DNA of 64,000 bases, taken from the NCBI RefSeq assembly GCF_000661915.1, contig NZ_CP007509.1, positions 2,807,501-2,871,500 on the forward strand, written 5' to 3'. A program made the translations under genes and the position numbers. Below are positions 1 to 64,000 of this stretch, piece after piece. Below the pieces are notes generated by a model. That model saw nothing but the letters and a program-made list of their open reading frames with translations. It was not told the origin of the DNA and ran no database searches. Within the stretch, counting starts at the first letter, position 1; every line of letters starts with the position of its first letter. The stretch comes from Stutzerimonas decontaminans (GTDB lineage Bacteria > Pseudomonadota > Gammaproteobacteria > Pseudomonadales > Pseudomonadaceae).

Positions 1-50
1 TCCGAGCGCATGATCGAAGGGATCAGTTTGTCTACCAGCCAGTTGCTCAT
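1..50 (-). CDS. accD: Acetyl-CoA carboxylase carboxyltransferase subunit beta, N-terminal fragment cut by window edge
   Basis: Only the first 16 codons are present. The reverse strand from position 50 reads MSNWLVDKLIPSIMRS, the characteristic start of Pseudomonas AccD, which with AccA transfers the carboxyl group from biotin to acetyl-CoA in the first step of fatty acid synthesis. The gene follows trpF on the same strand, matching the trpF-accD order of Pseudomonas. The 215 bp between trpF and this start hold no other gene I can support and presumably carry the accD promoter. The call rests on the short N-terminus plus synteny. Confidence 0.85.
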   Translation of the reverse strand, partial: MSNWLVDKLIPSIMRS

Positions 51-265
51 GCTCTTGTTCTCCAAAGCTTCAGTCCCGAGCGCACTCGCGCTGCGGGCAG
101 ATTCATCGTTGCGACCGATGTACGCGGGCACTTTAGGTCGCGTGAGCGATGCGCCTATACCAGGCGCAGCCGCAAAACTCCGATTTCCACCACATGGGGA
201 AATCCACAAACACTGTGCTGGTCTCACCAGCGACTCGTTACTGGACGGCCACGGCAGGCCGGGCG

Positions 266-889
266 TCACATGGCCGAGCGAACGCTCCGAACGAAAGCCT
301 GGACCTTGCTCGCATCCTTGATACCCTTGCTCGCTTCCACGCCACCGCTGACATCTACGGCGTACGGCCTAACCTGGGCAATGGCCTGCTGGACATTATC
401 TATTGTCAGACCTCCCGCAAGAATCAACGGCTTGGCCAGCGTAGGCGGAATCAGCGACCAATCGAATCGTTCGCCCGTCCCGCCCGGCACGCCAGCGACA
501 AATGTATCCAGGAGAATACCGCTGGCATTGGCGTAGCGAGCAATTTGGGCTGCAATGTCCTCATCGCCGCCAACTCGTAGCGCCTTGAACCAGGGGCGAC
601 GGAAGCCTTCGCAATCCACTGGTGTCTCATCGCCATGGAATTGCAGAACATCCAGCGGAACAGCGTCGAGAATCTCATTGACTTCGCCCCGACTGGCGTT
701 AACGAACAGGCCGACGGTAGTAACGAAAGGAGGCAGGGCCGCAACAATTTCGCGGGCCTGTTGCACGGTCACAGCGCGAGGACTCTTGGGGTAGAAAACC
801 AAACCGATGGCATCAGCCCCTGCATGAGCGGCAACCAAAGCGTCTTCGACGCGAGTGATCCCGCATATCTTGCTGCGAACGACGGACAA
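266..889 (-). CDS. trpF: Phosphoribosylanthranilate isomerase
   Basis: TrpF catalyses the Amadori rearrangement of phosphoribosylanthranilate in tryptophan synthesis, in the cytoplasm. The TIM-barrel signatures are clear: KICGITR near the N-terminus with the family's Cys-Gly-Ile, LQFHGDE in the middle, and the phosphate-binding ends LAGGL and DVSGGVE. I place the start at a TTG at 889 ([13 protein letters not shown]), because this gives the usual family N-terminus and AGGT lies about nine bases upstream; another TTG at 907 would add six residues. The product would be 207 residues, normal for the family. It sits between truA and accD, the standard Pseudomonas arrangement, away from the other trp genes. 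Confidence 0.93.
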
Positions 890-979
890 TGGTTGCTTAC
901 CTATCAAAAGGGAAACCGGATGGTAACAAAAGACCTGCGACCTGCAAGCGAATAGGCCACGCCGCTTGCGCTAGCCCCA

Positions 980-1840
980 TCAGCGGCGAACGTCCGGCAA
1001 ACCCGAGAGGAAGTGCGGACCGAGATAGCGCTTAGGCAGGTCGAACTCTTCGGGATAATCGACCTCGATGAGATAAAGCCCGTACGGGTGCGCCGTCACT
1101 CCGCCCGTTCGGCGTACCCGCGACTGCAGCACTTCTGCCGCCCACTCTACCGGTCGCTCGCCAGCACCAATCGTCATGAGCACTCCGGCGAAGTTGCGCA
1201 CCATATGGTGCAGAAAGGCATTGGCTCGCACATCAATGACGATCAGCCGGCCATGCTCGAGAAGTTCCAGATGATGGATGGTTTTGATCGGCGACTTGGC
1301 CTGACATTGCCTGGCTCGGAAAGCACTGAAATCGTGAGTGCCGACAAATGCCGCGGCGGCAGCGCGCATACGCTCGATATCGAGCGGGCGATGGTTCCAG
1401 GTTACCTCTTCAGCCATATGCGCCGGACGGATCTGATCGTTGTAGATCACATAACGGTATCGGCGAGCCATGGCACTGAAGCGGGCATCGAAATGGCGCG
1501 GCATCTCTTTCGCCCAGGTAACGCTGATATCAGACGGTAAGTTCATGTTCGCGCCCATGACCCATGCATGCATGCTGCGCGAGACAGGCGTATCAAAATG
1601 AACCACCTGACCGCTGGCGTGCACCAGCGCATCGGTGCGTCCGGCACAGCTCAGGGTCACAGGCTGACCACCCGCGACTTTGCTCAGTGCGGTTTCGAGT
1701 GACTCTTGAATCGACGGCACACCTGCGCGCTGGCGCTGGAATCCGCGGTAGCGGGATCCCTTGTATTCGACGCCCAGAACGATCCTGGAAACGCCGACGG
1801 CAGCCATTTCGGCTGCCGTTTCGGGTACTGCTTGGGTCAT
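980..1840 (-). CDS. truA: tRNA pseudouridine(38-40) synthase TruA
   Basis: TruA converts uridines 38-40 of the tRNA anticodon stem-loop to pseudouridine. The 286-residue protein shows the family hallmarks: GVEYKGSRYRGFQRQ at the N-terminus, the catalytic-aspartate segment CAGRTDALVHASGQVV (the Asp of RTD), the RRYRYVIYN segment and FLHHMVRNFAGVL near the C-terminus. Its ATG lies two bases beyond the fimV stop codon (TGATCATG) with no good ribosome-binding site of its own, so translational coupling to fimV is likely. An internal Met at codon 12 is an alternative start. Confidence 0.95.
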   Translation of the reverse strand: MTQAVPETAAEMAAVGVSRIVLGVEYKGSRYRGFQRQRAGVPSIQESLETALSKVAGGQPVTLSCAGRTDALVHASGQVVHFDTPVSRSMHAWVMGANMNLPSDISVTWAKEMPRHFDARFSAMARRYRYVIYNDQIRPAHMAEEVTWNHRPLDIERMRAAAAAFVGTHDFSAFRARQCQAKSPIKTIHHLELLEHGRLIVIDVRANAFLHHMVRNFAGVLMTIGAGERPVEWAAEVLQSRVRRTGGVTAHPYGLYLIEVDYPEEFDLPKRYLGPHFLSGLPDVRR

Positions 1841-1842
1841 GA

Positions 1843-4581
1843 TCAGGCTAGTTTGGCGAGCATATCCCGCGCCTCTTGCTGTTGGACATCGCTCCCCTCG
1901 GAAATCACTTCATCGAGGATATCGCGTGCACCTTCGGCGTCGCCCATATCGATATAGGCTCGGGCGAGATCCAACTTGGTGGTGGTTTCGTCGGTATCGG
2001 AGAAGAAGTCGAAATCGTCATCCACTCCGCCATCCGTACCGACGGCAGCCATATTGCTAGCGGAAACGTCGTGGGGCTCTTGCAAGTCTTTAGACAGATT
2101 CTCCAGATCGGCTTCCACTTCGTTCAGCTGCTCGGCAAAATCGTTCGGCTGCGCCTCGAGCTGTGGCTCATCAAGCGAAATATCGAAGCCATCGAGGAGT
2201 TCGTCATCTGAAGTGGCGGCAGGCTCAGCCAGCTCGAAATCGAGCTCATCACTTTCAACAGCGGCGGTTGAGTCTTCATCGAGGCTCAGCGAAAACTCAT
2301 TGCTAGCAGACTCGGGACCCTTCTCACTATCCAGATCGAAAGAGAAGTCAGACAAATCGTCCTGCTTCGCTTCCGGAAGACTCTTCTCCTCTTCATCGAA
2401 AGAGAAATCGCTCACTGTGGACTGCACATCGCGCCCAGCTTCGGGCTCATCCAGCCCCAGATCATCGAAGTTAAATGCTTCGTCGTCCGATGCAGCGACA
2501 GGACGCTTGTCGTTCAGGTCGATGTCGAGATCGTCCAAACTGAGATCGAACGCATCATCCAGATCCTGACCTGCGGCCGGAGAAGCGGGATCATCCAACT
2601 GAAGGTCGTCAAGATCGAAGCTATCCACGTCCAGCTGAGTGGCAGTGGCCGTGGCGGCAACTGCAGACGCAGCAGAGGCTGTGATCATCGCGGGATATTT
2701 ATGCTTCAGCTGCTCCACTTCGAACGCTGCACCGCCAATTTCGCGCAGCTCGGTTTCCTGACGAGCGAACCCCTCACGGTTGCCCAGCTCGGCGTAGACC
2801 TCCATGAGCTTCAAACGTAGGTCGCTGCGCTGCGGCTCGTCATTGAGTGCGTTCTGCAGCAATTCTGCAGCCTGGTTGAAGCGGCCATAGGCAATATAGA
2901 TGTCCGCCTCAGCCAAGGCATCCCCAGTCGCGGTGGTCAGATCGTCAGATGCCGACGCACTGGTGGCTTGAAATGGAGCAGGTTCAGGCTGCTCCTGACC
3001 GATATCAACAAATTCAGGCGCGCCGACTCGCAAATCGTCGACTGCGTCGGCCGCCATCAGGCTTTCCTGTAGCTCGGCCTCTTTCATTGCATTGCGCCGC
3101 GATAGCGCCATCAATCCAACCAGCAGCAACAGCAGCGCGCCGCCACCCACTGCACCGAGCAGCAAGGTATTGGACATCAGATCGTCTATCAGGCCCTTGG
3201 GCTCTGGCTCGACTACCGGCGCTGCAGGCTTCACCGGAGCGGGTTTCGCTGCAGGCTTTGCAGCAGCGGGACGCTCGACCGGTGCAGGAGCGGCGGCCGC
3301 TGCCGGCTCTTGCTGACTGCCTGCCGCCAAGTCGGCCTGGGAGTCGGCGCCATCTGTACCCGCACTGTTCGCTACGTCTTGCGCTGACTGAGACTCGCCC
3401 ACGGTAGCAGCTGGCTGACCGGCCGAGTCACTCGCAGAAGGCACCTGGCCGTCGGCACTTAGCTGTACCTGAAGCTTGGCAAGCTGATCATCCTTGAGCT
3501 GCATCAGGCGCTGCAGTTTTTCCAGCTGCCCTTGCAGATCATTCAAACGGTCTTTCAGCTCATCGTTTTCACGGCGACTGGAATCGAGGCTTTCCTGCGT
3601 CACGGCAAGTTTGTCACGCAAGGCCTTGCCACCATCGGCAGAGCCGGTGTCGGAACCCGCAGTGGACTTGCCAGCATCGGCAGCCACCAGTCGCAGGCTG
3701 TCCCCACTATCGCTACGTGATGGGGCAGCGCCCGCCTCCGTGCGACGAGTCGCATCGATCTGACGAGCGCCTGCGACTGCACCGGTCCGGCCCTGGCGCC
3801 AGGCCGCATTTTGCTCTGCAACCTGAGCTATTGCTTCACCCTGGGAACGCTTGGAGATCTGCTGAGCGTCTGGCAGGCGAAGCACCTGGCCGCTCTTCAT
3901 GCGATTGATATTGCCGCCAATGAAGGCGTCCGGATTGAGGTCCTGAATCGCCAGCATTGTCTGATGTACCGTGCCGCTATGGCGATTGCGCTCAGCTATA
4001 TCCCAGAGCGTATCGCGGGCAGACGTCTTGTATTCGCTGCCATCCTGCTGTGCGGCCGTTGCCACGCTGGCTGCGGGCGCGACGGACGGACGGACAGGTG
4101 CAGAGCGCGCCGGTTCGACGGCGCGTGCCGGAGCAGAAATAGGCAGCTGGGGTGCAGCCGCGGCGGCGGTTTCAGGCGAATATAGCGGCGGGTCCAGCAG
4201 CAAGGTGTATTCGCGCAGCAAGCGACCGTTGGGCCAAAGAACCTCTACGAGGAAATTGAGATACGGTTCGCGTACCGGCTTGCTTGAGGAGACCTGAATG
4301 ACGCTTTTTCCGTTAGGCCGAAGTACAGGAGTGAACTTCAGATCGGTCAGAAAATATTGACGATCAATACCGGCGCGGTTGAATTCCTCAAGCGATGCGA
4401 GGACTGGGATAACCTCTCCCGGAGCCAGGCTTTTGGCATCCAGCAGCTCGATTTCCGCTATCAGAGGTTGATTCAATGACGACTGAAGCGTGACCTCTCC
4501 CAACCCAAGCGCGTGGGCCATTTCTGTAGTCAGCGCGGTAGCAGCCGCGATTGCCAGCACCAGATTGCGAACCCGAACCAT
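1843..4581 (-). CDS. fimV: FimV-type pilus assembly and polarity hub protein
   Basis: FimV is an inner-membrane, peptidoglycan-binding protein that organises type IV pili, type II secretion and cell-pole signalling. The 912-residue product has a signal peptide (about residues 1-24), the FimV N-terminal domain (GLGEVTLQSSLNQPLIAEI), a LysM domain at about 182-236, a coiled coil at about 320-375, a Pro/Ala-rich linker, one transmembrane helix at about 470-495, and a very acidic cytoplasmic region with Asp-Leu-rich repeats. It ends in the conserved FimV C-terminal TPR motif (LDLARAYIDMGDAEGARDIL). Length and architecture are as in P. aeruginosa FimV. A short palindrome (GCCACCTAGAGGTGGC) lies in the upstream gap. 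truA follows directly. Confidence 0.95.
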   Translation of the reverse strand: MVRVRNLVLAIAAATALTTEMAHALGLGEVTLQSSLNQPLIAEIELLDAKSLAPGEVIPVLASLEEFNRAGIDRQYFLTDLKFTPVLRPNGKSVIQVSSSKPVREPYLNFLVEVLWPNGRLLREYTLLLDPPLYSPETAAAAAPQLPISAPARAVEPARSAPVRPSVAPAASVATAAQQDGSEYKTSARDTLWDIAERNRHSGTVHQTMLAIQDLNPDAFIGGNINRMKSGQVLRLPDAQQISKRSQGEAIAQVAEQNAAWRQGRTGAVAGARQIDATRRTEAGAAPSRSDSGDSLRLVAADAGKSTAGSDTGSADGGKALRDKLAVTQESLDSSRRENDELKDRLNDLQGQLEKLQRLMQLKDDQLAKLQVQLSADGQVPSASDSAGQPAATVGESQSAQDVANSAGTDGADSQADLAAGSQQEPAAAAAPAPVERPAAAKPAAKPAPVKPAAPVVEPEPKGLIDDLMSNTLLLGAVGGGALLLLLVGLMALSRRNAMKEAELQESLMAADAVDDLRVGAPEFVDIGQEQPEPAPFQATSASASDDLTTATGDALAEADIYIAYGRFNQAAELLQNALNDEPQRSDLRLKLMEVYAELGNREGFARQETELREIGGAAFEVEQLKHKYPAMITASAASAVAATATATQLDVDSFDLDDLQLDDPASPAAGQDLDDAFDLSLDDLDIDLNDKRPVAASDDEAFNFDDLGLDEPEAGRDVQSTVSDFSFDEEEKSLPEAKQDDLSDFSFDLDSEKGPESASNEFSLSLDEDSTAAVESDELDFELAEPAATSDDELLDGFDISLDEPQLEAQPNDFAEQLNEVEADLENLSKDLQEPHDVSASNMAAVGTDGGVDDDFDFFSDTDETTTKLDLARAYIDMGDAEGARDILDEVISEGSDVQQQEARDMLAKLA

Positions 4582-4725
4582 TATTTAATCCCTTGTTTAT
4601 CTTTTTCTCGAACTACGAGAGGGTCTTATTTCACTGCCCGCGCCACCTAGAGGTGGCTCCCCATCAGCGATAAGCCGTTCAGCGCATCGGCTAGAAATAT
4701 TCTTCGAATTACCAGTAAGTATCTT

Positions 4726-5736
4726 TTACAGATAGTCTTTTATCAACAACTCACCGGACTGCACAGCATTCAGTGCCGCGCCTTTTCGCACGTTATCAGA
4801 CACAATCCACAAATTGACTTGGCGCGGATCGCAGATACCGCAGCGGACTCTACCGATGTAGATGACATCCTGTCCGATCGCATCACTGACAGCCGTAGGG
4901 TAGTCATCCGACGCCACGACTTCGATCCCCGGAGCCGCTTCGAGGGTCGCGGATAACAACTGCGCATCGGCGTCACGACTACCGCGCAACGAGACTACAA
5001 GACTTTCACCAAAAAATACCGGCGCCTGGATGAACGTCACGGAAACCTCAAGCTGAGGACTGTCTAGAAGCTGGCGAAGCTCATCGACCAAGCGTCGTTC
5101 CTGTGCCGCATGACCTTGCGCATCGACCCCCTCCGTCTGCGCAAGCATGTTGAACGCCACTTGCCGGCCAAATAGGCGGGGCTCCAATGGGCGAGCGTTC
5201 AGTAGCTCGGTCGTTTGCCGTGCAAGCTCTTTCACTCCTGCCGCGCCGCGACTGGAAACTGGCAAACACGCCGTCACCGTAATGCCATGCAAACCAAGCT
5301 GATGCCGGATGGGCGCCAGTGCGATAGCCAGTGCGACCGATTCCGGCAGAGGACTGGCAACGGCGCGGCGGCCCGTTTCGGAATCAAGCAGCGCGCCATT
5401 CACCTCAGGCACCAGACACGGTTGCTGCTCTACGGGAATCGAGCCTGAAAGATCAATGACCCGGCAGCCTGCAGTGATCGCCCTGACGTGGCACTCACTC
5501 ACCAATGTCGAGGCACCGACGAGAAACACCAATTGCACGCGAGTGAAATCGAAGCGATCCGCGCCGCCGACGCGCAGATTGCGACCATTGAAAACAACCG
5601 TATGCCCAACGCCCTCATCGTCGTCCAGCAGGTGCAGCTCGCTTAGCGGAAACGCTCGCTCCTCAAGCACCTCGACCAATGCTTCGCCTACCAGGCTGAC
5701 CGCTCCTACAACCGCAACACCAACATCTGTGGGCAT
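4726..5736 (-). CDS. Aspartate-semialdehyde dehydrogenase homologue (USG-1 type), probably without ASADH activity
   Basis: The 336-residue protein has the ASADH fold: a Rossmann start (VAVVGAVSLVGEALVEVL), the SVSG-like PVSSRGAAGVKELARQT segment, QAPVFFGESLVVSL and the family C-terminus QVNLWIVSDNVRKGAALNAV. It lies directly downstream of the true asd, as PA3116 does in P. aeruginosa. The catalytic-cysteine segment, GGNCTVS in the neighbouring Asd, reads ASPLPESVA here, so the nucleophile is missing (seen). Enzymatic activity is therefore unlikely (inference); the real role of this paralogue is not known to me. The start at 5736 is chosen for its GGAGG ribosome-binding site; an upstream ATG at 5748 is in frame. 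Confidence 0.85.
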   Translation of the reverse strand: MPTDVGVAVVGAVSLVGEALVEVLEERAFPLSELHLLDDDEGVGHTVVFNGRNLRVGGADRFDFTRVQLVFLVGASTLVSECHVRAITAGCRVIDLSGSIPVEQQPCLVPEVNGALLDSETGRRAVASPLPESVALAIALAPIRHQLGLHGITVTACLPVSSRGAAGVKELARQTTELLNARPLEPRLFGRQVAFNMLAQTEGVDAQGHAAQERRLVDELRQLLDSPQLEVSVTFIQAPVFFGESLVVSLRGSRDADAQLLSATLEAAPGIEVVASDDYPTAVSDAIGQDVIYIGRVRCGICDPRQVNLWIVSDNVRKGAALNAVQSGELLIKDYL

Positions 5737-5819
5737 CGCCACCTCCATGCATTAAGGACCGGCACTGTAACGAAATGACAGCTCGCTGCAAGCAGCGCCG
5801 CCGAGCGGCAGGCCGCGCA

Positions 5820-5850
5820 AACGAAAACGCCGCGAACAAGTCGCGGCGTT
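5820..5850 (-). terminator. Rho-independent terminator between asd and its homologue
   Basis: A perfect 10-bp stem (5826-5835 with 5841-5850, 5-nt loop), followed on the minus strand by TTTTCGTTT. It lies just after the asd stop, so it should separate asd transcripts from the downstream homologue. Confidence 0.7.
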
Positions 5851-5871
5851 GGGTACTTCATGCAATGCGCA

Positions 5872-6984
5872 TCAACGCTCCAGCAGGATTCGCAGCATGC
5901 GACGCAGCGGTTCTGCGGCCCCCCACAGCAACTGATCGCCTACGGTGAACGCGCCCAGATAGTGCGACCCCATGTTGAGCTTGCGTAGACGCCCGACCGG
6001 CACTGCCAGGGTGCCGGTGACTGCTGCGGGGCTAAGCTCCTGCATGCTGGCATCGCGGTGATTCGGCACCAGCTTGACCCAGGGGTTGTGCTGACTGATC
6101 AGCCCTTCGATATCCGAGATCGGCACATCTTTGTTCAGCTTGATGGTCAGCGCCTGGCTGTGACAGCGCATAGCTCCAACCCGCACGCAAATGCCATCGA
6201 CCGGAATCGGACTCTTGAACCGACCAAGGATTTTGTTGGTTTCGGCCTGCGCCTTCCACTCTTCGCGGCTCTGCCCGTTGGGCAGCTCCTTGTCGATGTA
6301 CGGGATCAGGCTGCCCGCCAGCGGCACACCGAAATTGTCGACCGGGAAGGCCTCGCTGCGCTGGGTTTCGGCGACCTTGCGGTCGATGTCGAGAATGGCG
6401 CTGGCAGGATTGGCCAAGTCATCGGCCACGGCCGCGTTGATCGCTCCCATCTGCTTGATCAGCTCGCGCATGTTCTGCGCGCCGGCACCGGACGCCGCCT
6501 GATAGGTCATGGCGCTCATCCACTCGACCAGGCCGGCCTCGAACAGGCCGCCGAGCCCCATCAGCGCCAGGCTGACGGTGCAGTTGCCACCGATATAGTT
6601 CTTGGTGCCGGCATCCAGCTGCTGGTCGATCACGCGGCGGTTCACCGGGTCGAGCACGATTACCGCATCGTCCTGCATACGCAGGGAGGACGCCGCGTCG
6701 ATCCAGTAGCCCTGCCAGCCGGCCTCGCGCAGCTTGGGGAAGACTTCATTGGTGTAGTCGCCACCCTGACAGGTCAGGATCACATCGAGGCCTTTCAACT
6801 CGTCGATGTTGTAGGCGTCCTTCAGCGCAGCGGTTTCCTTGCCAATATCGGGGCCTTGGCCGCCGACGTTGGAAGTGGTGAAGAACACAGGCTCGATCAG
6901 GTCGAAATCCCGCTCTTCCAGCATCCGCTGCATGAGCACGGAACCGACCATACCGCGCCAACCGATCAGACCTACACGTTTCAT
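5872..6984 (-). CDS. asd: Aspartate-semialdehyde dehydrogenase
   Basis: Asd reduces aspartyl phosphate to aspartate semialdehyde, the branch point to lysine/diaminopimelate, methionine and threonine. The 370-residue protein begins [20 protein letters not shown] with the NADPH-binding loop, has the catalytic cysteine in [13 protein letters not shown], the [18 protein letters not shown] segment and the substrate-binding [16 protein letters not shown]. Length and sequence match the gamma-proteobacterial enzyme of P. aeruginosa. It lies 54 bp after leuB on the same strand and ends at a hairpin terminator. Confidence 0.97.
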
Positions 6985-7038
6985 CGCAACTACACCTATA
7001 GAAAAAGTGGCCCGCGCAGATTAAGGCGGGCCAGAAGA

Positions 7039-8121
7039 TTACAACTTCGCGAGGGCCGCGACTACTGCATCGCCCATCGCCTGAGTACCGACTTTGTTAC
7101 AACCTTCGGACCAGATGTCTCCGGTACGCAGCCCCTGATCGAGCACATCGCTGACCGCGCGCTCGATGGCATCGGCCGCGGCCACCTGGTTGAAGCTGTA
7201 ACGCAGCATCATCGAAACGGAAAGAATGGTCGCCACCGGGTTGGCGATGCCCTGGCCAGCGATATCCGGCGCCGAACCGTGGCACGGCTCGTACATGCCC
7301 TTGTTGCCCGCGTCCAGCGAGGCGGACGGCAGCATGCCGATGGAGCCGGTCAGCATCGATGCCTCATCGGAAAGGATGTCGCCGAACATATTGTCGGTCA
7401 CGATCACGTCGAACTGCTTCGGCGCGCGCACCAGCTGCATGGCCGCATTGTCGACGTACATGTGGCTGAGCTCGACCTCGGGATAGTCCTTGGCCACTTC
7501 CTCGACCACCGCGCGCCATAGCTGGCTGGAGGCCAGCACATTGGCCTTGTCCACCGAGCAGAGCTTCTTGTTGCGCACCATGGCCATATCGAAACCGACC
7601 TTGGCGATGCGACGAATCTCGCTCTCGCTGTACGGCAGCGTGTCGTATGCCATGCGCTCGCCGTTCTCCAGCACCTTGCTTTCGCGTGGCTTGCCGAAAT
7701 AGATGCCGCCGGTCAGCTCGCGAACGATCAGGATATCGAGCCCCGCCACGATCTCAGGCTTGAGCGAGGACGCATCAGCCAGCTGCGGATAGAGCAATGC
7801 GGGACGCAGGTTGCCAAACAGCCCCAGCTCGGAGCGGATCTTCAGCAGGCCGCGTTCGGGACGAATGGCCGGATCGATCTTGTCCCACTTCGGACCGCCC
7901 ACGGCGCCTAGCAGAATGGCGTCGGCGGCACGTGCACGCTCAAGGGTTTCGTCCGCCAGCGGTACGCCGTACTTGTCGACAGCCGCGCCACCCAGCTCGT
8001 CGTAGCTCAGCTCGAAGCCCAGCTCGAACTTGTCATTGGCAAGCTGCAGCACCTTGACCGCCTCGGCCATGATCTCCGGGCCAATACCATCACCGGGAAG
8101 AACCAGAATCTGTTTGCTCAT
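7039..8121 (-). CDS. leuB: 3-Isopropylmalate dehydrogenase
   Basis: LeuB oxidatively decarboxylates 3-isopropylmalate with NAD+ in leucine synthesis. The 360-residue protein has the family start ([21 protein letters not shown]), the substrate-binding [11 protein letters not shown] and [10 protein letters not shown] segments, the metal-binding signature [19 protein letters not shown] and the NAD-site [12 protein letters not shown]. It follows leuC-leuD after a 103-bp gap. Many pseudomonads have a small methyltransferase-like gene between leuD and leuB (my recollection of the group); none fits into this gap. Confidence 0.97.
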
Positions 8122-8224
8122 TGCATTCCTCGATTTCTTGTTGGGCGGCTGGTGCTTTCATTCAGCATTCAGCCACCGAAATTCTGCAGAGGATGGATGA
8201 AGCGTCACCCACCCTACCTTCATC

Positions 8225-8872
8225 TCATTTGATCGCGCCGAACAGCCAGGGTTGGCTCTGCTGGTGGCCGACTTCGAATGCCTTGATAGCCTCGGCGTCC
8301 TGCAGGGTCAGACCGATATCGTCGAGGCCGTTAAGCAGGCAATGCTTGCGGAAGGCGTCGACTTCGAAGCGATACTGCTTGCCGTCCGGACGCGTCACGG
8401 TTTGCGCGGCCAGGTCGACTGTTAGCTGATAGCCCTCGGTCGCCTCGGCCTGCTGGAACAGTTCGTCCACCTCTTGTTCCTTCAGCACGATCGGCAGCAG
8501 GCCGTTCTTGAAACTGTTGTTGAAGAAGATGTCAGCAAAGCTCGGCGCAATGATGGTACGGAAGCCGTACTCCTCCAATGCCCAGGGCGCATGCTCGCGG
8601 GACGAGCCGCAACCAAAGTTCTCCCGGGCCAGCAGCACGCTAGCGCCCTGGTAGCGCGGAAAGTTCAGCACGAAGTCCTTGTTCACCGGACGCTGCGAGC
8701 AATCCTGGTTCGGCTGACCGACGTCCAGATAGCGCCACTCGTCGAACAGGTTGGGACCGAAGCCAGTGCGTTTGATCGACTTGAGAAACTGCTTGGGAAT
8801 GATCTGATCGGTGTCGACATTGGCGCGATCGAGCGGGCAGACCAGGCCGGTGTGTTGGGTAAAGGCTTTCAT
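8225..8872 (-). CDS. leuD: 3-Isopropylmalate dehydratase small subunit
   Basis: LeuD pairs with LeuC to isomerise 2- to 3-isopropylmalate. The start at 8872 gives [30 protein letters not shown], the usual N-terminus, and has GAGGAGAG just upstream; longer in-frame readings run into leuC and are not credible. The protein is 215 residues with the swivel-domain motif [15 protein letters not shown]. It begins 11 bp after leuC and is certainly co-transcribed with it. Confidence 0.97.
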
Positions 8873-8883
8873 CCGTTCTCTCC

Positions 8884-10311
8884 TCAGGCCTGGACCAGTT
8901 CGCGTACATCGATGAAGTGACCGGTTACCGCCGCAGCAGCAGCCATGGCCGGACTGACCAGATGCGTACGGCCACCGGCGCCCTGACGGCCTTCGAAGTT
9001 GCGGTTGGAGGTCGAGGCGCAATGCTCGCCACTACCGAGCTTGTCCGGGTTCATCGCCAGGCACATGGAGCAGCCCGGTTCGCGCCATTCGAAGCCGGCC
9101 TCGACGAAAATTTTGTCCAGCCCTTCAGCCTCGGCCTGCTGCTTGACCAGCCCGGAGCCCGGCACCACCAGCGCCTGCTTGACGTTGGCCGCAACCTTGC
9201 GGCCCTTGGCGACTTCCGCCGCCGCGCGCAGATCCTCGATCCGCGAGTTGGTGCAAGAACCAATGAACACGCGGTCCAGCTTGATCTCGGTGATCGGCTG
9301 GTTGGCATTCAGGCCCATGTACTTCAATGCGCGAACGATGGAATCGCGCTTGACCGGGTCGGCTTCGACGGCAGGATCCGGTACGTTCTGATCGACAGCC
9401 AGCACCATTTCCGGTGAGGTACCCCAGCTGACCTGCGGCTTGATGTCCTCGGCCTTGAGCTCGACGACAGTATCGAACACTGCGTCATCATCGGAGACCA
9501 GGCCCTTCCACAACTCGACGGCCTTGTCCCAATCGGCGCCTTTCGGAGCGTACGGGCGGCCCTCTACATAAGCGATGGTCTTTTCGTCGACCGCCACCAT
9601 GCCCACGCGTGCACCAGCCTCGATGGACATGTTGCAGATGGTCATGCGCCCTTCCATGGACAGATCGCGAATCGCGCTGCCGGCGAACTCCAGGGCATGA
9701 CCGTTACCACCGGCGGTGCCGATCTTGCCGATCACGGCCAGCACGATGTCCTTGGCGGTAACGCCGAATGGCAGCTTGCCTTCGACACGCACCTGCATGT
9801 TCTTCATTTTCTTGGCGACCAGACACTGCGTGGCGAGCACATGCTCGACCTCCGAGGTGCCGATGCCGTGGGCCAGCGCACCGAAGGCGCCATGGGTGGA
9901 GGTGTGCGAGTCACCGCAGACCACGGTCATGCCCGGCAGCGTCGCGCCCTGCTCCGGGCCGATGACATGAACGATGCCCTGGCGGACGTCGTTCATTTTG
10001 AATTCGAGGATGCCGAAGTCATCGCAGTTCTCGTCCAGTGTCTGCACCTGGATGCGCGACACCTCGTCGGCAATGGCTTCCAGACCGCCCTGGCGCTCGC
10101 CCTTGGTGGTCGGCACATTGTGGTCCGGGGTGGCGATATTGGCGTCGATGCGCCATGGCTTGCGGTTGGCCAGACGCAGGCCTTCGAATGCTTGCGGCGA
10201 GGTCACCTCGTGAAGGATGTGACGGTCGATGTAGATCAGCGACGAACCATCGTCGCGACGTTTCACCTCGTGCATTTCCCAGAGCTTGTCGTAGAGCGTT
10301 TTGCCGGCCAT
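8884..10311 (-). CDS. leuC: 3-Isopropylmalate dehydratase large subunit
   Basis: LeuC is the 4Fe-4S aconitase-family subunit of isopropylmalate isomerase. The 475-residue protein shows [20 protein letters not shown] and the cluster-ligand regions [14 protein letters not shown] and [13 protein letters not shown], which supply the three cysteines. It is the first gene of the leuC-leuD run and is divergent from a LysR-type regulator across a 137-bp shared promoter region, an arrangement also found in P. aeruginosa. Confidence 0.97.
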
Positions 10312-10448
10312 CGGACTTTCCTCATCTGCTTTCTATGCGGGGCGAATAGCCCCTGCGCTTTATGGGGACGATGCTAGGGGCTTGCATTCAATTACTCAAA
10401 TTCATATTTTTCATCCGATACATTCCCACTTGGAATCGGAAGAACGCT
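10312..10448. promoter_or_regulatory. Divergent promoter region between leuC and the LysR-type gene
   Basis: The 137-bp gap between divergent leuC and the LysR-family gene is the expected place for both promoters and the LysR operator. It is locally AT-rich around 10385-10440. I could not pick out a convincing T-N11-A operator by eye, so only the location is inferred. Confidence 0.4.
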
Positions 10449-11324
10449 TTGGACCTGGCTAACGTCAACGCTTTCATTGCTGTCGCCGAAACAGGTGGCT
10501 TTTCGCTGGCCGCAGAGCGCCTGCACCTGACTCAACCAGCCGTCAGCAAGCGCATCGCGGCACTGGAGTCGCAACTCGATGTACGCCTTTTCGACCGGCT
10601 CGGCCGTGAGATCGGGCTCACCGAGGCCGGCCGAGCCCTTTTGCCGCGTGCCTATCAGATTCTCAACGTGCTCGACGACACCCGCCGCGCCCTGACCAAC
10701 CTCAACGGCGACATCGGCGGCCGGCTGAGCCTGGCGACCAGTCATCACATCGGCCTGCATCGTCTGCCGCCGCTGTTGCGCGCCTTTACCCGCGCCCATC
10801 CGCAGGTCAGCCTGGATATCCGTTTTCTCGACTCGGAAGTGGCGTATGACGAAGTGCTGCACGGCCGCGCTGAACTCGCGGTGATCACCCTTGCGCCGCA
10901 GACAGCCGAACCGGTCAGAGCGGTGAAGGTGTGGGACGACCCGCTGGATTTCGTCGTAGCCCCCGAGCACCCACTGGCGAGCAAGACTGACATCCAGCTC
11001 GCCGATATCGCTGGGCATCCGGCCGTCTTTCCCGGCGGCAATACCTTCACCCACCACATTGCCCAGCGATTGTTCGAACGCGAAGGGCTGACGCCCAATA
11101 TCACCATGAGCACCAACTATATGGAGACCATCAAGATGATGGTCTCCATCGGCATCGCCTGGAGCGTGTTGCCGCGTAGCATGCTCGACGAACAGGTAGT
11201 CAGCCTGCCCTTGCCAGGAATTCAGCTGACGCGACAACTCGGCTACATCCTGCACAAGGAACGCACCCTATCCAACGCCGCCAGGGCCTTCATGGCGTTG
11301 CTGGATGCGGCGCGCGACAGCTAA
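10449..11324 (+). CDS. LysR-family transcriptional regulator next to leuC
   Basis: The protein has an N-terminal winged helix-turn-helix (about residues 1-60: DLANVNAFIAVAETGGFSLAAERLHLTQPAVSKRI) followed by a LysR periplasmic-binding-protein-like effector domain. I place the start at TTG 10449, because homologues begin at this point and GGAAG lies just upstream; an ATG at 10362 is in frame but adds an atypical hydrophobic leader. The product is then 291 residues, typical of the family. Its divergence from leuC suggests that it regulates leuCDB and itself (inference from position). A bidirectional terminator follows. Confidence 0.85.
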   Translation: MDLANVNAFIAVAETGGFSLAAERLHLTQPAVSKRIAALESQLDVRLFDRLGREIGLTEAGRALLPRAYQILNVLDDTRRALTNLNGDIGGRLSLATSHHIGLHRLPPLLRAFTRAHPQVSLDIRFLDSEVAYDEVLHGRAELAVITLAPQTAEPVRAVKVWDDPLDFVVAPEHPLASKTDIQLADIAGHPAVFPGGNTFTHHIAQRLFEREGLTPNITMSTNYMETIKMMVSIGIAWSVLPRSMLDEQVVSLPLPGIQLTRQLGYILHKERTLSNAARAFMALLDAARDS

Positions 11325-11336
11325 GCGTCCTGAAAC

Positions 11337-11370
11337 AAACAAGGGCGCCGTTTGACGCCCTTGTTTAATT
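11337..11370. terminator. Bidirectional rho-independent terminator
   Basis: An 11-bp inverted repeat (AAACAAGGGCG at 11337-11347, complement at 11356-11366) has A-rich and T-rich flanks. It lies between the convergent LysR gene and the small heat-shock gene and can serve both. Confidence 0.8.
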
Positions 11371-11374
11371 TCGA

Positions 11375-11821
11375 TCAACCCTCCAGTGCGGGTCGCTGAT
11401 CGGCGTTGATCGGGATGCGCTTGGGTTTGGCCTCTTCCGGCACAACGCGCACCAGGTCGATGTTGAGCAGGCCGCTGTTCAGCGCAGCGCCTTTCACCTC
11501 GATGTGGTCGGCCAGCCGGAACGACAGCTTGAACGCCCGCTGGGCGATACCCTGATGCAGATAGGTGACGTTCTCGGCCTCGCTTTCGCGTCGCCCGCCA
11601 CTGATGGTCAGCACGCTGCGCTCGACCTGCAGATCGAGGTCGGATTCCTCGAAGCCGGCGGCTGCGACCACGATTCGATACTGGTCGTCACCGTGTTTCT
11701 CGATGTTATAGGGTGGATACGAGCTGCCGGTGTCGTTGCGCAGAGCGGACTCGAACAGATCGTTGAAACGGTCGAAACCCACGGATTGCCGGAACAAAGG
11801 GGCCATGGGGAACGAACTCAT
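11375..11821 (-). CDS. Small heat-shock protein, Hsp20/IbpA family
   Basis: A 148-residue alpha-crystallin-domain chaperone that would hold unfolded proteins in the cytoplasm during stress. It starts MSSFPMAPLFRQSVGFDRFNDLFE, the usual IbpA-type N-terminus, followed by PPYNIEKHGDDQYRIVVAAAGF and the domain core with RAFKLSFRLADHIEVKGA and LNSGLLNIDLVR. The start at 11821 has an AGGAGG-like sequence 8-10 bases upstream; longer in-frame readings have no family support. A heat-shock promoter or thermosensor in the 5' region is plausible, but I could not define one. Confidence 0.9.
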   Translation of the reverse strand: MSSFPMAPLFRQSVGFDRFNDLFESALRNDTGSSYPPYNIEKHGDDQYRIVVAAAGFEESDLDLQVERSVLTISGGRRESEAENVTYLHQGIAQRAFKLSFRLADHIEVKGAALNSGLLNIDLVRVVPEEAKPKRIPINADQRPALEG

Positions 11822-11951
11822 GATAAACCTCCTGAAATCAGCGAGTTGAAACAGGCGGGACCCGACTTCGGCATCCCGCTGAGCCCTAGATAGGAACCGC
11901 TCTGCAGATTTCAAGGCGCAGAAAATGAACCTGCCGACGAGAGGTAACGCC

Positions 11952-12698
11952 ATGTCCAGAGTCATGCTGATCACCGGTGCCAGCCGGGGTATTGGAGCCG
12001 CAACTGCGCGGCTGGCGGCCCGCCAGGGCTATGCCCTCTGCCTGAACTATCACCAGAACGAGGATGCGGCGAGCCAGGTGCTCCAACAGGTCCGCGCTGC
12101 AGGCGTTTCAGCGATAACGATCAAGGCTGACGTCGCCGACGAAGGTCAGGTACTGCACATGTTCGAGATCGTCGACCGTGAATTCGGCCGTCTGGACGTG
12201 CTGGTCAACAACGCCGGCATGCTCGAACAGCAGATGCGGCTGGAGCAGATGGATGCCGCGCGCTGGACAAGAGTGCTGGGCGCCAACGTGATCGGCAGCT
12301 TTCTCTGCGCCCGCGAGGCGATCAGACGGATGTCCACCCAGCATGGCGGCCAGGGTGGTTCAATCATCAATCTCTCTTCCATTGCAGCGAGGTTGGGCGC
12401 ACCGGGCGAGTACATCGACTATGCGGCGGCCAAGGGCGCCATCGACAGTATGACTGTCGGCCTGGCCAAGGAAGTGGCTGGCGAAGGCATACGGGTCAAT
12501 GCGGTACGTCCTGGGGTCATCCATACCGACATCCACGCCAGCGGTGGCGAGCCGGGTCGAATCGAACGGGTCAAGGCCAGCGTACCCATGGGACGTGGCG
12601 GCCAGGCGGAGGAGATCGCCGAAGCCATACTCTGGCTTGCCAGCGAGCAGGCCAGTTACACCACCGGCGCGCTGCTGGACGTCAGCGGAGGCCGTTGA
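11952..12698 (+). CDS. Short-chain dehydrogenase/reductase (SDR family oxidoreductase)
   Basis: A 248-residue classical SDR with the NAD(P)-binding TGASRGIG at residues 8-15, the structural NNAG motif, the catalytic Ser (NLSSIAA), the YxxxK pair (YIDYAAAKGA) and the PG motif after it (NAVRPGVIHTDIH). The start at 11952 follows GAGAGGTAACGCC; nine extra in-frame codons upstream are unlikely. The substrate cannot be told from sequence; the closest general type is the 3-oxoacyl-ACP-reductase/glucose-dehydrogenase-like group. It converges on dusC, with stop codons seven bases apart. Confidence 0.88.
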   Translation: MSRVMLITGASRGIGAATARLAARQGYALCLNYHQNEDAASQVLQQVRAAGVSAITIKADVADEGQVLHMFEIVDREFGRLDVLVNNAGMLEQQMRLEQMDAARWTRVLGANVIGSFLCAREAIRRMSTQHGGQGGSIINLSSIAARLGAPGEYIDYAAAKGAIDSMTVGLAKEVAGEGIRVNAVRPGVIHTDIHASGGEPGRIERVKASVPMGRGGQAEEIAEAILWLASEQASYTTGALLDVSGGR

Positions 12699-12704
12699 GC
12701 ACGC

Positions 12705-13679
12705 TCACGCCAGCGCCGCTACACGCAGGCCCGCGGTATCGACACCCAACATCGCATCGATCCGGGCGCAATCGTTTTCCCGACGCAAGGCTGCAAACAG
12801 GACCACGGCTTCAGGATAATTGCGCGTCAGCAAGGCAAGCCACTGCTTGAGCCTGCCGGGTGCGTAGCGTGGCGCAATCTTGCCCCGCGCCTGCTGCCAG
12901 AAGTCGACCAACGTGGGCAGAAGCTCTGCCCAACTCATCTCCGGAATACTCAACCCCTGCCTGGCGGCAGCAATCTGCCGCGCCAGGTCTGGGCGCGAAA
13001 CCAGCCCGCGACCCAGCATGATGTTCTCAGCGCCGCTGACCTCCCGGCAACGTCGCCAATCGGCCAGCGACCAGATATCGCCATTGGCGTAGACAGGCAC
13101 CGGCACTTCTTCCTGCACCCGCGCAATCCACTCCCAATGCGCCGGCGGCTTGTAGCCTTCGACTTTCGTCCGCGCATGTACCACCAACTGCTCTGCCCCG
13201 CCGTCCACCAGCGCCCGCGCACAATCGATGGCGCTGTCCGGGGTGTCGAACCCCAGGCGCATCTTGGCGGTCACCGGAATATGCGCCGGCACGGCCCGTC
13301 GCACCTCGCACAGGATGGCATGCAGCAGCTCCGGCTCCTTCAATAGCACGGCGCCGCCGCGCGACTTGTTCACCGTCTTTGCAGGGCAACCGAAGTTGAG
13401 GTCGATAGCCGGTGCGCCCAATGAGCAGGCGTAGGCGGCGTTATCGGCAAGGCAAGCCGGATCAGAGCCAAGCAACTGGACGCGCACCGACGTGCCGGCG
13501 CGGGTCGCTGCGCCAGTCGCTAATTCGGGTGCAAGCTTGCGAAAACTGCTTTGCGGCAGCAGACGGTCGGAAACGCGGATGAACTCGGTTACGCACCAAT
13601 CGACGCCGCCCATACGGGTGAGTATGTCGCGGAGAACTTCGTCGACAAGCCCCTCCATGGGTGCCAAAGCAATCTGCAT
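12705..13679 (-). CDS. dusC: tRNA-dihydrouridine(16) synthase DusC
   Basis: An FMN enzyme that reduces uridine 16 of the tRNA D-loop to dihydrouridine. The 324-residue TIM-barrel protein begins [18 protein letters not shown], carries the Dus signature with the catalytic cysteine ([22 protein letters not shown]), then [21 protein letters not shown] and YANGDIWS, and the FMN phosphate-site [13 protein letters not shown]. The APMEG start and length point to the DusC subgroup rather than DusA or DusB. Confidence 0.92.
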
Positions 13680-13762
13680 ATCAGGCCAGTAGATTATGAA
13701 AGGCGGGCATTGTACGGATGCCCGATCCCTGAATCACGCTTGGTCTGACATGCGTCGCACGG

Positions 13763-14068
13763 TTATTCCTCGATCGTGCCGCCTATCGTATCGGTCCCCG
13801 TAGTCGCGCCCATGCCGCCAGTGGTACCGGTATTGCCGGTACCCATCGTGCCCACGTCGCTCTCCGGATGCTCGTCTGACGTTCGCTTCTGGCGGTCAGC
13901 CGATCCTCCATCGGATTGATCAGATTGCGGGGCCTGCGATTCGATCGTCGATCCTCCCGCTGCTCCACCGGTGTGGCGGTCGCGTGCCTGCTCCGAGGAT
14001 TCGGCAAAAGCGCCTGCCGAACCTGCTATTAGCAACGCGGCAAGTGATGATGTGATTAACCGATGCAT
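13763..14068 (-). CDS. Small secreted Gly/Thr/Asp-rich hypothetical protein
   Basis: I do not recognise a family. The 101-residue product starts MHRLITSSLAALLIAGSAGAFAES, a clean signal peptide with cleavage predicted after AFA, followed by a hydrophilic low-complexity chain rich in Ser, Gly, Thr, Asp and Gln with a GT/MG-rich tail. The start at 14068 is supported by GGGAGGTAG just upstream. It is likely periplasmic or secreted and disordered. The next upstream gene on the same strand encodes a protein of similar build, and the two may form an operon. Confidence 0.65.
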   Translation of the reverse strand: MHRLITSSLAALLIAGSAGAFAESSEQARDRHTGGAAGGSTIESQAPQSDQSDGGSADRQKRTSDEHPESDVGTMGTGNTGTTGGMGATTGTDTIGGTIEE

Positions 14069-14097
14069 GGCTACCTCCCAGGTAATCAAACGCAGCG

Positions 14098-14415
14098 CTA
14101 GTCGCTGTGCTTTTCCAGCTTCGGACGGCGACGATGTTCCATGTCGGTCTCGTTGCCGCCGTGGCCGGCCTCCGCAGACTTCTCGGCCTGCTCTGTTGAA
14201 GATGCCTCGGGTGACGGATCTGCCGATGTGCCGCGCTGATCGTCGTCCAAGTAGTCGATGCCACCACCGATGCCCATCGAACCATTGCCGGCAGCGCCAC
14301 GATCTGCTTCACCGGTGCTCTGAGCCAGCGGGACACCCGCAAAGGGCAACTCCAGACTCTGCGCACTTGCCGTCGAGGCCAGCACTACGATGACTAAACC
14401 GAGCTGAATACGCAT
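14098..14415 (-). CDS. Small secreted acidic hypothetical protein
   Basis: No family recognised. From an ATG at 14415 the 105-residue product begins MRIQLGLVIVVLASTASAQS, a signal peptide cleaved near ASA. The mature part is glycine-rich (GNGSMGIGGGIDYLDDDQRG) and then very hydrophilic, ending in a basic patch (HRRRPKLEKHSD). The ribosome-binding site is weak, and 50 extra in-frame codons exist upstream without typical composition, so the start is moderately certain. It pairs with the similar small secreted protein 29 bp downstream. Confidence 0.6.
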   Translation of the reverse strand: MRIQLGLVIVVLASTASAQSLELPFAGVPLAQSTGEADRGAAGNGSMGIGGGIDYLDDDQRGTSADPSPEASSTEQAEKSAEAGHGGNETDMEHRRRPKLEKHSD

Positions 14416-14568
14416 ATCCGACACATCCGCATCGTCCACCCAATAAGTTGGGCAGCGCCAGCTCCACAGAGTGCGGTGGCTGGCGACCGATGGCACATCG
14501 GAACCGCTTCCGGTCACGGGGGTCACAACCATTAAGGAAGAAATTAGGACTACAGAGGGAAGCACCGG

Positions 14569-14748
14569 ATGGAACCTGCGCTGATACTCGCAATGATCAT
14601 TCTAGGCTGGCTGTCAGTCGCGCTTGCCATGCTATGGGGCATGATGAGAATCGCGAGGCGTCATCATCCGCCACAGGCGAGACCAGCCAAACCGCGCCCG
14701 TTGGCAGCTTCGGCCGAACCAAACGCTTTGCCTTCCTGGCACGCCTGA
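14569..14748 (+). CDS. Small single-pass membrane protein, hypothetical
   Basis: A 59-codon reading frame starts MEPALILAMIILGWLSVALA, one hydrophobic helix of about 24 residues, followed by a basic, proline-rich tail (MRIARRHHPPQARPAKPRPL). GAGGGA lies eight bases before the ATG. It is divergent from the small secreted pair and lies just upstream of the initiator tRNA genes. Support is only the ribosome-binding site and the sensible membrane topology (positive-inside tail); no function can be proposed. Confidence 0.5.
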   Translation: MEPALILAMIILGWLSVALAMLWGMMRIARRHHPPQARPAKPRPLAASAEPNALPSWHA

Positions 14749-14779
14749 CTGCTATTTCCGTCTTTTTTGAAATTAACCC

Positions 14780-14807
14780 GTGACAGCAGCATTTGAAGCT
14801 GTAGAAT
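14780..14807 (+). promoter_or_regulatory. Sigma-70 promoter of first initiator tRNA gene
   Basis: GTGACA at 14780-14785 and TAGAAT at 14802-14807, 16-bp spacer, six bases before the tRNA. The second copy has the same -10 box and spacer. Confidence 0.65.
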
Positions 14808-14813
14808 GCGCAT

Positions 14814-14890
<77 letters not shown>

Positions 14891-14896
14891 AATTTC

Positions 14897-14926
14897 AAAG
14901 GCCACTCAATGAGTGGCCTTTTTTTT
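14897..14926 (+). terminator. Rho-independent terminator after first tRNA-fMet
   Basis: The stem AAAGGCCACTC / GAGTGGCCTTT is followed by an eight-T run. Confidence 0.9.
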
Positions 14927-15020
14927 CGAGCTGATTTTGTGCTCGCATGCTGCGGCTACGCCAGAGATCGACACGGCAGCTAACCTTTTGAATGAATTAC
15001 GCTTTTTTTAGCCCTTTAGA

Positions 15021-15048
15021 TTGACACCGAATCGCTGGGCTGTAGAAT
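15021..15048 (+). promoter_or_regulatory. Sigma-70 promoter of second initiator tRNA gene
   Basis: TTGACA at 15021-15026 (perfect -35) and TAGAAT at 15043-15048 with a 16-bp spacer; GCGCCCC lies between the -10 box and the tRNA, a GC-rich discriminator typical of stable-RNA promoters under stringent control. Confidence 0.8.
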
Positions 15049-15060
15049 GCGCCCCACAGA

Positions 15061-15137
<77 letters not shown>

Positions 15138-15144
15138 AATCACG

Positions 15145-15175
15145 AAAAAGGCCACTCAGATGAGTGGCCTTTTTC
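15145..15175 (+). terminator. Rho-independent terminator after second tRNA-fMet
   Basis: The stem AAAAAGGCCACTC / GAGTGGCCTTTTT is close to the terminator of the first copy, showing that the tRNA plus terminator was duplicated as a unit. Confidence 0.88.
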
Positions 15176-15386
15176 GTTTTCTGCGCATTCTTTTCTATCT
15201 GGTCGGCCTCGCGGCATCCAGTCGCCTACCGTCGAACATCAGGCAAGACAGCAATTAGAATTAACTCTTTATCAGAGTAGTTATCTAATACAGTCGGAAT
15301 AACGAGCCCTCGCTTTATTCACCCGCCACTAATAGACAGCTTAAACCTGAACAGTTATTCACTTTGAAGCTAGCTTATTGCGCCAG

Positions 15387-15692
15387 CTATAACAGAGAAG
15401 GATAAGCTTGCCCCCTCACCTCTTGAAAATAAAAATCTTTATTTTTCAGTACGTTAATTTCGCTACCGACGTACAAACCAGCGATCACAACATTTTTTTG
15501 GCTCGCCTTCTTGACTTGGTTCACGTTATGACGGATATCTATTCGCAACAGGGAGTAACACGTTGCAAGGCAGTTTAGACCAACTGGACAGGTCAAGTTT
15601 TGTGACGCAAGAGTTAAACCCCCTGCCTGATTAAAGCGCTCCCATATAGTAGCGATGCGGGCTTGTTCGTCATCAGTTTTGTATAAAGCCAC
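15387..15692 (-). CDS. Doubtful 101-codon reading frame, hypothetical
   Basis: The frame opens with GTG at 15692 (MALYKTDDEQARIATIWERF) and has no recognisable domain, no clear ribosome-binding site and a start inside the hairpin of the first ops-like element. It lies in an AT-rich stretch unlike the flanking genes, possibly acquired DNA. The rest of 15138-16033 holds the two ops elements and otherwise nothing I can support. Confidence 0.2.
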   Translation of the reverse strand: MALYKTDDEQARIATIWERFNQAGGLTLASQNLTCPVGLNCLATCYSLLRIDIRHNVNQVKKASQKNVVIAGLYVGSEINVLKNKDFYFQEVRGQAYPSLL

Positions 15693-15703
15693 CGGAAAGT
15701 TTT

Positions 15704-15723
15704 CCGGGAGCGGTAGCTTTGCC
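15704..15723 (+). promoter_or_regulatory. ops-like (RfaH recruitment) element, copy 1, imperfect
   Basis: The sequence GAGCGGTAGCTTTGCC matches the ops core GGCGGTAGNNT except that the second G is A. It lies 120 bp before a perfect copy and differs from it at 2 of 20 bases (15704-15723 versus 15824-15843). It is preceded by the palindrome CCGGAAAGTTTTCCGG and pairs with AAAGCCACCG just upstream. Confidence 0.6.
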
Positions 15724-15823
15724 TAAACATTCCTGAGGCGTAAGGGGCTGGCCAGCCGTCGAGGGCTGACGTGCTGGAAAGCGAGCATTAATGAGCGAAA
15801 TTACCTGGAACGGCTTATATATG

Positions 15824-15843
15824 CCGGTGGCGGTAGCTTTGCC
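15824..15843 (+). promoter_or_regulatory. ops element (RfaH recruitment site) in the EPS operon leader
   Basis: GGCGGTAGCTTTGCC at 15829-15843 contains the exact ops core GGCGGTAG followed by C and T, as in the JUMPstart leaders of enterobacterial polysaccharide operons (established knowledge). It lies on the coding strand about 190 bp upstream of the first EPS gene, in an AT-rich untranslated leader. An RfaH homologue is encoded inside the same gene cluster (23629-24138), which is the expected partner. The GCGGTAGC segment can form the small non-template-strand hairpin on which RfaH recruitment depends. Confidence 0.8.
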
Positions 15844-16033
15844 GATAATAATTATAAAACCTATAAACACAGAAGTTAGTCTTCGGTCAGAGCCAGAAGC
15901 CCTGCGCGCGATTTCCTGCGAACTAATTAATTGCTGCCTTCACCACCCGTTGAGTCTGCGGTGAACGCCCGCCCCCTGGGCCGCAGCCGCCCCCAAAATC
16001 GCGTCACCTGACCTATGTGCAGGGAGAACTATC

Positions 16034-16804
16034 GTGTCTATCTTTCATCGATTGGAAGCTCAGGACAAAGCGCTGCTCGCCTGGGAAATGAATCGAAAAG
16101 GCTTCGCTTGCGTACCCAGCTACTTAGACAGCCACCAACTTGATCAGCTGCGCGAGCAAGTTAATGAACAGGCTCTAAGGCATCGCGGGGAGTACTTCGC
16201 CCACCACGATGGCGAGCAAGTAGCCAGCTCGCTACTTGCGGTGGTGGGTGCCGCACCGGAATTCAAGGCTTTGTTGGCCGAAATCTATCGTATCGGCGCA
16301 GGCACGGCCGCCCATAGCAACCGAATCTACATGGTGATGCGGTGTGTCCAGGGCCACACGGGACGCAAGGAATCCAACCGTTTTCACTTCGATGCATCAC
16401 TGGTAACCGCCCTGCTCCCCGTGGAGATTCCTCAGGACGGCGACGAACGAGGCGACCTGTTGCTGTTTCCCAACCTCCGCAAAATACGGGGCACCGCGTT
16501 GCTCAACGTGCTTGAGAAAGCGCTGCTGCAGAATGCACTGAGCCGAAAGCTGATCGTTCTCGCCATAGGTGTCGGGGTACTCAAGCCTCAGCGCCTGCAA
16601 CTGGAGCCAGGCAACCTCTACCTTTTCTGGGGTTATCGCACGCTGCATGCCAACGAGCCTTGCGATCCGAAGAAACTGCGCGCCACCGCCATCTTTCATT
16701 ACGGTGACCCACACGCCGGCAGCCTCCTTACACGGCTGATTCTCCGACACAACCAGCGCAGGGCCCGACGCGCCAGCGCAATCGGTACGCATCAGCCGGT
16801 CTGA
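16034..16804 (+). CDS. Phytanoyl-CoA dioxygenase-like (2OG-Fe(II) oxygenase superfamily) protein, first gene of EPS operon
   Basis: The 256-residue protein has a double-stranded beta-helix pattern with a candidate iron site: H118-F-D120 (NRFHFDAS) and a distal His205 (YRTLHANEP), followed by Arg215 placed to bind 2-oxoglutarate. This resembles the PhyH-type branch of the superfamily. It starts at GTG 16034 after GGGAGA. As the first gene after the ops leader it belongs to the EPS operon by position and strand, where it might hydroxylate a sugar, lipid or acyl substituent (inference). I do not know a characterised orthologue; the C-terminus is strongly basic (RHNQRRARRAS). Confidence 0.65.
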   Translation: MSIFHRLEAQDKALLAWEMNRKGFACVPSYLDSHQLDQLREQVNEQALRHRGEYFAHHDGEQVASSLLAVVGAAPEFKALLAEIYRIGAGTAAHSNRIYMVMRCVQGHTGRKESNRFHFDASLVTALLPVEIPQDGDERGDLLLFPNLRKIRGTALLNVLEKALLQNALSRKLIVLAIGVGVLKPQRLQLEPGNLYLFWGYRTLHANEPCDPKKLRATAIFHYGDPHAGSLLTRLILRHNQRRARRASAIGTHQPV

Positions 16805-16882
16805 GCGAACACGTCGCCAGTTTCGCTATTGCGCTTGAAGACCGTCAGCTGGACGGCTGCGCCAGTCGATAAGGAAATCCCC

Positions 16883-18061
16883 ATGATCAACGTGACCAAG
16901 GCCTACCTGGGCAACAAGAACAAGTTCAAGGCGTATGTAGACAGGATCTACAACACCGGCTGGCTTACCAACCACGGGCCACTTGTGACTGCGCTGGAGC
17001 AGCGCCTCAAGGATTATCTCGGGGTGCGCAACATCATTCTCACCAACAACGGAACGATTGCGCTGCAGATTGCCTACCGAGCGCTTGGAGTTACCGGCAG
17101 CGCAATCACCACGCCGTTCAGCTTTGTCGCGACGACCAGCTCGCTGCAGTGGGAAGGGATCAGGCCAATCTTCGCTGACATTGATCCAGAGACCTGGAAT
17201 CTTGATCCGAACCAGATCGAGCGGCATATCGAACCTGACACCAGCGCCATCGTGGCCACACATGTGTTCGGCAATCCCTGCGATGTCGAGCGAATCGAGC
17301 AGCTGGCGCGCCAGCACAATCTCAAGGTCATCTATGACGGCGCCCATGCCTTCGCCACTTGTTACCAGGGGCGGTCGGTCTACAACTGGGGCGACATCAG
17401 TACGTTGAGCTTTCACGCTACCAAGCTGTTTCACACCATTGAGGGCGGTGCCATTGTCACCAACGACGACGACCTGGCCGAGCGGGTTCGCCTGCTCTGC
17501 AACTTCGGCATCGTCGATACCGACCAGATCGAAGGCATCGGCATTAACGCCAAACTCAATGAGTTTTCTGCGGCAATGGGGATGTGCGTGCTCGACGATA
17601 TCGAACTTATCCTCGAGTGCCGGGCAGAAATCGGCCAGCGATACGCGCGCCGACTTGGCGAGCACTTCGACCTGCAGAAGCCGCAACCCGAATCACAAGG
17701 CAATTTCAGCTATTTCCCGGTAGCGCTTGCCGACGAGCAGCAGTTGCTGCGCTCACGGGCACAGCTCAACGAAATAGGCATCAACCCACGCCGCTATTTC
17801 TATCCATCGCTGGACACCCTGGACTACCTCCAGCCGCAGGCACCGCAACCCCGCTCGCGGGCGCTGAGCCGGAAGGTACTGTGCCTGCCGATCTACCCCG
17901 GACTGCCACGCAAGGTGCAGGAACAGGTCATGCAGACGCTGATCCAGGAGTCGATCCACAGCACGCAATCGAACCGGATTCTGTTCCGGCCGCTCGTTGA
18001 GGCTTTTGGACTGCTCAGCGGGGATCAGTCGCCCGCTTCCGAGTGCAAGCGCATTTCCTGA
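16883..18061 (+). CDS. DegT/DnrJ/EryC1/StrS-family sugar aminotransferase
   Basis: A 392-residue PLP enzyme that transfers an amino group to a nucleotide-linked keto-sugar. Visible are NTGWLTNHGPLVTALE, the substrate-loop LTNNGTIALQIAYRALG, TPFSFVATTSS, the PLP-contacting aspartate in VIYDGAHAFA (Asp152) and the catalytic lysine in SFHATKLFHTIEGG (Lys181). It most resembles enzymes making 4-amino-4,6-dideoxyhexoses (VioA-like); the position of amination is inference. The start at 16883 has AAGGAAA upstream. The sugar-nucleotide dehydratase that would feed it is not in the window. It ends 23 bp before the flippase start. Confidence 0.88.
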   Translation: MINVTKAYLGNKNKFKAYVDRIYNTGWLTNHGPLVTALEQRLKDYLGVRNIILTNNGTIALQIAYRALGVTGSAITTPFSFVATTSSLQWEGIRPIFADIDPETWNLDPNQIERHIEPDTSAIVATHVFGNPCDVERIEQLARQHNLKVIYDGAHAFATCYQGRSVYNWGDISTLSFHATKLFHTIEGGAIVTNDDDLAERVRLLCNFGIVDTDQIEGIGINAKLNEFSAAMGMCVLDDIELILECRAEIGQRYARRLGEHFDLQKPQPESQGNFSYFPVALADEQQLLRSRAQLNEIGINPRRYFYPSLDTLDYLQPQAPQPRSRALSRKVLCLPIYPGLPRKVQEQVMQTLIQESIHSTQSNRILFRPLVEAFGLLSGDQSPASECKRIS

Positions 18062-18084
18062 CCCATCGAGGCCGAATACAGATC

Positions 18085-19644
18085 ATGTCCGATCCCAAGC
18101 GGTTGTCGGTGATCCGCAATACCAGCCTGAACTACCTCGGCCAGGCTTATGCCCTGCTGATCGGCATTCTGATTCTGCCGTTCTATCTGGGACACCTGGG
18201 GGCGGAGGCCTATGGTCTGATCGGCTTCTTCGCCGTGCTCCAGGCCTGGCTGCAGCTGCTCGATGCCGGAATGTCGCCAGCGCTGGTCAGACAGGTGGCG
18301 CACTATCGAGGACAAGGCGACCTGGCAGAAGGTCATGGTCCAGCCGGACGCTTGCTGCGCTCGTTCGAACTGTTACTGCTGCCGATCGCGCTGATCACGT
18401 GCGTCTCGATCTTTTTCGGCAGCGGCTGGATCGCCCATACCTGGCTACAAGCGCGCGAGCTCAGCACTACGACGATTACGGAGTGCATCAGCCTGATGGG
18501 GCTGATGGTCGGTATGCGGCTCTACGCAACGCTGTACAAGAGCGGGCTGCAAGGTGTGGAGCTGCATGGCTGGCTGAACGCGGCGAACATGCTGATCGCT
18601 ACCCTGCGCTATTTCGGTGGCCTTTTTCTGGTCGCCTACATCTCGCAGGACCCGCTGGACTTTTTCCTGTTCCAAGCGGCGGTGGCCCTTGCCGAAATGC
18701 TCGCGTTCGCCAGCAAGGCCTATGTTCAGCTGTCCAGTCCACGCCTATTTACCGGCATCGACTGGCGAGTGATCAGACCGGTGCTCCCGTTCGCCGGCGG
18801 CATGTTCTTCACCTCGCTGTTGTGGATCGTACTGACCCAGCTGGACAAGGTGCTGCTTTCCAAGGTGCTGCTGCTTAAGGAGTACGGCTACTTTTCCCTG
18901 GTCGCGCTGATCACCACCGGAATCATGACGCTGACCAATCCATTGGTGCAGACGCTGCTGCCACGCATGACCATGCTCGTGGCTGAGGGACGGATCGGCG
19001 AAATGGAGCGGCTGTATCTCAATGCCAGCCGCTTTGTCTGCAGCGTGCTGTTTCCCATGGCGGCGGTCATCGCCTGGCACGGACAGTCGCTGATCTTCGC
19101 CTGGACCGGCGACCTGGCCGCGGCCGAATGGAGCGAGCGCTTACTGTTCTGGTATGTGCCGGGCAGCGCATTGATGGCCGTCGGCGCATTCCAGTTCTAC
19201 CTGCAGTACGCCTACGGGCAGCTGCGTCTGCACATCTGGTACAGCGTTATTTCCACCGCGATCAGCGTGCCGATCGTGGCGTACGCGGCCCTTGTGCATG
19301 GTGCCTACGGTGCCGCACTGGCCTGGTTCTTCCTGCGTCTGACGACGTTCGTGGTCTGGCCGCCGATGGTACACCGACGCTTCGCGCCGGGCCTTCAAGC
19401 CATCTGGGCGCGGGACATGTTGCGAATTAGCGCCATGACCGCACTAGGCCTGGCCCTCGGCGAGCCGCTGTTCGCCCTGATCGCCAGCGACAACCGTTTC
19501 GACATTCTGCTGGCGCTGGCGGTAAGCGGGGCTATCTGCCTGCTGCTGGTCGCCGCCAGTTCGAAGCCACTGGTCCTCAAGCTTTACCTACTCATCAAGC
19601 GAGCACCCAAAAATGGAATTGAAGAGCGAGCAAGCCTTGATTGA
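18085..19644 (+). CDS. Wzx-type polysaccharide flippase (MATE-like/MVF superfamily)
   Basis: A 519-residue integral membrane protein with about 12-14 hydrophobic helices. It starts MSDPKRLSVIRNTSLNYLGQ with the first helix typical of O-unit flippases, followed by LGAEAYGLIGFFAVLQ and LDAGMSPALVRQVAHYRG, the most conserved part of the family. It would move undecaprenyl-linked repeat units across the inner membrane. Its 3' end overlaps the next glycosyltransferase gene by 32 bp, indicating tight co-translation. The presence of Wzx, Wzy-like and Wzc-like proteins defines a Wzx/Wzy-dependent pathway. Confidence 0.9.
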   Translation: MSDPKRLSVIRNTSLNYLGQAYALLIGILILPFYLGHLGAEAYGLIGFFAVLQAWLQLLDAGMSPALVRQVAHYRGQGDLAEGHGPAGRLLRSFELLLLPIALITCVSIFFGSGWIAHTWLQARELSTTTITECISLMGLMVGMRLYATLYKSGLQGVELHGWLNAANMLIATLRYFGGLFLVAYISQDPLDFFLFQAAVALAEMLAFASKAYVQLSSPRLFTGIDWRVIRPVLPFAGGMFFTSLLWIVLTQLDKVLLSKVLLLKEYGYFSLVALITTGIMTLTNPLVQTLLPRMTMLVAEGRIGEMERLYLNASRFVCSVLFPMAAVIAWHGQSLIFAWTGDLAAAEWSERLLFWYVPGSALMAVGAFQFYLQYAYGQLRLHIWYSVISTAISVPIVAYAALVHGAYGAALAWFFLRLTTFVVWPPMVHRRFAPGLQAIWARDMLRISAMTALGLALGEPLFALIASDNRFDILLALAVSGAICLLLVAASSKPLVLKLYLLIKRAPKNGIEERASLD

Positions 19645-20545
19645 ACGCTGGGGCGGCAAGACTGAACCGCTGCTGAGCGTCGTTTGCCTGGCGTACAACC
19701 ATGCCTCATTTATTAGGAAGACGCTGGAGAGCTTCCTCCAGCAGGAAACGGATTTCCCTTTCGAGGTGATCGTCCATGACGACGCCTCGACCGATACCAC
19801 CGCCGCGATCATCGCCGACTACGCGGCGCGCTACCCCAGCATCATCAAACCGATCTACCAGACGCAGAATCAGTTCAGCCTCGGCGTGCCCTTCAGCACG
19901 CGGCTGTTCGCCCGAGCTGGGGGAAAGTACATCGCCTATTGCGAAGGCGACGACTACTGGACCGACCCGACCAAACTGCAGCAGCAGGTGGACTTTCTCG
20001 AGCAGCATCGTGACTACGTGATCACTTATCACGATGCGTTCATGTTCAACAGCCAGGGCATCATCCAGAGCCCGCAGCTGACCGGAAAGCTGCGCAAGGA
20101 CGCCACCGCCCTGGAACTGATGCAGGGCCGCCCGCTGTCAACGCTCACCGTGTGCTTTCGCAACCTGATTCAGGAACTGCCGCCGGAGCTGCTCGGCGTG
20201 GAAGTGCTGGACATCTGCTGGTGGTCACTACTCGGCGCCTATGGCAAGGGCAAGTTCATGGAGGGGATCAGCCCCGCCGCCTACCGCGTCCATGAGGGTG
20301 GCATCTTCTCAATGCGGCCGAGCAAGCAACGGATACAGATGGCCATGCACGCCCATTACGCCCTGGCGCGCTACTACCACCGCATCGGCAATAACGCACT
20401 CTATGAGTACTTCCTGATCCAGGTGTTCGGCGCGTGCCTGTCGCTGATCTCGCCGTTCAGCAAGCTTCAGGCGCTCTCGACCATCGCTCAGAACATCAGC
20501 CTCAACCTGCTGCGCCGGTTGAGCCCACGGCTGGCCAAGAGCTGA
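19613..20545 (+). CDS. Family 2 glycosyltransferase
   Basis: A 310-residue GT-A glycosyltransferase with the GT2 opening LSVVCLAYNHASFIRKTLESFL, the nucleotide-binding VHDDASTDTT and a DxD-type motif in YCEGDDYWTDPTKL. It would add one sugar of the repeat unit at the cytoplasmic face of the inner membrane. The start lies inside the end of the flippase gene (32-bp overlap). Donor and acceptor cannot be read from the sequence. Confidence 0.9.
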   Translation: MELKSEQALIERWGGKTEPLLSVVCLAYNHASFIRKTLESFLQQETDFPFEVIVHDDASTDTTAAIIADYAARYPSIIKPIYQTQNQFSLGVPFSTRLFARAGGKYIAYCEGDDYWTDPTKLQQQVDFLEQHRDYVITYHDAFMFNSQGIIQSPQLTGKLRKDATALELMQGRPLSTLTVCFRNLIQELPPELLGVEVLDICWWSLLGAYGKGKFMEGISPAAYRVHEGGIFSMRPSKQRIQMAMHAHYALARYYHRIGNNALYEYFLIQVFGACLSLISPFSKLQALSTIAQNISLNLLRRLSPRLAKS

Positions 20546-20597
20546 TCAGCCCGACTCCCGCTTCTTTGCAAAAACGCACCATGAGGAAGGACTCCCA

Positions 20598-22808
20598 ATG
20601 ACTGCCTTGACCCGCTCTTCGCTGGAATATGACGCGGACAACCGCATCGACCTCGCCGGAATAATGCGCACCGCCTACGACCACAAGGCGCTGATCATTG
20701 CCATCACCGGCTTTTTCGCAGCTCTGGGCGTGCTCTACGCCGTGATCGCCACACCGATCTACCAAGCGACCGCGATGATCCAGATCGAACCGAAAAAAGC
20801 CGCGATTACCGGCGTGCCGGAAATATCTCCCCGCCCCGACTCGGTCTCCCAGGCAGTCACGGAAATCTCGCTGCTGAAATCCCGCGCCGTGCTGGGCAAG
20901 GCCGTCGAGGAGCTCAAGCTCTACATCGTCGCCAAGCCTCGTTATTTCCCCGTATTCGGTGCCTTCATGGCGCGCAATCACGACCCTGCGACCGATGGCG
21001 CCCTGGCCACTCCGCTGTTCGGCTTGACCGGCTACGCCTGGGGTGGTGAGAAACTCGAAGTGTTCCAGCTCGACGTGCCCGACGCCTACCTGGGCATGGA
21101 CCTCACTCTGGTCGCCGGCACGGCCGGCAACTACAGCCTGTACGACGACGAGCAGCAGCTGATCCTCCGTGGCCAGGTCAACCAGGCCGTGGAAAGCCAG
21201 GGCTTCAAGGTGCAGATCGCCGAACTCGAGGCACGCCCGGGCACCGAGTTCAAGCTGATCAGGAGCCGCCCGCAGACCACAGCGCTCAACTATCAGGACC
21301 GCCTGAAGGTCGGCGAGGCCGGCAAGGACTCGGGGATCATCTACATGTCCCTGGAGGATGCGGATCCGCAGCTGGCCAGCCGCGTGCTGGACGAGATCAG
21401 CCGCCTGTACGTCAGCCAGAACATTCAGCGCAGCTCGGCCGAGGCGGCCCAGCGCCTGGATTTCCTCCGTTCGCAACTGCCGCAGGTGCGCAAGGAGCTG
21501 GAAAAGGCCGAAGCCGCACTGCACGACTACCAGACCAGCTCCAAGTCGGTGGACATCAGCATCGAGACCAAGGGGGTGCTGGATCAGATCGTCCAGCTGG
21601 AAACGCAGATTTCCGAACTGTCGCTCAAGCGCGTGGAGTATGACCGCCTCTACACCCGCGAGCATCCGACCTACCGCACCCTGATGACGCAGATGAACGA
21701 ACTGCTGGCGCAAAAGGCGCAGCTGCTGAAGAAGGTCGACGCCCTGCCCATGACGCAGCAGGAACTGCTGCGCCTCAAGCGTGACATGGAAGTCACCACC
21801 CAGACCTATACCCTGCTGATGAATCAGGCCCAGGAGCAGGATGTATTGCGTGCCGGCACCATCGGCAACGTTCGCGTCATCGACAACGCCTACTCGATGA
21901 CCGAGAAGCCCTCGAAACCGGTTAAGCCGCTGGTGGTGGCGCTAGCCATCTTCATCGGGCTGCTGGTCTCGGCGGCAGTGATCCTGCTGCGCCAGGCCTT
22001 CTACCGCGGCGTGGAAAGCCCGGACGTGATCGAGAAGCTCGGTGTACCGGTCTATGCCGGGCTGCCCTACAGCGCCTCACAGGATCAGCTGAACCGCAGC
22101 CGCAAGAGCCGCGACGGCAAGACCCGCCTGCTGAGCCTCACCGAGCCGACCGATCTTGCGGTCGAATCGCTGCGCAGCCTGCGTACCAGCCTCAAGTTCG
22201 CCATGCTCGAGGCACGCAACAAGGTGTTGATGATCACCAGCCCGACCCCTTCGGTCGGCAAGTCGTTCGTATCCAGCAACCTGGCTGCGGTGATCGCCCA
22301 GACCGGACAGCGGGTGCTGCTGATCGACGGTGACATGCGCCGCGGCTATCTGCACACCCTGTTCGGCATGGCGCCGCGTCATGGCTTGTCGGATGCGCTG
22401 GCGAGCGGGCTGAGCCTGGCGGAAATCACCAACCGCACCGAACTGAAGAACCTGCACTTCATCTCCGCCGGATTCTCTGCTCCGAATCCGTCCGAGCTGC
22501 TGATGCACGACAACTTCACCCGTCTGCTGCGCGAGGCGGAGAAGCTCTACGACTTCATCATCATTGATACGCCGCCCGTACTGGCGGTCACCGACGCCGT
22601 GCTGGTCGCCCAGCAGGCCGGCACCAATCTGCTGGTGGCTCGCTTCGGGCTCAGCACCAGTTCGCAGATCGACGCTTCCAAGCGGCGGCTTGCGCAGAAT
22701 GGCGTGCTGCTCAAGGGGGTGATCCTCAATGCCGTGAAGCGCAAGGCATCCACTTCGCCCTACGACAGCGGGGCCTACGGTTACTACACCTATACCCAGC
22801 AAGCTTGA
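20598..22808 (+). CDS. Wzc/EpsB-type polysaccharide co-polymerase with BY-kinase domain
   Basis: A 736-residue inner-membrane protein that sets chain length and couples export to tyrosine phosphorylation. The order is an N-terminal Wzz domain with TM helix 1 (about residues 30-55), a long periplasmic coiled-coil region, the PEKPSKPVKP-type proline motif with TM2 (about 440-465), then a bacterial tyrosine kinase domain: Walker A SPTPSVGKS at 548-556, Walker A' LLIDGDMRRG at 574-583 and Walker B IIIDTPPVL. The C-terminus carries a tyrosine cluster (YDSGAYGYYTYTQQA), the usual autophosphorylation tail. A matching phosphatase (Wzb) and outer-membrane Wza are not in the window. Confidence 0.93.
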   Translation: MTALTRSSLEYDADNRIDLAGIMRTAYDHKALIIAITGFFAALGVLYAVIATPIYQATAMIQIEPKKAAITGVPEISPRPDSVSQAVTEISLLKSRAVLGKAVEELKLYIVAKPRYFPVFGAFMARNHDPATDGALATPLFGLTGYAWGGEKLEVFQLDVPDAYLGMDLTLVAGTAGNYSLYDDEQQLILRGQVNQAVESQGFKVQIAELEARPGTEFKLIRSRPQTTALNYQDRLKVGEAGKDSGIIYMSLEDADPQLASRVLDEISRLYVSQNIQRSSAEAAQRLDFLRSQLPQVRKELEKAEAALHDYQTSSKSVDISIETKGVLDQIVQLETQISELSLKRVEYDRLYTREHPTYRTLMTQMNELLAQKAQLLKKVDALPMTQQELLRLKRDMEVTTQTYTLLMNQAQEQDVLRAGTIGNVRVIDNAYSMTEKPSKPVKPLVVALAIFIGLLVSAAVILLRQAFYRGVESPDVIEKLGVPVYAGLPYSASQDQLNRSRKSRDGKTRLLSLTEPTDLAVESLRSLRTSLKFAMLEARNKVLMITSPTPSVGKSFVSSNLAAVIAQTGQRVLLIDGDMRRGYLHTLFGMAPRHGLSDALASGLSLAEITNRTELKNLHFISAGFSAPNPSELLMHDNFTRLLREAEKLYDFIIIDTPPVLAVTDAVLVAQQAGTNLLVARFGLSTSSQIDASKRRLAQNGVLLKGVILNAVKRKASTSPYDSGAYGYYTYTQQA

Positions 22809-22830
22809 ACGCCAGACAAGGAGGTGCGCC

Positions 22831-23574
22831 GTGCTCAGAACCGTCTCGATGATGCAGCCCTATCTCTTCCCATACCTGGGCTATTTCCAACTGATCGCAC
22901 TCAGCGACGTGTTTGTCCTGGGCGATGACCTGCAGTACGTGAAGGGCTCTTGGATGAACCGCAACCGCATCCTGGTCAACGGTCAGCCCAAGTTGATCAC
23001 CTTCCCGTTGCGTAAAGGCCATCAGACGGAGCAGATCAGGGAGCGCTGGCTCTGCGACGACTTCGACCGAGAAGCCGAAGCGCTGATGAAGATACTCGAG
23101 CGTTGCTACGCCAAGGCTCCGCAGCGCGACGCCGTGCTGCCGTTGATCCGTAGCATCCTCGAGTACCCGGAGCGCAACCTCGCGCTGTTCACCGAGAACG
23201 CCCTGCGCAAGCTCTGCGCCTACATGAACATCCACACGCCGATCTACCGCGGCTCCAGCCTCGGTCTGCCGGCGAAGATGGACATGCAGGATCGGGTCAT
23301 CCAGATCGTGCATCGCATGGACGGTGAGCTATACCTGAACCCTATCGGTGGCATGGAGTTGTACTGCCCTGCCCGCTTCCGCGCCGACGGGCTGCTGCTG
23401 CGTTTCCTGCGCATGGATGACCTCACCTATGCGCAGTTCAAGCATCCGTTCGTGCCGTCGCTCTCGATCATCGATGTGCTGATGTTCAACAGTCGTGAGG
23501 CGATGAAGGAATTGCTACTGCGCTTCAGCGTGGTCGAAGGCCACGAAAAAAGGGCAACGCTGTCGCTGGCTTGA
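22831..23574 (+). CDS. WbqC-like family protein
   Basis: A 247-residue protein with the WbqC signatures MMQPYLFPYLGYFQLIALSD, the WMNRNRIL segment, the long central helices and NPIGGMELY. WbqC-like proteins are found in O-antigen and capsule clusters with 4-amino-sugar genes and are thought to help attach amino-acid or acyl groups to the amine (family context). It starts at GTG 22831 with a strong AAGGAGGTG site. Together with the DegT aminotransferase in this cluster it suggests an N-substituted amino sugar in the polymer (inference). Confidence 0.85.
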   Translation: MLRTVSMMQPYLFPYLGYFQLIALSDVFVLGDDLQYVKGSWMNRNRILVNGQPKLITFPLRKGHQTEQIRERWLCDDFDREAEALMKILERCYAKAPQRDAVLPLIRSILEYPERNLALFTENALRKLCAYMNIHTPIYRGSSLGLPAKMDMQDRVIQIVHRMDGELYLNPIGGMELYCPARFRADGLLLRFLRMDDLTYAQFKHPFVPSLSIIDVLMFNSREAMKELLLRFSVVEGHEKRATLSLA

Positions 23575-23628
23575 CGACATTCAGCCTGCCAGTGGATTCG
23601 GGCAGGCCATTCAGGGAAGGACATCCTC

Positions 23629-24138
23629 ATGACACCGAGCAACACCGCACGCTGGTATCTGATCCAGACCAAGCCACGCCAGGAGGCCCGCGCCGAGGAA
23701 AACCTGCTACGCCAACACTTCGAATGCTATCGCCCGATCAAGGTGCCGCCACCATCGCGCGGGCCACAAGGCGCCAAGGCCGGCGAGGCGCTGTTCCCCG
23801 GCTACCTGTTCATCCGCCTGGATTGCATTCACGACAATTGGTACCCGATTCGCTCCACTCGGGGCGTCAGCCGCGTGGTGAGCTTCGGCGGCCAGCCGAC
23901 GCCGGTGCGCGACGAACTGATCGAGCAGTTGCGCCGACGCCTGGCGCAGAGCGAAGCCGCACCAGCAGCAACCTTCACTCCCGGCGAGCGCGTGCAGGTC
24001 AGCGGCGGCAGCTTCAGCGACATCGAAGCGATCTTCGTCAGCAGCGACGGCGAGGAGCGCTCGGTCATTCTGCTCAACCTGCTGCAGCGTGAGCAGAAGG
24101 TCCGGGTGCCCACCCGTTATCTCCAGTGCTACTCCTGA
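23629..24138 (+). CDS. rfaH: RfaH-type transcription antiterminator (NusG paralogue)
   Basis: A 169-residue NusG-like protein: NGN domain WYLIQTKPRQEARAEENLLRQ, then FPGYLFIRLDC and RSTRGVSRVVSFGGQPTPV, and a KOW domain starting FTPGERVQVSGGSFSDIEAIF. The replacement of the NusG-type loop by the GGxPxxVxxxxI segment and the C-terminal LLNLLQREQKVRV match RfaH rather than NusG. RfaH binds RNA polymerase paused at ops and suppresses termination through long, poorly translated operons. Here it lies within the operon whose leader carries ops elements, so it probably acts on its own operon. It is a cluster-encoded specialised paralogue; the core nusG is elsewhere. Confidence 0.9.
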   Translation: MTPSNTARWYLIQTKPRQEARAEENLLRQHFECYRPIKVPPPSRGPQGAKAGEALFPGYLFIRLDCIHDNWYPIRSTRGVSRVVSFGGQPTPVRDELIEQLRRRLAQSEAAPAATFTPGERVQVSGGSFSDIEAIFVSSDGEERSVILLNLLQREQKVRVPTRYLQCYS

Positions 24139-24198
24139 ACCAGGCGAGTCCCTGCGGACATTCAAGCAGCCTGACAGAGTCAATCAGCGAGCCGACCG

Positions 24199-25509
24199 AT
24201 GAAAATCCTATTCCTCAATGCGTTCTACGCCCCGCATATCGGCGGCGGCGCGGAAGTCATCCTCCGGCACTTGGCCGAGGGGCTGCAACGTCGTGGTTGC
24301 GAGGTGGCAGTGCTGGCGACCGGCCCGGATGCCGGCCTGAACATGCAGATCCAGGAAGGCGTACGCGTGTATCGCGCCCGCCTGGCGAACATCTACTGGC
24401 ATTACACCCAGCAGCGCCCAAGCCGTGTCGCCCGGCTCGGCTGGCATTACCGCGATCGCTACAACCACGACATGCGCCGCTACGTGCGTGAGGTGATCGA
24501 GCGCGAGCAACCGGACATCGTGGTCAGCAACAACCTCACCGGGTGGTCGATTTCCGCATGGGACGAGATTACCGCAGCGGGCGTGCCCATCGTTCAGGTC
24601 CTGCACGACCTGTATCTGCTCTGCCCGAAGGACACCATGTTCAATCGCGGCAAGAGCTGCCAGCGCCAATGCGGCCTGTGCTCGGTGTTCCGCCTCGGTC
24701 ATGCCAGCGCCTCGGCGCAGGTCGCCACCGTGGTTGGCGTCAGCCGCTTCGTGCTCGAACGCATTACCGCACAGGGCTACTTCAGCCGCGCTCGTCAGCA
24801 TGTGGTGCACAACTGTACGCCGGCCAACCCCGGCCAGGGCAGCAAGCCCAAACAACGCAGCAACTACCCGCTGCGCTTCGGTTACATCGGCACGCTGTCG
24901 GAGAACAAGGGCGTCGGCTGGCTGATCCAGCAATTCCAGAGACTGGACATCGATGCCCGGCTGGATATCGCCGGGCGCGGCAAGCTGGACTATGAAGCCA
25001 AGCTGAAAGCCATGGCCGATCCGAAGAAGGTCAGCTTTCTCGGCTACTGCGATAGTGACGAGTTCATGCGCAGCATCGATGTACTGGTAGTGCCGTCGCT
25101 ATGGGCCGAGCCATTCGGCCTGGTCGCCGTCGAAGGCTGCGCCAATCACCTGCCGGTAATCGCGAGCAACATGGGCGGCCTGCCGGAGATCATCCGCGAC
25201 GAATGCAACGGCCTGCTCTGCTCGCCCGATGATCCGGATTCACTCGGCATCGCCATGCTTTGGCTCTACATCGACGGCGCACTGCGCCAGAGGCTGGCCA
25301 GCCAGGCCCGGGCCAGCGTGCTGCCTCTGCTGGACATGGAACGCATGCTGGATCAGTACCAGACCATCCTGCGCGAAACACTTCAGGGAACGAGAATTCA
25401 ACATGAACCAGAGCCTGCTGATTACCCCGCGGCGACGCGACTCGAATCCGTTGGCCTTAGACAAGCCGACATTGTTGACGCTGGTCGTCGCCTCGCTGCT
25501 GCTGACTGA
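24199..25509 (+). CDS. Family 4 (GT-B) glycosyltransferase
   Basis: A 436-residue retaining glycosyltransferase. The N-terminal domain starts MKILFLNAFYAPHIGGGAEVILRHLAEGL, including the acceptor loop. The C-terminal GT-B domain has RFGYIGTLSENKGVGWL, the nucleotide-binding segment SLWAEPFGLVAVEGCANHLPVIAS and the E-x7-E motif. The last 36 codons overlap the following polymerase gene by 107 bp, longer than usual. The tail beyond the last helix (after ILRETLQGT) has no family support, so the stop may have drifted downstream in this lineage. Confidence 0.9.
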   Translation: MKILFLNAFYAPHIGGGAEVILRHLAEGLQRRGCEVAVLATGPDAGLNMQIQEGVRVYRARLANIYWHYTQQRPSRVARLGWHYRDRYNHDMRRYVREVIEREQPDIVVSNNLTGWSISAWDEITAAGVPIVQVLHDLYLLCPKDTMFNRGKSCQRQCGLCSVFRLGHASASAQVATVVGVSRFVLERITAQGYFSRARQHVVHNCTPANPGQGSKPKQRSNYPLRFGYIGTLSENKGVGWLIQQFQRLDIDARLDIAGRGKLDYEAKLKAMADPKKVSFLGYCDSDEFMRSIDVLVVPSLWAEPFGLVAVEGCANHLPVIASNMGGLPEIIRDECNGLLCSPDDPDSLGIAMLWLYIDGALRQRLASQARASVLPLLDMERMLDQYQTILRETLQGTRIQHEPEPADYPAATRLESVGLRQADIVDAGRRLAAAD

Positions 25510-26701
25510 AACCTTTTCCGGTGCCCTGCGCTATTACTTCGACATGGCCGGAATCTCGTGGCTGCTGTACCTGCCAAAGATTGCCTGTCTCATAGCCCTG
25601 GGGCTGGAGCTGTTGCGCTACCGCGGCTGGCCAGCCTTCTGGCTGGTCATGCTGGGCCTGGTGACATCCAGCCAACTCGCGCTGATGCATGGGGCGGAGC
25701 TGGCCAATATCGGTTTTAGCCTGTTCATCTACATTCCGCTGCTGTTCGGGCTGATCTGTGGCCGGCATCTGGAACTGCGCCTCGGGCTGTTGCGGCAAAT
25801 AATCGGCTTCTGCCTGATTGCCTGCTTCGTTGGTATCGCCTTGGACATGCTCACCAGCGTGCCGTGGAAGGGCTACAGCTACATGGTCGGCGAGGTGGAA
25901 CTGAGCGCCAATCGCTCCTGGGCATTCGACGACATCGACCGCATCGGTGGCTTCGCCCGCATGTCTACGGCGCTGTCGGTGATGATCGCGGTGTACAGCC
26001 TGTTCATCGCCGCCTTCATCCATTCCCGAATACTACGGTTGGCGCTCTATGCGGCGGCGCTGGTGGGCATCGTGCTGACCACCAACAAGTCCACCGCTGC
26101 GGCCTATGTGCTGACGCTGCTGATGCTGATCGTCACGGCCTACCGCTTCGCCAGTGCCACGGCCTTCCTCGTCGCGGTGCTGGTCGGCCTGATGCTACCG
26201 ATGGCCAGTCTGGTGCTGAGCCTGGACCCCAATGCGGCCAACAACGGCACACTCCTGGCTTCGTTCGCCGACCGGCTGATCAACAGCTGGCCGAACTTCA
26301 TCGAAGTCATCACCCGCGAGGGCTGGGGCTGGTGGGGTGCGGGGTTCGGCGCCGTGGGCAGCGCTGGGCAGGTCTATCCGGTCCCGGGCCTGGAGCTGCT
26401 GAGCATTGCCGACAACACCGCGCTGTACCTGTGGGGAATGCTCGGCGTATTCGGTGTGTTGCTCTACCTGCTGATCTTTCCACTCATGCTGCGCCTGCAT
26501 GAGCGGGGCTCGCGACTGCGCAGCGCGCTGCTGCCGATCGTCTTCTGCATCTGCCTGGTGGCGTGGGCCACGGATGTGCTGGAGGTATCCATCGCCACGC
26601 TGTTCCTGGGCCTGGCGATATCCCACGTGCTGACCCCGGCGCGCGCCGGGGCCAACAGCCTCGCGGCACAGCGACTGCCTGAGCTGCAGCATCTCACCTG
26701 A
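25403..26701 (+). CDS. Wzy/O-antigen-ligase-like polymerase, multi-pass membrane protein
   Basis: A 432-residue inner-membrane protein with around 10-12 hydrophobic helices and a larger periplasmic loop near residues 285-345 (NFIEVITREGWGWWGAGFGAVGS), the pattern of Wzy and PslJ-like polymerases that join repeat units. I place the start at 25403 (MNQSLLITPRRRDSN), just after AGGGAACGAG. The cluster position beside a PslG-like hydrolase, a flippase and a Wzc-type co-polymerase supports the assignment, although sequence identity among such proteins is always low. Confidence 0.75.
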   Translation: MNQSLLITPRRRDSNPLALDKPTLLTLVVASLLLTETFSGALRYYFDMAGISWLLYLPKIACLIALGLELLRYRGWPAFWLVMLGLVTSSQLALMHGAELANIGFSLFIYIPLLFGLICGRHLELRLGLLRQIIGFCLIACFVGIALDMLTSVPWKGYSYMVGEVELSANRSWAFDDIDRIGGFARMSTALSVMIAVYSLFIAAFIHSRILRLALYAAALVGIVLTTNKSTAAAYVLTLLMLIVTAYRFASATAFLVAVLVGLMLPMASLVLSLDPNAANNGTLLASFADRLINSWPNFIEVITREGWGWWGAGFGAVGSAGQVYPVPGLELLSIADNTALYLWGMLGVFGVLLYLLIFPLMLRLHERGSRLRSALLPIVFCICLVAWATDVLEVSIATLFLGLAISHVLTPARAGANSLAAQRLPELQHLT

Positions 26702-26725
26702 GCCCCAACTTCACGGATGATCCAC

Positions 26726-28036
26726 ATGACGATGCGCTCCACCCTACTCCATACCCTGCTCATCGCGGGCCTGCTGGGCCACTCATTGCATGGTCTGGCG
26801 CAGACCGACGAAGAGCCCTTTGTCGTCGGGGTCTGTGCCCATGAACTGCACAAGGGCGACCCCAGCGGCCGCGCGTACGCGATGATGCGCGATGCTGGGA
26901 TCACCTCCGTGCGCACTGACGCGCACTGGGCCTATGTCGAACGGCAGCCTGGCCAACTGAAGATCGAACCGTCCTGGCACCGCTATCTGAAGGAAACCGC
27001 CCGCCACGGACTCAACACGCAGTTCATCCTCGGCTACGGCAACTCCCACTATGGCGGCGGTGAAAAACCCCGCAGCGAGCCGGTCAGGGCCGCGTTCAAT
27101 CGCTACGTCGAATTCATCACCGACGAACTCAAGGGCCAGGTGGCCTACTACGAAATCTGGAATGAATGGGATGTCGAGGACCCGCGCGATCCGAAGTTCA
27201 CCCAGGACTACGCGCGCCTGATCGCCGACGCTTCAGGGATCATTCGGCAGCGTGCGCCCGAGGCGAAGGTACTTGCCGGCGCCGTGACCACGCAGGGAAT
27301 CGAGACGGGCTTCGCCTTGCGTCTGCTGGAGAATGGCCTGATGCAATCGGTTGATGGCCTTTCGCTGCATCCATATGTGCATTGCCGCGGCTGGCGACGC
27401 AACACGCCAGAGGCCTGGATCGACTGGATGACCGAGGTCGACAAGCAACTGACCCGCGCCGCCGGGCGCCCGGTGCCGCTCTATCTGACCGAGATGGCCT
27501 GGCCGTCCCATCAGGGTGTCTGTGGCATCGACGAGACCCTGCAGGCCGCGTATCTGGCGCGCGCGTTCTTTCTTGCCAAGACGCTGCCCAACATCAAAGG
27601 CATGTGGTGGTACGACTTCCGCAACGATGGCACCGACAAAACCGAGCGCGAGCACAATTTCGGCCTGGTTCGGCAGGACTTCACGCTTAAACCGGCCTAC
27701 CCGGTGCTCGCGGCGATCAGCGAGATCGTCAGGGAGTACAGCTTTGTCGGGCGCGACGAAAGCGCCGCAGGCGACGTGGTGATGCTCCGCTTCGCCCGCG
27801 ATGAGGAGCAGTTGATGGTTGCCTGGAGCGCCGACAAGCCACGCACGGTTGAGCTGCGCAGCGGAGCAGGAAACGAGGGCCGCGTCGCCATGATCGATAC
27901 CGCGCAGCCGCAGCATGGTCGGGTAACCACCACCTCCGAGTGGAAATGCCCGGCCATCGGCGGCTGCCGCACCACGGTGAAGCTCGACGGGTTCCCGAAG
28001 ATCATCAGCCTGCGCGCGGTGCAGGAAGAAGGCTGA
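26726..28036 (+). CDS. PslG-like glycoside hydrolase (GH39-type), exported
   Basis: About 436 residues with a signal peptide (MTMRSTLLHTLLIAGLLGHSLHGLAQ) and a TIM-barrel clan GH-A hydrolase: acid/base Glu in YYEIWNEWD (residue 147 of this start) and nucleophile Glu in YLTEMAWPS (256), spaced as in P. aeruginosa PslG, plus MWWYDFRNDG near the barrel end. PslG is a periplasmic endoglycosidase that trims Psl during export. The second Met (26726) is taken as the start because GGATGA precedes it; 26717 is an in-frame alternative. It probably edits or releases the polymer made by this cluster (inference). Confidence 0.85.
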   Translation: MTMRSTLLHTLLIAGLLGHSLHGLAQTDEEPFVVGVCAHELHKGDPSGRAYAMMRDAGITSVRTDAHWAYVERQPGQLKIEPSWHRYLKETARHGLNTQFILGYGNSHYGGGEKPRSEPVRAAFNRYVEFITDELKGQVAYYEIWNEWDVEDPRDPKFTQDYARLIADASGIIRQRAPEAKVLAGAVTTQGIETGFALRLLENGLMQSVDGLSLHPYVHCRGWRRNTPEAWIDWMTEVDKQLTRAAGRPVPLYLTEMAWPSHQGVCGIDETLQAAYLARAFFLAKTLPNIKGMWWYDFRNDGTDKTEREHNFGLVRQDFTLKPAYPVLAAISEIVREYSFVGRDESAAGDVVMLRFARDEEQLMVAWSADKPRTVELRSGAGNEGRVAMIDTAQPQHGRVTTTSEWKCPAIGGCRTTVKLDGFPKIISLRAVQEEG

Positions 28037-28243
28037 CGCAATCGCAGGTGCCGACGCCTAATCGAACCGGCCATGCTGGCGATGCACACCAAGCCATGAA
28101 GGCTTCAGCGGTTCCTTCTCAAAGCGAACCGCTCTCTGACCGGCCTCGAACGGGCCCTCGTTTGAATTACCACTGTCCGTCAGCAGACGACAGTCAACGT
28201 TATCGCCTCGCGAAAACGAAAAACCTTCCAAGGAGAGCCACTC

Positions 28244-29350
28244 ATGATTGCCATCAACGCTCGTTTCCTCACCCAGGAAACCCGCGGCGTGCAACGTTTT
28301 GCCGAGCAGGTCTGCCTGGAGCTTGGAGCCATGCGCAAGGATCTGAACTTCGTCGCGCCCCATGACATTCGCATGCACGCCAGTGCCGAGCGCCTTCAGG
28401 TTCGACGGATTGGTCGTAACCGCGGGCATCTATGGGAGCAGCTGGACCTGCCGCTGTGGCTGGCGAAACATGGCTATCCGCCGCTGGTATCGCTGTGCAA
28501 CACCGCGCCGCTGATCTACCGCAACCAGATCGCCACTCATCACGACATCACCTACGTCCGCCATCCGGAAAGCTATTCGCGCACCTTTCGCGGTCTCTAC
28601 AAGGGACTCACGCCGCTGCTGCTCAAGCGCATCAAGGCACTGATCACGGTCAGCGACTTCTCGCGCAAGGAAATCGCCCGCTATTACGGCTACCCGAGCG
28701 AGAAGATCTGCGTGGTGCCCAACGCCGTAGCTGCGACGTTCCGCCCGCTGGCAGCTGAGCACAGCCGCGACGGCAAGCGCCCGTATCTGCTGGCAGTGTC
28801 CTCACCGAATGCACACAAGAACTTCGCGCGGATGGTCGCCGCCTTCCTCAGCCTCGAAGGCTTCGACGATGTGGAGCTGCGTATCGTCGGCGACTCACAT
28901 TCGGTGTTCGCCGGCACCGATTACAGCGTCGCGGGCAACACGCGCGTACGCATGCTCGGACGGCTCGACGATGAGCAGCTGGTAAGCCAATACCAGGGCG
29001 CGACGGCCTTTATCTTTCCTTCGCTCTACGAGGGCTTCGGCATTCCGCCGCTGGAGGCACAGGCCTGCGGCTGTCCGGTAATCGCCGCCCGGGCTGCATC
29101 CATCCCAGAAGTGCTCGGCGACAGCGTGCTCTATTTCGAGCCGCTGAACATCGAGGACATCGCTCGCTGCATGCGCCACGTACTGCAGGACGCCGGGCTG
29201 CGTGACGACCTGCGCACTCTCGGTCTGGCAAATGTCGAGCGCTATTCCTGGAAACGCTCGGCACAGAAGGTATCGCAGTTGATCGACCAGGCTCTGATGG
29301 GCAAGTCCAGCCCGCCGTCCTTCATCGCCTGGTCACCGGATCGCCATTGA
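28244..29350 (+). CDS. Family 4 (GT-B) glycosyltransferase
   Basis: A 368-residue GT-B enzyme with RFLTQETRGVQRFAEQV near the N-terminus (the loop typical of mannosyl- or rhamnosyl-transferase-like GT4 proteins), THHDITYVRHPESYS, the VSDFSRKEIARYYG helix and the C-terminal LFPSLYEGFGIPPLEAQACGCPVIA with its E-x7-E. A strong AAGGAGAG precedes the ATG. It is separated from the hydrolase gene by about 200 bp without a gene, the widest gap in the operon, where a secondary promoter is possible. Sugar specificity is not readable. Confidence 0.92.
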   Translation: MIAINARFLTQETRGVQRFAEQVCLELGAMRKDLNFVAPHDIRMHASAERLQVRRIGRNRGHLWEQLDLPLWLAKHGYPPLVSLCNTAPLIYRNQIATHHDITYVRHPESYSRTFRGLYKGLTPLLLKRIKALITVSDFSRKEIARYYGYPSEKICVVPNAVAATFRPLAAEHSRDGKRPYLLAVSSPNAHKNFARMVAAFLSLEGFDDVELRIVGDSHSVFAGTDYSVAGNTRVRMLGRLDDEQLVSQYQGATAFIFPSLYEGFGIPPLEAQACGCPVIAARAASIPEVLGDSVLYFEPLNIEDIARCMRHVLQDAGLRDDLRTLGLANVERYSWKRSAQKVSQLIDQALMGKSSPPSFIAWSPDRH

Positions 29351-29404
29351 GGCCGGTCCTGACGCTGTTCCGACAATTCACCCATCACCCAAACGAGGCA
29401 GACC

Positions 29405-30442
29405 ATGGAACGGTTGGCGCATATCGACGCGCTTCGTGGCGGCGCGGCAGTACTTCTGATGGTCCAGAGCGTGCTGGTGCCCTCGCCGGAGGAAAGCTGG
29501 CTGATGCAACACGCGGTAGATGTTGGGCTGCTGGCATGCCTCTGGTTCCTGCTCGGTTGCGGCTTCATCGTGCCGGCCAGCTTGCACGCCAGAACCGACG
29601 ACGGGCGAGGCTTCGTCGTCCGACGCCTGCTACGTCTGCTGCCGGTCTACCTGCTCGCAGTGCTACTGACAGCCATCGTGCTGCCAGCGGCACCGGCCTG
29701 GTTGCCCGGCGTGACGATGCACAGCACAGGCGTGGCATTCGAAGTCATCGGCGGTTACGGCGCCCTGCCACCGCTTCTGTTGTTCTACGGGCTTTGTCTG
29801 GCACTGCACGCGCTCGGCCTGCTGCATAGCGTGAGCCTGCGAGCCGGTTGCGCGCTCCTGCTGTTGGCCGCCGCGCTGTTGCTGGCGTTGCTGCATCAGC
29901 TGCTCGACGTGGCAGTGCCGGTCACGCTGCCGCTGGTGCTGTCGCTGATGTTCTTCGCCTCCATCTGGCATGAGGCTCAGCACGAAAGCAGCAGCTATGC
30001 CCGCCGCCGCGCCCGTGAGTACGCACGCTACACCTTGCGGGTCTACCTGCTGGTAATACCCGTCGTATTCATCGCAGGCTGGTCTGCTACCGAAACGGCC
30101 TGGCCGCGCGAGCTGATCAGCTATGCCCTGGCCATCGCGAGCTTTCTGCTTTTTAGCAGCCGCCTGCCATTGCGCGCACCGCTGCTGGTGTGGCTCGGCA
30201 GCCTCAGCTACTCGCTTTACCTGTTGCTCCCGGCAATGCAAGGCCTGAGCGCTCGGTTGACCGAGGCACTCGACCTGACCAGCCCGGCCGCGACTGTCGC
30301 CGGTGCCGTTTTCGGGCTGCTACTTGCGCTCGGCAGCGCCCTGCTCTGCCGCCACCTGCTGGAGCTGCCCCTGGCCCACGCCGGCCGACGCCTCACTGGT
30401 CAGCACGACCTGCTGCCACTGATACGTCTGCACGGTCGCTAA
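29405..30442 (+). CDS. Acyltransferase-3-family membrane protein lacking the usual helix-1 histidine
   Basis: A 345-residue multi-pass protein of the acyltransferase-3/OafA-like superfamily: HIDALRGGAAVLLMV at the start of helix 1, the RxxR-type VVRRLLRLLPVYLL, and LVWLGSLSYSLYLLLPAMQ, the characteristic late helix. Such proteins O-acetylate surface sugars, as PslL is thought to do. In the family's R-x10-H motif the Arg (R11) is present but the His position is Ser22 (MVQSVL), whereas the second acyltransferase of the cluster keeps His. It may therefore be a divergent or inactive transferase (inference). Confidence 0.75.
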   Translation: MERLAHIDALRGGAAVLLMVQSVLVPSPEESWLMQHAVDVGLLACLWFLLGCGFIVPASLHARTDDGRGFVVRRLLRLLPVYLLAVLLTAIVLPAAPAWLPGVTMHSTGVAFEVIGGYGALPPLLLFYGLCLALHALGLLHSVSLRAGCALLLLAAALLLALLHQLLDVAVPVTLPLVLSLMFFASIWHEAQHESSSYARRRAREYARYTLRVYLLVIPVVFIAGWSATETAWPRELISYALAIASFLLFSSRLPLRAPLLVWLGSLSYSLYLLLPAMQGLSARLTEALDLTSPAATVAGAVFGLLLALGSALLCRHLLELPLAHAGRRLTGQHDLLPLIRLHGR

Positions 30443-30505
30443 TCGCCACCGCTCTGCCTGCCGCGGCGTCGCCGCGCATCATTTTCAGATCAAGGATGTC
30501 ATGCC

Positions 30506-31714
30506 ATGAAAGTTGCCATCGTTCACGATTGGCTAGTGACGTACGCCGGCGCCGAGCGCGTGCTTGCCGGCCTGTGCGCCGTCTGGCCGGAAGCCGACTT
30601 GTTCGCCGTCATCGATTTTCTCTCCGATGAAGACCGTGCCCACCTCGGCGGCAAGCGCGCCACCACCACCTTTATTCAGCAACTGCCGAAGGCGCGCAGC
30701 CATTACCAGAAGTACCTGCCGCTGATGCCGCTGGCCATCGAGCAGCTGGACATGTCTTCCTACGACTTGGTCATTTCCAGCAGCCACGCGGTGGCCAAGG
30801 GTGTGCTGACCGGTCCCAATCAGCTGCACATCAGCTATGTGCACTCGCCGATCCGCTACGCCTGGGATCTGCAGCACCAGTACCTGCATGAAGCCAGCCT
30901 GGAACACGGCATCAAGGCCAAGCTCGCTCGCATGCTGCTGCACTACATGCGCATGTGGGATCAGCGCACCGCCAGCGGCGTAGACGAGTTCATTGCCAAT
31001 TCGCACTTCATCGGCCGGCGCATCAACAAAAGCTACCGGCGCCAGTCGACGGTGATCTACCCGCCGGTCGATACCCGCCAGTTCACCCTGCACAAGGCCA
31101 AGGAAGATTTCTATCTGACCGCTTCGCGCATGGTGCCGTACAAGAAGATCCCACTGATCATCGAGGCCTTCGCGTCGATGCCCGACAAACGCCTGATCGT
31201 GATCGGAAGCGGCCCGGAAATGGAAAAGGCCCGCGAAGCGGCCGGGCCCAATGTCACGCTGCTCGGCTACCAAAGCTTCAAGGTACTGCTGCAACACATG
31301 CAGCGCGCCAAAGCGTTCGTCTTCGCCGCGGAGGAAGACTTTGGCATCGCACCGATCGAGGCCCAGGCCTGCGGTACACCGGTGGTTGCCTACGGTCGTG
31401 GTGGTGTGCTGGAAACCGTGCGCGGGCTCGAACATGCCGAGCCCACCGGCGTGTTCTATCCGGAGCAGACCACCGACTCGATCATCGCCGCCATTGGCGA
31501 CTTCGAGGCCCAGCGCTCACGGATCACCCCAGAGAACTGTCGTCGAAATGCGGAGCGCTTCTCCGGTGAGCGCTTTCAGCAGGAAATACGCGCCTTCGTC
31601 GAGGCACGACTGCGCGAAGCCAGGGCCTACGAGGGCCAGGGCCTCGCTCCTTCGCTGGCCTCCTCCAGCACGCAGCTCTACCCGGCTGCCGTGGTGCCGA
31701 TCAAGCACGCCTAA
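30506..31714 (+). CDS. Family 4 (GT-B) glycosyltransferase, WbaZ/mannosyltransferase-like
   Basis: A 402-residue GT-B enzyme. It starts MKVAIVHDWLVTYAGAERVL, the signature of WbaZ-type glycosyltransferases, and carries ISYVHSPIRYAWDL, NSHFIGRRINKSY, ASRMVPYKKIPLIIEAF and the donor-site FVFAAEEDFGIAPIEAQACGTPVVAYGRGG. Relatives transfer mannose or rhamnose (family knowledge); the exact sugar here is not determined. It is the third GT4 enzyme in the cluster. Confidence 0.92.
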   Translation: MKVAIVHDWLVTYAGAERVLAGLCAVWPEADLFAVIDFLSDEDRAHLGGKRATTTFIQQLPKARSHYQKYLPLMPLAIEQLDMSSYDLVISSSHAVAKGVLTGPNQLHISYVHSPIRYAWDLQHQYLHEASLEHGIKAKLARMLLHYMRMWDQRTASGVDEFIANSHFIGRRINKSYRRQSTVIYPPVDTRQFTLHKAKEDFYLTASRMVPYKKIPLIIEAFASMPDKRLIVIGSGPEMEKAREAAGPNVTLLGYQSFKVLLQHMQRAKAFVFAAEEDFGIAPIEAQACGTPVVAYGRGGVLETVRGLEHAEPTGVFYPEQTTDSIIAAIGDFEAQRSRITPENCRRNAERFSGERFQQEIRAFVEARLREARAYEGQGLAPSLASSSTQLYPAAVVPIKHA

Positions 31715-31742
31715 CCACCCATTCACTTACGAGGTTTCAAGG

Positions 31743-32081
31743 ATGAACACAGTAAAACAGTGGATGAGAGCCACCCGCGCTCTCGGTTTCGCCCTCGTCC
31801 TGGCGACCGATCCGGCCTGCGCCGCGTTGATCGTCGAGTCGCTGAGCGCAGACCCGACCTCAAGTCTTCACGACAGTCACGTTAGCGCCTGCGAGGCCGC
31901 CAACAGCCCCAGCGTGATTGCCTACAGCCAGTCAACCATCGATCCGGCGCAGCGTTGTGCGATGCCCAGCAGCGATCAGCGTGCCGATCAACCCGCAATC
32001 ATTCGCGGCCACCGCACGGCCGAGCCCGCTGCCGGTGCGCAGTGGTTTCCGGCGACGGACAGCCGCCGTTACTCATTCTGA
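31743..32081 (+). CDS. Small exported hypothetical protein within the EPS operon
   Basis: Not a known family to me. The 112-residue product has a signal peptide (RALGFALVLATDPACAAL, cleavage near CAA) and a hydrophilic mature part with two cysteines (SACEAANS and QRCAMPSS) that could form a disulphide in the periplasm. The ATG at 31743 has AGG-like bases upstream (TTTCAAGG). It lies 28 bp after a glycosyltransferase gene and 35 bp before another small orphan gene, so it is co-transcribed with the polysaccharide genes. Confidence 0.55.
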   Translation: MNTVKQWMRATRALGFALVLATDPACAALIVESLSADPTSSLHDSHVSACEAANSPSVIAYSQSTIDPAQRCAMPSSDQRADQPAIIRGHRTAEPAAGAQWFPATDSRRYSF

Positions 32082-32116
32082 TCGGCACAGCGCTACGACT
32101 ATTCAGGAGCTCCAGC

Positions 32117-32323
32117 ATGAGCACAGACGGACCATCCAGAACCTCACTGATTCTGGCCGACGGTTACTCCTACACCGAACTCATTCCTGCACCGGATGCG
32201 CCTGGCGATACGGCCACCGGTGGGTTCATCCGCATCTTCCACGCTTTCTTCGGCCCCGCTGACGAAGAACCGGCGGTGGATGTACCCAGCGGCACGCCGA
32301 TCGCGATCCCCGAACAGCACTAA
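32117..32323 (+). CDS. Small cytoplasmic hypothetical protein within the EPS operon
   Basis: A 68-residue acidic protein (MSTDGPSRTSLILADGYSYT...) with no signal peptide or transmembrane helix and no family that I recognise. CAGGAGC lies seven bases before the ATG at 32117, and the next gene starts 11 bp after its stop with its own AAGGAG site. Both points argue for a real translated gene. Its role in the cluster is unknown. Confidence 0.5.
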   Translation: MSTDGPSRTSLILADGYSYTELIPAPDAPGDTATGGFIRIFHAFFGPADEEPAVDVPSGTPIAIPEQH

Positions 32324-32334
32324 GGAGAATTGCC

Positions 32335-33408
32335 GTGCCGAACACAGCGCGTGTTGACACCTGCGATCGGGCTGTCCAGGCCCTTGCCGTCAGTTCCAGC
32401 GAAACAGAGGCGCGAAGACAGACCACCATCGTCACGGTGACCTATGGTGACCGCCTGATCTACCTGCGCCGCCTGATCGAGCAGGCTTTCGCCTTTGAGC
32501 AGATCACCCGAGTAATAGTGGTCAGCAACGCTTCCAGCGCGCCGCTTGAGCAGCTGACCAGCCGCTGGCCCGGTCAGGTCCGGCTTATCCCGCTGGCGCA
32601 GAACACCGGCTCGGCCAACGGCTATGCAGTGGGGCTGGAAGCTGCGCTCGCAGAAGGCGCCCAGTACATATGGATGATGGACGACGACAATGCGCCGACC
32701 GCAGCGGCGGTGCGCCTGCTGCACGAAGAGTTGGCCCTGCTGGGTGACGGTGTCGGGCTGCAGCGTGCCGCCGTACTGGGCTTTCGCCCAACCCAACAGG
32801 AGGACATCGCCCGCGGCGTGCCACAGCGCTTCGCCATCCAGCCGCGCTCCAGCTATTTCGGCTTCCATATCGCGCAGCTGCCCTACAAGCTCTGGCGGCG
32901 TCTGCCCTGGGGCCGACCAAAAGGGACGCCGCCACGTGCCATTGACCTGCCGTTCGCGCCCTACGGCGGCATGCTCGCGCACCGCAGCCTGTATGAGGCG
33001 ATCGGCCTGCCGCTGCGGGAGCTGGTGCTCTACGCCGATGACACCGAATACACCCGCCGCATTACCGCGATGGGTGGCCGCCTGCGGCTGGTCACCGACG
33101 CATTCATCGACGAGCTGGAGCTGTCCTGGAACATCAAGTCCCACACCCGCAACATCTACGAAGCCTTCCTCTTGGGCGACTCGGATTTCCGCGCCTACTA
33201 CACCGCCCGCAACCAGGCCTGGTTCGACACCTATGTCTGGGCTGCCTCGCCCTGGCTGTACCGGCTGAACCGCCGCATCTTCCTCAGCCTGTTGCGATAT
33301 GTCGCCAGACGCCAGCATGCCCCCGAGCGCCTGCAACTTATCGAGCAGGCGATCCGTGACGGTGAAAGCCACACGCTGGGCATGAGCCAGGCTTTTCCGC
33401 TGCGTTGA
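32335..33408 (+). CDS. Family 2 glycosyltransferase, galactofuranosyltransferase-like
   Basis: A 357-residue GT-A enzyme with TTIVTVTYGDRLIYLRRLIEQ, the GTA-nucleotide segment TGSANGYAVGLEAAL and the metal motif WMMDDDNAPTAAAV. It has a C-terminal helical part with a conserved FSARN-like segment (YYTARNQAWFD). The DDDN motif and that tail resemble the GlfT/rhamnosyltransferase-like GT2 group. Translation starts at GTG 32335 following AAGGAG. It is the fifth glycosyltransferase of the cluster. Confidence 0.88.
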   Translation: MPNTARVDTCDRAVQALAVSSSETEARRQTTIVTVTYGDRLIYLRRLIEQAFAFEQITRVIVVSNASSAPLEQLTSRWPGQVRLIPLAQNTGSANGYAVGLEAALAEGAQYIWMMDDDNAPTAAAVRLLHEELALLGDGVGLQRAAVLGFRPTQQEDIARGVPQRFAIQPRSSYFGFHIAQLPYKLWRRLPWGRPKGTPPRAIDLPFAPYGGMLAHRSLYEAIGLPLRELVLYADDTEYTRRITAMGGRLRLVTDAFIDELELSWNIKSHTRNIYEAFLLGDSDFRAYYTARNQAWFDTYVWAASPWLYRLNRRIFLSLLRYVARRQHAPERLQLIEQAIRDGESHTLGMSQAFPLR

Positions 33409-33430
33409 TTACTCAGACCAGGAGGTTCCG

Positions 33431-34501
33431 ATGCACACGCCCACTCTGGCGGATAGAGACAACAACTTCGATTTCCTGCGCTTTTTCGCCGCCGCGATGG
33501 TGATATTCGGTCACGCCTACGGCCTCTCGGGCCAGGCGCATCAGGAACCGCTGCGCCTGTTCAGCGGCAGCTATGACTCGGCGGACATCGCCGTGCACGT
33601 GTTCTTCGTCATGAGCGGCTTTCTCATCGCCGGTTCCTGGCTGAATAGCCACAGCGTGCTGGATTTTGCCGCCAAACGGGCGTTGCGCATCCTTCCGGCG
33701 CTGATCGTCTCAGTGCTGTTTGTCGTGTTGATTGTGGGGCCGCTGGCTACCCGATTGCCACTGAGCGAGTACTTCGCCGCACCCGAAACATTTGCCTACC
33801 TGGGTAACGCGGTGTTCATCACGGAGTTCCGCCTGCCCGGCGTGTTCGCCAGCAACCCCTTCCCGGATACGGTCAACGGCTCGCTGTGGACGCTGCCCTA
33901 CGAAGTCCTGATGTATGCCACTGTGCTGACGCTCGGCTTGCTCAAGGTGTTCGGCCGCAGCATGGCGCTGCTCGGGCTGGTTCTGATGGTCGGCGTGCAC
34001 TTCTACCTGATCCCGGTATACGAGGTGCAGAGTGACCTGCTGCGCAAAGCCACGCGGCTGGGGATGTTCTTCTATGCCGGTGTGGTGCTCTATCTGTATC
34101 GCCAGAAACTGATCTGGAACTGGAAGCTCGCCGCGCTAATGGTTGCCGCAAACCTGCTCAGTGCGCGCAGCGACTACTGGGAGCTGGTGCACGTGCTCAC
34201 GCTGCCCTATCTCACGCTCTACCTCGCCCAGCTGCGCATCCCGCTGCTGGCCGGGTTCGGCAAGGCCGGCGACTTCTCCTACGGGCTGTACATCTTCGCC
34301 TTCCCGCTGCAGCAACTGCTCATGCACTGGAGCGACGGCAGCCTGCCGCTGCTACCGTTCATGCTGCTGAGCTTCGCCGCCAGCCTCGCCGCCGCAGTAC
34401 TCTCCTGGCACCTGATCGAGTCGCCGGCACTCAAGCTCAAACGCTACCTGCCGCAGCGCCCACGCGTCGCGACCACAGTCGTCGCCGCAACTCTTGATTG
34501 A
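33431..34501 (+). CDS. Acyltransferase-3-family membrane O-acyltransferase
   Basis: A 356-residue multi-pass acyltransferase. The family motif R-x10-H is intact in helix 1 (FLRFFAAAMVIFGHAYG), the RxxR-type AAKRALRILPALIV follows, and SLWTLPYEVLMYA and FSYGLYIFAFPLQQ are typical of the OafA/NodX group. It would O-acetylate a residue of the polymer from cytoplasmic acetyl-CoA. It is the last gene of the EPS operon; no terminator is obvious before the rimO remnant 150 bp downstream. Confidence 0.88.
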   Translation: MHTPTLADRDNNFDFLRFFAAAMVIFGHAYGLSGQAHQEPLRLFSGSYDSADIAVHVFFVMSGFLIAGSWLNSHSVLDFAAKRALRILPALIVSVLFVVLIVGPLATRLPLSEYFAAPETFAYLGNAVFITEFRLPGVFASNPFPDTVNGSLWTLPYEVLMYATVLTLGLLKVFGRSMALLGLVLMVGVHFYLIPVYEVQSDLLRKATRLGMFFYAGVVLYLYRQKLIWNWKLAALMVAANLLSARSDYWELVHVLTLPYLTLYLAQLRIPLLAGFGKAGDFSYGLYIFAFPLQQLLMHWSDGSLPLLPFMLLSFAASLAAAVLSWHLIESPALKLKRYLPQRPRVATTVVAATLD

Positions 34502-34604
34502 GTTCGCAAGCTGCCGCCTGGCCTCCGCCGCGGCACTCAGGAGCGTGCCGTCTGATCGACGCGCAAGCGCCGTTCATAGCCTGGCTAAAAAATGCTCAGC
34601 TCTA

Positions 34605-34698
34605 TATACTCGCGCGCTTTTTCAAGCGCGGTTTTCGAGGTTCAAAGTCGATGAGCAAAACGCCAACAGTCGGGTTCGTGAGCTTGGGTTGCCCTTAA
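34605..34698 (+). pseudogene. rimO: Truncated rimO 5' end with its promoter (left boundary of island)
   Basis: From ATG 34651 the frame reads MSKTPTVGFVSLGCP and then stops at 34696-34698. This is the conserved N-terminus of RimO, whose intact copy at 45941 reads [18 protein letters not shown] -10 box TATACT (34605-34610) followed by GCGCGCTTTTT lies upstream, matching TAGAAT and GCGCACTTTTT before the intact gene. So promoter and first 15 codons are present twice, with different codon choice, consistent with insertion into the rimO 5' end and replacement of it by an incoming copy. Confidence 0.8.
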
Positions 34699-34733
34699 GC
34701 TACATTCTCTAAACAGAATTCCCTCGCGCAATA

Positions 34734-34777
34734 CAAAGCCCAGCCCCTAACTCTCAGAGGGGTGCCGGGCTTTTTTG
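34734..34777 (+). terminator. Rho-independent terminator after the truncated rimO start
   Basis: A long stem (AAAGCCCAGCCCCT / AGGGGTGCCGGGCTTT) is followed by T6. It stops transcription from the orphaned rimO promoter. Confidence 0.85.
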
Positions 34778-35081
34778 TTATAGCAGTCAGTTGAGTAAAG
34801 GAATCTGCCAGCACTACTGAAGGCGATCTGGGCCCAACCAATGATGGACGTGAGCTAGCCGCTGCTTTCGGCCAAAAGCAGCCGCCCGAAGCCGTCTACG
34901 AAAAGAAGGTCTACTCACAGTATCAGTCAATCCGCTTGAAACACCTTGCGACCTTTCCTCGATTGAGAAGCCACAAATGCACCTCTAGAGTTGCCTCCGC
35001 AACGCCGGGCCCCTCTGACAGCTAACCGCTGCCATGTCGGAGTTGCAGTTTGCACAACTTCGACACTTAGAGGAGGGGCTC
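34778..35081. other. Non-coding stretch at the left end of the island
   Basis: No gene is supported in these 304 bp. A small inverted repeat CTGCTTTCGGCCAAAAGCAG lies near 34862-34881; related TTTTGGCC motifs recur in the island. The final bases hold the AGGAGG ribosome-binding site of the broken terC. Confidence 0.5.
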
Positions 35082-35347
35082 ATGACTGCCCTAGAACCGT
35101 TCTTCCTGGCCGAATTTCTCGGCACTGCCACTTGGTTGTGGCTCGTTTTTATCAGCATAGTGATTGGCCTGTTGGTCTTCGACCTAGGGGTGCTTCACCG
35201 CGAGCATCGCGAAATTGGCATTCGTGAAAGTTCATTGGCAAGATTCCATCGGTAATCTCCCTGAGTCTGCTGCTGCTGCTGGGCGGCGTGCTGCTGTCCC
35301 TTTGGAAAACCCGTGGCCAGCCGGCCCCGGCTGGCCCTCAGGTGTAA
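35082..35347 (+). pseudogene. TerC/Alx-family membrane protein with large internal deletion
   Basis: The frame from ATG 35082 (AGGAGG upstream) reads LAEFLGTATWLWLVFISIVIGLLVFDLGVLHRE.REIGIRES, the N-terminal helix of Alx/TerC-family transporters, then loses the family after about 45 codons. Immediately downstream, in another frame, SVISLSLLLLLGGVLLSLWKTRG matches the C-terminal helix and ends at TAA 35345. The central part, about 200 residues or more in intact homologues, is absent. This looks like a deletion with a frame change, so no functional manganese or tellurite-type transporter is made. Confidence 0.75.
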
Positions 35348-35418
35348 ATCAAAACAGGTGGAGGTAGCTAGTCGGCTGCCTACTGTCGAATTGGCAACTT
35401 TCAACACTGGAGGCGGTA

Positions 35419-35727
35419 ATGAAAAAAACGCTGCAATTGACAGCTATGGGGCTGTTACTGGTGGGCTTGGCCGGCTGCGACGCAGCCGAGCAATCGGCGC
35501 AGAAACTGGCCGAGAAGGCTGAGCAGGCAATGCAAGACGTAGCCCGCGAAACGGTCGATGGGACCCTGCAACAACTCAATAAGCAACTGAATGAAGTACA
35601 GCAGTCAACCAATGAGTGGCTAGGCAAGCCGCCGTCCAAGGAAACGCAGGAGGGCGAGTTGCAGGAAGGTCTGCCTGAAACTAATGAGTCAGGAGAGCCT
35701 ATCGACAAAACGGCAGTTGAAACCTAG
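35419..35727 (+). CDS. Small lipoprotein, hypothetical
   Basis: A 102-residue protein with a type II signal peptide (MKKTLQLTAMGLLLVGLAGCDA, lipobox LAGC, modified Cys20). The mature part is an amphipathic, coiled-coil-like stretch (AEQSAQKLAEKAEQAMQDVARETVDGTLQQLNKQLNEV) and a Glu-rich tail. GGAGGCGG lies just before the ATG. It is likely anchored in a membrane with a helical periplasmic part; it is of no recognised family. It follows the broken terC by 71 bp. Confidence 0.65.
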   Translation: MKKTLQLTAMGLLLVGLAGCDAAEQSAQKLAEKAEQAMQDVARETVDGTLQQLNKQLNEVQQSTNEWLGKPPSKETQEGELQEGLPETNESGEPIDKTAVET

Positions 35728-35809
35728 TTGGCTGGCAGAGTGCGTGGTTTGTAACCATTTGGAGCAGACTACGATACGGCTAATTATAGTTGGCCGCTTT
35801 TGGCCGGTT

Positions 35810-35836
35810 AGCGACGGTCTGACTTCGACCGTCGCT
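35810..35836 (-). terminator. Perfect hairpin after the recombinase gene
   Basis: A 10-bp perfect stem AGCGACGGTC (35810-35819) with 35827-35836, loop 7 nt, overlaps the left inverted repeat and lies nine bases past the recombinase stop. There is no T-run, so it may instead be a recombinase-binding structure. Confidence 0.4.
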
Positions 35837-35844
35837 ATACATGG

Positions 35845-36465
35845 TCAAACCTCGGTCTGCTCCGCCATTTCCAAGGCGTCATCGACCTCAATCCCGAGGT
35901 ATCGGACAGTGCTCTCAAGCTTCGTATGGCCGAGCAGCAATTGAACCGCACGCAGGTTCTTCGTCCTGCGATAGATCAGTGATGCCTTCGTACGTCTCAT
36001 TGTGTGAGTGCCATACATGGCTGGATCAAGGCCAATGGCTTTCACCCAGCCTTTGACGATACGGGCGTATTGACGAGTGGAGAGATGGTCAGAGGTATGC
36101 AGCCGGCTCGGAAAAAGGCAGTCCTCGCTGCGGAGCTGGGCTTGATGTATCCAGGCCGCGAGAGCAGACCGTGTTTGCTCAGTGATCTCGAACTGCACTG
36201 GCCGCTGCGTTTTCTGCTGCATCACCATGGCTCGTGATGACAGGTTTTCGCCATGGGCAACGTCGCGCACACGGAGCTTGGTTAAATCGCAGGCTCGCAG
36301 CTTGCTGTCGATGGCTAAATCGAAGAGCGCTAGATCTCGACTTCTCTCGGCGATTTGCAGCCTCACCCGGATTGCCCAGATATCTCTCAGGCGGAGCGGG
36401 GCCTTCTGTCCGACTAATTTTCCTTTGTTCCAGGGCTGATGGCTGTAGGTAGCAATGGTGTTCAT
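35845..36465 (-). CDS. Compact tyrosine recombinase/integrase (catalytic domain only)
   Basis: A 206-residue protein carrying the full tyrosine recombinase catalytic set: box I Arg in SKLRACDLTKLRVRDV, HTMRRTKASL (His-x-x-Arg), LLGHTKLESTVRYLG with the second His and the nucleophilic Tyr. It lacks the N-terminal SAM-like core-binding domain of phage integrases and is far shorter than integron IntI. The start at 36465 has AGGAGGAC just upstream. Similar short recombinases are scattered in pseudomonad genomes; their substrates are not known to me. The flanking inverted repeats suggest that it mobilises its own unit. Confidence 0.85.
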   Translation of the reverse strand: MNTIATYSHQPWNKGKLVGQKAPLRLRDIWAIRVRLQIAERSRDLALFDLAIDSKLRACDLTKLRVRDVAHGENLSSRAMVMQQKTQRPVQFEITEQTRSALAAWIHQAQLRSEDCLFPSRLHTSDHLSTRQYARIVKGWVKAIGLDPAMYGTHTMRRTKASLIYRRTKNLRAVQLLLGHTKLESTVRYLGIEVDDALEMAEQTEV

Positions 36466-36538
36466 GGCAAGTCCTCCTGGTGTGGGAGGACAAGGATGGT
36501 TGGCCGGAGCAATGGTCGCTAACCGGCCAGAAGCGGCC

Positions 36539-37045
36539 ACTAATTTCTTGGCAATCAACAGCAGAAAAAGCATTATGGAAACAACTGCTCACGCGCAGTC
36601 CCATCTTCGGCGGCATGGATGCCTTGCTTATCTCACACAAGCATTCATTCCTGCTAGCTTTGGCGACATGCTGTGAAGCGCGGGCTTATGCCGCATTCGG
36701 CCGCCCTGGCTTATACCGCGTTCGATATAACGTCGCAGCAGAAGGGAGTGAAAGATGCATAAAACACTGATCCGCAAGAGAAAAGTCAACATTGTTAGCG
36801 AAATGTTAGGCTGCGTATTAGTCGAGCGTTCGGTCTAATCACTGTTAGTGGCTTTTCTCCAGGTCATGTCAGGGTCACGAACGTTTGAAGTAATCCAGCA
36901 GTAATCCGACAGCTCCAGTGTTCGGCTAACGCCGTAGAAAGCACAATCTAGAGGTTGATTAACGAGATAGTAGATGGTCCGGTGAAACCGACTAAGAGAA
37001 AATTGTGAGTCTGTAACTGACGTTGTGACGCGGCCCGGAGAAATT
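36539..37045. other. Region without a confident gene between recombinase unit and cassettes
   Basis: These 507 bp are of lower GC and hold only fragments. A 27-codon frame at 36755-36838 has a plausible GGGAG site but nothing else in its favour. GTTAGGC at 36805-36811 matches the attC right-core consensus GTTRRRY, but I could not find a paired left core or stem. Probably remnants of degraded cassettes. Confidence 0.4.
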
Positions 37046-37525
37046 ATGATCGAGAGAGTTTTCAGAAGTAGTCGGTTTATGGTGTGGGTGGCAGTCGTTA
37101 TCTGTGCGGTGTCATCTTTGCTCTTGTATGGTGCCTCGGTTAACATAATCTGGAATACCGCACTGGATGTAGTACGTGATATACCTGTCTCTGCTGACGA
37201 CGGCAAGAGCCTCGCGGTTCGCCTCCTGAAGCTGTTGGATCTCCTGCTGATCGCTATTACTTTTCAGATCATGGCGGTTAACCTGTATCGTCTGTTCATC
37301 CGTCCGGTGTCTGATGATGACAGAGAATCCCAAAACCCTCTGGACATTAAGAGCTTCCATGATTTGAAGATAACAGTAAGCCAAGTGGCTGTTGTGCTAC
37401 TGGTGGTTCTGTTCCTTGAGCAGGCGGTAGAGATTGGCGCTACGATCGCTACGTTATACTTTGGTGCTGCCATCGGTATCATTATTTTGGCCTCGGTATT
37501 CGCGTGGAAGAATATGAAAGACTGA
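37046..37525 (+). CDS. YqhA-family (UPF0114) inner-membrane protein
   Basis: A 159-residue protein with three or four hydrophobic helices. It begins MIERVFRSSRFMVWVAVVICAVSSL and carries the family pattern LLKLLDLLLIAITFQIMAVNLYRLFI and LDIKSFHDLKITVSQVAVVLLVVLFLEQAVE. The function of YqhA proteins is unknown. The ATG at 37046 has GGAGA upstream. It lies upstream of the attC-bounded cassettes on the same strand; GGTTGCCT/AGGCAACC (37556-37580), an 8-bp hairpin, follows the gene. Whether it is itself a cassette is unclear because no complete attC follows directly. Confidence 0.85.
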   Translation: MIERVFRSSRFMVWVAVVICAVSSLLLYGASVNIIWNTALDVVRDIPVSADDGKSLAVRLLKLLDLLLIAITFQIMAVNLYRLFIRPVSDDDRESQNPLDIKSFHDLKITVSQVAVVLLVVLFLEQAVEIGATIATLYFGAAIGIIILASVFAWKNMKD

Positions 37526-37733
37526 TGCACAGCACGCGGTTAGACGTCACCTGCTGGTTGCCTGAACTAGAGAGGCAACCACTCCGCAGAGAATGTAGGC
37601 GGCCAACGCTTCATGGGAGCCTGCTTTGGGCAAGAGCCAACGTCACGGGCGTCTGCCACTAACCAATCCAAGCATAGCGACACCATTTCGGTTGCGGCTT
37701 CGCCTTCACTACAAAGCTGCGCGTGTTGGCGGC

Positions 37734-37740
37734 GTTATGC
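37734..37740 (+). other. attC-type right core half-site before the acetyltransferase cassette
   Basis: GTTATGC fits GTTRRRY and lies at the point where a cassette boundary is expected, one cassette length before the attC at 38240. The preceding 80 bp include a CACTAAC that might be the left core, but the two do not fold into a clear stem, so only the half-site is reported. Confidence 0.35.
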
Positions 37741-38273
37741 GCATCCATAGAGAGGGTACTCTTATTATTGAAATCAGGAAGGCAGAAAAAGCGGACGTTC
37801 CTGCGATACTCGACCTTGTTCGAGGAAAAGCGGAATTCGATGGGTGTTTGAATTCGCTTCAATCTACGGAAGCTGACATTGAGGAAGCTTTCTTCTCCGA
37901 ACAACCCAAGGCGTTTGCGCTCTTGGCCATGAAGTCAGGCGAGGCCGTGGGTATCGCGACGTACTACAGTATCTATTCCACGTTCATTGCCAAGCCTGGC
38001 ATCTGGCTAGACGATCTGTTTGTCTATCCGCAGTTCCGGGGAAGCGGTGTGGGCGAAGCTCTACTCTCAGAGCTGTGTATCCTCGCTCAGAATACTGGCT
38101 GCGGGCGTATTGACTGGATCGTGGCTACCGACAATGATCGAGGAAGGAGCTTCTACGAGCGCTCGGGCGCTCGGATATTCGAAGAGGTACGGCGTGCCCG
38201 GTTAGATGAATGTGCGATCAACGCACTTGCAGAGAAAGCGCATAACAAAGCAATGCACCCGACAAGCGGGTGA
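37737..38273 (+). CDS. GNAT-family N-acetyltransferase, integron gene cassette
   Basis: A 178-residue GNAT protein: IEIRKAEKADVPAILDLVR, then AVGIATYYSIYSTF, the acetyl-CoA pyrophosphate-binding motif A FVYPQFRGSGVGEALLSEL and the C-terminal VATDNDRGRSFYERSGA. The substrate is unknown. The only in-frame ATG (37737) lies within the GTTATGC core; a non-ATG start near 37755-37770 would fit the family better. The C-terminus NKAMHPTSG is translated from the attC site, as is common for cassette-encoded proteins, and the stop falls inside attC (38240-38287). Confidence 0.8.
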   Translation: MRIHREGTLIIEIRKAEKADVPAILDLVRGKAEFDGCLNSLQSTEADIEEAFFSEQPKAFALLAMKSGEAVGIATYYSIYSTFIAKPGIWLDDLFVYPQFRGSGVGEALLSELCILAQNTGCGRIDWIVATDNDRGRSFYERSGARIFEEVRRARLDECAINALAEKAHNKAMHPTSG

Positions 38274-38287
38274 TTGCGGCGTTAGGC
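38240..38287 (+). repeat. Integron attC site (48 bp) after the acetyltransferase cassette
   Basis: The left core GCATAAC and right core GTTAGGC frame an imperfect stem: GCAATGCACCCG pairs with CGGGTGATTGC, leaving one extrahelical G, the feature that orients strand choice in attC sites. At 48 bp it is shorter than most known attC sites. Confidence 0.75.
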
Positions 38288-38338
38288 ACAGTCAAACACG
38301 CAACAATCCAATTCTTTCAACCCAGGGGTCTCCCAACT

Positions 38339-38899
38339 ATGAAAGTCAAACTTGTAGCATTAACAGCATTAGTCGCACTTACCTCAAATATTGCGAACGC
38401 AAACGAGCCCATCGTTGTAAATCAGGCAGTAACAGAGAAGGAAGCATTAACAGCTCAGCAAGCATGGTGTGCTGCTCTTCTTGATATCAACGCCGCATAC
38501 GAAAAGGATGGAAAAGTAGCAGCGAGAGCATTGGCCGAGAAAGTCATAGATTCCGCTTACGCCTACCAAATGGGCGCAGTACTCTTTAAGCCTACGCTCA
38601 CGGTGAACCCTCAAACATTTCGCCCCACACGTGCCGGTGCGCTATCTTATTTCGTTGGCGGTGACCCATCCTTCCCTGCCGACACAGGTTTTGCTCTAAA
38701 AGGCTGGAGAAAATGTGAGCCTGTCACTTCTGCTATTTTTCTTGATGGCAATAGCGCAATTACTATGGGGAAAGTTCACTTCACAGATAAAAATGGGAAA
38801 GTGACTACCGTTGACAAAACGTGGGGTTACGTTAAAGACGATGCGGGAAATTTGCGCATTAACCTTCACCATTCATCATTGGAGTACCAACCTAAGTAA
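38339..38899 (+). CDS. Exported SnoaL/CaMKII-association-like protein, integron gene cassette
   Basis: A 186-residue protein with a signal peptide (MKVKLVALTALVALTSNIANA). The mature part has QQAWCAALLDINAAYEKDGKVAARALAEKVIDSAYAY, SYFVGGDPSFPADTGFALKGWRK and ends GNLRINLHHSSLEYQPK. The cystatin-like order and the terminal HHSS are those of periplasmic NTF2/SnoaL-like proteins related to the CaMKII association domain (moderate confidence). The gene is AT-richer than the chromosome and is contained entirely between two attC right cores (38281 and 38984), so it is a complete cassette with almost no promoter of its own. Confidence 0.75.
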   Translation: MKVKLVALTALVALTSNIANANEPIVVNQAVTEKEALTAQQAWCAALLDINAAYEKDGKVAARALAEKVIDSAYAYQMGAVLFKPTLTVNPQTFRPTRAGALSYFVGGDPSFPADTGFALKGWRKCEPVTSAIFLDGNSAITMGKVHFTDKNGKVTTVDKTWGYVKDDAGNLRINLHHSSLEYQPK

Positions 38900-38932
38900 A
38901 TCCGCTATAAACCCATAGGCAGTGGAGTTGTT

Positions 38933-38990
38933 GCCTAACAAGTCATTCCAGCGGACTGCCTACGGCATCCGCTGAATTCCAACGTTAGGT
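38933..38990 (+). repeat. Integron attC site (58 bp) after the exported-protein cassette
   Basis: Left core GCCTAAC (38933-38939), right core GTTAGGT (38984-38990). The inner stem CAGCGGACTGCC / GGCATCCGCTG has an unpaired C, and the loop is TAC. Length, cores and extrahelical base are those of a textbook short attC. Confidence 0.88.
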
Positions 38991-39047
38991 TATCCGAGCA
39001 AAAGTGACCCGCCCCTCATTCCTCAGTCACTGTGAATGTCCGCTTCT

Positions 39048-39233
39048 GGCCGATTCTGTTGAAAAAGTCCCTTTGATATTTCTGCCCACAAAAGTGCATT
39101 ACCTACGCAGAAATCTGATCAATTTTCGGGTCAGAGCTGCCCTAGATTTCACCCAGCAACGCGCAAATCAGCCGCTTTTGGACGTATGGATTGGCGACTC
39201 TGGCCAACACCGACTTTTTCAACAGAATCGGCC
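39048..39233. mobile_element. MITE-like 186-bp element with perfect 22-bp terminal inverted repeats
   Basis: GGCCGATTCTGTTGAAAAAG.. at 39048-39069 and its exact reverse complement at 39212-39233. No transposase frame fits between them. The CTGTTGAAAAAGTC end is reminiscent of insertion sequence termini in gamma-proteobacteria, so this is probably a non-autonomous derivative; I cannot name the parent IS. It begins 57 bp after the last attC site. Confidence 0.65.
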
Positions 39234-39489
39234 GACTCCAGCCTATGGCGACTGGCCGCCCCCGGCCACGACCTGTCGCTCGAATTTCCTGACTGAACGG
39301 CAGGAATAGGCGATGTTAGTCATTCACGCCCCATCTCGTGAATGACCGCTTCGATTGGAGCTGGCCAGGCTTCGTTTCAGAGCAACGCTCAATGACTTAG
39401 CCGCATCTACCGTCTGTTGCTGGACGCCTCGGGTTATGCTGAAGCAGTTTTCTTGGTATCAGTTGGCGTCAACTACCTAATCCATTCAC
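39234..39489. other. Upstream region of the STAND NTPase gene
   Basis: Non-coding as far as I can see. It holds a 9-bp perfect inverted repeat TCATTCACG (39320-39328) with CGTGAATGA (39337-39345) and an 8-nt spacer, about 145 bp before the NTPase start, a possible operator. No convincing promoter or Shine-Dalgarno sequence was found. Confidence 0.4.
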
Positions 39490-42400
39490 ATGGCTCCAAA
39501 AATGTCCAAGAAACCGAATCCATCAACCTCTGTAGCTCCTGCAACTGCGCCGGCGGAAGGTGAACGTCGAGCACTCCGTGGATACATTGGCCAGTACGAG
39601 CGGGCGGGCGCTGCCATTTATGCTGCGCTCGAGCGCGACGAGCTGCTCTGGATCGGCGTCGCAGACCGCAACGCGGGTATTGCCGACGACTTGGTGCTCG
39701 GTTTCGATGGGGTGGTGGTCGGTCACCAGTTCAAGACGTCCAAGTTCCCAGGCACTTTCACTGTTGAGACGCTGTTTACTGGTGCCAACGGCCTGTTGAG
39801 GCCCCTGGTTCATGCTTGGCAGTGCCTGCGCAAGGACAACCCGAGAAGCCGGGTCGAGATTCGCCTGGTTGTTAATGACTTTCCGTCGATTACTGACAAG
39901 CCAGGCGATGGCACGCCGCCCCACAGCGCGGCATTTCTTGAGCAACTCCAACAGCATCCAAATCGGCCGCTAGCGGATTGGTACACGCAGGAATGGAGTC
40001 GACTGATCAACCACCTGCGCCGTGAAGCCGGCCTGGACGATGACGACTTCGAATTTTTTTTGCACAGCCTCCGTGTGGTGTGCGGAGCTGCGGCGGACTT
40101 CATCCAGTCGCACAAATTGAACGCCGAGCAGGCGCGGCAGGCATCCGAGATTGCAAGCGTACTGCCCAAGCTAGTCGCCGATGCCCGCGACAAAGACAGG
40201 TGGACGCGTGACGAGCTGCTTCGTGAGCTTGGCTGGCGCGATCCCTCCAAGACGCTGCTCATCCACCGGTTCCCAGTCGGCGCCTATGTTCAGCGCAACC
40301 GTGATACTGAGGCCAAGCTGCTAGCCGCGCTGCATGCCGCCGACCAGGGCTACGTCTCACTCATAGGACCGCCTGGCTCCGGGAAGTCCACTCTCCTGCA
40401 GGTTGCGCTGGCCACTGAGGCTAATATCCGGCTCGTTCGCTACTTGGCGTACGTGCCAGGTGCTGCTCAAGGCGTGGGTCGCGGGGAGGCCGACAACTTC
40501 CTGACTGACGTCGGCACGCAGTTACGCAACAGCGGTTTGGTTGGACTTCGTCTTCGCGACGACTCGCTGCATGAGCGCCGAGAGCAGTTCGGCGTCCTGG
40601 TACAGCAGGCTGGTGAACGCTTCGACCGCGACGGGATCCGAACAATCATCGTCGTCGACGGGCTCGACCATGTGCCTCGCGAAGAGCGGCCGACCAATTC
40701 GCTTCTGGGCGAGCTGCCTCTTCCCGCTGCCATCCCCAACGGGGTTGTGTTCATCCTCGGCACGCAGCGGCTGGATCTCGCGAATCTGAAGCCCGCAGTA
40801 AGAGAGCAAGCGGAGAAAAGCGAGCGACAGGTTCTCATGGGACCTCTCGGCCGCGAGGAGGTCGCCCGGATGGCAGAGGCGCTTGGCCTGCCTGCCGAGA
40901 TTCCAAGATTGGATCTAAGCAATCTATCGCATGGCCACCCGCTGGCAACGCGCTACTTAATTCATGCGCTGTTGCACGCGGACGAAGCCGGCCGTAAGCA
41001 CCTTCTCAGCGGTGGGATGCCGTTCGACGGCGATATTGAGACCGTGTACACCGCTGCTTGGCGCGAGATCGCAAGCGATGTCGATGCCATGGACGTGCTG
41101 GGCTACATCGCTCGTGCTGAGGCACCTGTGGACCTGCGGCTGCTGGCTACAATGGTCAAGGAGTCCGCGATTGAACGCGCTCTGATCGTTGCACGGCACC
41201 TGCTCCGTAGTTCATCCCAGGGGTGGAGCGTCTTCCACAACAGCTTTCGGCTGTTCGTCATCGCTCAACCTCGAACCCGCCTCGGAAGCGTCGATGCCGA
41301 ATACTCGCAGCGCGTGTACCGCGACCTCGCCCAGTTGGCGAAGAACGCGCCGCCCGAATCGGCGCAGTACTGGCTTGAGTTGCGCTACCGCGCCCGTGCC
41401 GGCGACGGTGCCGATGTACTTGCGCTGGCGATGCCCGCTCGCTTCAGGCAGCAACTGGCTGACGGGCGTTCTATCGCCGAGATCCACGCCGATATCCGCC
41501 TGGCTCTGCTGGCAGTGCGTGGAACGCACGATGCGACCGCCTTCTCACGGCTGCTGCTGTGTCGTGACGAAGTGGGGCGGCGGGAAACTGCCCTTGAGTA
41601 CGCCAACCAGCTTCCGCTGGCGATGCTAGCGGTTGGGGACATTGATGCAGCCCTGGCCTTCGTGCAGTACTTCCCCAGCCAGGGCTACGAGATCGTCGAC
41701 GCCCTGTTAGCGCGAGGGGACTTCGAGCGGGCGAAGGAACTGTTTGAAAGCCTCGAGCCACTGTCGCAGCTCCATACGTCCAAGTTCCAGAACCACGGGC
41801 ACGACCACAACATAACGGAATTCGAGAGGTGGGCAAGGCGCGCCGTCCACTTCCGAGACACCGAGCAGATCCAGATAGCGATTGACCACCTCGCCGCAGA
41901 GGGGCTACGCCAGCCCGAAAAGGTGGATCCGCAAACTGTCGCCGCGCTGCAACTGCATCTGAGGAGGGAAGCCGCAGAGGCGATGCTCCTTCAGAAGGTT
42001 GGCGCCGATCCACAAGACCTCTGCAGCAAGCTCGGGGTAGCCAACGAAGACAAACCTTCGGTGATGGTTCACGCAGGTCTTGTGGCCAGTCGGCGTGGCG
42101 ACGTTGCGCAAGCGCTTGCCCTGTTTGATGCTGCCGCCGCCCTTCCTGGCTTCGTAGAGGTACCCAACGGCTACCGACGCCGGATGGCACTAATTGCATT
42201 CGAAGCTGACCGTCGTTACCTAGCCGAGGCCCTGTTCGACAAGCTGGTCGCACCGATGATCTCTATGTGCGACGACGAGACGGACCTGGCTGGGCTGGGT
42301 AATCTGGTCGGTGCGGTGATGCATCACGCGAGGCTTTGCACGCTGCTCAATAAGCCGCTGCCAAGCGCGATACCGTCGAAGCACACCTTCCTTCATCCGT

Positions 42401-45400
42401 TTCAGCAGCACGCCTCGACGATAGGCGTGCTTCTAGGTCGCGCCGCCGTCGACAACGCGTCCGTGCCGGCCGGCAGCATCCAGGACGAAGCCCGCATTGC
42501 CCTTGGGTACGTCCTACGTCTGACATCAGAAGGCGGCAGCGAGTCATATCGCATCCAGCAGGCCTTCAAAGCGATCCCCATGCTCGTGCCAGCGCTGCTG
42601 AGGCTCGGCGCCAAGCGCGGCGAGACTGAGTACCGTGCGGTACTTCGGGAAATTGACGCAGCCATCGCCTCATCGACGCTGGGGGGCACTGCGTACCTGC
42701 GACGCAGATTGGCCGTCGATGCGTATAGGGTTGACGGTGACCGGGTGGCGGCCGTCGATCGACTCAACGCACTCGTGGCGGAGCTTCAGGAGAGCACGCC
42801 GAGCGAGCAGATCAACGGGTTGGCCGATCTGGCCATCGCGTTGGCTGCGGTCGGGGACTTAGAGCGGGCCAAACAGTTGCTGGCGACGGTTCCCGAGCAA
42901 TGCCTTGGCTACGCGTTGGCCCCCAAGAAAGACCCGCAGTACGCAATCTGGCGAGACATCCTGGTCCTTGCGAACGCCGCTGACCCGGAGAACCGTGTCA
43001 AGCGAGTATCGACCTTAATGCGCCAGGTCGGCGGCATGACCGAAACGGAAGGGTCGTCGGCCGCGCATCGTTTGACGATGTCGCTAATCGAGGAAGCGAC
43101 GCAGGTCGGACCTCGCTTCGGCTTCGAGGTGTCAAAGACACTGGCGGATTGGAATCTGATTGGCTGGCCGAACCGTGTTGACCTGCTCATGACGGGGATG
43201 GTGCGGCGAAGCCCTGAACTCGTCTTGGCTTGCGCGACGGTCTGGTGCGGTCTGTGTCTGCCGTTCTACATGGAACCGTACTACCGGGACCCGCACCACG
43301 TCGGTGACTTCATCGACATCGCCGCCGACGCCGCGGGACCTATACAGATTGAACCGCTCGCGCGGATGTTTTTGGCGGTGATCGAGGTAGCCAGCAGGGC
43401 ACACGAGAGGGTCGGACTGCTCCAGCGCCTTCGCACCGCTGCCGGAAGACATGGGTTTTCATCTGCCGAGCTCGACGCCGCCGTAGCCCGGTGGACGTCA
43501 GAAGCGCCGGAACCTCGACACTCGTATACGCCAAGCAAGTACGACTCGGAGACCACTCTCGAGCAGCTTGAGCGCGCGTTTGAATCGGATGGCGACGAAC
43601 TGAACTACAACGCCCCGTACCGTTTCAGAGATCTGGCCGAGACGGCCCCGCTTCATATGGCGCGGAGGATATTTGAGCGCTGGCAGGTCTTGCAGGACGA
43701 CGCGCGCTGCCGCTTCCTGATGGTTAAAAGGTTGGCTGCGGCGGGGGAGGTCGAGTACGCCAAGAAGCTGATGCAAGGCTACGAGTCAGGCAAGGACCCC
43801 TGGAGTTCCTGGAGCCAGTGGATGGGTGGCGGTAAGTTCTTCTACTTTGAGGCGAAGAAGCTCTTGCAGGGACCATCCACATGCCCAGCCGCCTTCGAGA
43901 ACATTGTCGATTCAGTAACGGCGGGCCAGGAGAACACCCAGTCACTGCTGACAGAGCTGGATTCGATACTGCCGGTAATCAGCGCGACGCCGGATTGGCC
44001 GGCCATCTGGTCGTTACTTGAGGAGCAGATGGCCTGCACTCGCGAGTTCCAGCTGGGGCGACCCTTCCAGCCGAGCGAGCTACCGCTCAGCGACACGGAA
44101 CTTTTGGAGGATCTGCTGCACTTTGCCTATCGGCTGCCCGTTGCAGAAGTTCAGCGACACGCACGCAATTGCACGTTGAGCCTGGCAAGGCAAGCCGGAC
44201 TTGGCCAAGCTTTGTTCAAGTCCCTTATGCGGCGACTTATAGCCGGCGAATTAGATGCCCCCTTGCATGCGCTCGGAACTCTGCTGGCTGCTGACAGCGC
44301 GGACCTTGCCCCCGAGTTGGGCAGCGCCGTGGCTGCGTTGGTCAGTCACCGTGACATTGCGGTGGCAGAGTCAGCCGCGCTCTTGTCGCATCGGTGGAGG
44401 CAGGCTGTCCCCTTGGACGCGATACCACTGCCGCTTTTCTATCGCCTTGAACTCGAGCACCCGCCAGAGGGTGACCAGGCATTCACGGACGAAAGAACTG
44501 GTGCAATGCGCGTCGAGTCGCCGCTTGGCTGGACCGAGATGTTGCGCTCGACGGCACGTCACATCGCGAAGGCGGCAGGCATTGAGGAGATGACAGTCCG
44601 CCGACGCGCGGCGATGTTCATCCAGGATTGGGGTGGACTTGAGGCATTCGGGCCCTCTGGCACCAAAAGGCTTGAGACTCAGCTTCGCGTGCTCGACATG
44701 CAGATCACTTACCTGAAGCCCCACGCCTACATTGCCCTTGCCGCACTTCGCCACGTCGCAGGAGAACTGCGGCTGGCCGGCAAATTGAAAGGCAGCGACA
44801 TGCTCACGCTTTTGGAACGTTTGGGCTGCCCGCTTCCGCCTCGACCGCTGAAGCTCCCACGAGGGCGCCCCGAGTGGATCCGAATGCCGCTGTTGAACCG
44901 AAGTGCGGGTTGGTCCGAGCGAGAACGGAAATGGATTGACGAAGTCGACGGTGATGTTGCCCCCTTCCCAGCAGACAGCCACGGCCAAGTCGTGGCCGAA
45001 GTATCCCGCTTCAAGATTCTCAAGCCACGGCTGTCGGAGCACCGTCTCTACCGCTTTAGAGCACCCTCGGCAGAGATTGACAGTGAAGACTTCGACGACT
45101 GCTATGCCAGGCTGCCCATCGCTGTTTGGCTTGGCCAGTACTTCGCATTTGACAATGATCTGGCGCCAACGCTGGTAAGGAAAGTTGTTTGCTCGGTGGA
45201 CATGGGCTTTGACGCAGCGGCCTATTCGTTCGCTTTGTGCCCGAACTGGGTGAAGCGGCTTCGCTGGAGCGCGCATGACGAGGAGCCCAGCGTCTTCCTC
45301 GACCCGAGCGGCGCTGTGGTCGCAAGGCTCTGCTGGTGGCGTGATGCTGGCCCGGTTGATATCGATGCGGAGTCCCTGTGGGGAGAGGGTTGCTACCTCG

Positions 45401-45549
45401 TCCTGACGTCATTAGGCATCGAACAGGTCACCACTGCCCGTGGGAAGCCGGACCTTGACATCAGCGTGTTCGCAAGCAGGCAGATCAAGCAACCGAGCAG
45501 CTACGGGGAGTCTCTCTTGAAGACGGCGAAGAACGGTTACTCAATCTAA
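39490..45549 (+). CDS. Avs-like STAND NTPase with N-terminal Cap4/DUF4297-type nuclease motif (putative antiphage protein)
   Basis: A 2019-residue protein. Residues about 25-130 (LRGYIGQYERAGAAIYAAL, then ADDLVLGFDGVVVGHQFKTS with Asp66-67 and Gln80-x-Lys82) have the D...QxK pattern of Cap4/DUF4297-type PD-(D/E)xK nucleases. A P-loop NTPase follows: Walker A GPPGSGKST at 293-301, Walker B IIVVDGLDHV at 386-395, and helical NACHT/STAND features (LSHGHPLATRYLIHALL). From about 650 to 1900 are degenerate helical repeats with TPR-like units (GDIDAALAFVQYF, GDFERAKELFESLEPL, GDLERAKQLLATVPEQ). This nuclease-STAND-repeat order is that of Avs proteins, which detect a phage protein and then cut DNA. 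It stands alone in the island. The start may be Met1 or Met5; no clear ribosome-binding site is visible. Confidence 0.75.
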   Translation: MAPKMSKKPNPSTSVAPATAPAEGERRALRGYIGQYERAGAAIYAALERDELLWIGVADRNAGIADDLVLGFDGVVVGHQFKTSKFPGTFTVETLFTGANGLLRPLVHAWQCLRKDNPRSRVEIRLVVNDFPSITDKPGDGTPPHSAAFLEQLQQHPNRPLADWYTQEWSRLINHLRREAGLDDDDFEFFLHSLRVVCGAAADFIQSHKLNAEQARQASEIASVLPKLVADARDKDRWTRDELLRELGWRDPSKTLLIHRFPVGAYVQRNRDTEAKLLAALHAADQGYVSLIGPPGSGKSTLLQVALATEANIRLVRYLAYVPGAAQGVGRGEADNFLTDVGTQLRNSGLVGLRLRDDSLHERREQFGVLVQQAGERFDRDGIRTIIVVDGLDHVPREERPTNSLLGELPLPAAIPNGVVFILGTQRLDLANLKPAVREQAEKSERQVLMGPLGREEVARMAEALGLPAEIPRLDLSNLSHGHPLATRYLIHALLHADEAGRKHLLSGGMPFDGDIETVYTAAWREIASDVDAMDVLGYIARAEAPVDLRLLATMVKESAIERALIVARHLLRSSSQGWSVFHNSFRLFVIAQPRTRLGSVDAEYSQRVYRDLAQLAKNAPPESAQYWLELRYRARAGDGADVLALAMPARFRQQLADGRSIAEIHADIRLALLAVRGTHDATAFSRLLLCRDEVGRRETALEYANQLPLAMLAVGDIDAALAFVQYFPSQGYEIVDALLARGDFERAKELFESLEPLSQLHTSKFQNHGHDHNITEFERWARRAVHFRDTEQIQIAIDHLAAEGLRQPEKVDPQTVAALQLHLRREAAEAMLLQKVGADPQDLCSKLGVANEDKPSVMVHAGLVASRRGDVAQALALFDAAAALPGFVEVPNGYRRRMALIAFEADRRYLAEALFDKLVAPMISMCDDETDLAGLGNLVGAVMHHARLCTLLNKPLPSAIPSKHTFLHPFQQHASTIGVLLGRAAVDNASVPAGSIQDEARIALGYVLRLTSEGGSESYRIQQAFKAIPMLVPALLRLGAKRGETEYRAVLREIDAAIASSTLGGTAYLRRRLAVDAYRVDGDRVAAVDRLNALVAELQESTPSEQINGLADLAIALAAVGDLERAKQLLATVPEQCLGYALAPKKDPQYAIWRDILVLANAADPENRVKRVSTLMRQVGGMTETEGSSAAHRLTMSLIEEATQVGPRFGFEVSKTLADWNLIGWPNRVDLLMTGMVRRSPELVLACATVWCGLCLPFYMEPYYRDPHHVGDFIDIAADAAGPIQIEPLARMFLAVIEVASRAHERVGLLQRLRTAAGRHGFSSAELDAAVARWTSEAPEPRHSYTPSKYDSETTLEQLERAFESDGDELNYNAPYRFRDLAETAPLHMARRIFERWQVLQDDARCRFLMVKRLAAAGEVEYAKKLMQGYESGKDPWSSWSQWMGGGKFFYFEAKKLLQGPSTCPAAFENIVDSVTAGQENTQSLLTELDSILPVISATPDWPAIWSLLEEQMACTREFQLGRPFQPSELPLSDTELLEDLLHFAYRLPVAEVQRHARNCTLSLARQAGLGQALFKSLMRRLIAGELDAPLHALGTLLAADSADLAPELGSAVAALVSHRDIAVAESAALLSHRWRQAVPLDAIPLPLFYRLELEHPPEGDQAFTDERTGAMRVESPLGWTEMLRSTARHIAKAAGIEEMTVRRRAAMFIQDWGGLEAFGPSGTKRLETQLRVLDMQITYLKPHAYIALAALRHVAGELRLAGKLKGSDMLTLLERLGCPLPPRPLKLPRGRPEWIRMPLLNRSAGWSERERKWIDEVDGDVAPFPADSHGQVVAEVSRFKILKPRLSEHRLYRFRAPSAEIDSEDFDDCYARLPIAVWLGQYFAFDNDLAPTLVRKVVCSVDMGFDAAAYSFALCPNWVKRLRWSAHDEEPSVFLDPSGAVVARLCWWRDAGPVDIDAESLWGEGCYLVLTSLGIEQVTTARGKPDLDISVFASRQIKQPSSYGESLLKTAKNGYSI

Positions 45550-45940
45550 GCCATGCAGATTCAGTGGCGATGTCAAGCGAGAGTGGCCGTGCTGGCTTGA
45601 GCTGGCTGTCCCGGAGGGCTGCTTCCGGTCGGTGGCTAGCGTTCATAGTACCCTAACGATTGATCGCTCCCGCTGCGTAGCAGCCATCGGACTTTCCAAA
45701 TCGAACTTCTGCTTTGGGGCGATTTGAGCCGATTACGACAGGCAGCTTTTGGCCGAAAACGGCCGTCAGAGGATGGCTGTCGATAGCTGCATCTGTTCGG
45801 TGCCCCGACTTGGCCAAGCAAAGTTTACTGTCACGCCGGCACACTGAGTCATCTACACCACTGGAAATGCCCTTCAGGCGCCGCTAGAATTGCGCACTTT
45901 TTGATCAGCCGCCGAAATGGCGGGGCCTCTGAGGATTATC
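45550..45940. other. Right end of the island and rimO leader
   Basis: No gene is supported in these 391 bp. They contain the palindromic GGCCGAAAACGGCC motif near 45751, and the rimO promoter: TGGAAA (45862-45867), 17-bp spacer, TAGAAT (45885-45890). A short hairpin GCCGCC/GGCGG and GAGG ribosome-binding site precede the rimO ATG. The left rimO remnant has the same promoter layout. Confidence 0.55.
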
Positions 45941-47266
45941 ATGTCTGGCGCTACACCTAAAGTCGGCTTCATTAGTCTCGGATGCCCCAAGGCAACGGTC
46001 GACTCTGAACGCATCCTCACGCAGCTGCGCATGGAGGGTTACCAGATCGTGCCGTCCTACGAGGATGCCGATGTGGTGGTGGTCAACACCTGCGGTTTCA
46101 TCGACAGCGCCAAGGCCGAATCGCTGGACGCCATTGGCGAGGCGATCGCCGAGAACGGCAAGGTGATCGTCACCGGCTGCATGGGCGTGGACGAGAACAA
46201 CATCCGCGGCGTGCACCCCAGCGTGCTGGCGGTCACCGGCCCGCAGCAGTACGAGCAGGTGGTCAACGCGGTACATGAAGTGGTGCCGCCGAACATCGAG
46301 CACGACCCCTTCGTCGATCTGGTACCGCCGCAGGGCATCAAGCTCACCCCGCGCCACTACGCCTATCTGAAGATTTCCGAAGGCTGCAACCATACGTGCA
46401 GCTTCTGCATCATCCCGTCGATGCGCGGCAAGCTGGTCAGCCGGCCGGTGGGCGATGTGCTCAGCGAAGCCGAGCGCCTGGTCAAGGCAGGCGTCAAGGA
46501 AGTCCTGGTGATCAGCCAGGACACCAGCGCCTATGGCGTCGACCTCAAGTACAAGCTGGATTTCTGGAACGGCCAGCCGGTCAAGACGCGCATGCTCGAG
46601 CTGTGCGAGGAGCTGGGCAAGATGGGCGTCTGGGTGCGCCTGCACTACGTCTACCCCTACCCCAACGTCGACGACGTGATCCCACTGATGGCCGCCGGCA
46701 AGATCCTGCCGTACCTGGACATCCCCTTCCAGCACGCCAGCCCGAAGGTGCTCAAGGCCATGAAGCGCCCGGCCTTCGAAGACAAGACCCTGGCGCGCAT
46801 CAAGAAGTGGCGCGAGATCTGCCCGGAGCTGACCATCCGCTCGACCTTCATCGTCGGCTTCCCCGGCGAGACCGAAGAAGATTTCCAGTATTTGCTCGAC
46901 TGGCTGACCGAAGCCCAGCTCGACCGCGTCGGCTGCTTCCAGTATTCGCCGGTCGACGGCGCGCCGGCCGAGGCTATGGACCTTGAGCCGGTGCCGGACG
47001 AGATCAAGCAGGAGCGCTGGGACCGTTTCATGGCGCACCAGCAGGCCATCAGCGCCGAGCGCCTACAGCGCAAGGTCGGCCAGGAGCTGGACGTGCTGAT
47101 CGACGAGGTGGACGAGGACGGCGCCATTGGCCGCTCGTGGGCCGATGCTCCGGAGATCGACGGCATGGTCTACGTCGACAGCGCACAACCGCTGCAGCCC
47201 GGCGACAAGGTCCGCGTACGCGTCACCAACGCCGACGAGTACGACCTCTGGGCCGAAGTGATCTGA
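45941..47266 (+). CDS. rimO: Ribosomal protein uS12 methylthiotransferase RimO
   Basis: RimO is a radical SAM enzyme that methylthiolates Asp88/89 of ribosomal protein S12. The 441-residue protein has the UPF0004 N-terminal domain with three cluster cysteines ([24 protein letters not shown]), the radical SAM CxxxCxxC in [22 protein letters not shown], and a C-terminal TRAM domain. The start at 45941 follows GAGG; the eight in-frame codons upstream are not part of the family. The promoter and first codons differ from those of the remnant at 34651 and probably came with the island. A strong bidirectional terminator follows. Confidence 0.97.
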
Positions 47267-47281
47267 GCTGGTCTGCTACAC

Positions 47282-47311
47282 GAAAACGCCCCGCACTAGC
47301 GGGGCGTTTTC
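47282..47311. terminator. Bidirectional rho-independent terminator between rimO and betA
   Basis: Perfect 13-bp inverted repeat GAAAACGCCCCGC / GCGGGGCGTTTTC with a 4-nt loop, A-run and T-run on either side; it serves the convergent rimO and betA. Confidence 0.9.
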
Positions 47312-47389
47312 ATTTCTGCGCAACGAGTCTTCGGCAGCCCACAGGGTGGAAAATGGCAAAGCCTTTTCCACCGCCGTGCTGCGGGTGCG

Positions 47390-49063
47390 TCAACGCTGCG
47401 GTGGTTGCCGCACCGGCGCGCCGTTGGCCACGTAGTAGTTCGCCGTGCTGCGCGGCAGCGGCTCGCGACCGCGAATCCGGTCGGCGATCTTCTCGGCCAG
47501 CATGATGGTGGTGGCGTTGAGGTTGCCGGTGATTATCTGCGGCATGATCGAGGCATCCACCACGCGCAGCCCTTCCACCCCATGCACCCGGCCCTGGCCA
47601 TCGACCACGGCCATGTCATCGGTGCCCATCTTGCAGGAGCAGGACGGGTGATAGGCCGTCTCCGCGTGCTCGCGGACAAAGGCGTCCAGCTCGGCATCGC
47701 TCTGCGCCTCCACGCCGGGGTTCAGTTCGCGACCACGGTACGGATCGAGCGCGGGCTGGGCGATGATCTCGCGGGTGAGGCGGATGGCATCGCGGAACTC
47801 GCGCCAGTCCTGCTCGTGGGCCATGTAGTTGAACAGGATGCTCGGGTCGACCCGCGGATCGGTGGAGCGAATCTCGATGCGCCCGCGACTGGGTGAACGC
47901 ATCGAGCCGACGTGGGCCTGGAAGCTGTGGCCGTCATGGGCGTTGCTGCCGTTGTAGCTGACCGCCACCGGCAGGAAGTGGAACTGGATATTCGGCCATT
48001 CGAACTCGTCGCTGCTGCGGATGAAACCACCGGCCTCGAACTGGTTGCTGGCACCGATACCCGAGCCCAGGAACAGCCATTCGGCGCCGATCGCCGGCTG
48101 GTTCCACCACTTGAGCGCCGGGTACAGCGACACCGGCTTCAGGCACTCGAACTGCAAGTACATCTCCAGATGGTCCTGCAGGTTCTGGCCGACGCCGGGC
48201 AGCTCCTGCACCAACGTGACGCCGAGCTTCTTCAGCAGCGCGCCAGGGCCAACCCCGGAGCGCTGCAGGATTTGCGGAGAGGCAATGGCGCCGCCACACA
48301 GCAGCACTTCCCGCCGCGCACGCGCCACCTGCGGCTGCTCGCGGCCGCGCAGGTAACGAACGCCGACGGCACGCTTGCCCTCGAACAGCACGCGGTCGGT
48401 GACGGCATGGGTGTGGATGGTCAGGTTCGGCCGCTCCTTGGCCTGGTCCAGATAACCACGCGCCGTGCTCGCGCGCCGGCCCTGGGGCGTCACCGTGCGA
48501 TCCATCGGGCCGAAGCCTTCCTGCTGGAAGCCATTGAGATCGTCGGTACGGGGATAACCGGCCTGCACGCCGGCCTCGACCATGGCGTGGAACAGCTCGT
48601 TGTTGTCGGCCTTCGGTGTGGTCACGCTGACCGGGCCGTCGCCGCCGTGGTAGTCGTTGGGACCAATGTCGCGCGACTCGGCCTTGCGGAAGTACGGCAG
48701 GCAGTCGAGGTAGGTCCAGTCCTCCAGGCCCGGCGTCTTGGCCCAGTTGTCGTAGTCCAGTGCATTGCCGCGGATGTAGCACATGCCGTTGATCAGCGAA
48801 GAGCCGCCCAGGCCCTTGCCACGGCCGCAGTCCATACGGCGGTTGTTCATGTGCGGCTCGGGATCGGTCTTATAGGCCCAGTTATAGCGAGTGCCCTGCA
48901 GCGGATAAGCCAGCGCGGCGGGCATCTGGGTGCGGAAGTCCAGCCGATAGTCCGGCCCGCCGGCTTCCAGCAGCAGCACGCTGACATCGGTGTCCTCGGT
49001 CAGGCGCGCGGCCAGCACGTTACCGGCCGAACCGGCGCCGATGATGATGTAGTCGTATTCCAT
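47390..49063 (-). CDS. betA: Choline dehydrogenase BetA
   Basis: BetA is an FAD-dependent GMC oxidoreductase that oxidises choline to betaine aldehyde at the membrane, for osmoprotection and choline catabolism. The 557-residue protein starts [21 protein letters not shown] (FAD dinucleotide fold) and carries GMC signature 1 ([20 protein letters not shown]), signature 2 ([16 protein letters not shown]) and the C-terminal His-containing [12 protein letters not shown]. The start at 49063 has GAGGGAGG upstream; longer in-frame readings overlap betB. It lies 13 bp after betB. Confidence 0.96.
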
Positions 49064-49076
49064 GGTTCTACCTCCC

Positions 49077-50549
<1,473 letters not shown>

Positions 50550-50639
50550 GTTCTACCTCGCTTGTATGCTTGGCGGCAGCGGATCGACGCTGCCGCAACA
50601 TGAATGGAACGCCTCGGGGATTGCCAGAGGCGTGCAGGG

Positions 50640-52706
50640 TCAGGGTGTCGGCGCCGCGCCTGGGTTGGGCATGCCGCTTTCACCACCGCCGTTCTCGCGC
50701 TGCAGATGCAGGAAGTGCATGTGGTGCTCGTAGTGGTCGAGGATGTCCTCGATCAGCTGGCGCCGGGAGTAGCCCATCAGGTCGTAACCCAGGCTGCCCT
50801 GGCGCAGATGCACCTCGAGCCGGTAATAGTCCGCGTTGCTGCTCTGCGTGCGCAGGGCAAAGGACGGCATGGTGCCGCGCACCGGCCAGATCTGGTAGGT
50901 GAAGTCCTGCTCGCTGCCTAGATTGACGTGCAGCGCCAGGTGCTCGTTGCCCGGCTCGCCTTCGACGATCTCCACCGGCACGCCCTTCTCGCCCAAAGCT
51001 TTCTGGATCTCTTCCATCGCCGGCTTGCAGACTTCCTTCAGGTAGCGACGGATCTGCGAACGGCTGGGGAAGCTCATCGCCCGCGACAGGCGCTGACTCC
51101 AGTTCATCTGCGTGTGCTCCAGCGTGGCACGCCCGGACAGGTAGCCGGACAGGCTCTTCTGATAGCTGTCGGCCATGACGCCTTCGACGTGCAATGCCTT
51201 GAACAGCCCGTACATCATGAACAGCAGGACGATGGAGAACGGCAGCCCCATGATCACCACGGTGCCCTGCAGCGCGGTCAGCCCGCCGGCGATAAGCAGC
51301 GCCAGGGTGAGAATGCCGATGATCGCCGCCCAGAGAATGCGCATCCACACCGGCGCGTCGCTGTTCACATCCTTGAGGATCGAGGTGAAGTTCGACAGCA
51401 CCAGCGAGCCGGAGTCGCCGGAGGTGACAAAGAACACGATGGCGAGGACGGTCACCACGATGGTGGTGAGACCGGCCCATGGCAGGCTCTGCAGGAACAG
51501 ATAGATCGACGAGCCAGGGTTGCTCACTGCCTGTTGACCGAATTCGAGGGCACCGCCCATGACCATCTCGATCGCGCTGTTACCCATGATCGACATCCAG
51601 GCCATCATAAAGGCCAGCGGCAGCAGCAGCGTGCCGATGACGAACTCGCGGATGGTGCGGCCGCGGGAAATCCGCGCCAGGAACAGACCCACGAACGGCC
51701 CCCAGGCAATCCACCATGCCCAGAAGAACACTGTCCAGGCGTTCAGCCAGTCGGTCGGACGGCGATAGGCATAAGTGTCCAGCGACAGGCTGATGAAGTT
51801 GGAAAAGTAGTCACCGACGTTCATCACCAACGCGTTGAGCAGGAACACCGTATCGCCGACCACCAGCACGAACAGCAGCAGCAATACCGCCAGCAGCATG
51901 TTGAACTCGGAAAGCCGGCGAATCCCCCGCTCCACCCCGGTTGCCGCGGAGATCGCCGAAAACACCACGATCAGCACCACCAGCACCGCCTGGGTAAACG
52001 TGCCCTCGGGTATGCCGAAGATATAGTTGAGGCCGAAGTTCAGCTGGATGATGCCGATGCCCAGGCTGGTGGCGATACCGAAGATGGTGCCGAGTACTGC
52101 GGCGGTATCGACGGTGTGGCCGATGGGGCCGTAGATGCGCTTGCCGAAGATAGGGTACAGCGATGAGCGGATCGACAGCGGCAAGCCCTGACGGAAGCTG
52201 AAGTAGGCCAGCGACATGCCGACCAGCGTGTAGACGCCCCAGCCGGAGAGGCCCCAGTGCAGGAAGGTCAGCTCCATCGCGTGGCGCGCAGCCTGGGTGG
52301 TGCCACCCTCACCTACTGGCGGCTCGAGAAACTGGGTGATGGGTTCGGCGATACAGAAGAACAGCAGATCGATGCCTATACCGGCAGAGAAAAGCATCGC
52401 CGCCCAGGTGACCACATTGAACTCAGGCTTGGAATGATCCGGGCCGAGGCGGATCTTGCCGTAGCGACTGGTCGCCACTACGACCACAAACAACAGGTAG
52501 AGCAGTACGGCTAGGAAGTAGAACCAGCCGAATGTGTTGGATATCCAGCCGAGTACCGTGTTGATGACCGCCAGCGAGCGGTCGGTGAAGAACATCGTCC
52601 ATACGGCAAACAGCACGATGGCGATTGCGGAACCGTAGAAGACTACGGGATTGATTCGGTCGGCGGGCGCTTCGGAATCGTTGGGCGAGAGCTCAGCCTC
52701 GTTCAT
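50640..52706 (-). CDS. betT: BCCT-family choline transporter BetT
   Basis: A 688-residue sodium- or proton-coupled choline importer with 12 transmembrane helices and the BCCT hallmark tryptophan-rich segment WTVFFWAWWIAWGPFVGLFLARISRGRTIREF, plus WGLSGWGVYTLVG. It carries the long cytoplasmic C-terminal domain (about residues 520-688) that in BetT-type carriers senses osmotic stress. AGGAGATAG lies before the ATG. Its position before betB and betA makes choline the likely substrate and links uptake to oxidation. Confidence 0.9.
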   Translation of the reverse strand: MNEAELSPNDSEAPADRINPVVFYGSAIAIVLFAVWTMFFTDRSLAVINTVLGWISNTFGWFYFLAVLLYLLFVVVVATSRYGKIRLGPDHSKPEFNVVTWAAMLFSAGIGIDLLFFCIAEPITQFLEPPVGEGGTTQAARHAMELTFLHWGLSGWGVYTLVGMSLAYFSFRQGLPLSIRSSLYPIFGKRIYGPIGHTVDTAAVLGTIFGIATSLGIGIIQLNFGLNYIFGIPEGTFTQAVLVVLIVVFSAISAATGVERGIRRLSEFNMLLAVLLLLFVLVVGDTVFLLNALVMNVGDYFSNFISLSLDTYAYRRPTDWLNAWTVFFWAWWIAWGPFVGLFLARISRGRTIREFVIGTLLLPLAFMMAWMSIMGNSAIEMVMGGALEFGQQAVSNPGSSIYLFLQSLPWAGLTTIVVTVLAIVFFVTSGDSGSLVLSNFTSILKDVNSDAPVWMRILWAAIIGILTLALLIAGGLTALQGTVVIMGLPFSIVLLFMMYGLFKALHVEGVMADSYQKSLSGYLSGRATLEHTQMNWSQRLSRAMSFPSRSQIRRYLKEVCKPAMEEIQKALGEKGVPVEIVEGEPGNEHLALHVNLGSEQDFTYQIWPVRGTMPSFALRTQSSNADYYRLEVHLRQGSLGYDLMGYSRRQLIEDILDHYEHHMHFLHLQRENGGGESGMPNPGAAPTP

Positions 52707-53128
52707 CAGTTCTATCTCCTGAACTTGTTCTGGCTTTTACGACATCGCTGTGCGACGTATTGCGGCAGGCGACACGCAATTCATTGGTGAATGCGTCGAC
52801 CCGATGGTGGGATGGGCAAGCAAAGCAGCCGTACTGATGACAGCCATGCCCGTCGGCAAAGCAATGCCGACAAAAAAACAAAGGTTGAATTCTGCTCCCA
52901 TAATGTTGAAGTCGGCGCGCATCCTACACGATAAGCGTCAAATTCGCGAATCAGCACAGGATCGCCGCTGTTCCAGCGACTGCGACTTGACCCGGCAGCC
53001 GCCTTTCTGGGCAGCTCGCAAGAGGGTCTGCCCCGGTGCCAGCCGCGGCATTTTCAGCAGCCCTGTCCTGACTTATGATCACCGCCGCGCAGCAGGCGCC
53101 CTACCATTTCACCCGCAGAGATGAACTC
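52707..53128. other. Divergent intergenic region between betT and trpB
   Basis: 422 bp with no supported gene. It should hold the promoters of betT (minus) and trpB (plus). TATGAT near 53075 could be a trpB -10 box but lacks a good -35. Because betI is missing here, any BetI operator would have to be served from elsewhere; I saw no obvious symmetrical operator. Confidence 0.4.
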
Positions 53129-54337
53129 ATGTCGTCCGATCCCCGCTTCACTGCCATGCCCGATGCCAACGGATACTTCGGTCCCTATGGCGGCCAGCTG
53201 GTGCCGCCGCACCTTAAGCAGGCCATGGACGACATCAACCTGGCCTACGAAGAAATCCGCCAACGCGAAGATTTTCAGCAAGAGCTGGCTGCACTGTTCG
53301 CCGACTACGTCGGTCGCCCGAGTCCGATCTTCCATGCGCGTCGCCTGTCCGAGCAGCTCGGCGGTGCGCAGATTCACCTGAAGCGCGAAGACCTGAACCA
53401 CACCGGCGCGCACAAGATCAACCACTGCCTCGGCGAGGCCCTGCTGGCCAAATTCATGGGCAAGAAGAAGGTGATCGCCGAAACCGGCGCTGGCCAGCAC
53501 GGTGTCGCCTTGGCCACCGCCTGCGCGCTGGTGGGTATTCCCTGCGAGATCCACATGGGCCAGGTGGACATCGAGAAGGAACACCCCAACGTCACCAAGA
53601 TGAAGATCCTTGGCTGCAAGCTGGTGGCCGTCACCCGCGGCGCCGCCACCCTCAAGGAAGCGGTGGACAGCGCCTTCGAGGAGTACCTGAAGGACCCGCA
53701 CGACTACATCTATGCCATCGGCTCGGTGGTCGGCCCGCACCCGTTCCCGAAGATGGTCCGCGATTTCCAGTCGATCATCGGCACCGAAGCCCGTGAGCAG
53801 TTTCTCGCCCGGCATGGTCGCCTGCCCGACCACGTGGTTGCCTGCGTCGGTGGCGGCTCCAATGCCATGGGCATGTTCACTGCCTTCCTCGAAGATGCTG
53901 CGGTGGAGCTAGTGGGGATCGAGCCGGCCGGCGAAAGCCTGGACAAGCCCGGCCGCCATTCGGCCACGCTGTCCAAGGGCAAGCCAGGCGAACTGCATGG
54001 CATGGCCTGCTATGTGCTGGAGGATGCCGACGGCAATCCGTCTGCGGTGCACTCCATCGCCTCCGGCCTGGACTACCCGGGGGTCGGCCCGCAGCACAGC
54101 TACCTGAAGGACATCGGCCGGGTGAACTACCAGACCGCGACCGACCAGGAATGCCTCGACGCCTTTATGACCCTGTCGCGCGTGGAAGGCATCATCCCCG
54201 CCCTGGAAAGCGCCCACGCCGTGGCATGGGCGATTCGCACCGCGCCGACGCTGAGCAAGGACAGCCATATCCTCGTCAATCTATCTGGCCGCGGCGACAA
54301 GGATGCTGATTACGTCGCCAACCTGCTCGGCCTGTAG
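53129..54337 (+). CDS. trpB: Tryptophan synthase beta chain, solitary copy
   Basis: TrpB condenses indole with serine. The 402-residue PLP protein has [15 protein letters not shown], the lysine that binds PLP in [12 protein letters not shown] (Lys96), the catalytic glutamate in [15 protein letters not shown], the phosphate-binding GGGSNAMG and [11 protein letters not shown] at the end, so all key residues are present. It is of TrpB1-like length but has divergent stretches ([23 protein letters not shown]). No trpA is next to it; the downstream gene is trmO. It may be a second, free-standing TrpB with an indole-salvage or related role (inference). Confidence 0.88.
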
Positions 54338-54448
54338 CACATCAGCGGCGGGCCGGCGATGCACGTGCGTGTCGGCCTGCTGGAAGCGCAACGGGCGGCC
54401 ATAGCGGGTAAGATGCGCAGCCGCCCGACTGCTTCCAGGCCCGCTTTC

Positions 54449-55156
54449 ATGGATCACAGCGTCTCGCCTATCGGCTACGTCCGCTCCTGTTTCAAGGAGA
54501 AATTCGCCATTCCGCGCCAGCCCAGCCTGGCGCCGGCCGCACGTGGTGTGCTGGAGTTGCTGCCGCCGTTCGACAGCGGTGATGCAGTAGCCGGGCTCGA
54601 ACAGGTCAGCCATGTGTGGCTGCTGTTTCTCTTCCACCAGGCGCTGGAAAGCAAACCCCGCCTCAAGGTTCGCCCGCCACGCCTGGGCGGCAATCGCATG
54701 GTCGGCGTGTTCGCCACCCGTGCCACGCACCGCCCCAACGGTATCGGTCAATCGGTGGTCAGGCTGGATCGCGTCGAAGCGGATCGGCTGTTCATCTCCG
54801 GCATCGATCTGCTGAACGGCACGCCGGTGCTGGACATCAAACCCTACGTGCCCTACGCCGATGCGCTGCCTGACGCACGCAACGACATGGCCGCCGACGC
54901 GCCAGGGTTGATCGAGGTGCAATGGTCGGAATCGGGATTGCTGCAAGCCCGCCGCGAAGCACTGCGCCTGGGCGAACCCTTGGTCGAACTCATCGAACAG
55001 TGCCTGGCGCAGGACCCACGCCCGGCCTATCAGAAGCCCGAACCGGAGCGACGTTACGGCGCGCAGTTCTGGGATGTGGACGTGCGCTGGCACTACCCGA
55101 CTCCGGACATGATCCGCGTTCTCGAAGTAGCGCCAGCAGCGCCGCAACCGGCCTAG
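54449..55156 (+). CDS. trmO: tRNA (N6-threonylcarbamoyladenosine37-N6)-methyltransferase TrmO
   Basis: TrmO (TsaA/YaeB) methylates t6A37 of certain tRNAs using SAM bound in an unusual beta-barrel. The 235-residue protein begins HSVSPIGYVRSCFKEKFAIPRQPSL, then VSHVWLLFLFHQ and the signature GVFATRATHRPNGIGQSVVRL and DIKPYVPYAD. Length equals the E. coli protein. The start at 54449 is chosen on family alignment; the ribosome-binding site is poor, and 30 in-frame codons upstream look non-coding. Confidence 0.93.
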   Translation: MDHSVSPIGYVRSCFKEKFAIPRQPSLAPAARGVLELLPPFDSGDAVAGLEQVSHVWLLFLFHQALESKPRLKVRPPRLGGNRMVGVFATRATHRPNGIGQSVVRLDRVEADRLFISGIDLLNGTPVLDIKPYVPYADALPDARNDMAADAPGLIEVQWSESGLLQARREALRLGEPLVELIEQCLAQDPRPAYQKPEPERRYGAQFWDVDVRWHYPTPDMIRVLEVAPAAPQPA

Positions 55157-55174
55157 TGCCGCCGCGGCGCTCCG

Positions 55175-57712
55175 TTACTTGCCAGCAGGCGTCAGCAGCA
55201 GGCGCTGCGTGCCGTAGACCTTGTCGAGATTCTCCGTCTTGAACGGGAAGCTCATGTACTGTGCCTTCATCCACGCATCGATACCGTCAGCATAGTGCGG
55301 GCTGGCCGGGTTGCCGGACTGACCGGAACTATTGAGGCCGATCATCGGCTCGTCGCGACCGAAGTCGACGATGATGCGCATCGCCGGGATCAGCCAGGTA
55401 TCGAAGTTCGCCCCCATACTGTAGGCCGAAACGTTCAGCGTGCTGTGATCGCCACCCATGGCATAAGGGCCACGGTCCAGGTAACCGCCGATAGCGTTGA
55501 TCTTGCTGCGCTGGCTCGCCGGCATGTGCGGCGCCAGCTGCGTTGCGCCAGAGGTCCAGCTGGCGGTGTGCAGCTTGCCCCACTGCCACGCACTGCGATC
55601 GTTGCCCAGGCGGCTTTCGAGCAGACTCACTGCACCGGCAAGACTGCGTGCCAGAATCGCCGGCTTGTCTTCGGTTTGCGCAGTCTGCTGGTCGTTCCAG
55701 AACGGGCTGTCTTCGCGGCCGAGCAGATGATCGGCCTGTGCCGAATAGGACGTGTTGGCCGCCTGCACCAGCGCACGCCAGGCCGGCGAATCCTCTGGTC
55801 CCAGTTCGTCGAGGAATATCTGCCGCGCGCTTTCGTGCAAGAAGGCACCATACAGCGCGGCGTTGGCCGAATCCGCAGCCAGCTTGCCATCGAAGGCCAG
55901 CAACCGATCCAGCGCTTCACGCGCCTTGCTCCGCTCGGCGGCCGGCAGCGCATCGATCGCCTGGCGCAACGGTGCGGCCATACCCGGCGCCTCGAACATT
56001 GCCCTGAGCTTGGCGGCGAACGGGGTGACTTGGTCGTACTGCATGGCGATGGTGCTGCCGGTGTCGTGCTTGCCGCGGCCGGCCAATTCCGCCAGTCGCT
56101 CGTAGCGCTCAGGGCCGTACCAGGAGCTGGATAGCTGCATCCCGTAGCCACGCGGCACGCTGCGATGATTGGCGGTGCCGAGCCAACCCTGAATCGGGTC
56201 CTGGTCGTAGGGATGCAACATCGGGTCGGCGTAGCCATCCCAGTCATAGCGACCGTCCCAACCTGGCGACGGCACCAGCCCCAGCCCCTCGCGACGATTG
56301 GGAAAACGTCCGGTGACCTGCCAGCCAATTCCCTGCTGGTCGGCAAAGACGAGGTTCAGCGCGGCCGCGCGAATCTCGCGGGTCGCCTCGAAGGCCTGAT
56401 CGACCGACTGCGCGCGGGACAGATCGAAGAATGCATCCAGTGTGCGATCGGGTTCCAATTGCGTGGTCTTCAGCGCAAGGCCATAGCCGCTGCTGAGCTG
56501 GAGCGGCTGCAACGGATGCTTGCGCTCACCCAGCACCGTATTCAGCAGCGGCCCGTTGCGGGTCTCAAAGATGGTCTCGCGAATCGGCCGCTCACCTTTG
56601 ACGAAGTAGGTCTCGTGGCGCTCGCGGGCTGGCAGCCATTTACCATCGGCCAGATACATGAGGCGCGAGCCTTCCCGGCGTATCTGCTCTAGATAGAGGT
56701 CCTGGTTGTCACCCATGACCATGGTCATGCCCCAGCCGAGCTTGCCGTTGAAACCGGCCACCACCGCAGGCACGCCGGCGATGGTGACGCCGGCCGCCTG
56801 GAACTTCGGTGCGCGTATCTGCATGAAATTCCAATACGACGGCATCGACAGCGGCAAGTGTGTGTCATTGGCCAGGATTGGCTTGCCGCTGCGTGTATTG
56901 CTGCCGGCAATGGCCCAGTTGTTCGAAGCTGCCATGCCAGTCGGGGTCAATGCCACCAGAGGCTGCATGGCACGTTCGAGTGCTGCCAGCCCAGGCACGC
57001 TGCCACCCAGCTTCAAGCCCTCGAGCTTGCCCACCTCGTCGAACGGCAACGCCTCATCCGGATAGATCGGCAACAGCCAGGCCAGCTTGTCGCTCCCCAC
57101 CTTCTGCGCCATCAACAACGCCGCGACCTCTTCCTGCAGATTCTGTGACAGGCCGAAGTTGAGCAGGCAGAACACCAGCACCGAGTCCTCGGGCTTCCAG
57201 TATTCGGGCTTGTAGCCGGACTCGGCGAGGTCCATCGGCAGCTTGTCGCGGTGGCGATACAGGTAGGCGTTCACGCCGCGGGCATAGACCTCGAAGAACT
57301 TCTTCATCCGCGGCGAGGATTCGCGGTAGAGCAGCTCAGCGCTCTGGCGAAGATTCACCGCGCGCATGAAGCGGTCAGTCTCCAGCACACCCGGGCCGAC
57401 CATCTCTGCCAATCTACCCTGGGCCATCAGCCGCAAGCTGACCATCTGGCTCAGCCGATCGGTCGCGTGCACGTAACCCATCGAGAACAGCGCATCGTGG
57501 AACGAGGAGGTTTCGATCAGCGGCATGCCCAGCGAATTGCGCCGGATGCTCGCGCTGCCCGCCAGCCCGGTCAGCGGCTGGATCCCCTGCGCTGGCGGCA
57601 GGCTGGCACTGTAGCGGTTATCGAGATAGGCCTGACAACCGCCGAGGCCGGCCAGGCCGAGCGCGGCCCCCAGCGTCAGGCGAACCAGGGCGAACGGCAG
57701 ACGCAGAGACAT
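55175..57712 (-). CDS. Penicillin acylase-family (Ntn-hydrolase) lipoprotein, possibly an acyl-homoserine-lactone acylase
   Basis: An 845-residue precursor with a lipobox (GLAGLGGC, Cys26), an alpha subunit, a spacer and a beta subunit starting at the autocatalytic nucleophile Ser263 ([13 protein letters not shown]). Next come [36 protein letters not shown] and the beta-chain asparagine region. These features define the penicillin-G-acylase family, which includes the AHL acylases PvdQ and QuiP. Whether this one cleaves quorum signals, beta-lactams or other amides cannot be told. The start at 57712 has AGGAG upstream. It converges on trmO. Confidence 0.85.
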
Positions 57713-57786
57713 CGAAGACTCCTGTGCGAGCTTGGCAAGGGACGGCATGAAAGATTAGAGGGCGCGCGGCGAAGAAGATCGGTCGA

Positions 57787-58248
57787 TCAGGCCGCGTCGC
57801 GGGATTTTGGCAGAGCTTCGTCGAGCAGCCAACGGGCCGAACGCCGAGCCTCGGCCTTGTGCTGCAGCTCGAGGGCACTGAACTGCGCTTCATGTCGGCG
57901 CCGCTCCTGCTTGTCCAGCGCCTTCCAGGCTGCATGGGTCGGCACTTGCTCGGTCGCGTCGAACAGCTGCTGGAACACCTGACAACGAGGGTGCTGGCCC
58001 AGCGCAATATCATAGTTATCGAGCAGCACCTTGATGCGGATTGCCCCCTCGATAAGCGGCAACTGCCCGTCCAACAGGCTGCTGGCGAGAATCCGCAGAT
58101 CCTCGGCCAGCGCCGTCTGTTGCCTGGCTCGCGCCTCGACCTGCAAGCGCTCGTTGCGCCAGACACGACGCCAGAGGTACAGCGCATAACCGCCTAGCGC
58201 GGCAATCAGCAGCGCGGCGATAACGAACATACCGATGGCCAAGGTCAT
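57787..58248 (-). CDS. DUF2489-family membrane-anchored protein
   Basis: A 153-residue protein with an N-terminal transmembrane helix (LAIGMFVIAALLIAALGGYALYLW) followed by a charged helical cytoplasmic domain containing LRILASSLLDGQLPLIEGAIRIKVLLDNYD, the DUF2489 core. Function unknown. Its ATG (58248) lies seven bases beyond the stop of the SEC-C gene upstream, so the two are almost certainly co-translated. Confidence 0.8.
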   Translation of the reverse strand: MTLAIGMFVIAALLIAALGGYALYLWRRVWRNERLQVEARARQQTALAEDLRILASSLLDGQLPLIEGAIRIKVLLDNYDIALGQHPRCQVFQQLFDATEQVPTHAAWKALDKQERRRHEAQFSALELQHKAEARRSARWLLDEALPKSRDAA

Positions 58249-58255
58249 GACAGGC

Positions 58256-58444
58256 TCAGGCGCCATGACATTTCTTGTACTTTTTCTGGCTACCGCAAGG
58301 GCACGGGTCGTTGCGCCCGACATCCTTCCGCGGATTGCGCACAGGCTCATGGCTGTGATTGCAATGCGGCCCGTGAACATGGTGGTGATCATGGTCATGA
58401 TCGTGGTTGCAGTCGGGACCATGCACGTGGGGTTCTTGACTCAT
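58256..58444 (-). CDS. Small histidine-rich SEC-C metal-binding protein
   Basis: A 62-residue protein with an N-terminal His-rich segment ([20 protein letters not shown]) and a C-terminal SEC-C zinc motif ([19 protein letters not shown], CxCx8CH). It should bind zinc or another metal. GGAG lies nine bases before the ATG. The two repeated HxHGPxCNH units look like an internal duplication. It is grouped with the LEA14-like lipoprotein and DUF2489 genes on the same strand. Confidence 0.85.
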
Positions 58445-58451
58445 CTGGGTA

Positions 58452-58949
58452 CTACTCCGGAATAAAGTTGCCCGGGATTATCTCGCCATTGTTGGAAATG
58501 TGCACGCGCCGCCCCCCCATAAGCCCGGTCTTGAGCTCACCAGCAAGGCGGTAGCTGATTGGGCGGTCCGGCTTCTCCAGTAACCGCACGATGTACTTCA
58601 TGTGCCGCCACAGATTGGTGTGAACCGGCACCTCGTAGTATTCGAAGCTATTGGCCGGAATGGTCAGCCAGCCACTGGATTCGCCGCTGGCAAGCTCTAC
58701 GTCATTGAGATGGACGGTGTAGATCAACCCACGCACCGGCAGGCTGTGATCATTTGGGTTGTCTATGCGAAAACGCAGCATGAACTGCTGTTCCAGCAGC
58801 CTCGCCTTGATGATATCGACCTTGGTGAGTTCGACCTCGGGATCCTTGAAATTTCCCGAGAACCAGGTCGAGCATCCGGCCATGCCGCCAAGCAGGCTGA
58901 GTAACACGACCGTTCTAAATATTCTTATTGTGCGTGCCTGGCAAAACAT
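58452..58949 (-). CDS. LEA14-like (LEA type 2) lipoprotein
   Basis: A 165-residue lipoprotein: signal peptide ending in LGGMAGC, then a LEA14/WHy-type beta-sandwich domain ([45 protein letters not shown]). The start at 58949 has GGAG nine bases upstream; an in-frame ATG at 59000 is less likely. Such proteins are linked with desiccation or osmotic stress, but the bacterial function is not established. It lies seven bases before the SEC-C gene. Confidence 0.85.
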
Positions 58950-59092
58950 TCCGGTACTCCAAAGGACGGCCAAGTGTAGCAAGCAGCTTGCTTGCCGCAA
59001 TGGGGGGCCGCAGCAAAAATACCAGTCTCAGGCCGCAATATGACAACGACGTTTCAGACAAAGCGCACCCGCAGCTCAGCGCTGCAGATCGA

Positions 59093-59854
<762 letters not shown>

Positions 59855-60853
59855 TCAGTCGATCAGATCGGCTGCTTTCAGCGCGCCAATGGCGTCTAGC
59901 CAACGAGGGTCCTGCTTGTAATCGGCGACGCTGCAAGTGCGGCTGCGCATGCCTGCGAGCATAGGCGAAGGCGTTACCTGCAGGCGCTGTAGCGCAGCCA
60001 ATGCCAACTCTGCTGCAGCTCGGTCGTTGCACACCAGGCCCATGTCGCAGCCTGCGGTCATTGCCGCCTGGATCCGGTCGGCGGCATCGCCGACGACATG
60101 CGCACCAGCCATCGACAGATCGTCACTGAAGATCACGCCCTGGAAGCCGAATTCGCCGCGCAGGATGTCCTGCAGCCATCGCCGCGAAAAGCCTGCGGGC
60201 TGATCGTCGACCTGAGGATAGATCACATGCGCCGGCATGATGGCATCGAGCGTGCCGCTAAGCGCCTTGAAAGGAATTAGATCACGGCTGCGCAGTTCCT
60301 CAAGACTTCGCTCATCTACCGGGATAGCGACATGGGAATCGGCCTCCGCCCAGCCATGACCGGGAAAGTGCTTGCCGGTTGCAGCCATACCCGCCGCGTG
60401 CATTCCACGAATGAACGCATCGATCAGCACGACGGCAGCCTGCGGATCGCCTTCGAATGCACGCGTTCCAACCACCGCACTGCGCTGATGATCAAGGTCG
60501 AGAACCGGCGCGAAGCTGAAGTCCAGGCCCACAGCGAGCACCTCGCTTGCCATCACCCAACCACAGGCTTCCGCCAGCCGCGGCGCATCAGCGCAGCGCG
60601 CCAGTTCACGCATCGCCGGAAGCTTCACGAATCCCTGGCGCAGTCGCTGAACCCGACCGCCTTCCTGATCCACCGCCAATAGCAGATCCGGCCGGAGCGC
60701 ACGAATCGAACGACACAGCTCGTCGACCTGGCGCGGGTCCTCGATGTTGCGCGCAAACAGAATGAGTCCGCCAACCTCGGGTTGGCGCAGCAGCTGGCGA
60801 TCCTCGGCAGTCAGCCAGGTCCCGGCAATGTCCAGCATCAGTGAACCGTGCAT
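59855..60853 (-). CDS. nagZ: Beta-N-acetylhexosaminidase NagZ
   Basis: A cytoplasmic GH3 enzyme that removes GlcNAc from anhydro-muropeptides in wall recycling and so affects AmpC induction. The 332-residue protein has LLLAVDQEGGRVQRLRQGF, the mobile catalytic loop with the Asp-His pair (GKHFPGHGWAEADSHVAIP) and the nucleophile in VIFSDDLSMAGA. The start MHGSLMLDIAGTWL is standard. It lies in its usual Pseudomonas neighbourhood near psrA and lexA. Confidence 0.96.
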   Translation of the reverse strand: MHGSLMLDIAGTWLTAEDRQLLRQPEVGGLILFARNIEDPRQVDELCRSIRALRPDLLLAVDQEGGRVQRLRQGFVKLPAMRELARCADAPRLAEACGWVMASEVLAVGLDFSFAPVLDLDHQRSAVVGTRAFEGDPQAAVVLIDAFIRGMHAAGMAATGKHFPGHGWAEADSHVAIPVDERSLEELRSRDLIPFKALSGTLDAIMPAHVIYPQVDDQPAGFSRRWLQDILRGEFGFQGVIFSDDLSMAGAHVVGDAADRIQAAMTAGCDMGLVCNDRAAAELALAALQRLQVTPSPMLAGMRSRTCSVADYKQDPRWLDAIGALKAADLID

Positions 60854-60868
60854 ATGCAGAAGGAATCC

Positions 60869-61393
60869 TTATTCGAGTTCAACGGCAGCCCAATCGGGAC
60901 AGGGCGCCTCGTCGATGCGCACCGCACAGTGGGGCGGCACCCATGGGAAGAGTTGGAGCAGATCGGCGTTGCGCATACGAACGCAACCGTGAGAAAGCGG
61001 CACACCCATCGGCTCGCAATCCGGAGTCCCGTGAATGTAGATGTAACGACGGAAGGTATCGACCTGCCCCCGGCGATTGACTCCCGGCTCGGACCCGCTG
61101 AGCCAGAGAATCCGGGTCAGTATCCAGTCACGACCGGGGAAACTCTCGTGTAGATCAGGGGACCAGATCTCCCCAGTCCAACGCCGCCCTCGCAATACGG
61201 CGCCCTGAGGCAAGCCGTCACCGATACGCGCACGCACCTGGTGCAGACCACGCGGCGTGCAGCCGGAACCGTTCTGCTCACCGACTCCATTACGAGCGGT
61301 GGACACGGGAAAGCGCAGACGCAGCTGCCCTTCGGCAAAACCGTAGAGCTGCTGATCGGCGATGGAGATATGCAGGAAATCGAGAAGTGCCAT
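60869..61393 (-). CDS. L,D-transpeptidase (YkuD domain) family protein
   Basis: A 174-residue YkuD-domain protein with the catalytic signature: His121 in YIYIHGTPDCEPMG and SHGCVRM with His135 and Cys137. The N-terminus (LLDFLHISIADQQLYGFAEGQLRLRFPVSTA) is the first YkuD strand. No signal peptide is seen, which is unusual for a wall-crosslinking enzyme; either it acts in the cytoplasm on muropeptides or the true start is elsewhere. It lies 15 bp before nagZ, a wall-recycling gene, on the same strand. Confidence 0.88.
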   Translation of the reverse strand: MALLDFLHISIADQQLYGFAEGQLRLRFPVSTARNGVGEQNGSGCTPRGLHQVRARIGDGLPQGAVLRGRRWTGEIWSPDLHESFPGRDWILTRILWLSGSEPGVNRRGQVDTFRRYIYIHGTPDCEPMGVPLSHGCVRMRNADLLQLFPWVPPHCAVRIDEAPCPDWAAVELE

Positions 61394-61432
61394 GGGCGGC
61401 TAGCTTAGCCGATCGCCCGGCAGGCTTGTAGC

Positions 61433-62140
61433 TCAAGCCTTAGCCGGAATGGCCACCGCGTTGCGCCGCGCGATTGGTTGCGCCGCAGCGAGCGTATTGT
61501 CGTCGATGCCGCTGTCGGCGCGCATGCCGGCCGCTAGGAACGGCACCATCATGCGCATGACCTGCTCGATCGAGGTCCGTACGCCAAAGTCGTTTTCGGA
61601 AATCGCGCGTAGCGCTTTGATACCCGACATGCTGAACGCCGCCGCACCAAGCATGAAGTGCACGCGCCAGAACAGCTCGATGGGCGGGATAGCTGGCGCC
61701 GCGTCGTGGACCTTGAGCATGTACCGACGAAACACCTTGCCGTACATGTCTTCCAGATAACGGCGCAGGTGGCCCTGGCTCTGACTGAAAGAAAGGCCCA
61801 GCAGGCGCATGAAGATGGACAGATCATCGCCACTGCGTGGCTTGACGGCCAAAGCCTGCTCAACAAGGATCTCCAGCAGCTCTTCGAGCGTATCCTTCTT
61901 GTCGGTCAGTGCCTCGCGGCGGTCCAGCTCACGCTCCAGGCTAGCGCAGAAGGGCCCGAGAAAACGCGAAAAAACCGCCTGGATCAGCGCCTTCTTCGAA
62001 CCGAAGTGATAGTTCACCGCCGCCAGATTGACGCCAGCCTTGCTGGTGATCAGACGAAGCGAGGTTTCGGCGAAGCCCTTTTCCGCGAACAGCTGTTCCG
62101 CTGCATCAAGAATGCGCTCAACTGTTTCCGACTGCGCCAT
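61433..62140 (-). CDS. psrA: TetR-family regulator PsrA
   Basis: A 235-residue TetR-type regulator with an N-terminal helix-turn-helix (TVERILDAAEQLFAEKGFAETSLRLITSKAGVNLAAVNYHFGSKKALI). PsrA binds long-chain fatty acids, controls beta-oxidation genes and activates rpoS in Pseudomonas. The assignment rests on sequence and on its position divergent from lexA. The start MAQSETV at 62140 has GGAGGGG upstream; six codons further upstream are not needed. In the promoter region, GAAAC..GTTTC-type half-sites around 62160-62185 are the expected place for autoregulation. Confidence 0.92.
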   Translation of the reverse strand: MAQSETVERILDAAEQLFAEKGFAETSLRLITSKAGVNLAAVNYHFGSKKALIQAVFSRFLGPFCASLERELDRREALTDKKDTLEELLEILVEQALAVKPRSGDDLSIFMRLLGLSFSQSQGHLRRYLEDMYGKVFRRYMLKVHDAAPAIPPIELFWRVHFMLGAAAFSMSGIKALRAISENDFGVRTSIEQVMRMMVPFLAAGMRADSGIDDNTLAAAQPIARRNAVAIPAKA

Positions 62141-62161
62141 GCCCCCTCCGAAAGACAAACA

Positions 62162-62184
62162 ACTGTTTGAAACTTACGTTTCAC
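62162..62184. promoter_or_regulatory. Probable PsrA autoregulatory operator
   Basis: ACTGTTTGAAACTTACGTTTCA just upstream of psrA contains GAAAC-N4-GTTTC (GAAACTTACGTTTC), the established PsrA binding pattern G/CAAAC(N2-4)GTTTG/C. It fits autorepression of psrA. Confidence 0.7.
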
Positions 62185-62305
62185 CGACCGGCAAGTCAAC
62201 CACGAAACGCCTTGTGGCACTAGCGTCATTGTCGCAGACAGCGCATGCGGCGAGCCGCATACCATCACCACCCGCCGTCAATCATTCGTTGCCAAGGTCG
62301 GATCA

Positions 62306-62321
62306 CTGTATATAATCCCAG
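62306..62321 (+). promoter_or_regulatory. LexA box (SOS box) 1
   Basis: CTGTATATAATCCCAG fits CTG-N10-CAG; it overlaps a TATAAT -10 box of the lexA promoter. Confidence 0.85.
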
Positions 62322-62324
62322 TCA

Positions 62325-62340
62325 CTGTATAAAAGAACAG
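62325..62340 (+). promoter_or_regulatory. LexA box (SOS box) 2
   Basis: CTGTATAAAAGAACAG fits CTG-N10-CAG, four bases after the first box and eight bases before the lexA start codon. Two adjacent boxes allow tight autorepression. Confidence 0.88.
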
Positions 62341-62348
62341 AGACCGAC

Positions 62349-62957
62349 ATGATCAAGCTGACGCCTCGCCAGACGGAAATCCTCGCCTTCATCAAGCGGT
62401 GCCTGGAAGACAACGGGTATCCGCCCACACGCGCAGAGATCGCTCAAGAGCTCGGCTTCAAGTCGCCCAACGCGGCCGAGGAACATCTCAAGGCGCTTGC
62501 CCGTAAAGGCGCTATCGAGATGACGCCCGGCGCATCCCGCGGGATACGTATTCCGGACTTCGAACCCGCCGCTTCCGAGAACGGCCTGCCGATCATCGGC
62601 CGCGTCGCTGCCGGCGCGCCGATTCTGGCGCAGCAACATGTCGAAGAATCCTGCCAGATCAGTCCTGCTTTTTTCCATCCGCGTGCTGATTATCTGCTGC
62701 GCGTCCATGGCATGAGCATGAAGGATGTCGGCATCTTCGATGGCGACCTGCTGGCGGTGCACACCACCCGCGAAGCACGCAACGGCCAGATCGTGGTTGC
62801 TCGTGTCGGTGACGAAGTCACGGTGAAACGCTTCAAGCGTGACGGCAAGAAGGTCTGGCTGCTGGCTGAAAACCCCGAGTTCGCGCCCATCGAGGTGGAC
62901 CTCGAACAGCAAGATCTGGTGATAGAAGGCTTGAGTGTCGGCGTCATCCGCCGCTAA
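62349..62957 (+). CDS. lexA: LexA repressor
   Basis: LexA represses the SOS regulon and cleaves itself when RecA is activated. The 202-residue protein has the winged-helix DNA-binding domain ([34 protein letters not shown]), the cleavage site Ala88-Gly89 (RVAAGAP), and the Ser123 (HGMSM) and Lys160 (VTVKRF) catalytic dyad. Two SOS boxes precede it. It is followed 11 bp later by a sulA-like gene, the standard Pseudomonas SOS operon. Confidence 0.98.
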
Positions 62958-62968
62958 GGAGAAGGTTT

Positions 62969-63445
62969 ATGCAGTATCAGACCAGTACTTCCCGGCCCCA
63001 ACTTTCGTTGTTCGACGGCGTTATAGCGCACAGCCTGGCACCGTTCGGCAGTCTGAAACCACATAACAAACCCGAGCAGGACAAGGAATATCTGAGCGAG
63101 TTGAGCCTGAGCGGCAGCAGCGAACACTGTCACTTGCTGCTCGCCCCTATCCTGCGTGAGCTCGGCGATGCGGCAGACAGTCGATGGCTAACGCTGATCG
63201 CCCCGCCTGCTTTCCTCTCGCAGAACTGGCTGCGCAAATGCGGCCTGAATCGCGAGCGCATCATCCTGCTGCAACCCCGCGACGCCGAAGGTGCGCTGGA
63301 GCTCGCCTGCAAAGCGCTGGCCTCAGGTTGTAGCCATACCGTGGTCAGCTGGTTCGGCCAGCTCGAGGGCGCAACACGTAGCAAACTGCGCGCTGCTGCC
63401 AGCCTTGGCGAAGCTCAGAGTCTGAACATTCGTCTGGGATGTTGA
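62969..63445 (+). CDS. sulA: SulA-family cell division inhibitor
   Basis: A 158-residue SulA-like protein. SulA binds FtsZ and stops septation during SOS. The RecA-like core is recognisable (EHCHLLLAPILRELGDAADSRWLTLIAPP, NWLRKCGLNRERIILLQPRDAEGALELACKALASGCSHTVVSWFGQL). It follows lexA closely with AAGGAGAAG before the ATG and must be co-induced with it. The N-terminal 40 residues are poorly conserved, as is normal for the family. Confidence 0.9.
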   Translation: MQYQTSTSRPQLSLFDGVIAHSLAPFGSLKPHNKPEQDKEYLSELSLSGSSEHCHLLLAPILRELGDAADSRWLTLIAPPAFLSQNWLRKCGLNRERIILLQPRDAEGALELACKALASGCSHTVVSWFGQLEGATRSKLRAAASLGEAQSLNIRLGC

Positions 63446-63517
63446 GCTACACAGCACAGGGACGTGCTGCCAAATCCGGATGGGATCCTGAGGCTACAGC
63501 ACTCGTCAGTAGCTCAC

Positions 63518-63757
63518 TCAGTGCAGAACTCGCGGCTCATCATGGTCATGCTCGAAATCCCCTTCCGACATGCGCCCGGCCATCTGAACGCCGACGTTGA
63601 ACATCGCCTTGGCAATCTCGACGTGCTGACCCTGCAGAAACAGCTTGGCGTCGTCGGAGAAATCCAGCGTGACCAGCACCTCTTCGTCCTCGGCACGACG
63701 GAGCACAATGCGCCCGTCAGGTAGCTCGACGATTTCCAGAAAAGATGATGTAGGCAT
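63518..63757 (-). CDS. Small conserved hypothetical protein (PA3009-like)
   Basis: A 79-residue acidic protein starting MPTSSFLEIVELPDGRIVLRRAEDEEVLVTLDFSDDAKLFLQG and ending in a His/Asp-rich tail (EGDFEHDHDEPRVLH). It corresponds to the short hypothetical gene that follows sulA in pseudomonads. The start at 63757 has GGAGCTGG upstream; longer in-frame readings lack similar support. No function is known. Confidence 0.75.
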   Translation of the reverse strand: MPTSSFLEIVELPDGRIVLRRAEDEEVLVTLDFSDDAKLFLQGQHVEIAKAMFNVGVQMAGRMSEGDFEHDHDEPRVLH

Positions 63758-63964
63758 GGACCAGCTCCGCGTGAAAGGCGTCCATTGTAACAGCCGTCCA
63801 GCCCCAGGGCAGCCTTTGCTGGCCTCGAGCGCTCTCTCCCCGTTCAGATCGCAACACAGTGCGATCTCGCCGCCTGACAGTAAAAACGATGCACTCATGG
63901 GGTCCGACACGTAGCATGCGCTAAAAAAACGTGCACGCCGCCCCGTGCGCGATAAGGACTGCGT

Positions 63965-64000
63965 ATGACCACCCGTACCTTGCTGCTTACCGCCCTGGCC
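63965..64000 (+). CDS. Start of an exported protein, cut by window edge
   Basis: ATG 63965 preceded by AAGGA opens MTTRTLLLTALA, the beginning of a signal peptide or membrane helix. Only 12 codons are present, so the product cannot be identified. Confidence 0.45.
   Translation, partial: MTTRTLLLTALA

Follow-up and report, generated by a model that had tools for sequence, protein, structure and literature searches.

A giant STAND protein of Stutzerimonas decontaminans related to Avs1b, with a probable N-terminal nuclease domain: a candidate single-gene antiphage system

What does a lone, very large gene on an accessory island of Stutzerimonas decontaminans encode, how is it related to the known Avs antiphage systems, and what might it sense? 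We analyzed the 64,000 nucleotides of contig NZ_CP007509.1 in which it lies (hereafter the window; all coordinates refer to it). We consider it likely that the gene encodes a single-gene antiphage STAND protein, a sister of Avs1b with a Cap4/DUF4297-like nuclease fused in cis, which would act by abortive infection.

The gene and its family

The window contains an intact open reading frame of 2,019 codons with an ATG start at positions 39490 to 45549 of the forward strand, exactly as first predicted, encoding a putative nuclease, a STAND ATPase, and a helical sensor in one protein. It is the sole match to the query protein in its own genome. Because 605 proteins match the window protein at an E value of at most 1e-3 and dN/dS between the window copy and seven relatives is 0.16 to 0.27, we regard it as a real gene, and it is under purifying selection. 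Residues 600 to 2019 alone retrieve 212 matches. Many relatives are left unnamed in databases, and the open-access literature names neither the protein family nor the mobile element described below, among the matches listed.

Conservation was assessed on 230 aligned full-length members, being 226 of the 242 collected proteins, chosen by a length of 1,950 to 2,110 residues (the window's own included), plus four plasmid-encoded ones. Residues Q80, K82, K299, S300, and D390 are invariant (230/230), and D66 and D67 are each kept in 229, which bears out the motif residues named in the original prediction (D66/D67, Q80, K82, K299, and D390).

A central STAND ATPase

STAND NTPases are marked by a Walker A, a Walker B, and a GxP motif in their central ATPase. 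In the window protein, the module spans residues 263 to 640 (40276 to 41409, forward strand), with the Walker A motif GPPGSGKS at residues 293 to 300, VVDGLD at 388 to 393, and GHP at 482 to 484; D393 and P484 are kept in all 230 aligned members and H483 in 228. AAA_16 (E = 1e-5) and AAA_22 (E = 4.5e-5) match the window protein, both under the Pfam gathering score, and AAA_22, NPHP3_N, or NACHT is found above the cut-off in the relatives L038 to L040. The Avs1b models match the ATPase in both PADLOC (9.6e-19) and NCBIfam (1.7e-17), and Avs1b, which ranks first for the window protein in both libraries, is also the top PADLOC match for three divergent relatives and for the E. coli relative. These sequence features identify the central module as a STAND ATPase; the P-loop STAND module predicted around K299 and D390 is confirmed by the invariance of both residues, the Walker A/B and GxP motifs, and the matches to the Avs1b models.

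The helical region and the relation to Avs1b

Residues ~641 to 1600 (41410 to 44289, forward strand) form a helical region for which profile comparison suggests homology to Avs1b. A profile comparison with four Avs1b proteins is colinear over 1,279 columns, covering residues ~282 to 1599 with the ATPase included (E = 2e-39), and without the ATPase the same comparison gives a P value of 5e-5, with a score of 54.9 versus at most 26.9 in 25 shuffles. Unlike the four-sequence profile, single Avs1b sequences fail to bring out the C-terminal match (P = 0.014 to 0.30), and a control with another STAND protein reaches P = 0.012, out of register. Pfam finds only faint TPR matches in the C-terminal repeats. 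The ATPase is homologous to that of Avs1b and, less firmly, the helical region appears to be so as well.

The likeness to Avs1b extends to length (1,910 to 1,939 residues in the four Avs1b proteins, compared with 2,019) and to the effector-STAND-helical order. The difference lies at the N-terminus, where Avs1b has a trypsin-like protease and the window protein a nuclease-like domain; the N-termini of the window family and Avs1b do not align (P = 0.4), Pfam finds no protease domain in the window protein, and the window protein scores 62 bits against a curated Avs1b cut-off of 1500. The genes avs1a, encoding the MBL nuclease, and avs1c are not beside the gene, with ~200 bases per side within the mobile unit leaving too little room, and there is no MBL among the six upstream proteins given to Pfam. 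We therefore rejected an assignment to Avs1 proper, since the effector differs and the partner genes are not adjacent.

Avs3 and Avs4 are single-gene nuclease-STAND-TPR proteins, and the window protein resembles them in being encoded by a single gene with a putative N-terminal nuclease in cis, a STAND module, and a long helical C-terminus. It differs in that their library models do not match it at E ≤ 1; in PADLOC and NCBIfam, both of which we take to contain Avs2 to Avs5 models, no Avs model besides Avs1b matches at that threshold. The effector-STAND-sensor plan of the Avs layout is supported by the domain order, whereas the view that the protein could not be assigned to any of Avs1 to Avs5 is corrected by the colinear Avs1b match; with Avs1b as its nearest kin, the new sensor target proposed for it is therefore left without positive support.

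Residues ~1601 to 2019 (44290 to 45546, forward strand) do not align to Avs1b. They are among the least conserved stretches of the protein and evolve faster, with the top dN/dS of five regions (0.19 to 0.25) in three of three comparisons, and might be a ligand-reading tip. The helical C-terminal half as a whole would bind a conserved phage protein, for which the large terminase subunit is our first candidate because one Avs1 responds to terminase: in an Avs1 from Erwinia, terminase is reported as the activator, the Avs1 protease then activating the MBL nuclease (PMC12799240). Avs1 to Avs4 are reported to kill via nuclease action once terminase, portal, or Ksap1 is sensed (PMC12931631). A shared target, terminase, would be a more economical guess than a new one.

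It is also possible, albeit rather unlikely, that the same STAND defence protein answers to another cue, such as the portal, an early phage protein, or plasmid or other invading DNA, with terminase being inert. The unaligned last ~420 residues with their high dN/dS would suit such a cue, as would the 15 plasmid records whose relatives span 80% or more of residues 1 to 650. Avs5, moreover, is reported to sense JADA, a phage protein of quite another kind (PMC12931631). Against another cue stands the colinearity with Avs1b, which takes in the ATPase and the larger part of the helical region, subject to the single-sequence and control results given above.

The putative N-terminal nuclease

Residues 1 to 262 (39490 to 40275, forward strand) are probably a Cap4/DUF4297-type PD-(D/E)xK nuclease domain, as suggested by its motifs and a weak profile match. 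The acidic pair D66-D67 (39685 to 39690, forward strand) is putatively metal binding, and Q80-F81-K82 (39727 to 39735, forward strand) is a putative QxK catalytic motif. In hhalign, the N-terminus scores 28.3 against a set of six Cap4/DUF4297 proteins, whereas 60 column shuffles never exceed 21.0 and the reversed control gives 14.0, and the DD and QxK residues fall in catalytic register in this match. The order of the GxxxQ, D(D/V), and QxK motifs is common to Cap4/DUF4297 (Pfam ID PF14130) and the window protein, which differs in that its N-terminus lies below the gathering score and is joined to a STAND module. PF14130 matches one of 12 family N-termini (E = 0.003) and reaches E = 0.038 on a Nitrosococcus homolog, staying below the Pfam gathering score in every member tested. 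A more distant STAND relative, L042, has a PDDEXK/Cap4-type N-terminus (PADLOC, 3.2e-9; PF14130, E = 0.014).

The N-terminus of the window protein itself has no Pfam or NCBIfam match, and PDB sequence searches with the protein yielded P-loop or chance matches only and no nuclease. The AlphaFold2 model of residues 1 to 630, built from close homologs only, has a pLDDT of 53.8, too low for a claim about the fold. The predicted nuclease is weakly supported by the motif residues and the Cap4 profile match, and not by any Pfam match on the window protein. In an alternative reading, the domain would not be a DNA nuclease but, for example, an RNase, some other enzyme, or a pseudo-nuclease adaptor, and the effector would then have a different mode of action. 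This would agree with the silence of both Pfam and NCBIfam and with the low-confidence model, but we judge it improbable, given that DD and QxK are kept in 229 to 230 of 230 members and that the shuffle-controlled Cap4 match is in catalytic register.

Distribution and defence setting

The distribution of the family is patchy. Among the Pseudomonadaceae, 9 of 298 sampled genomes match at E ≤ 1e-50, among them the genome of the window itself and two with partial matches; across the phylum, residues 1 to 650 match 10 of 398 genomes, four of them strongly (own included); and within the class, the N-terminal profile matches only the window's own genome out of 369. A relative of the Klebsiella copy occurs in 11 of 5,426 E. 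coli genomes. E. coli has intact relatives, among them that of strain AR_0061 (L048, 14001 to 20066), which are open to standard phage panels. A phage-borne reading was rejected, as none of 50,697 phage records matches residues 1 to 650 at an E value of at most 1e-3; one IMG/VR contig bears a copy.

Upstream of the gene, the window holds a tyrosine recombinase (Pfam ID PF00589) and integron-cassette-like genes, and downstream lies what we take to be a rimO-like gene; the upstream genes and the patchy distribution agree with the accessory island originally proposed. At seven hand-picked loci, the genes near relatives include Gabija, Wadjet, Qat, Dsr1, AbiE, PD-Lambda-4, and type IIG restriction, which supports the predicted defence setting for the relatives at these loci. 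Some STAND proteins are regulators, but it is very improbable that this one is an accessory-genome regulator or signalling ATPase with no role in defence, considering that Pfam finds no DNA-binding regulator domain, the N-terminus is nuclease-like, presence is patchy, and known defence genes lie near the seven chosen relatives.

A putative one-gene mobile unit and a solitary recombinase

In five Pseudomonadaceae contexts, the gene forms a unit of 6.48 to 6.49 kb with identical-type GGCC-centred ends. In the window, the GGCC core of the left end is at 39264 to 39267 (inner arm ACGACCTGTCG) and that of the right end at 45751 to 45754 (inner arm CGACAGGCAGCTTTT). Near-identical gene copies are found in unrelated contexts, and in one context (L063) the gene unit is fused end to end with the unit of a solitary tyrosine recombinase. 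Some copies of the gene apparently move by themselves, as a mobile unit of one gene.

The window carries such a small solitary recombinase on the reverse strand (35845 to 36465, ~206 residues from the ATG inside its unit), whose longest open reading frame (35845 to 36573) matches PF00589 with an E value of 4.9e-19 and which has a match in 34 of 56 genus genomes. Its 727-bp unit (35802 to 36528) has GGCC-GGTTAGCGA at one boundary and the inverse of this sequence at the other; both ends are present, with at most two substitutions, in 23 of the 30 loci examined (window included), and GGCC is exact at both ends in 21 of the 30. The two ends of the giant gene's unit take ranks 1 and 2 among the 540 GGCC sites of the window, by a consensus derived partly from them. 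Genome-wide, the short GGCC pattern is non-specific, since its count of 5+3 is no higher than the 5+4 of the control. A 271-base query, made by joining the outer flanks in the window, brought out no clean empty site in the 56 genus genomes; its matches other than the window's own two flanks are short fragments, which include dispersed repeats.

Integron cassettes and pdif modules carry one gene per unit, bounded by recombination sites, and the units described here resemble them in their one-gene content, recombination-like bounds, and end-to-end joining (L063). They differ from integron cassettes in that their ends are GGCC-centred, akin to those of the solitary recombinase unit, and not attC/intI. 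An integron cassette reading of the giant gene was rejected on the same ground, both unit ends being GGCC-centred in all five contexts; sites upstream, outside the unit, presumably resemble attC.

Proposed mechanism and implications

In the reading that we prefer, an antiphage sister of Avs1b, a nuclease in cis would take the place of the trypsin-like protease with which Avs1b acts on the separate MBL nuclease Avs1a. The protein would be idle in the uninfected cell; once the phage protein is bound, ATP binding would lead to oligomerization, the N-terminal nuclease domains would gather and degrade DNA, and the infected cell would die or stall ahead of phage release. We infer the nuclease activity, the oligomerization, the trigger, and the cell death.

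More tentatively, and with a chance that we put slightly short of even, the locus may combine a large unnamed Avs clade, consisting of a single nuclease-fused protein, with a GGCC-ended one-gene cassette in Pseudomonadaceae, as a gene-capture system distinct from both integrons and pdif modules. The two-protein protease-to-nuclease relay of Avs1 would then have collapsed into, or been preceded by, the single nuclease-fused protein, so that effectors would have been exchanged naturally within a single sensor lineage, and the cassette would be moved in trans by the tiny solitary tyrosine recombinase, itself such a cassette.

The analysis places a large unnamed protein family beside Avs1 and raises a question of modular immunity, namely, whether a sensor lineage that fires a protease in other proteins fires a nuclease once its front end is swapped. 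The cassette reading, if true, would describe a 6-kb defence gene able to move alone between genomes.

Family and integrity of the giant gene

The giant gene (39490-45549, forward strand) is one intact ORF of 2019 codons, as the original prediction of a single 2019-residue protein had it, and a search of its own genome with the giant protein returned only the window gene, with no second match. The family is large: the window protein gives 605 matches at an E value of ≤1e-3 and a divergent Nitrosococcus member, used as the query, gives 478, the best 120 being listed in each case. The protein size is kept, with 1950 to 2060 residues in 112 of the 120 best-listed matches to the window protein, which is under purifying selection (dN/dS 0.16 to 0.27 versus seven relatives).

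Relation to Avs1b

Residues 263 to 640 form a STAND ATPase, in agreement with the P-loop STAND module proposed before. The best PADLOC and NCBIfam model for the window protein is Avs1b, which is also the top PADLOC model for three divergent relatives and the E. coli relative. The family profile is colinear with four Avs1b proteins (from C. necator, Chimaeribacter, V. parahaemolyticus, and Priestia) over 1279 columns (E 2e-39), aligning window residues ~282 to 1599 with Avs1b residues 211 to 1571. In the ATPase and, less securely, most of the helical part, Avs1b is thus the nearest known relative of a protein for which no assignment within Avs1 to Avs5 had seemed possible.

Without the ATPase, the C-terminus still matches the four-Avs1b profile (P 5e-5, score 54.9, with 25 shuffles reaching at most 26.9), while P is only 0.014 to 0.30 against single Avs1b sequences, the two better matches sharing similar offsets. 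As a control, a different STAND protein (locus L042) gave a P of 0.012 against the family C-terminus, but out of register. The N-termini of the family and the four Avs1b proteins showed no match in the profile comparison (P 0.4).

The final ~420 residues of the window protein remain unaligned to Avs1b in the profile comparison, are among the least conserved stretches of the family, and in three comparisons reach a dN/dS of 0.19 to 0.25, above that of the other four regions compared, for which reasons we infer that they are the likeliest ligand-reading part.

N-terminal domain

Residues 1 to 262 carry a motif series composed of GxxxQ (31-35), D66-D67, and Q80-x-K82. The residues Asp66-67, Gln80, and Lys82, already singled out in the original prediction, are kept nearly throughout the aligned full-length members, D66 and D67 in 229 of 230 and Q80 and K82 in all 230; this alignment consists of 226 of 242 proteins retained by length, including the window's own, plus those of loci L036, L037, L038, and L040. 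All four are also invariant in a 37-row alignment, whose distant rows are 24 to 30% identical to the window protein.

The Pfam Cap4_nuclease model matches 1 of 12 family N-termini (E 0.003) and the Nitrosococcus homolog at an E value of 0.038. In profile comparisons against six Cap4/DUF4297 proteins, these motifs lined up (P 0.024 and 0.01), and the 230-row N-terminal profile scored 28.3 against the six, with 60 column shuffles reaching at most 21.0. The proposed Cap4/DUF4297-like nuclease is thus supported, if weakly, by the motifs and the shuffle-controlled score, although Pfam found nothing on the window N-terminus itself. The sole predicted model covering this region has a pLDDT of 53.8, too poor for fold assignment; its elements within residues 37 to 128 (H37-48, E52-57, E68-72, E75-77, H92-97, H103-116, and E123-128) follow the order expected for a PD-(D/E)xK nuclease. 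The domain is probably such a nuclease.

Distribution and neighboring defense genes

With residues 1 to 650 as the query, 41 plasmid records matched. In 15 of them a single place spans ≥80% of the query, with 31 to 65% identity, the hosts being Enterobacteriaceae, Sphingobium, rhizobia, Nitrosococcus, Rhodococcus, and Vibrio; the remaining 26 matched the ATPase part alone. Matches were found in 9 of 298 genomes of the family-level sample (the window's own among them, along with two partial matches and one of 44% identity), in 10 of 398 of the phylum sample (four strong, own included, and six weak at the ATPase level), and, using the N-terminal profile, in 1 of 369 of the class sample, namely, the window's own.

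Among 5426 complete E. coli genomes, a relative with 97% DNA identity to the Klebsiella copy turned up in 11; in all three of those examined it lies between ydeT and hipA, adjoining DEAD/DEAH helicase and integrase genes, and one of the three is annotated as a 2021-aa gene. A 1020-aa DEAD/DEAH helicase adjoins the homolog in both E. coli (L048:10621-20066) and Klebsiella (L035:4555-11183), and the system may exist here as a gene pair. One IMG/VR contig (L046) holds a close relative (87% over residues 1 to 270), which may be a misassigned island or may reflect carriage by a phage. A Pseudoalteromonas plasmid encodes a less closely related STAND protein whose N-terminus is of the PDDEXK/Cap4 type (L042:5760-11483), with a reverse transcriptase and a SLATT protein nearby.

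Known defense genes lie close to relatives in seven hand-picked loci. One gene separates the Sinorhizobium relative from GajA/GajB and the Nitrosococcus relative from dsr1, and AbiEi/AbiEii is near the Rhizobium relative. PADLOC identified PD-Lambda-4 followed by Wadjet JetD/JetC near the Stenotrophomonas relative, JetD/JetC in genome G884, QatA in genome G903, and a type IIG restriction gene ~3.8 kb upstream of the Deefgea relative. Among the 12 neighbor proteins scanned, L048:22829-25192 had no match, the E. coli helicase neighbor had partial helicase or restriction matches only, and L038:657-4721 had only short N-terminal matches to regulator-type models.

A putative one-gene cassette

In BLAST comparisons of the window with loci L002 and L010, homology stops at nearly identical points, and with most other relatives it stops elsewhere. 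Five contexts (the window, L063, L064, L002, and L010) share a unit of 6479 to 6492 bases, with the left end GGCC-ACGACCTGTCG (window GGCC at 39264-39267) and the right end CGACAGGCAGCTwTT-GGCC (45751-45754; GGTC in L002). Their 60-base outer flanks are 25 to 48% identical, except on the left of the window and L064 (65%), a value due to 30 bases that the two have in common as far as the next GGCC. This stretch (39234-39263), between two GGCC cores, is perhaps a remnant of another unit. The G903 copy has the left end alone in common, the G884 copy has neither end in common, and a search of 56 genus genomes with the joined window flanks found no clean empty site.

At L063, from the same genus, the giant unit is 99.9% identical to the window's, and its right GGCC doubles as the left boundary of a tyrosine-recombinase unit, which in the window stands 2.7 kb away (35802-36528). 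This 727-bp unit holds a single small tyrosine recombinase, matched in 34 of 56 genus genomes, and also occurs at L063, where the gene is interrupted by a stop codon, and at L067 to L096. Both ends, GGCC-GGTTAGCGA and TCGCTAACC-GGCC, are present in 23 of 30 loci (≤2 substitutions), with GGCC exact at both in 21. The sites are varied and GGCC centered. The flanks mostly differ among loci, a few pairs having one in common, and they themselves resemble the dyad CCGCTTnT-GGCC-AnAAGCGG. From these observations we read the giant unit as a one-gene cassette, which the solitary recombinase would move by acting in trans.

Upstream of the recombinase unit, a GGCC-centered dyad (34850-34895; AGCCGCTGCTTTC-GGCC-AAAAGCAGCCGC) is a possible unused target site. 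Between the two units, the stretch 37626-38992 holds a GNAT gene and an ORF of 209 aa, each with an attC-like site after it (~38246-38290 and ~38935-38992), and we take both to resemble integron-type cassettes.

Comparison with known Avs systems

Avs3 and Avs4 carry a nuclease in cis, and by its predicted anatomy the giant family putatively works alike. Avs1 to Avs4 are described as acting through a nuclease, with terminase, portal, or Ksap1 as sensed triggers, and Avs5 as having a Sir2 effector with JADA as the trigger (PMC12931631). An Avs1 from Erwinia is terminase responsive, its protease cutting open a separate MBL nuclease (PMC12799240). Lacking the protease and the neighboring partner genes, the giant family is by definition not Avs1 proper, and it is not named among the matches listed from mostly open-access literature. 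Nevertheless, it aligns with Avs1b in the ATPase and, with less certainty, over most of the sensor. The original reading as an Avs-type system is thus partly supported, and the sequence comparisons sharpen it to a probable place in the neighborhood of Avs1b.
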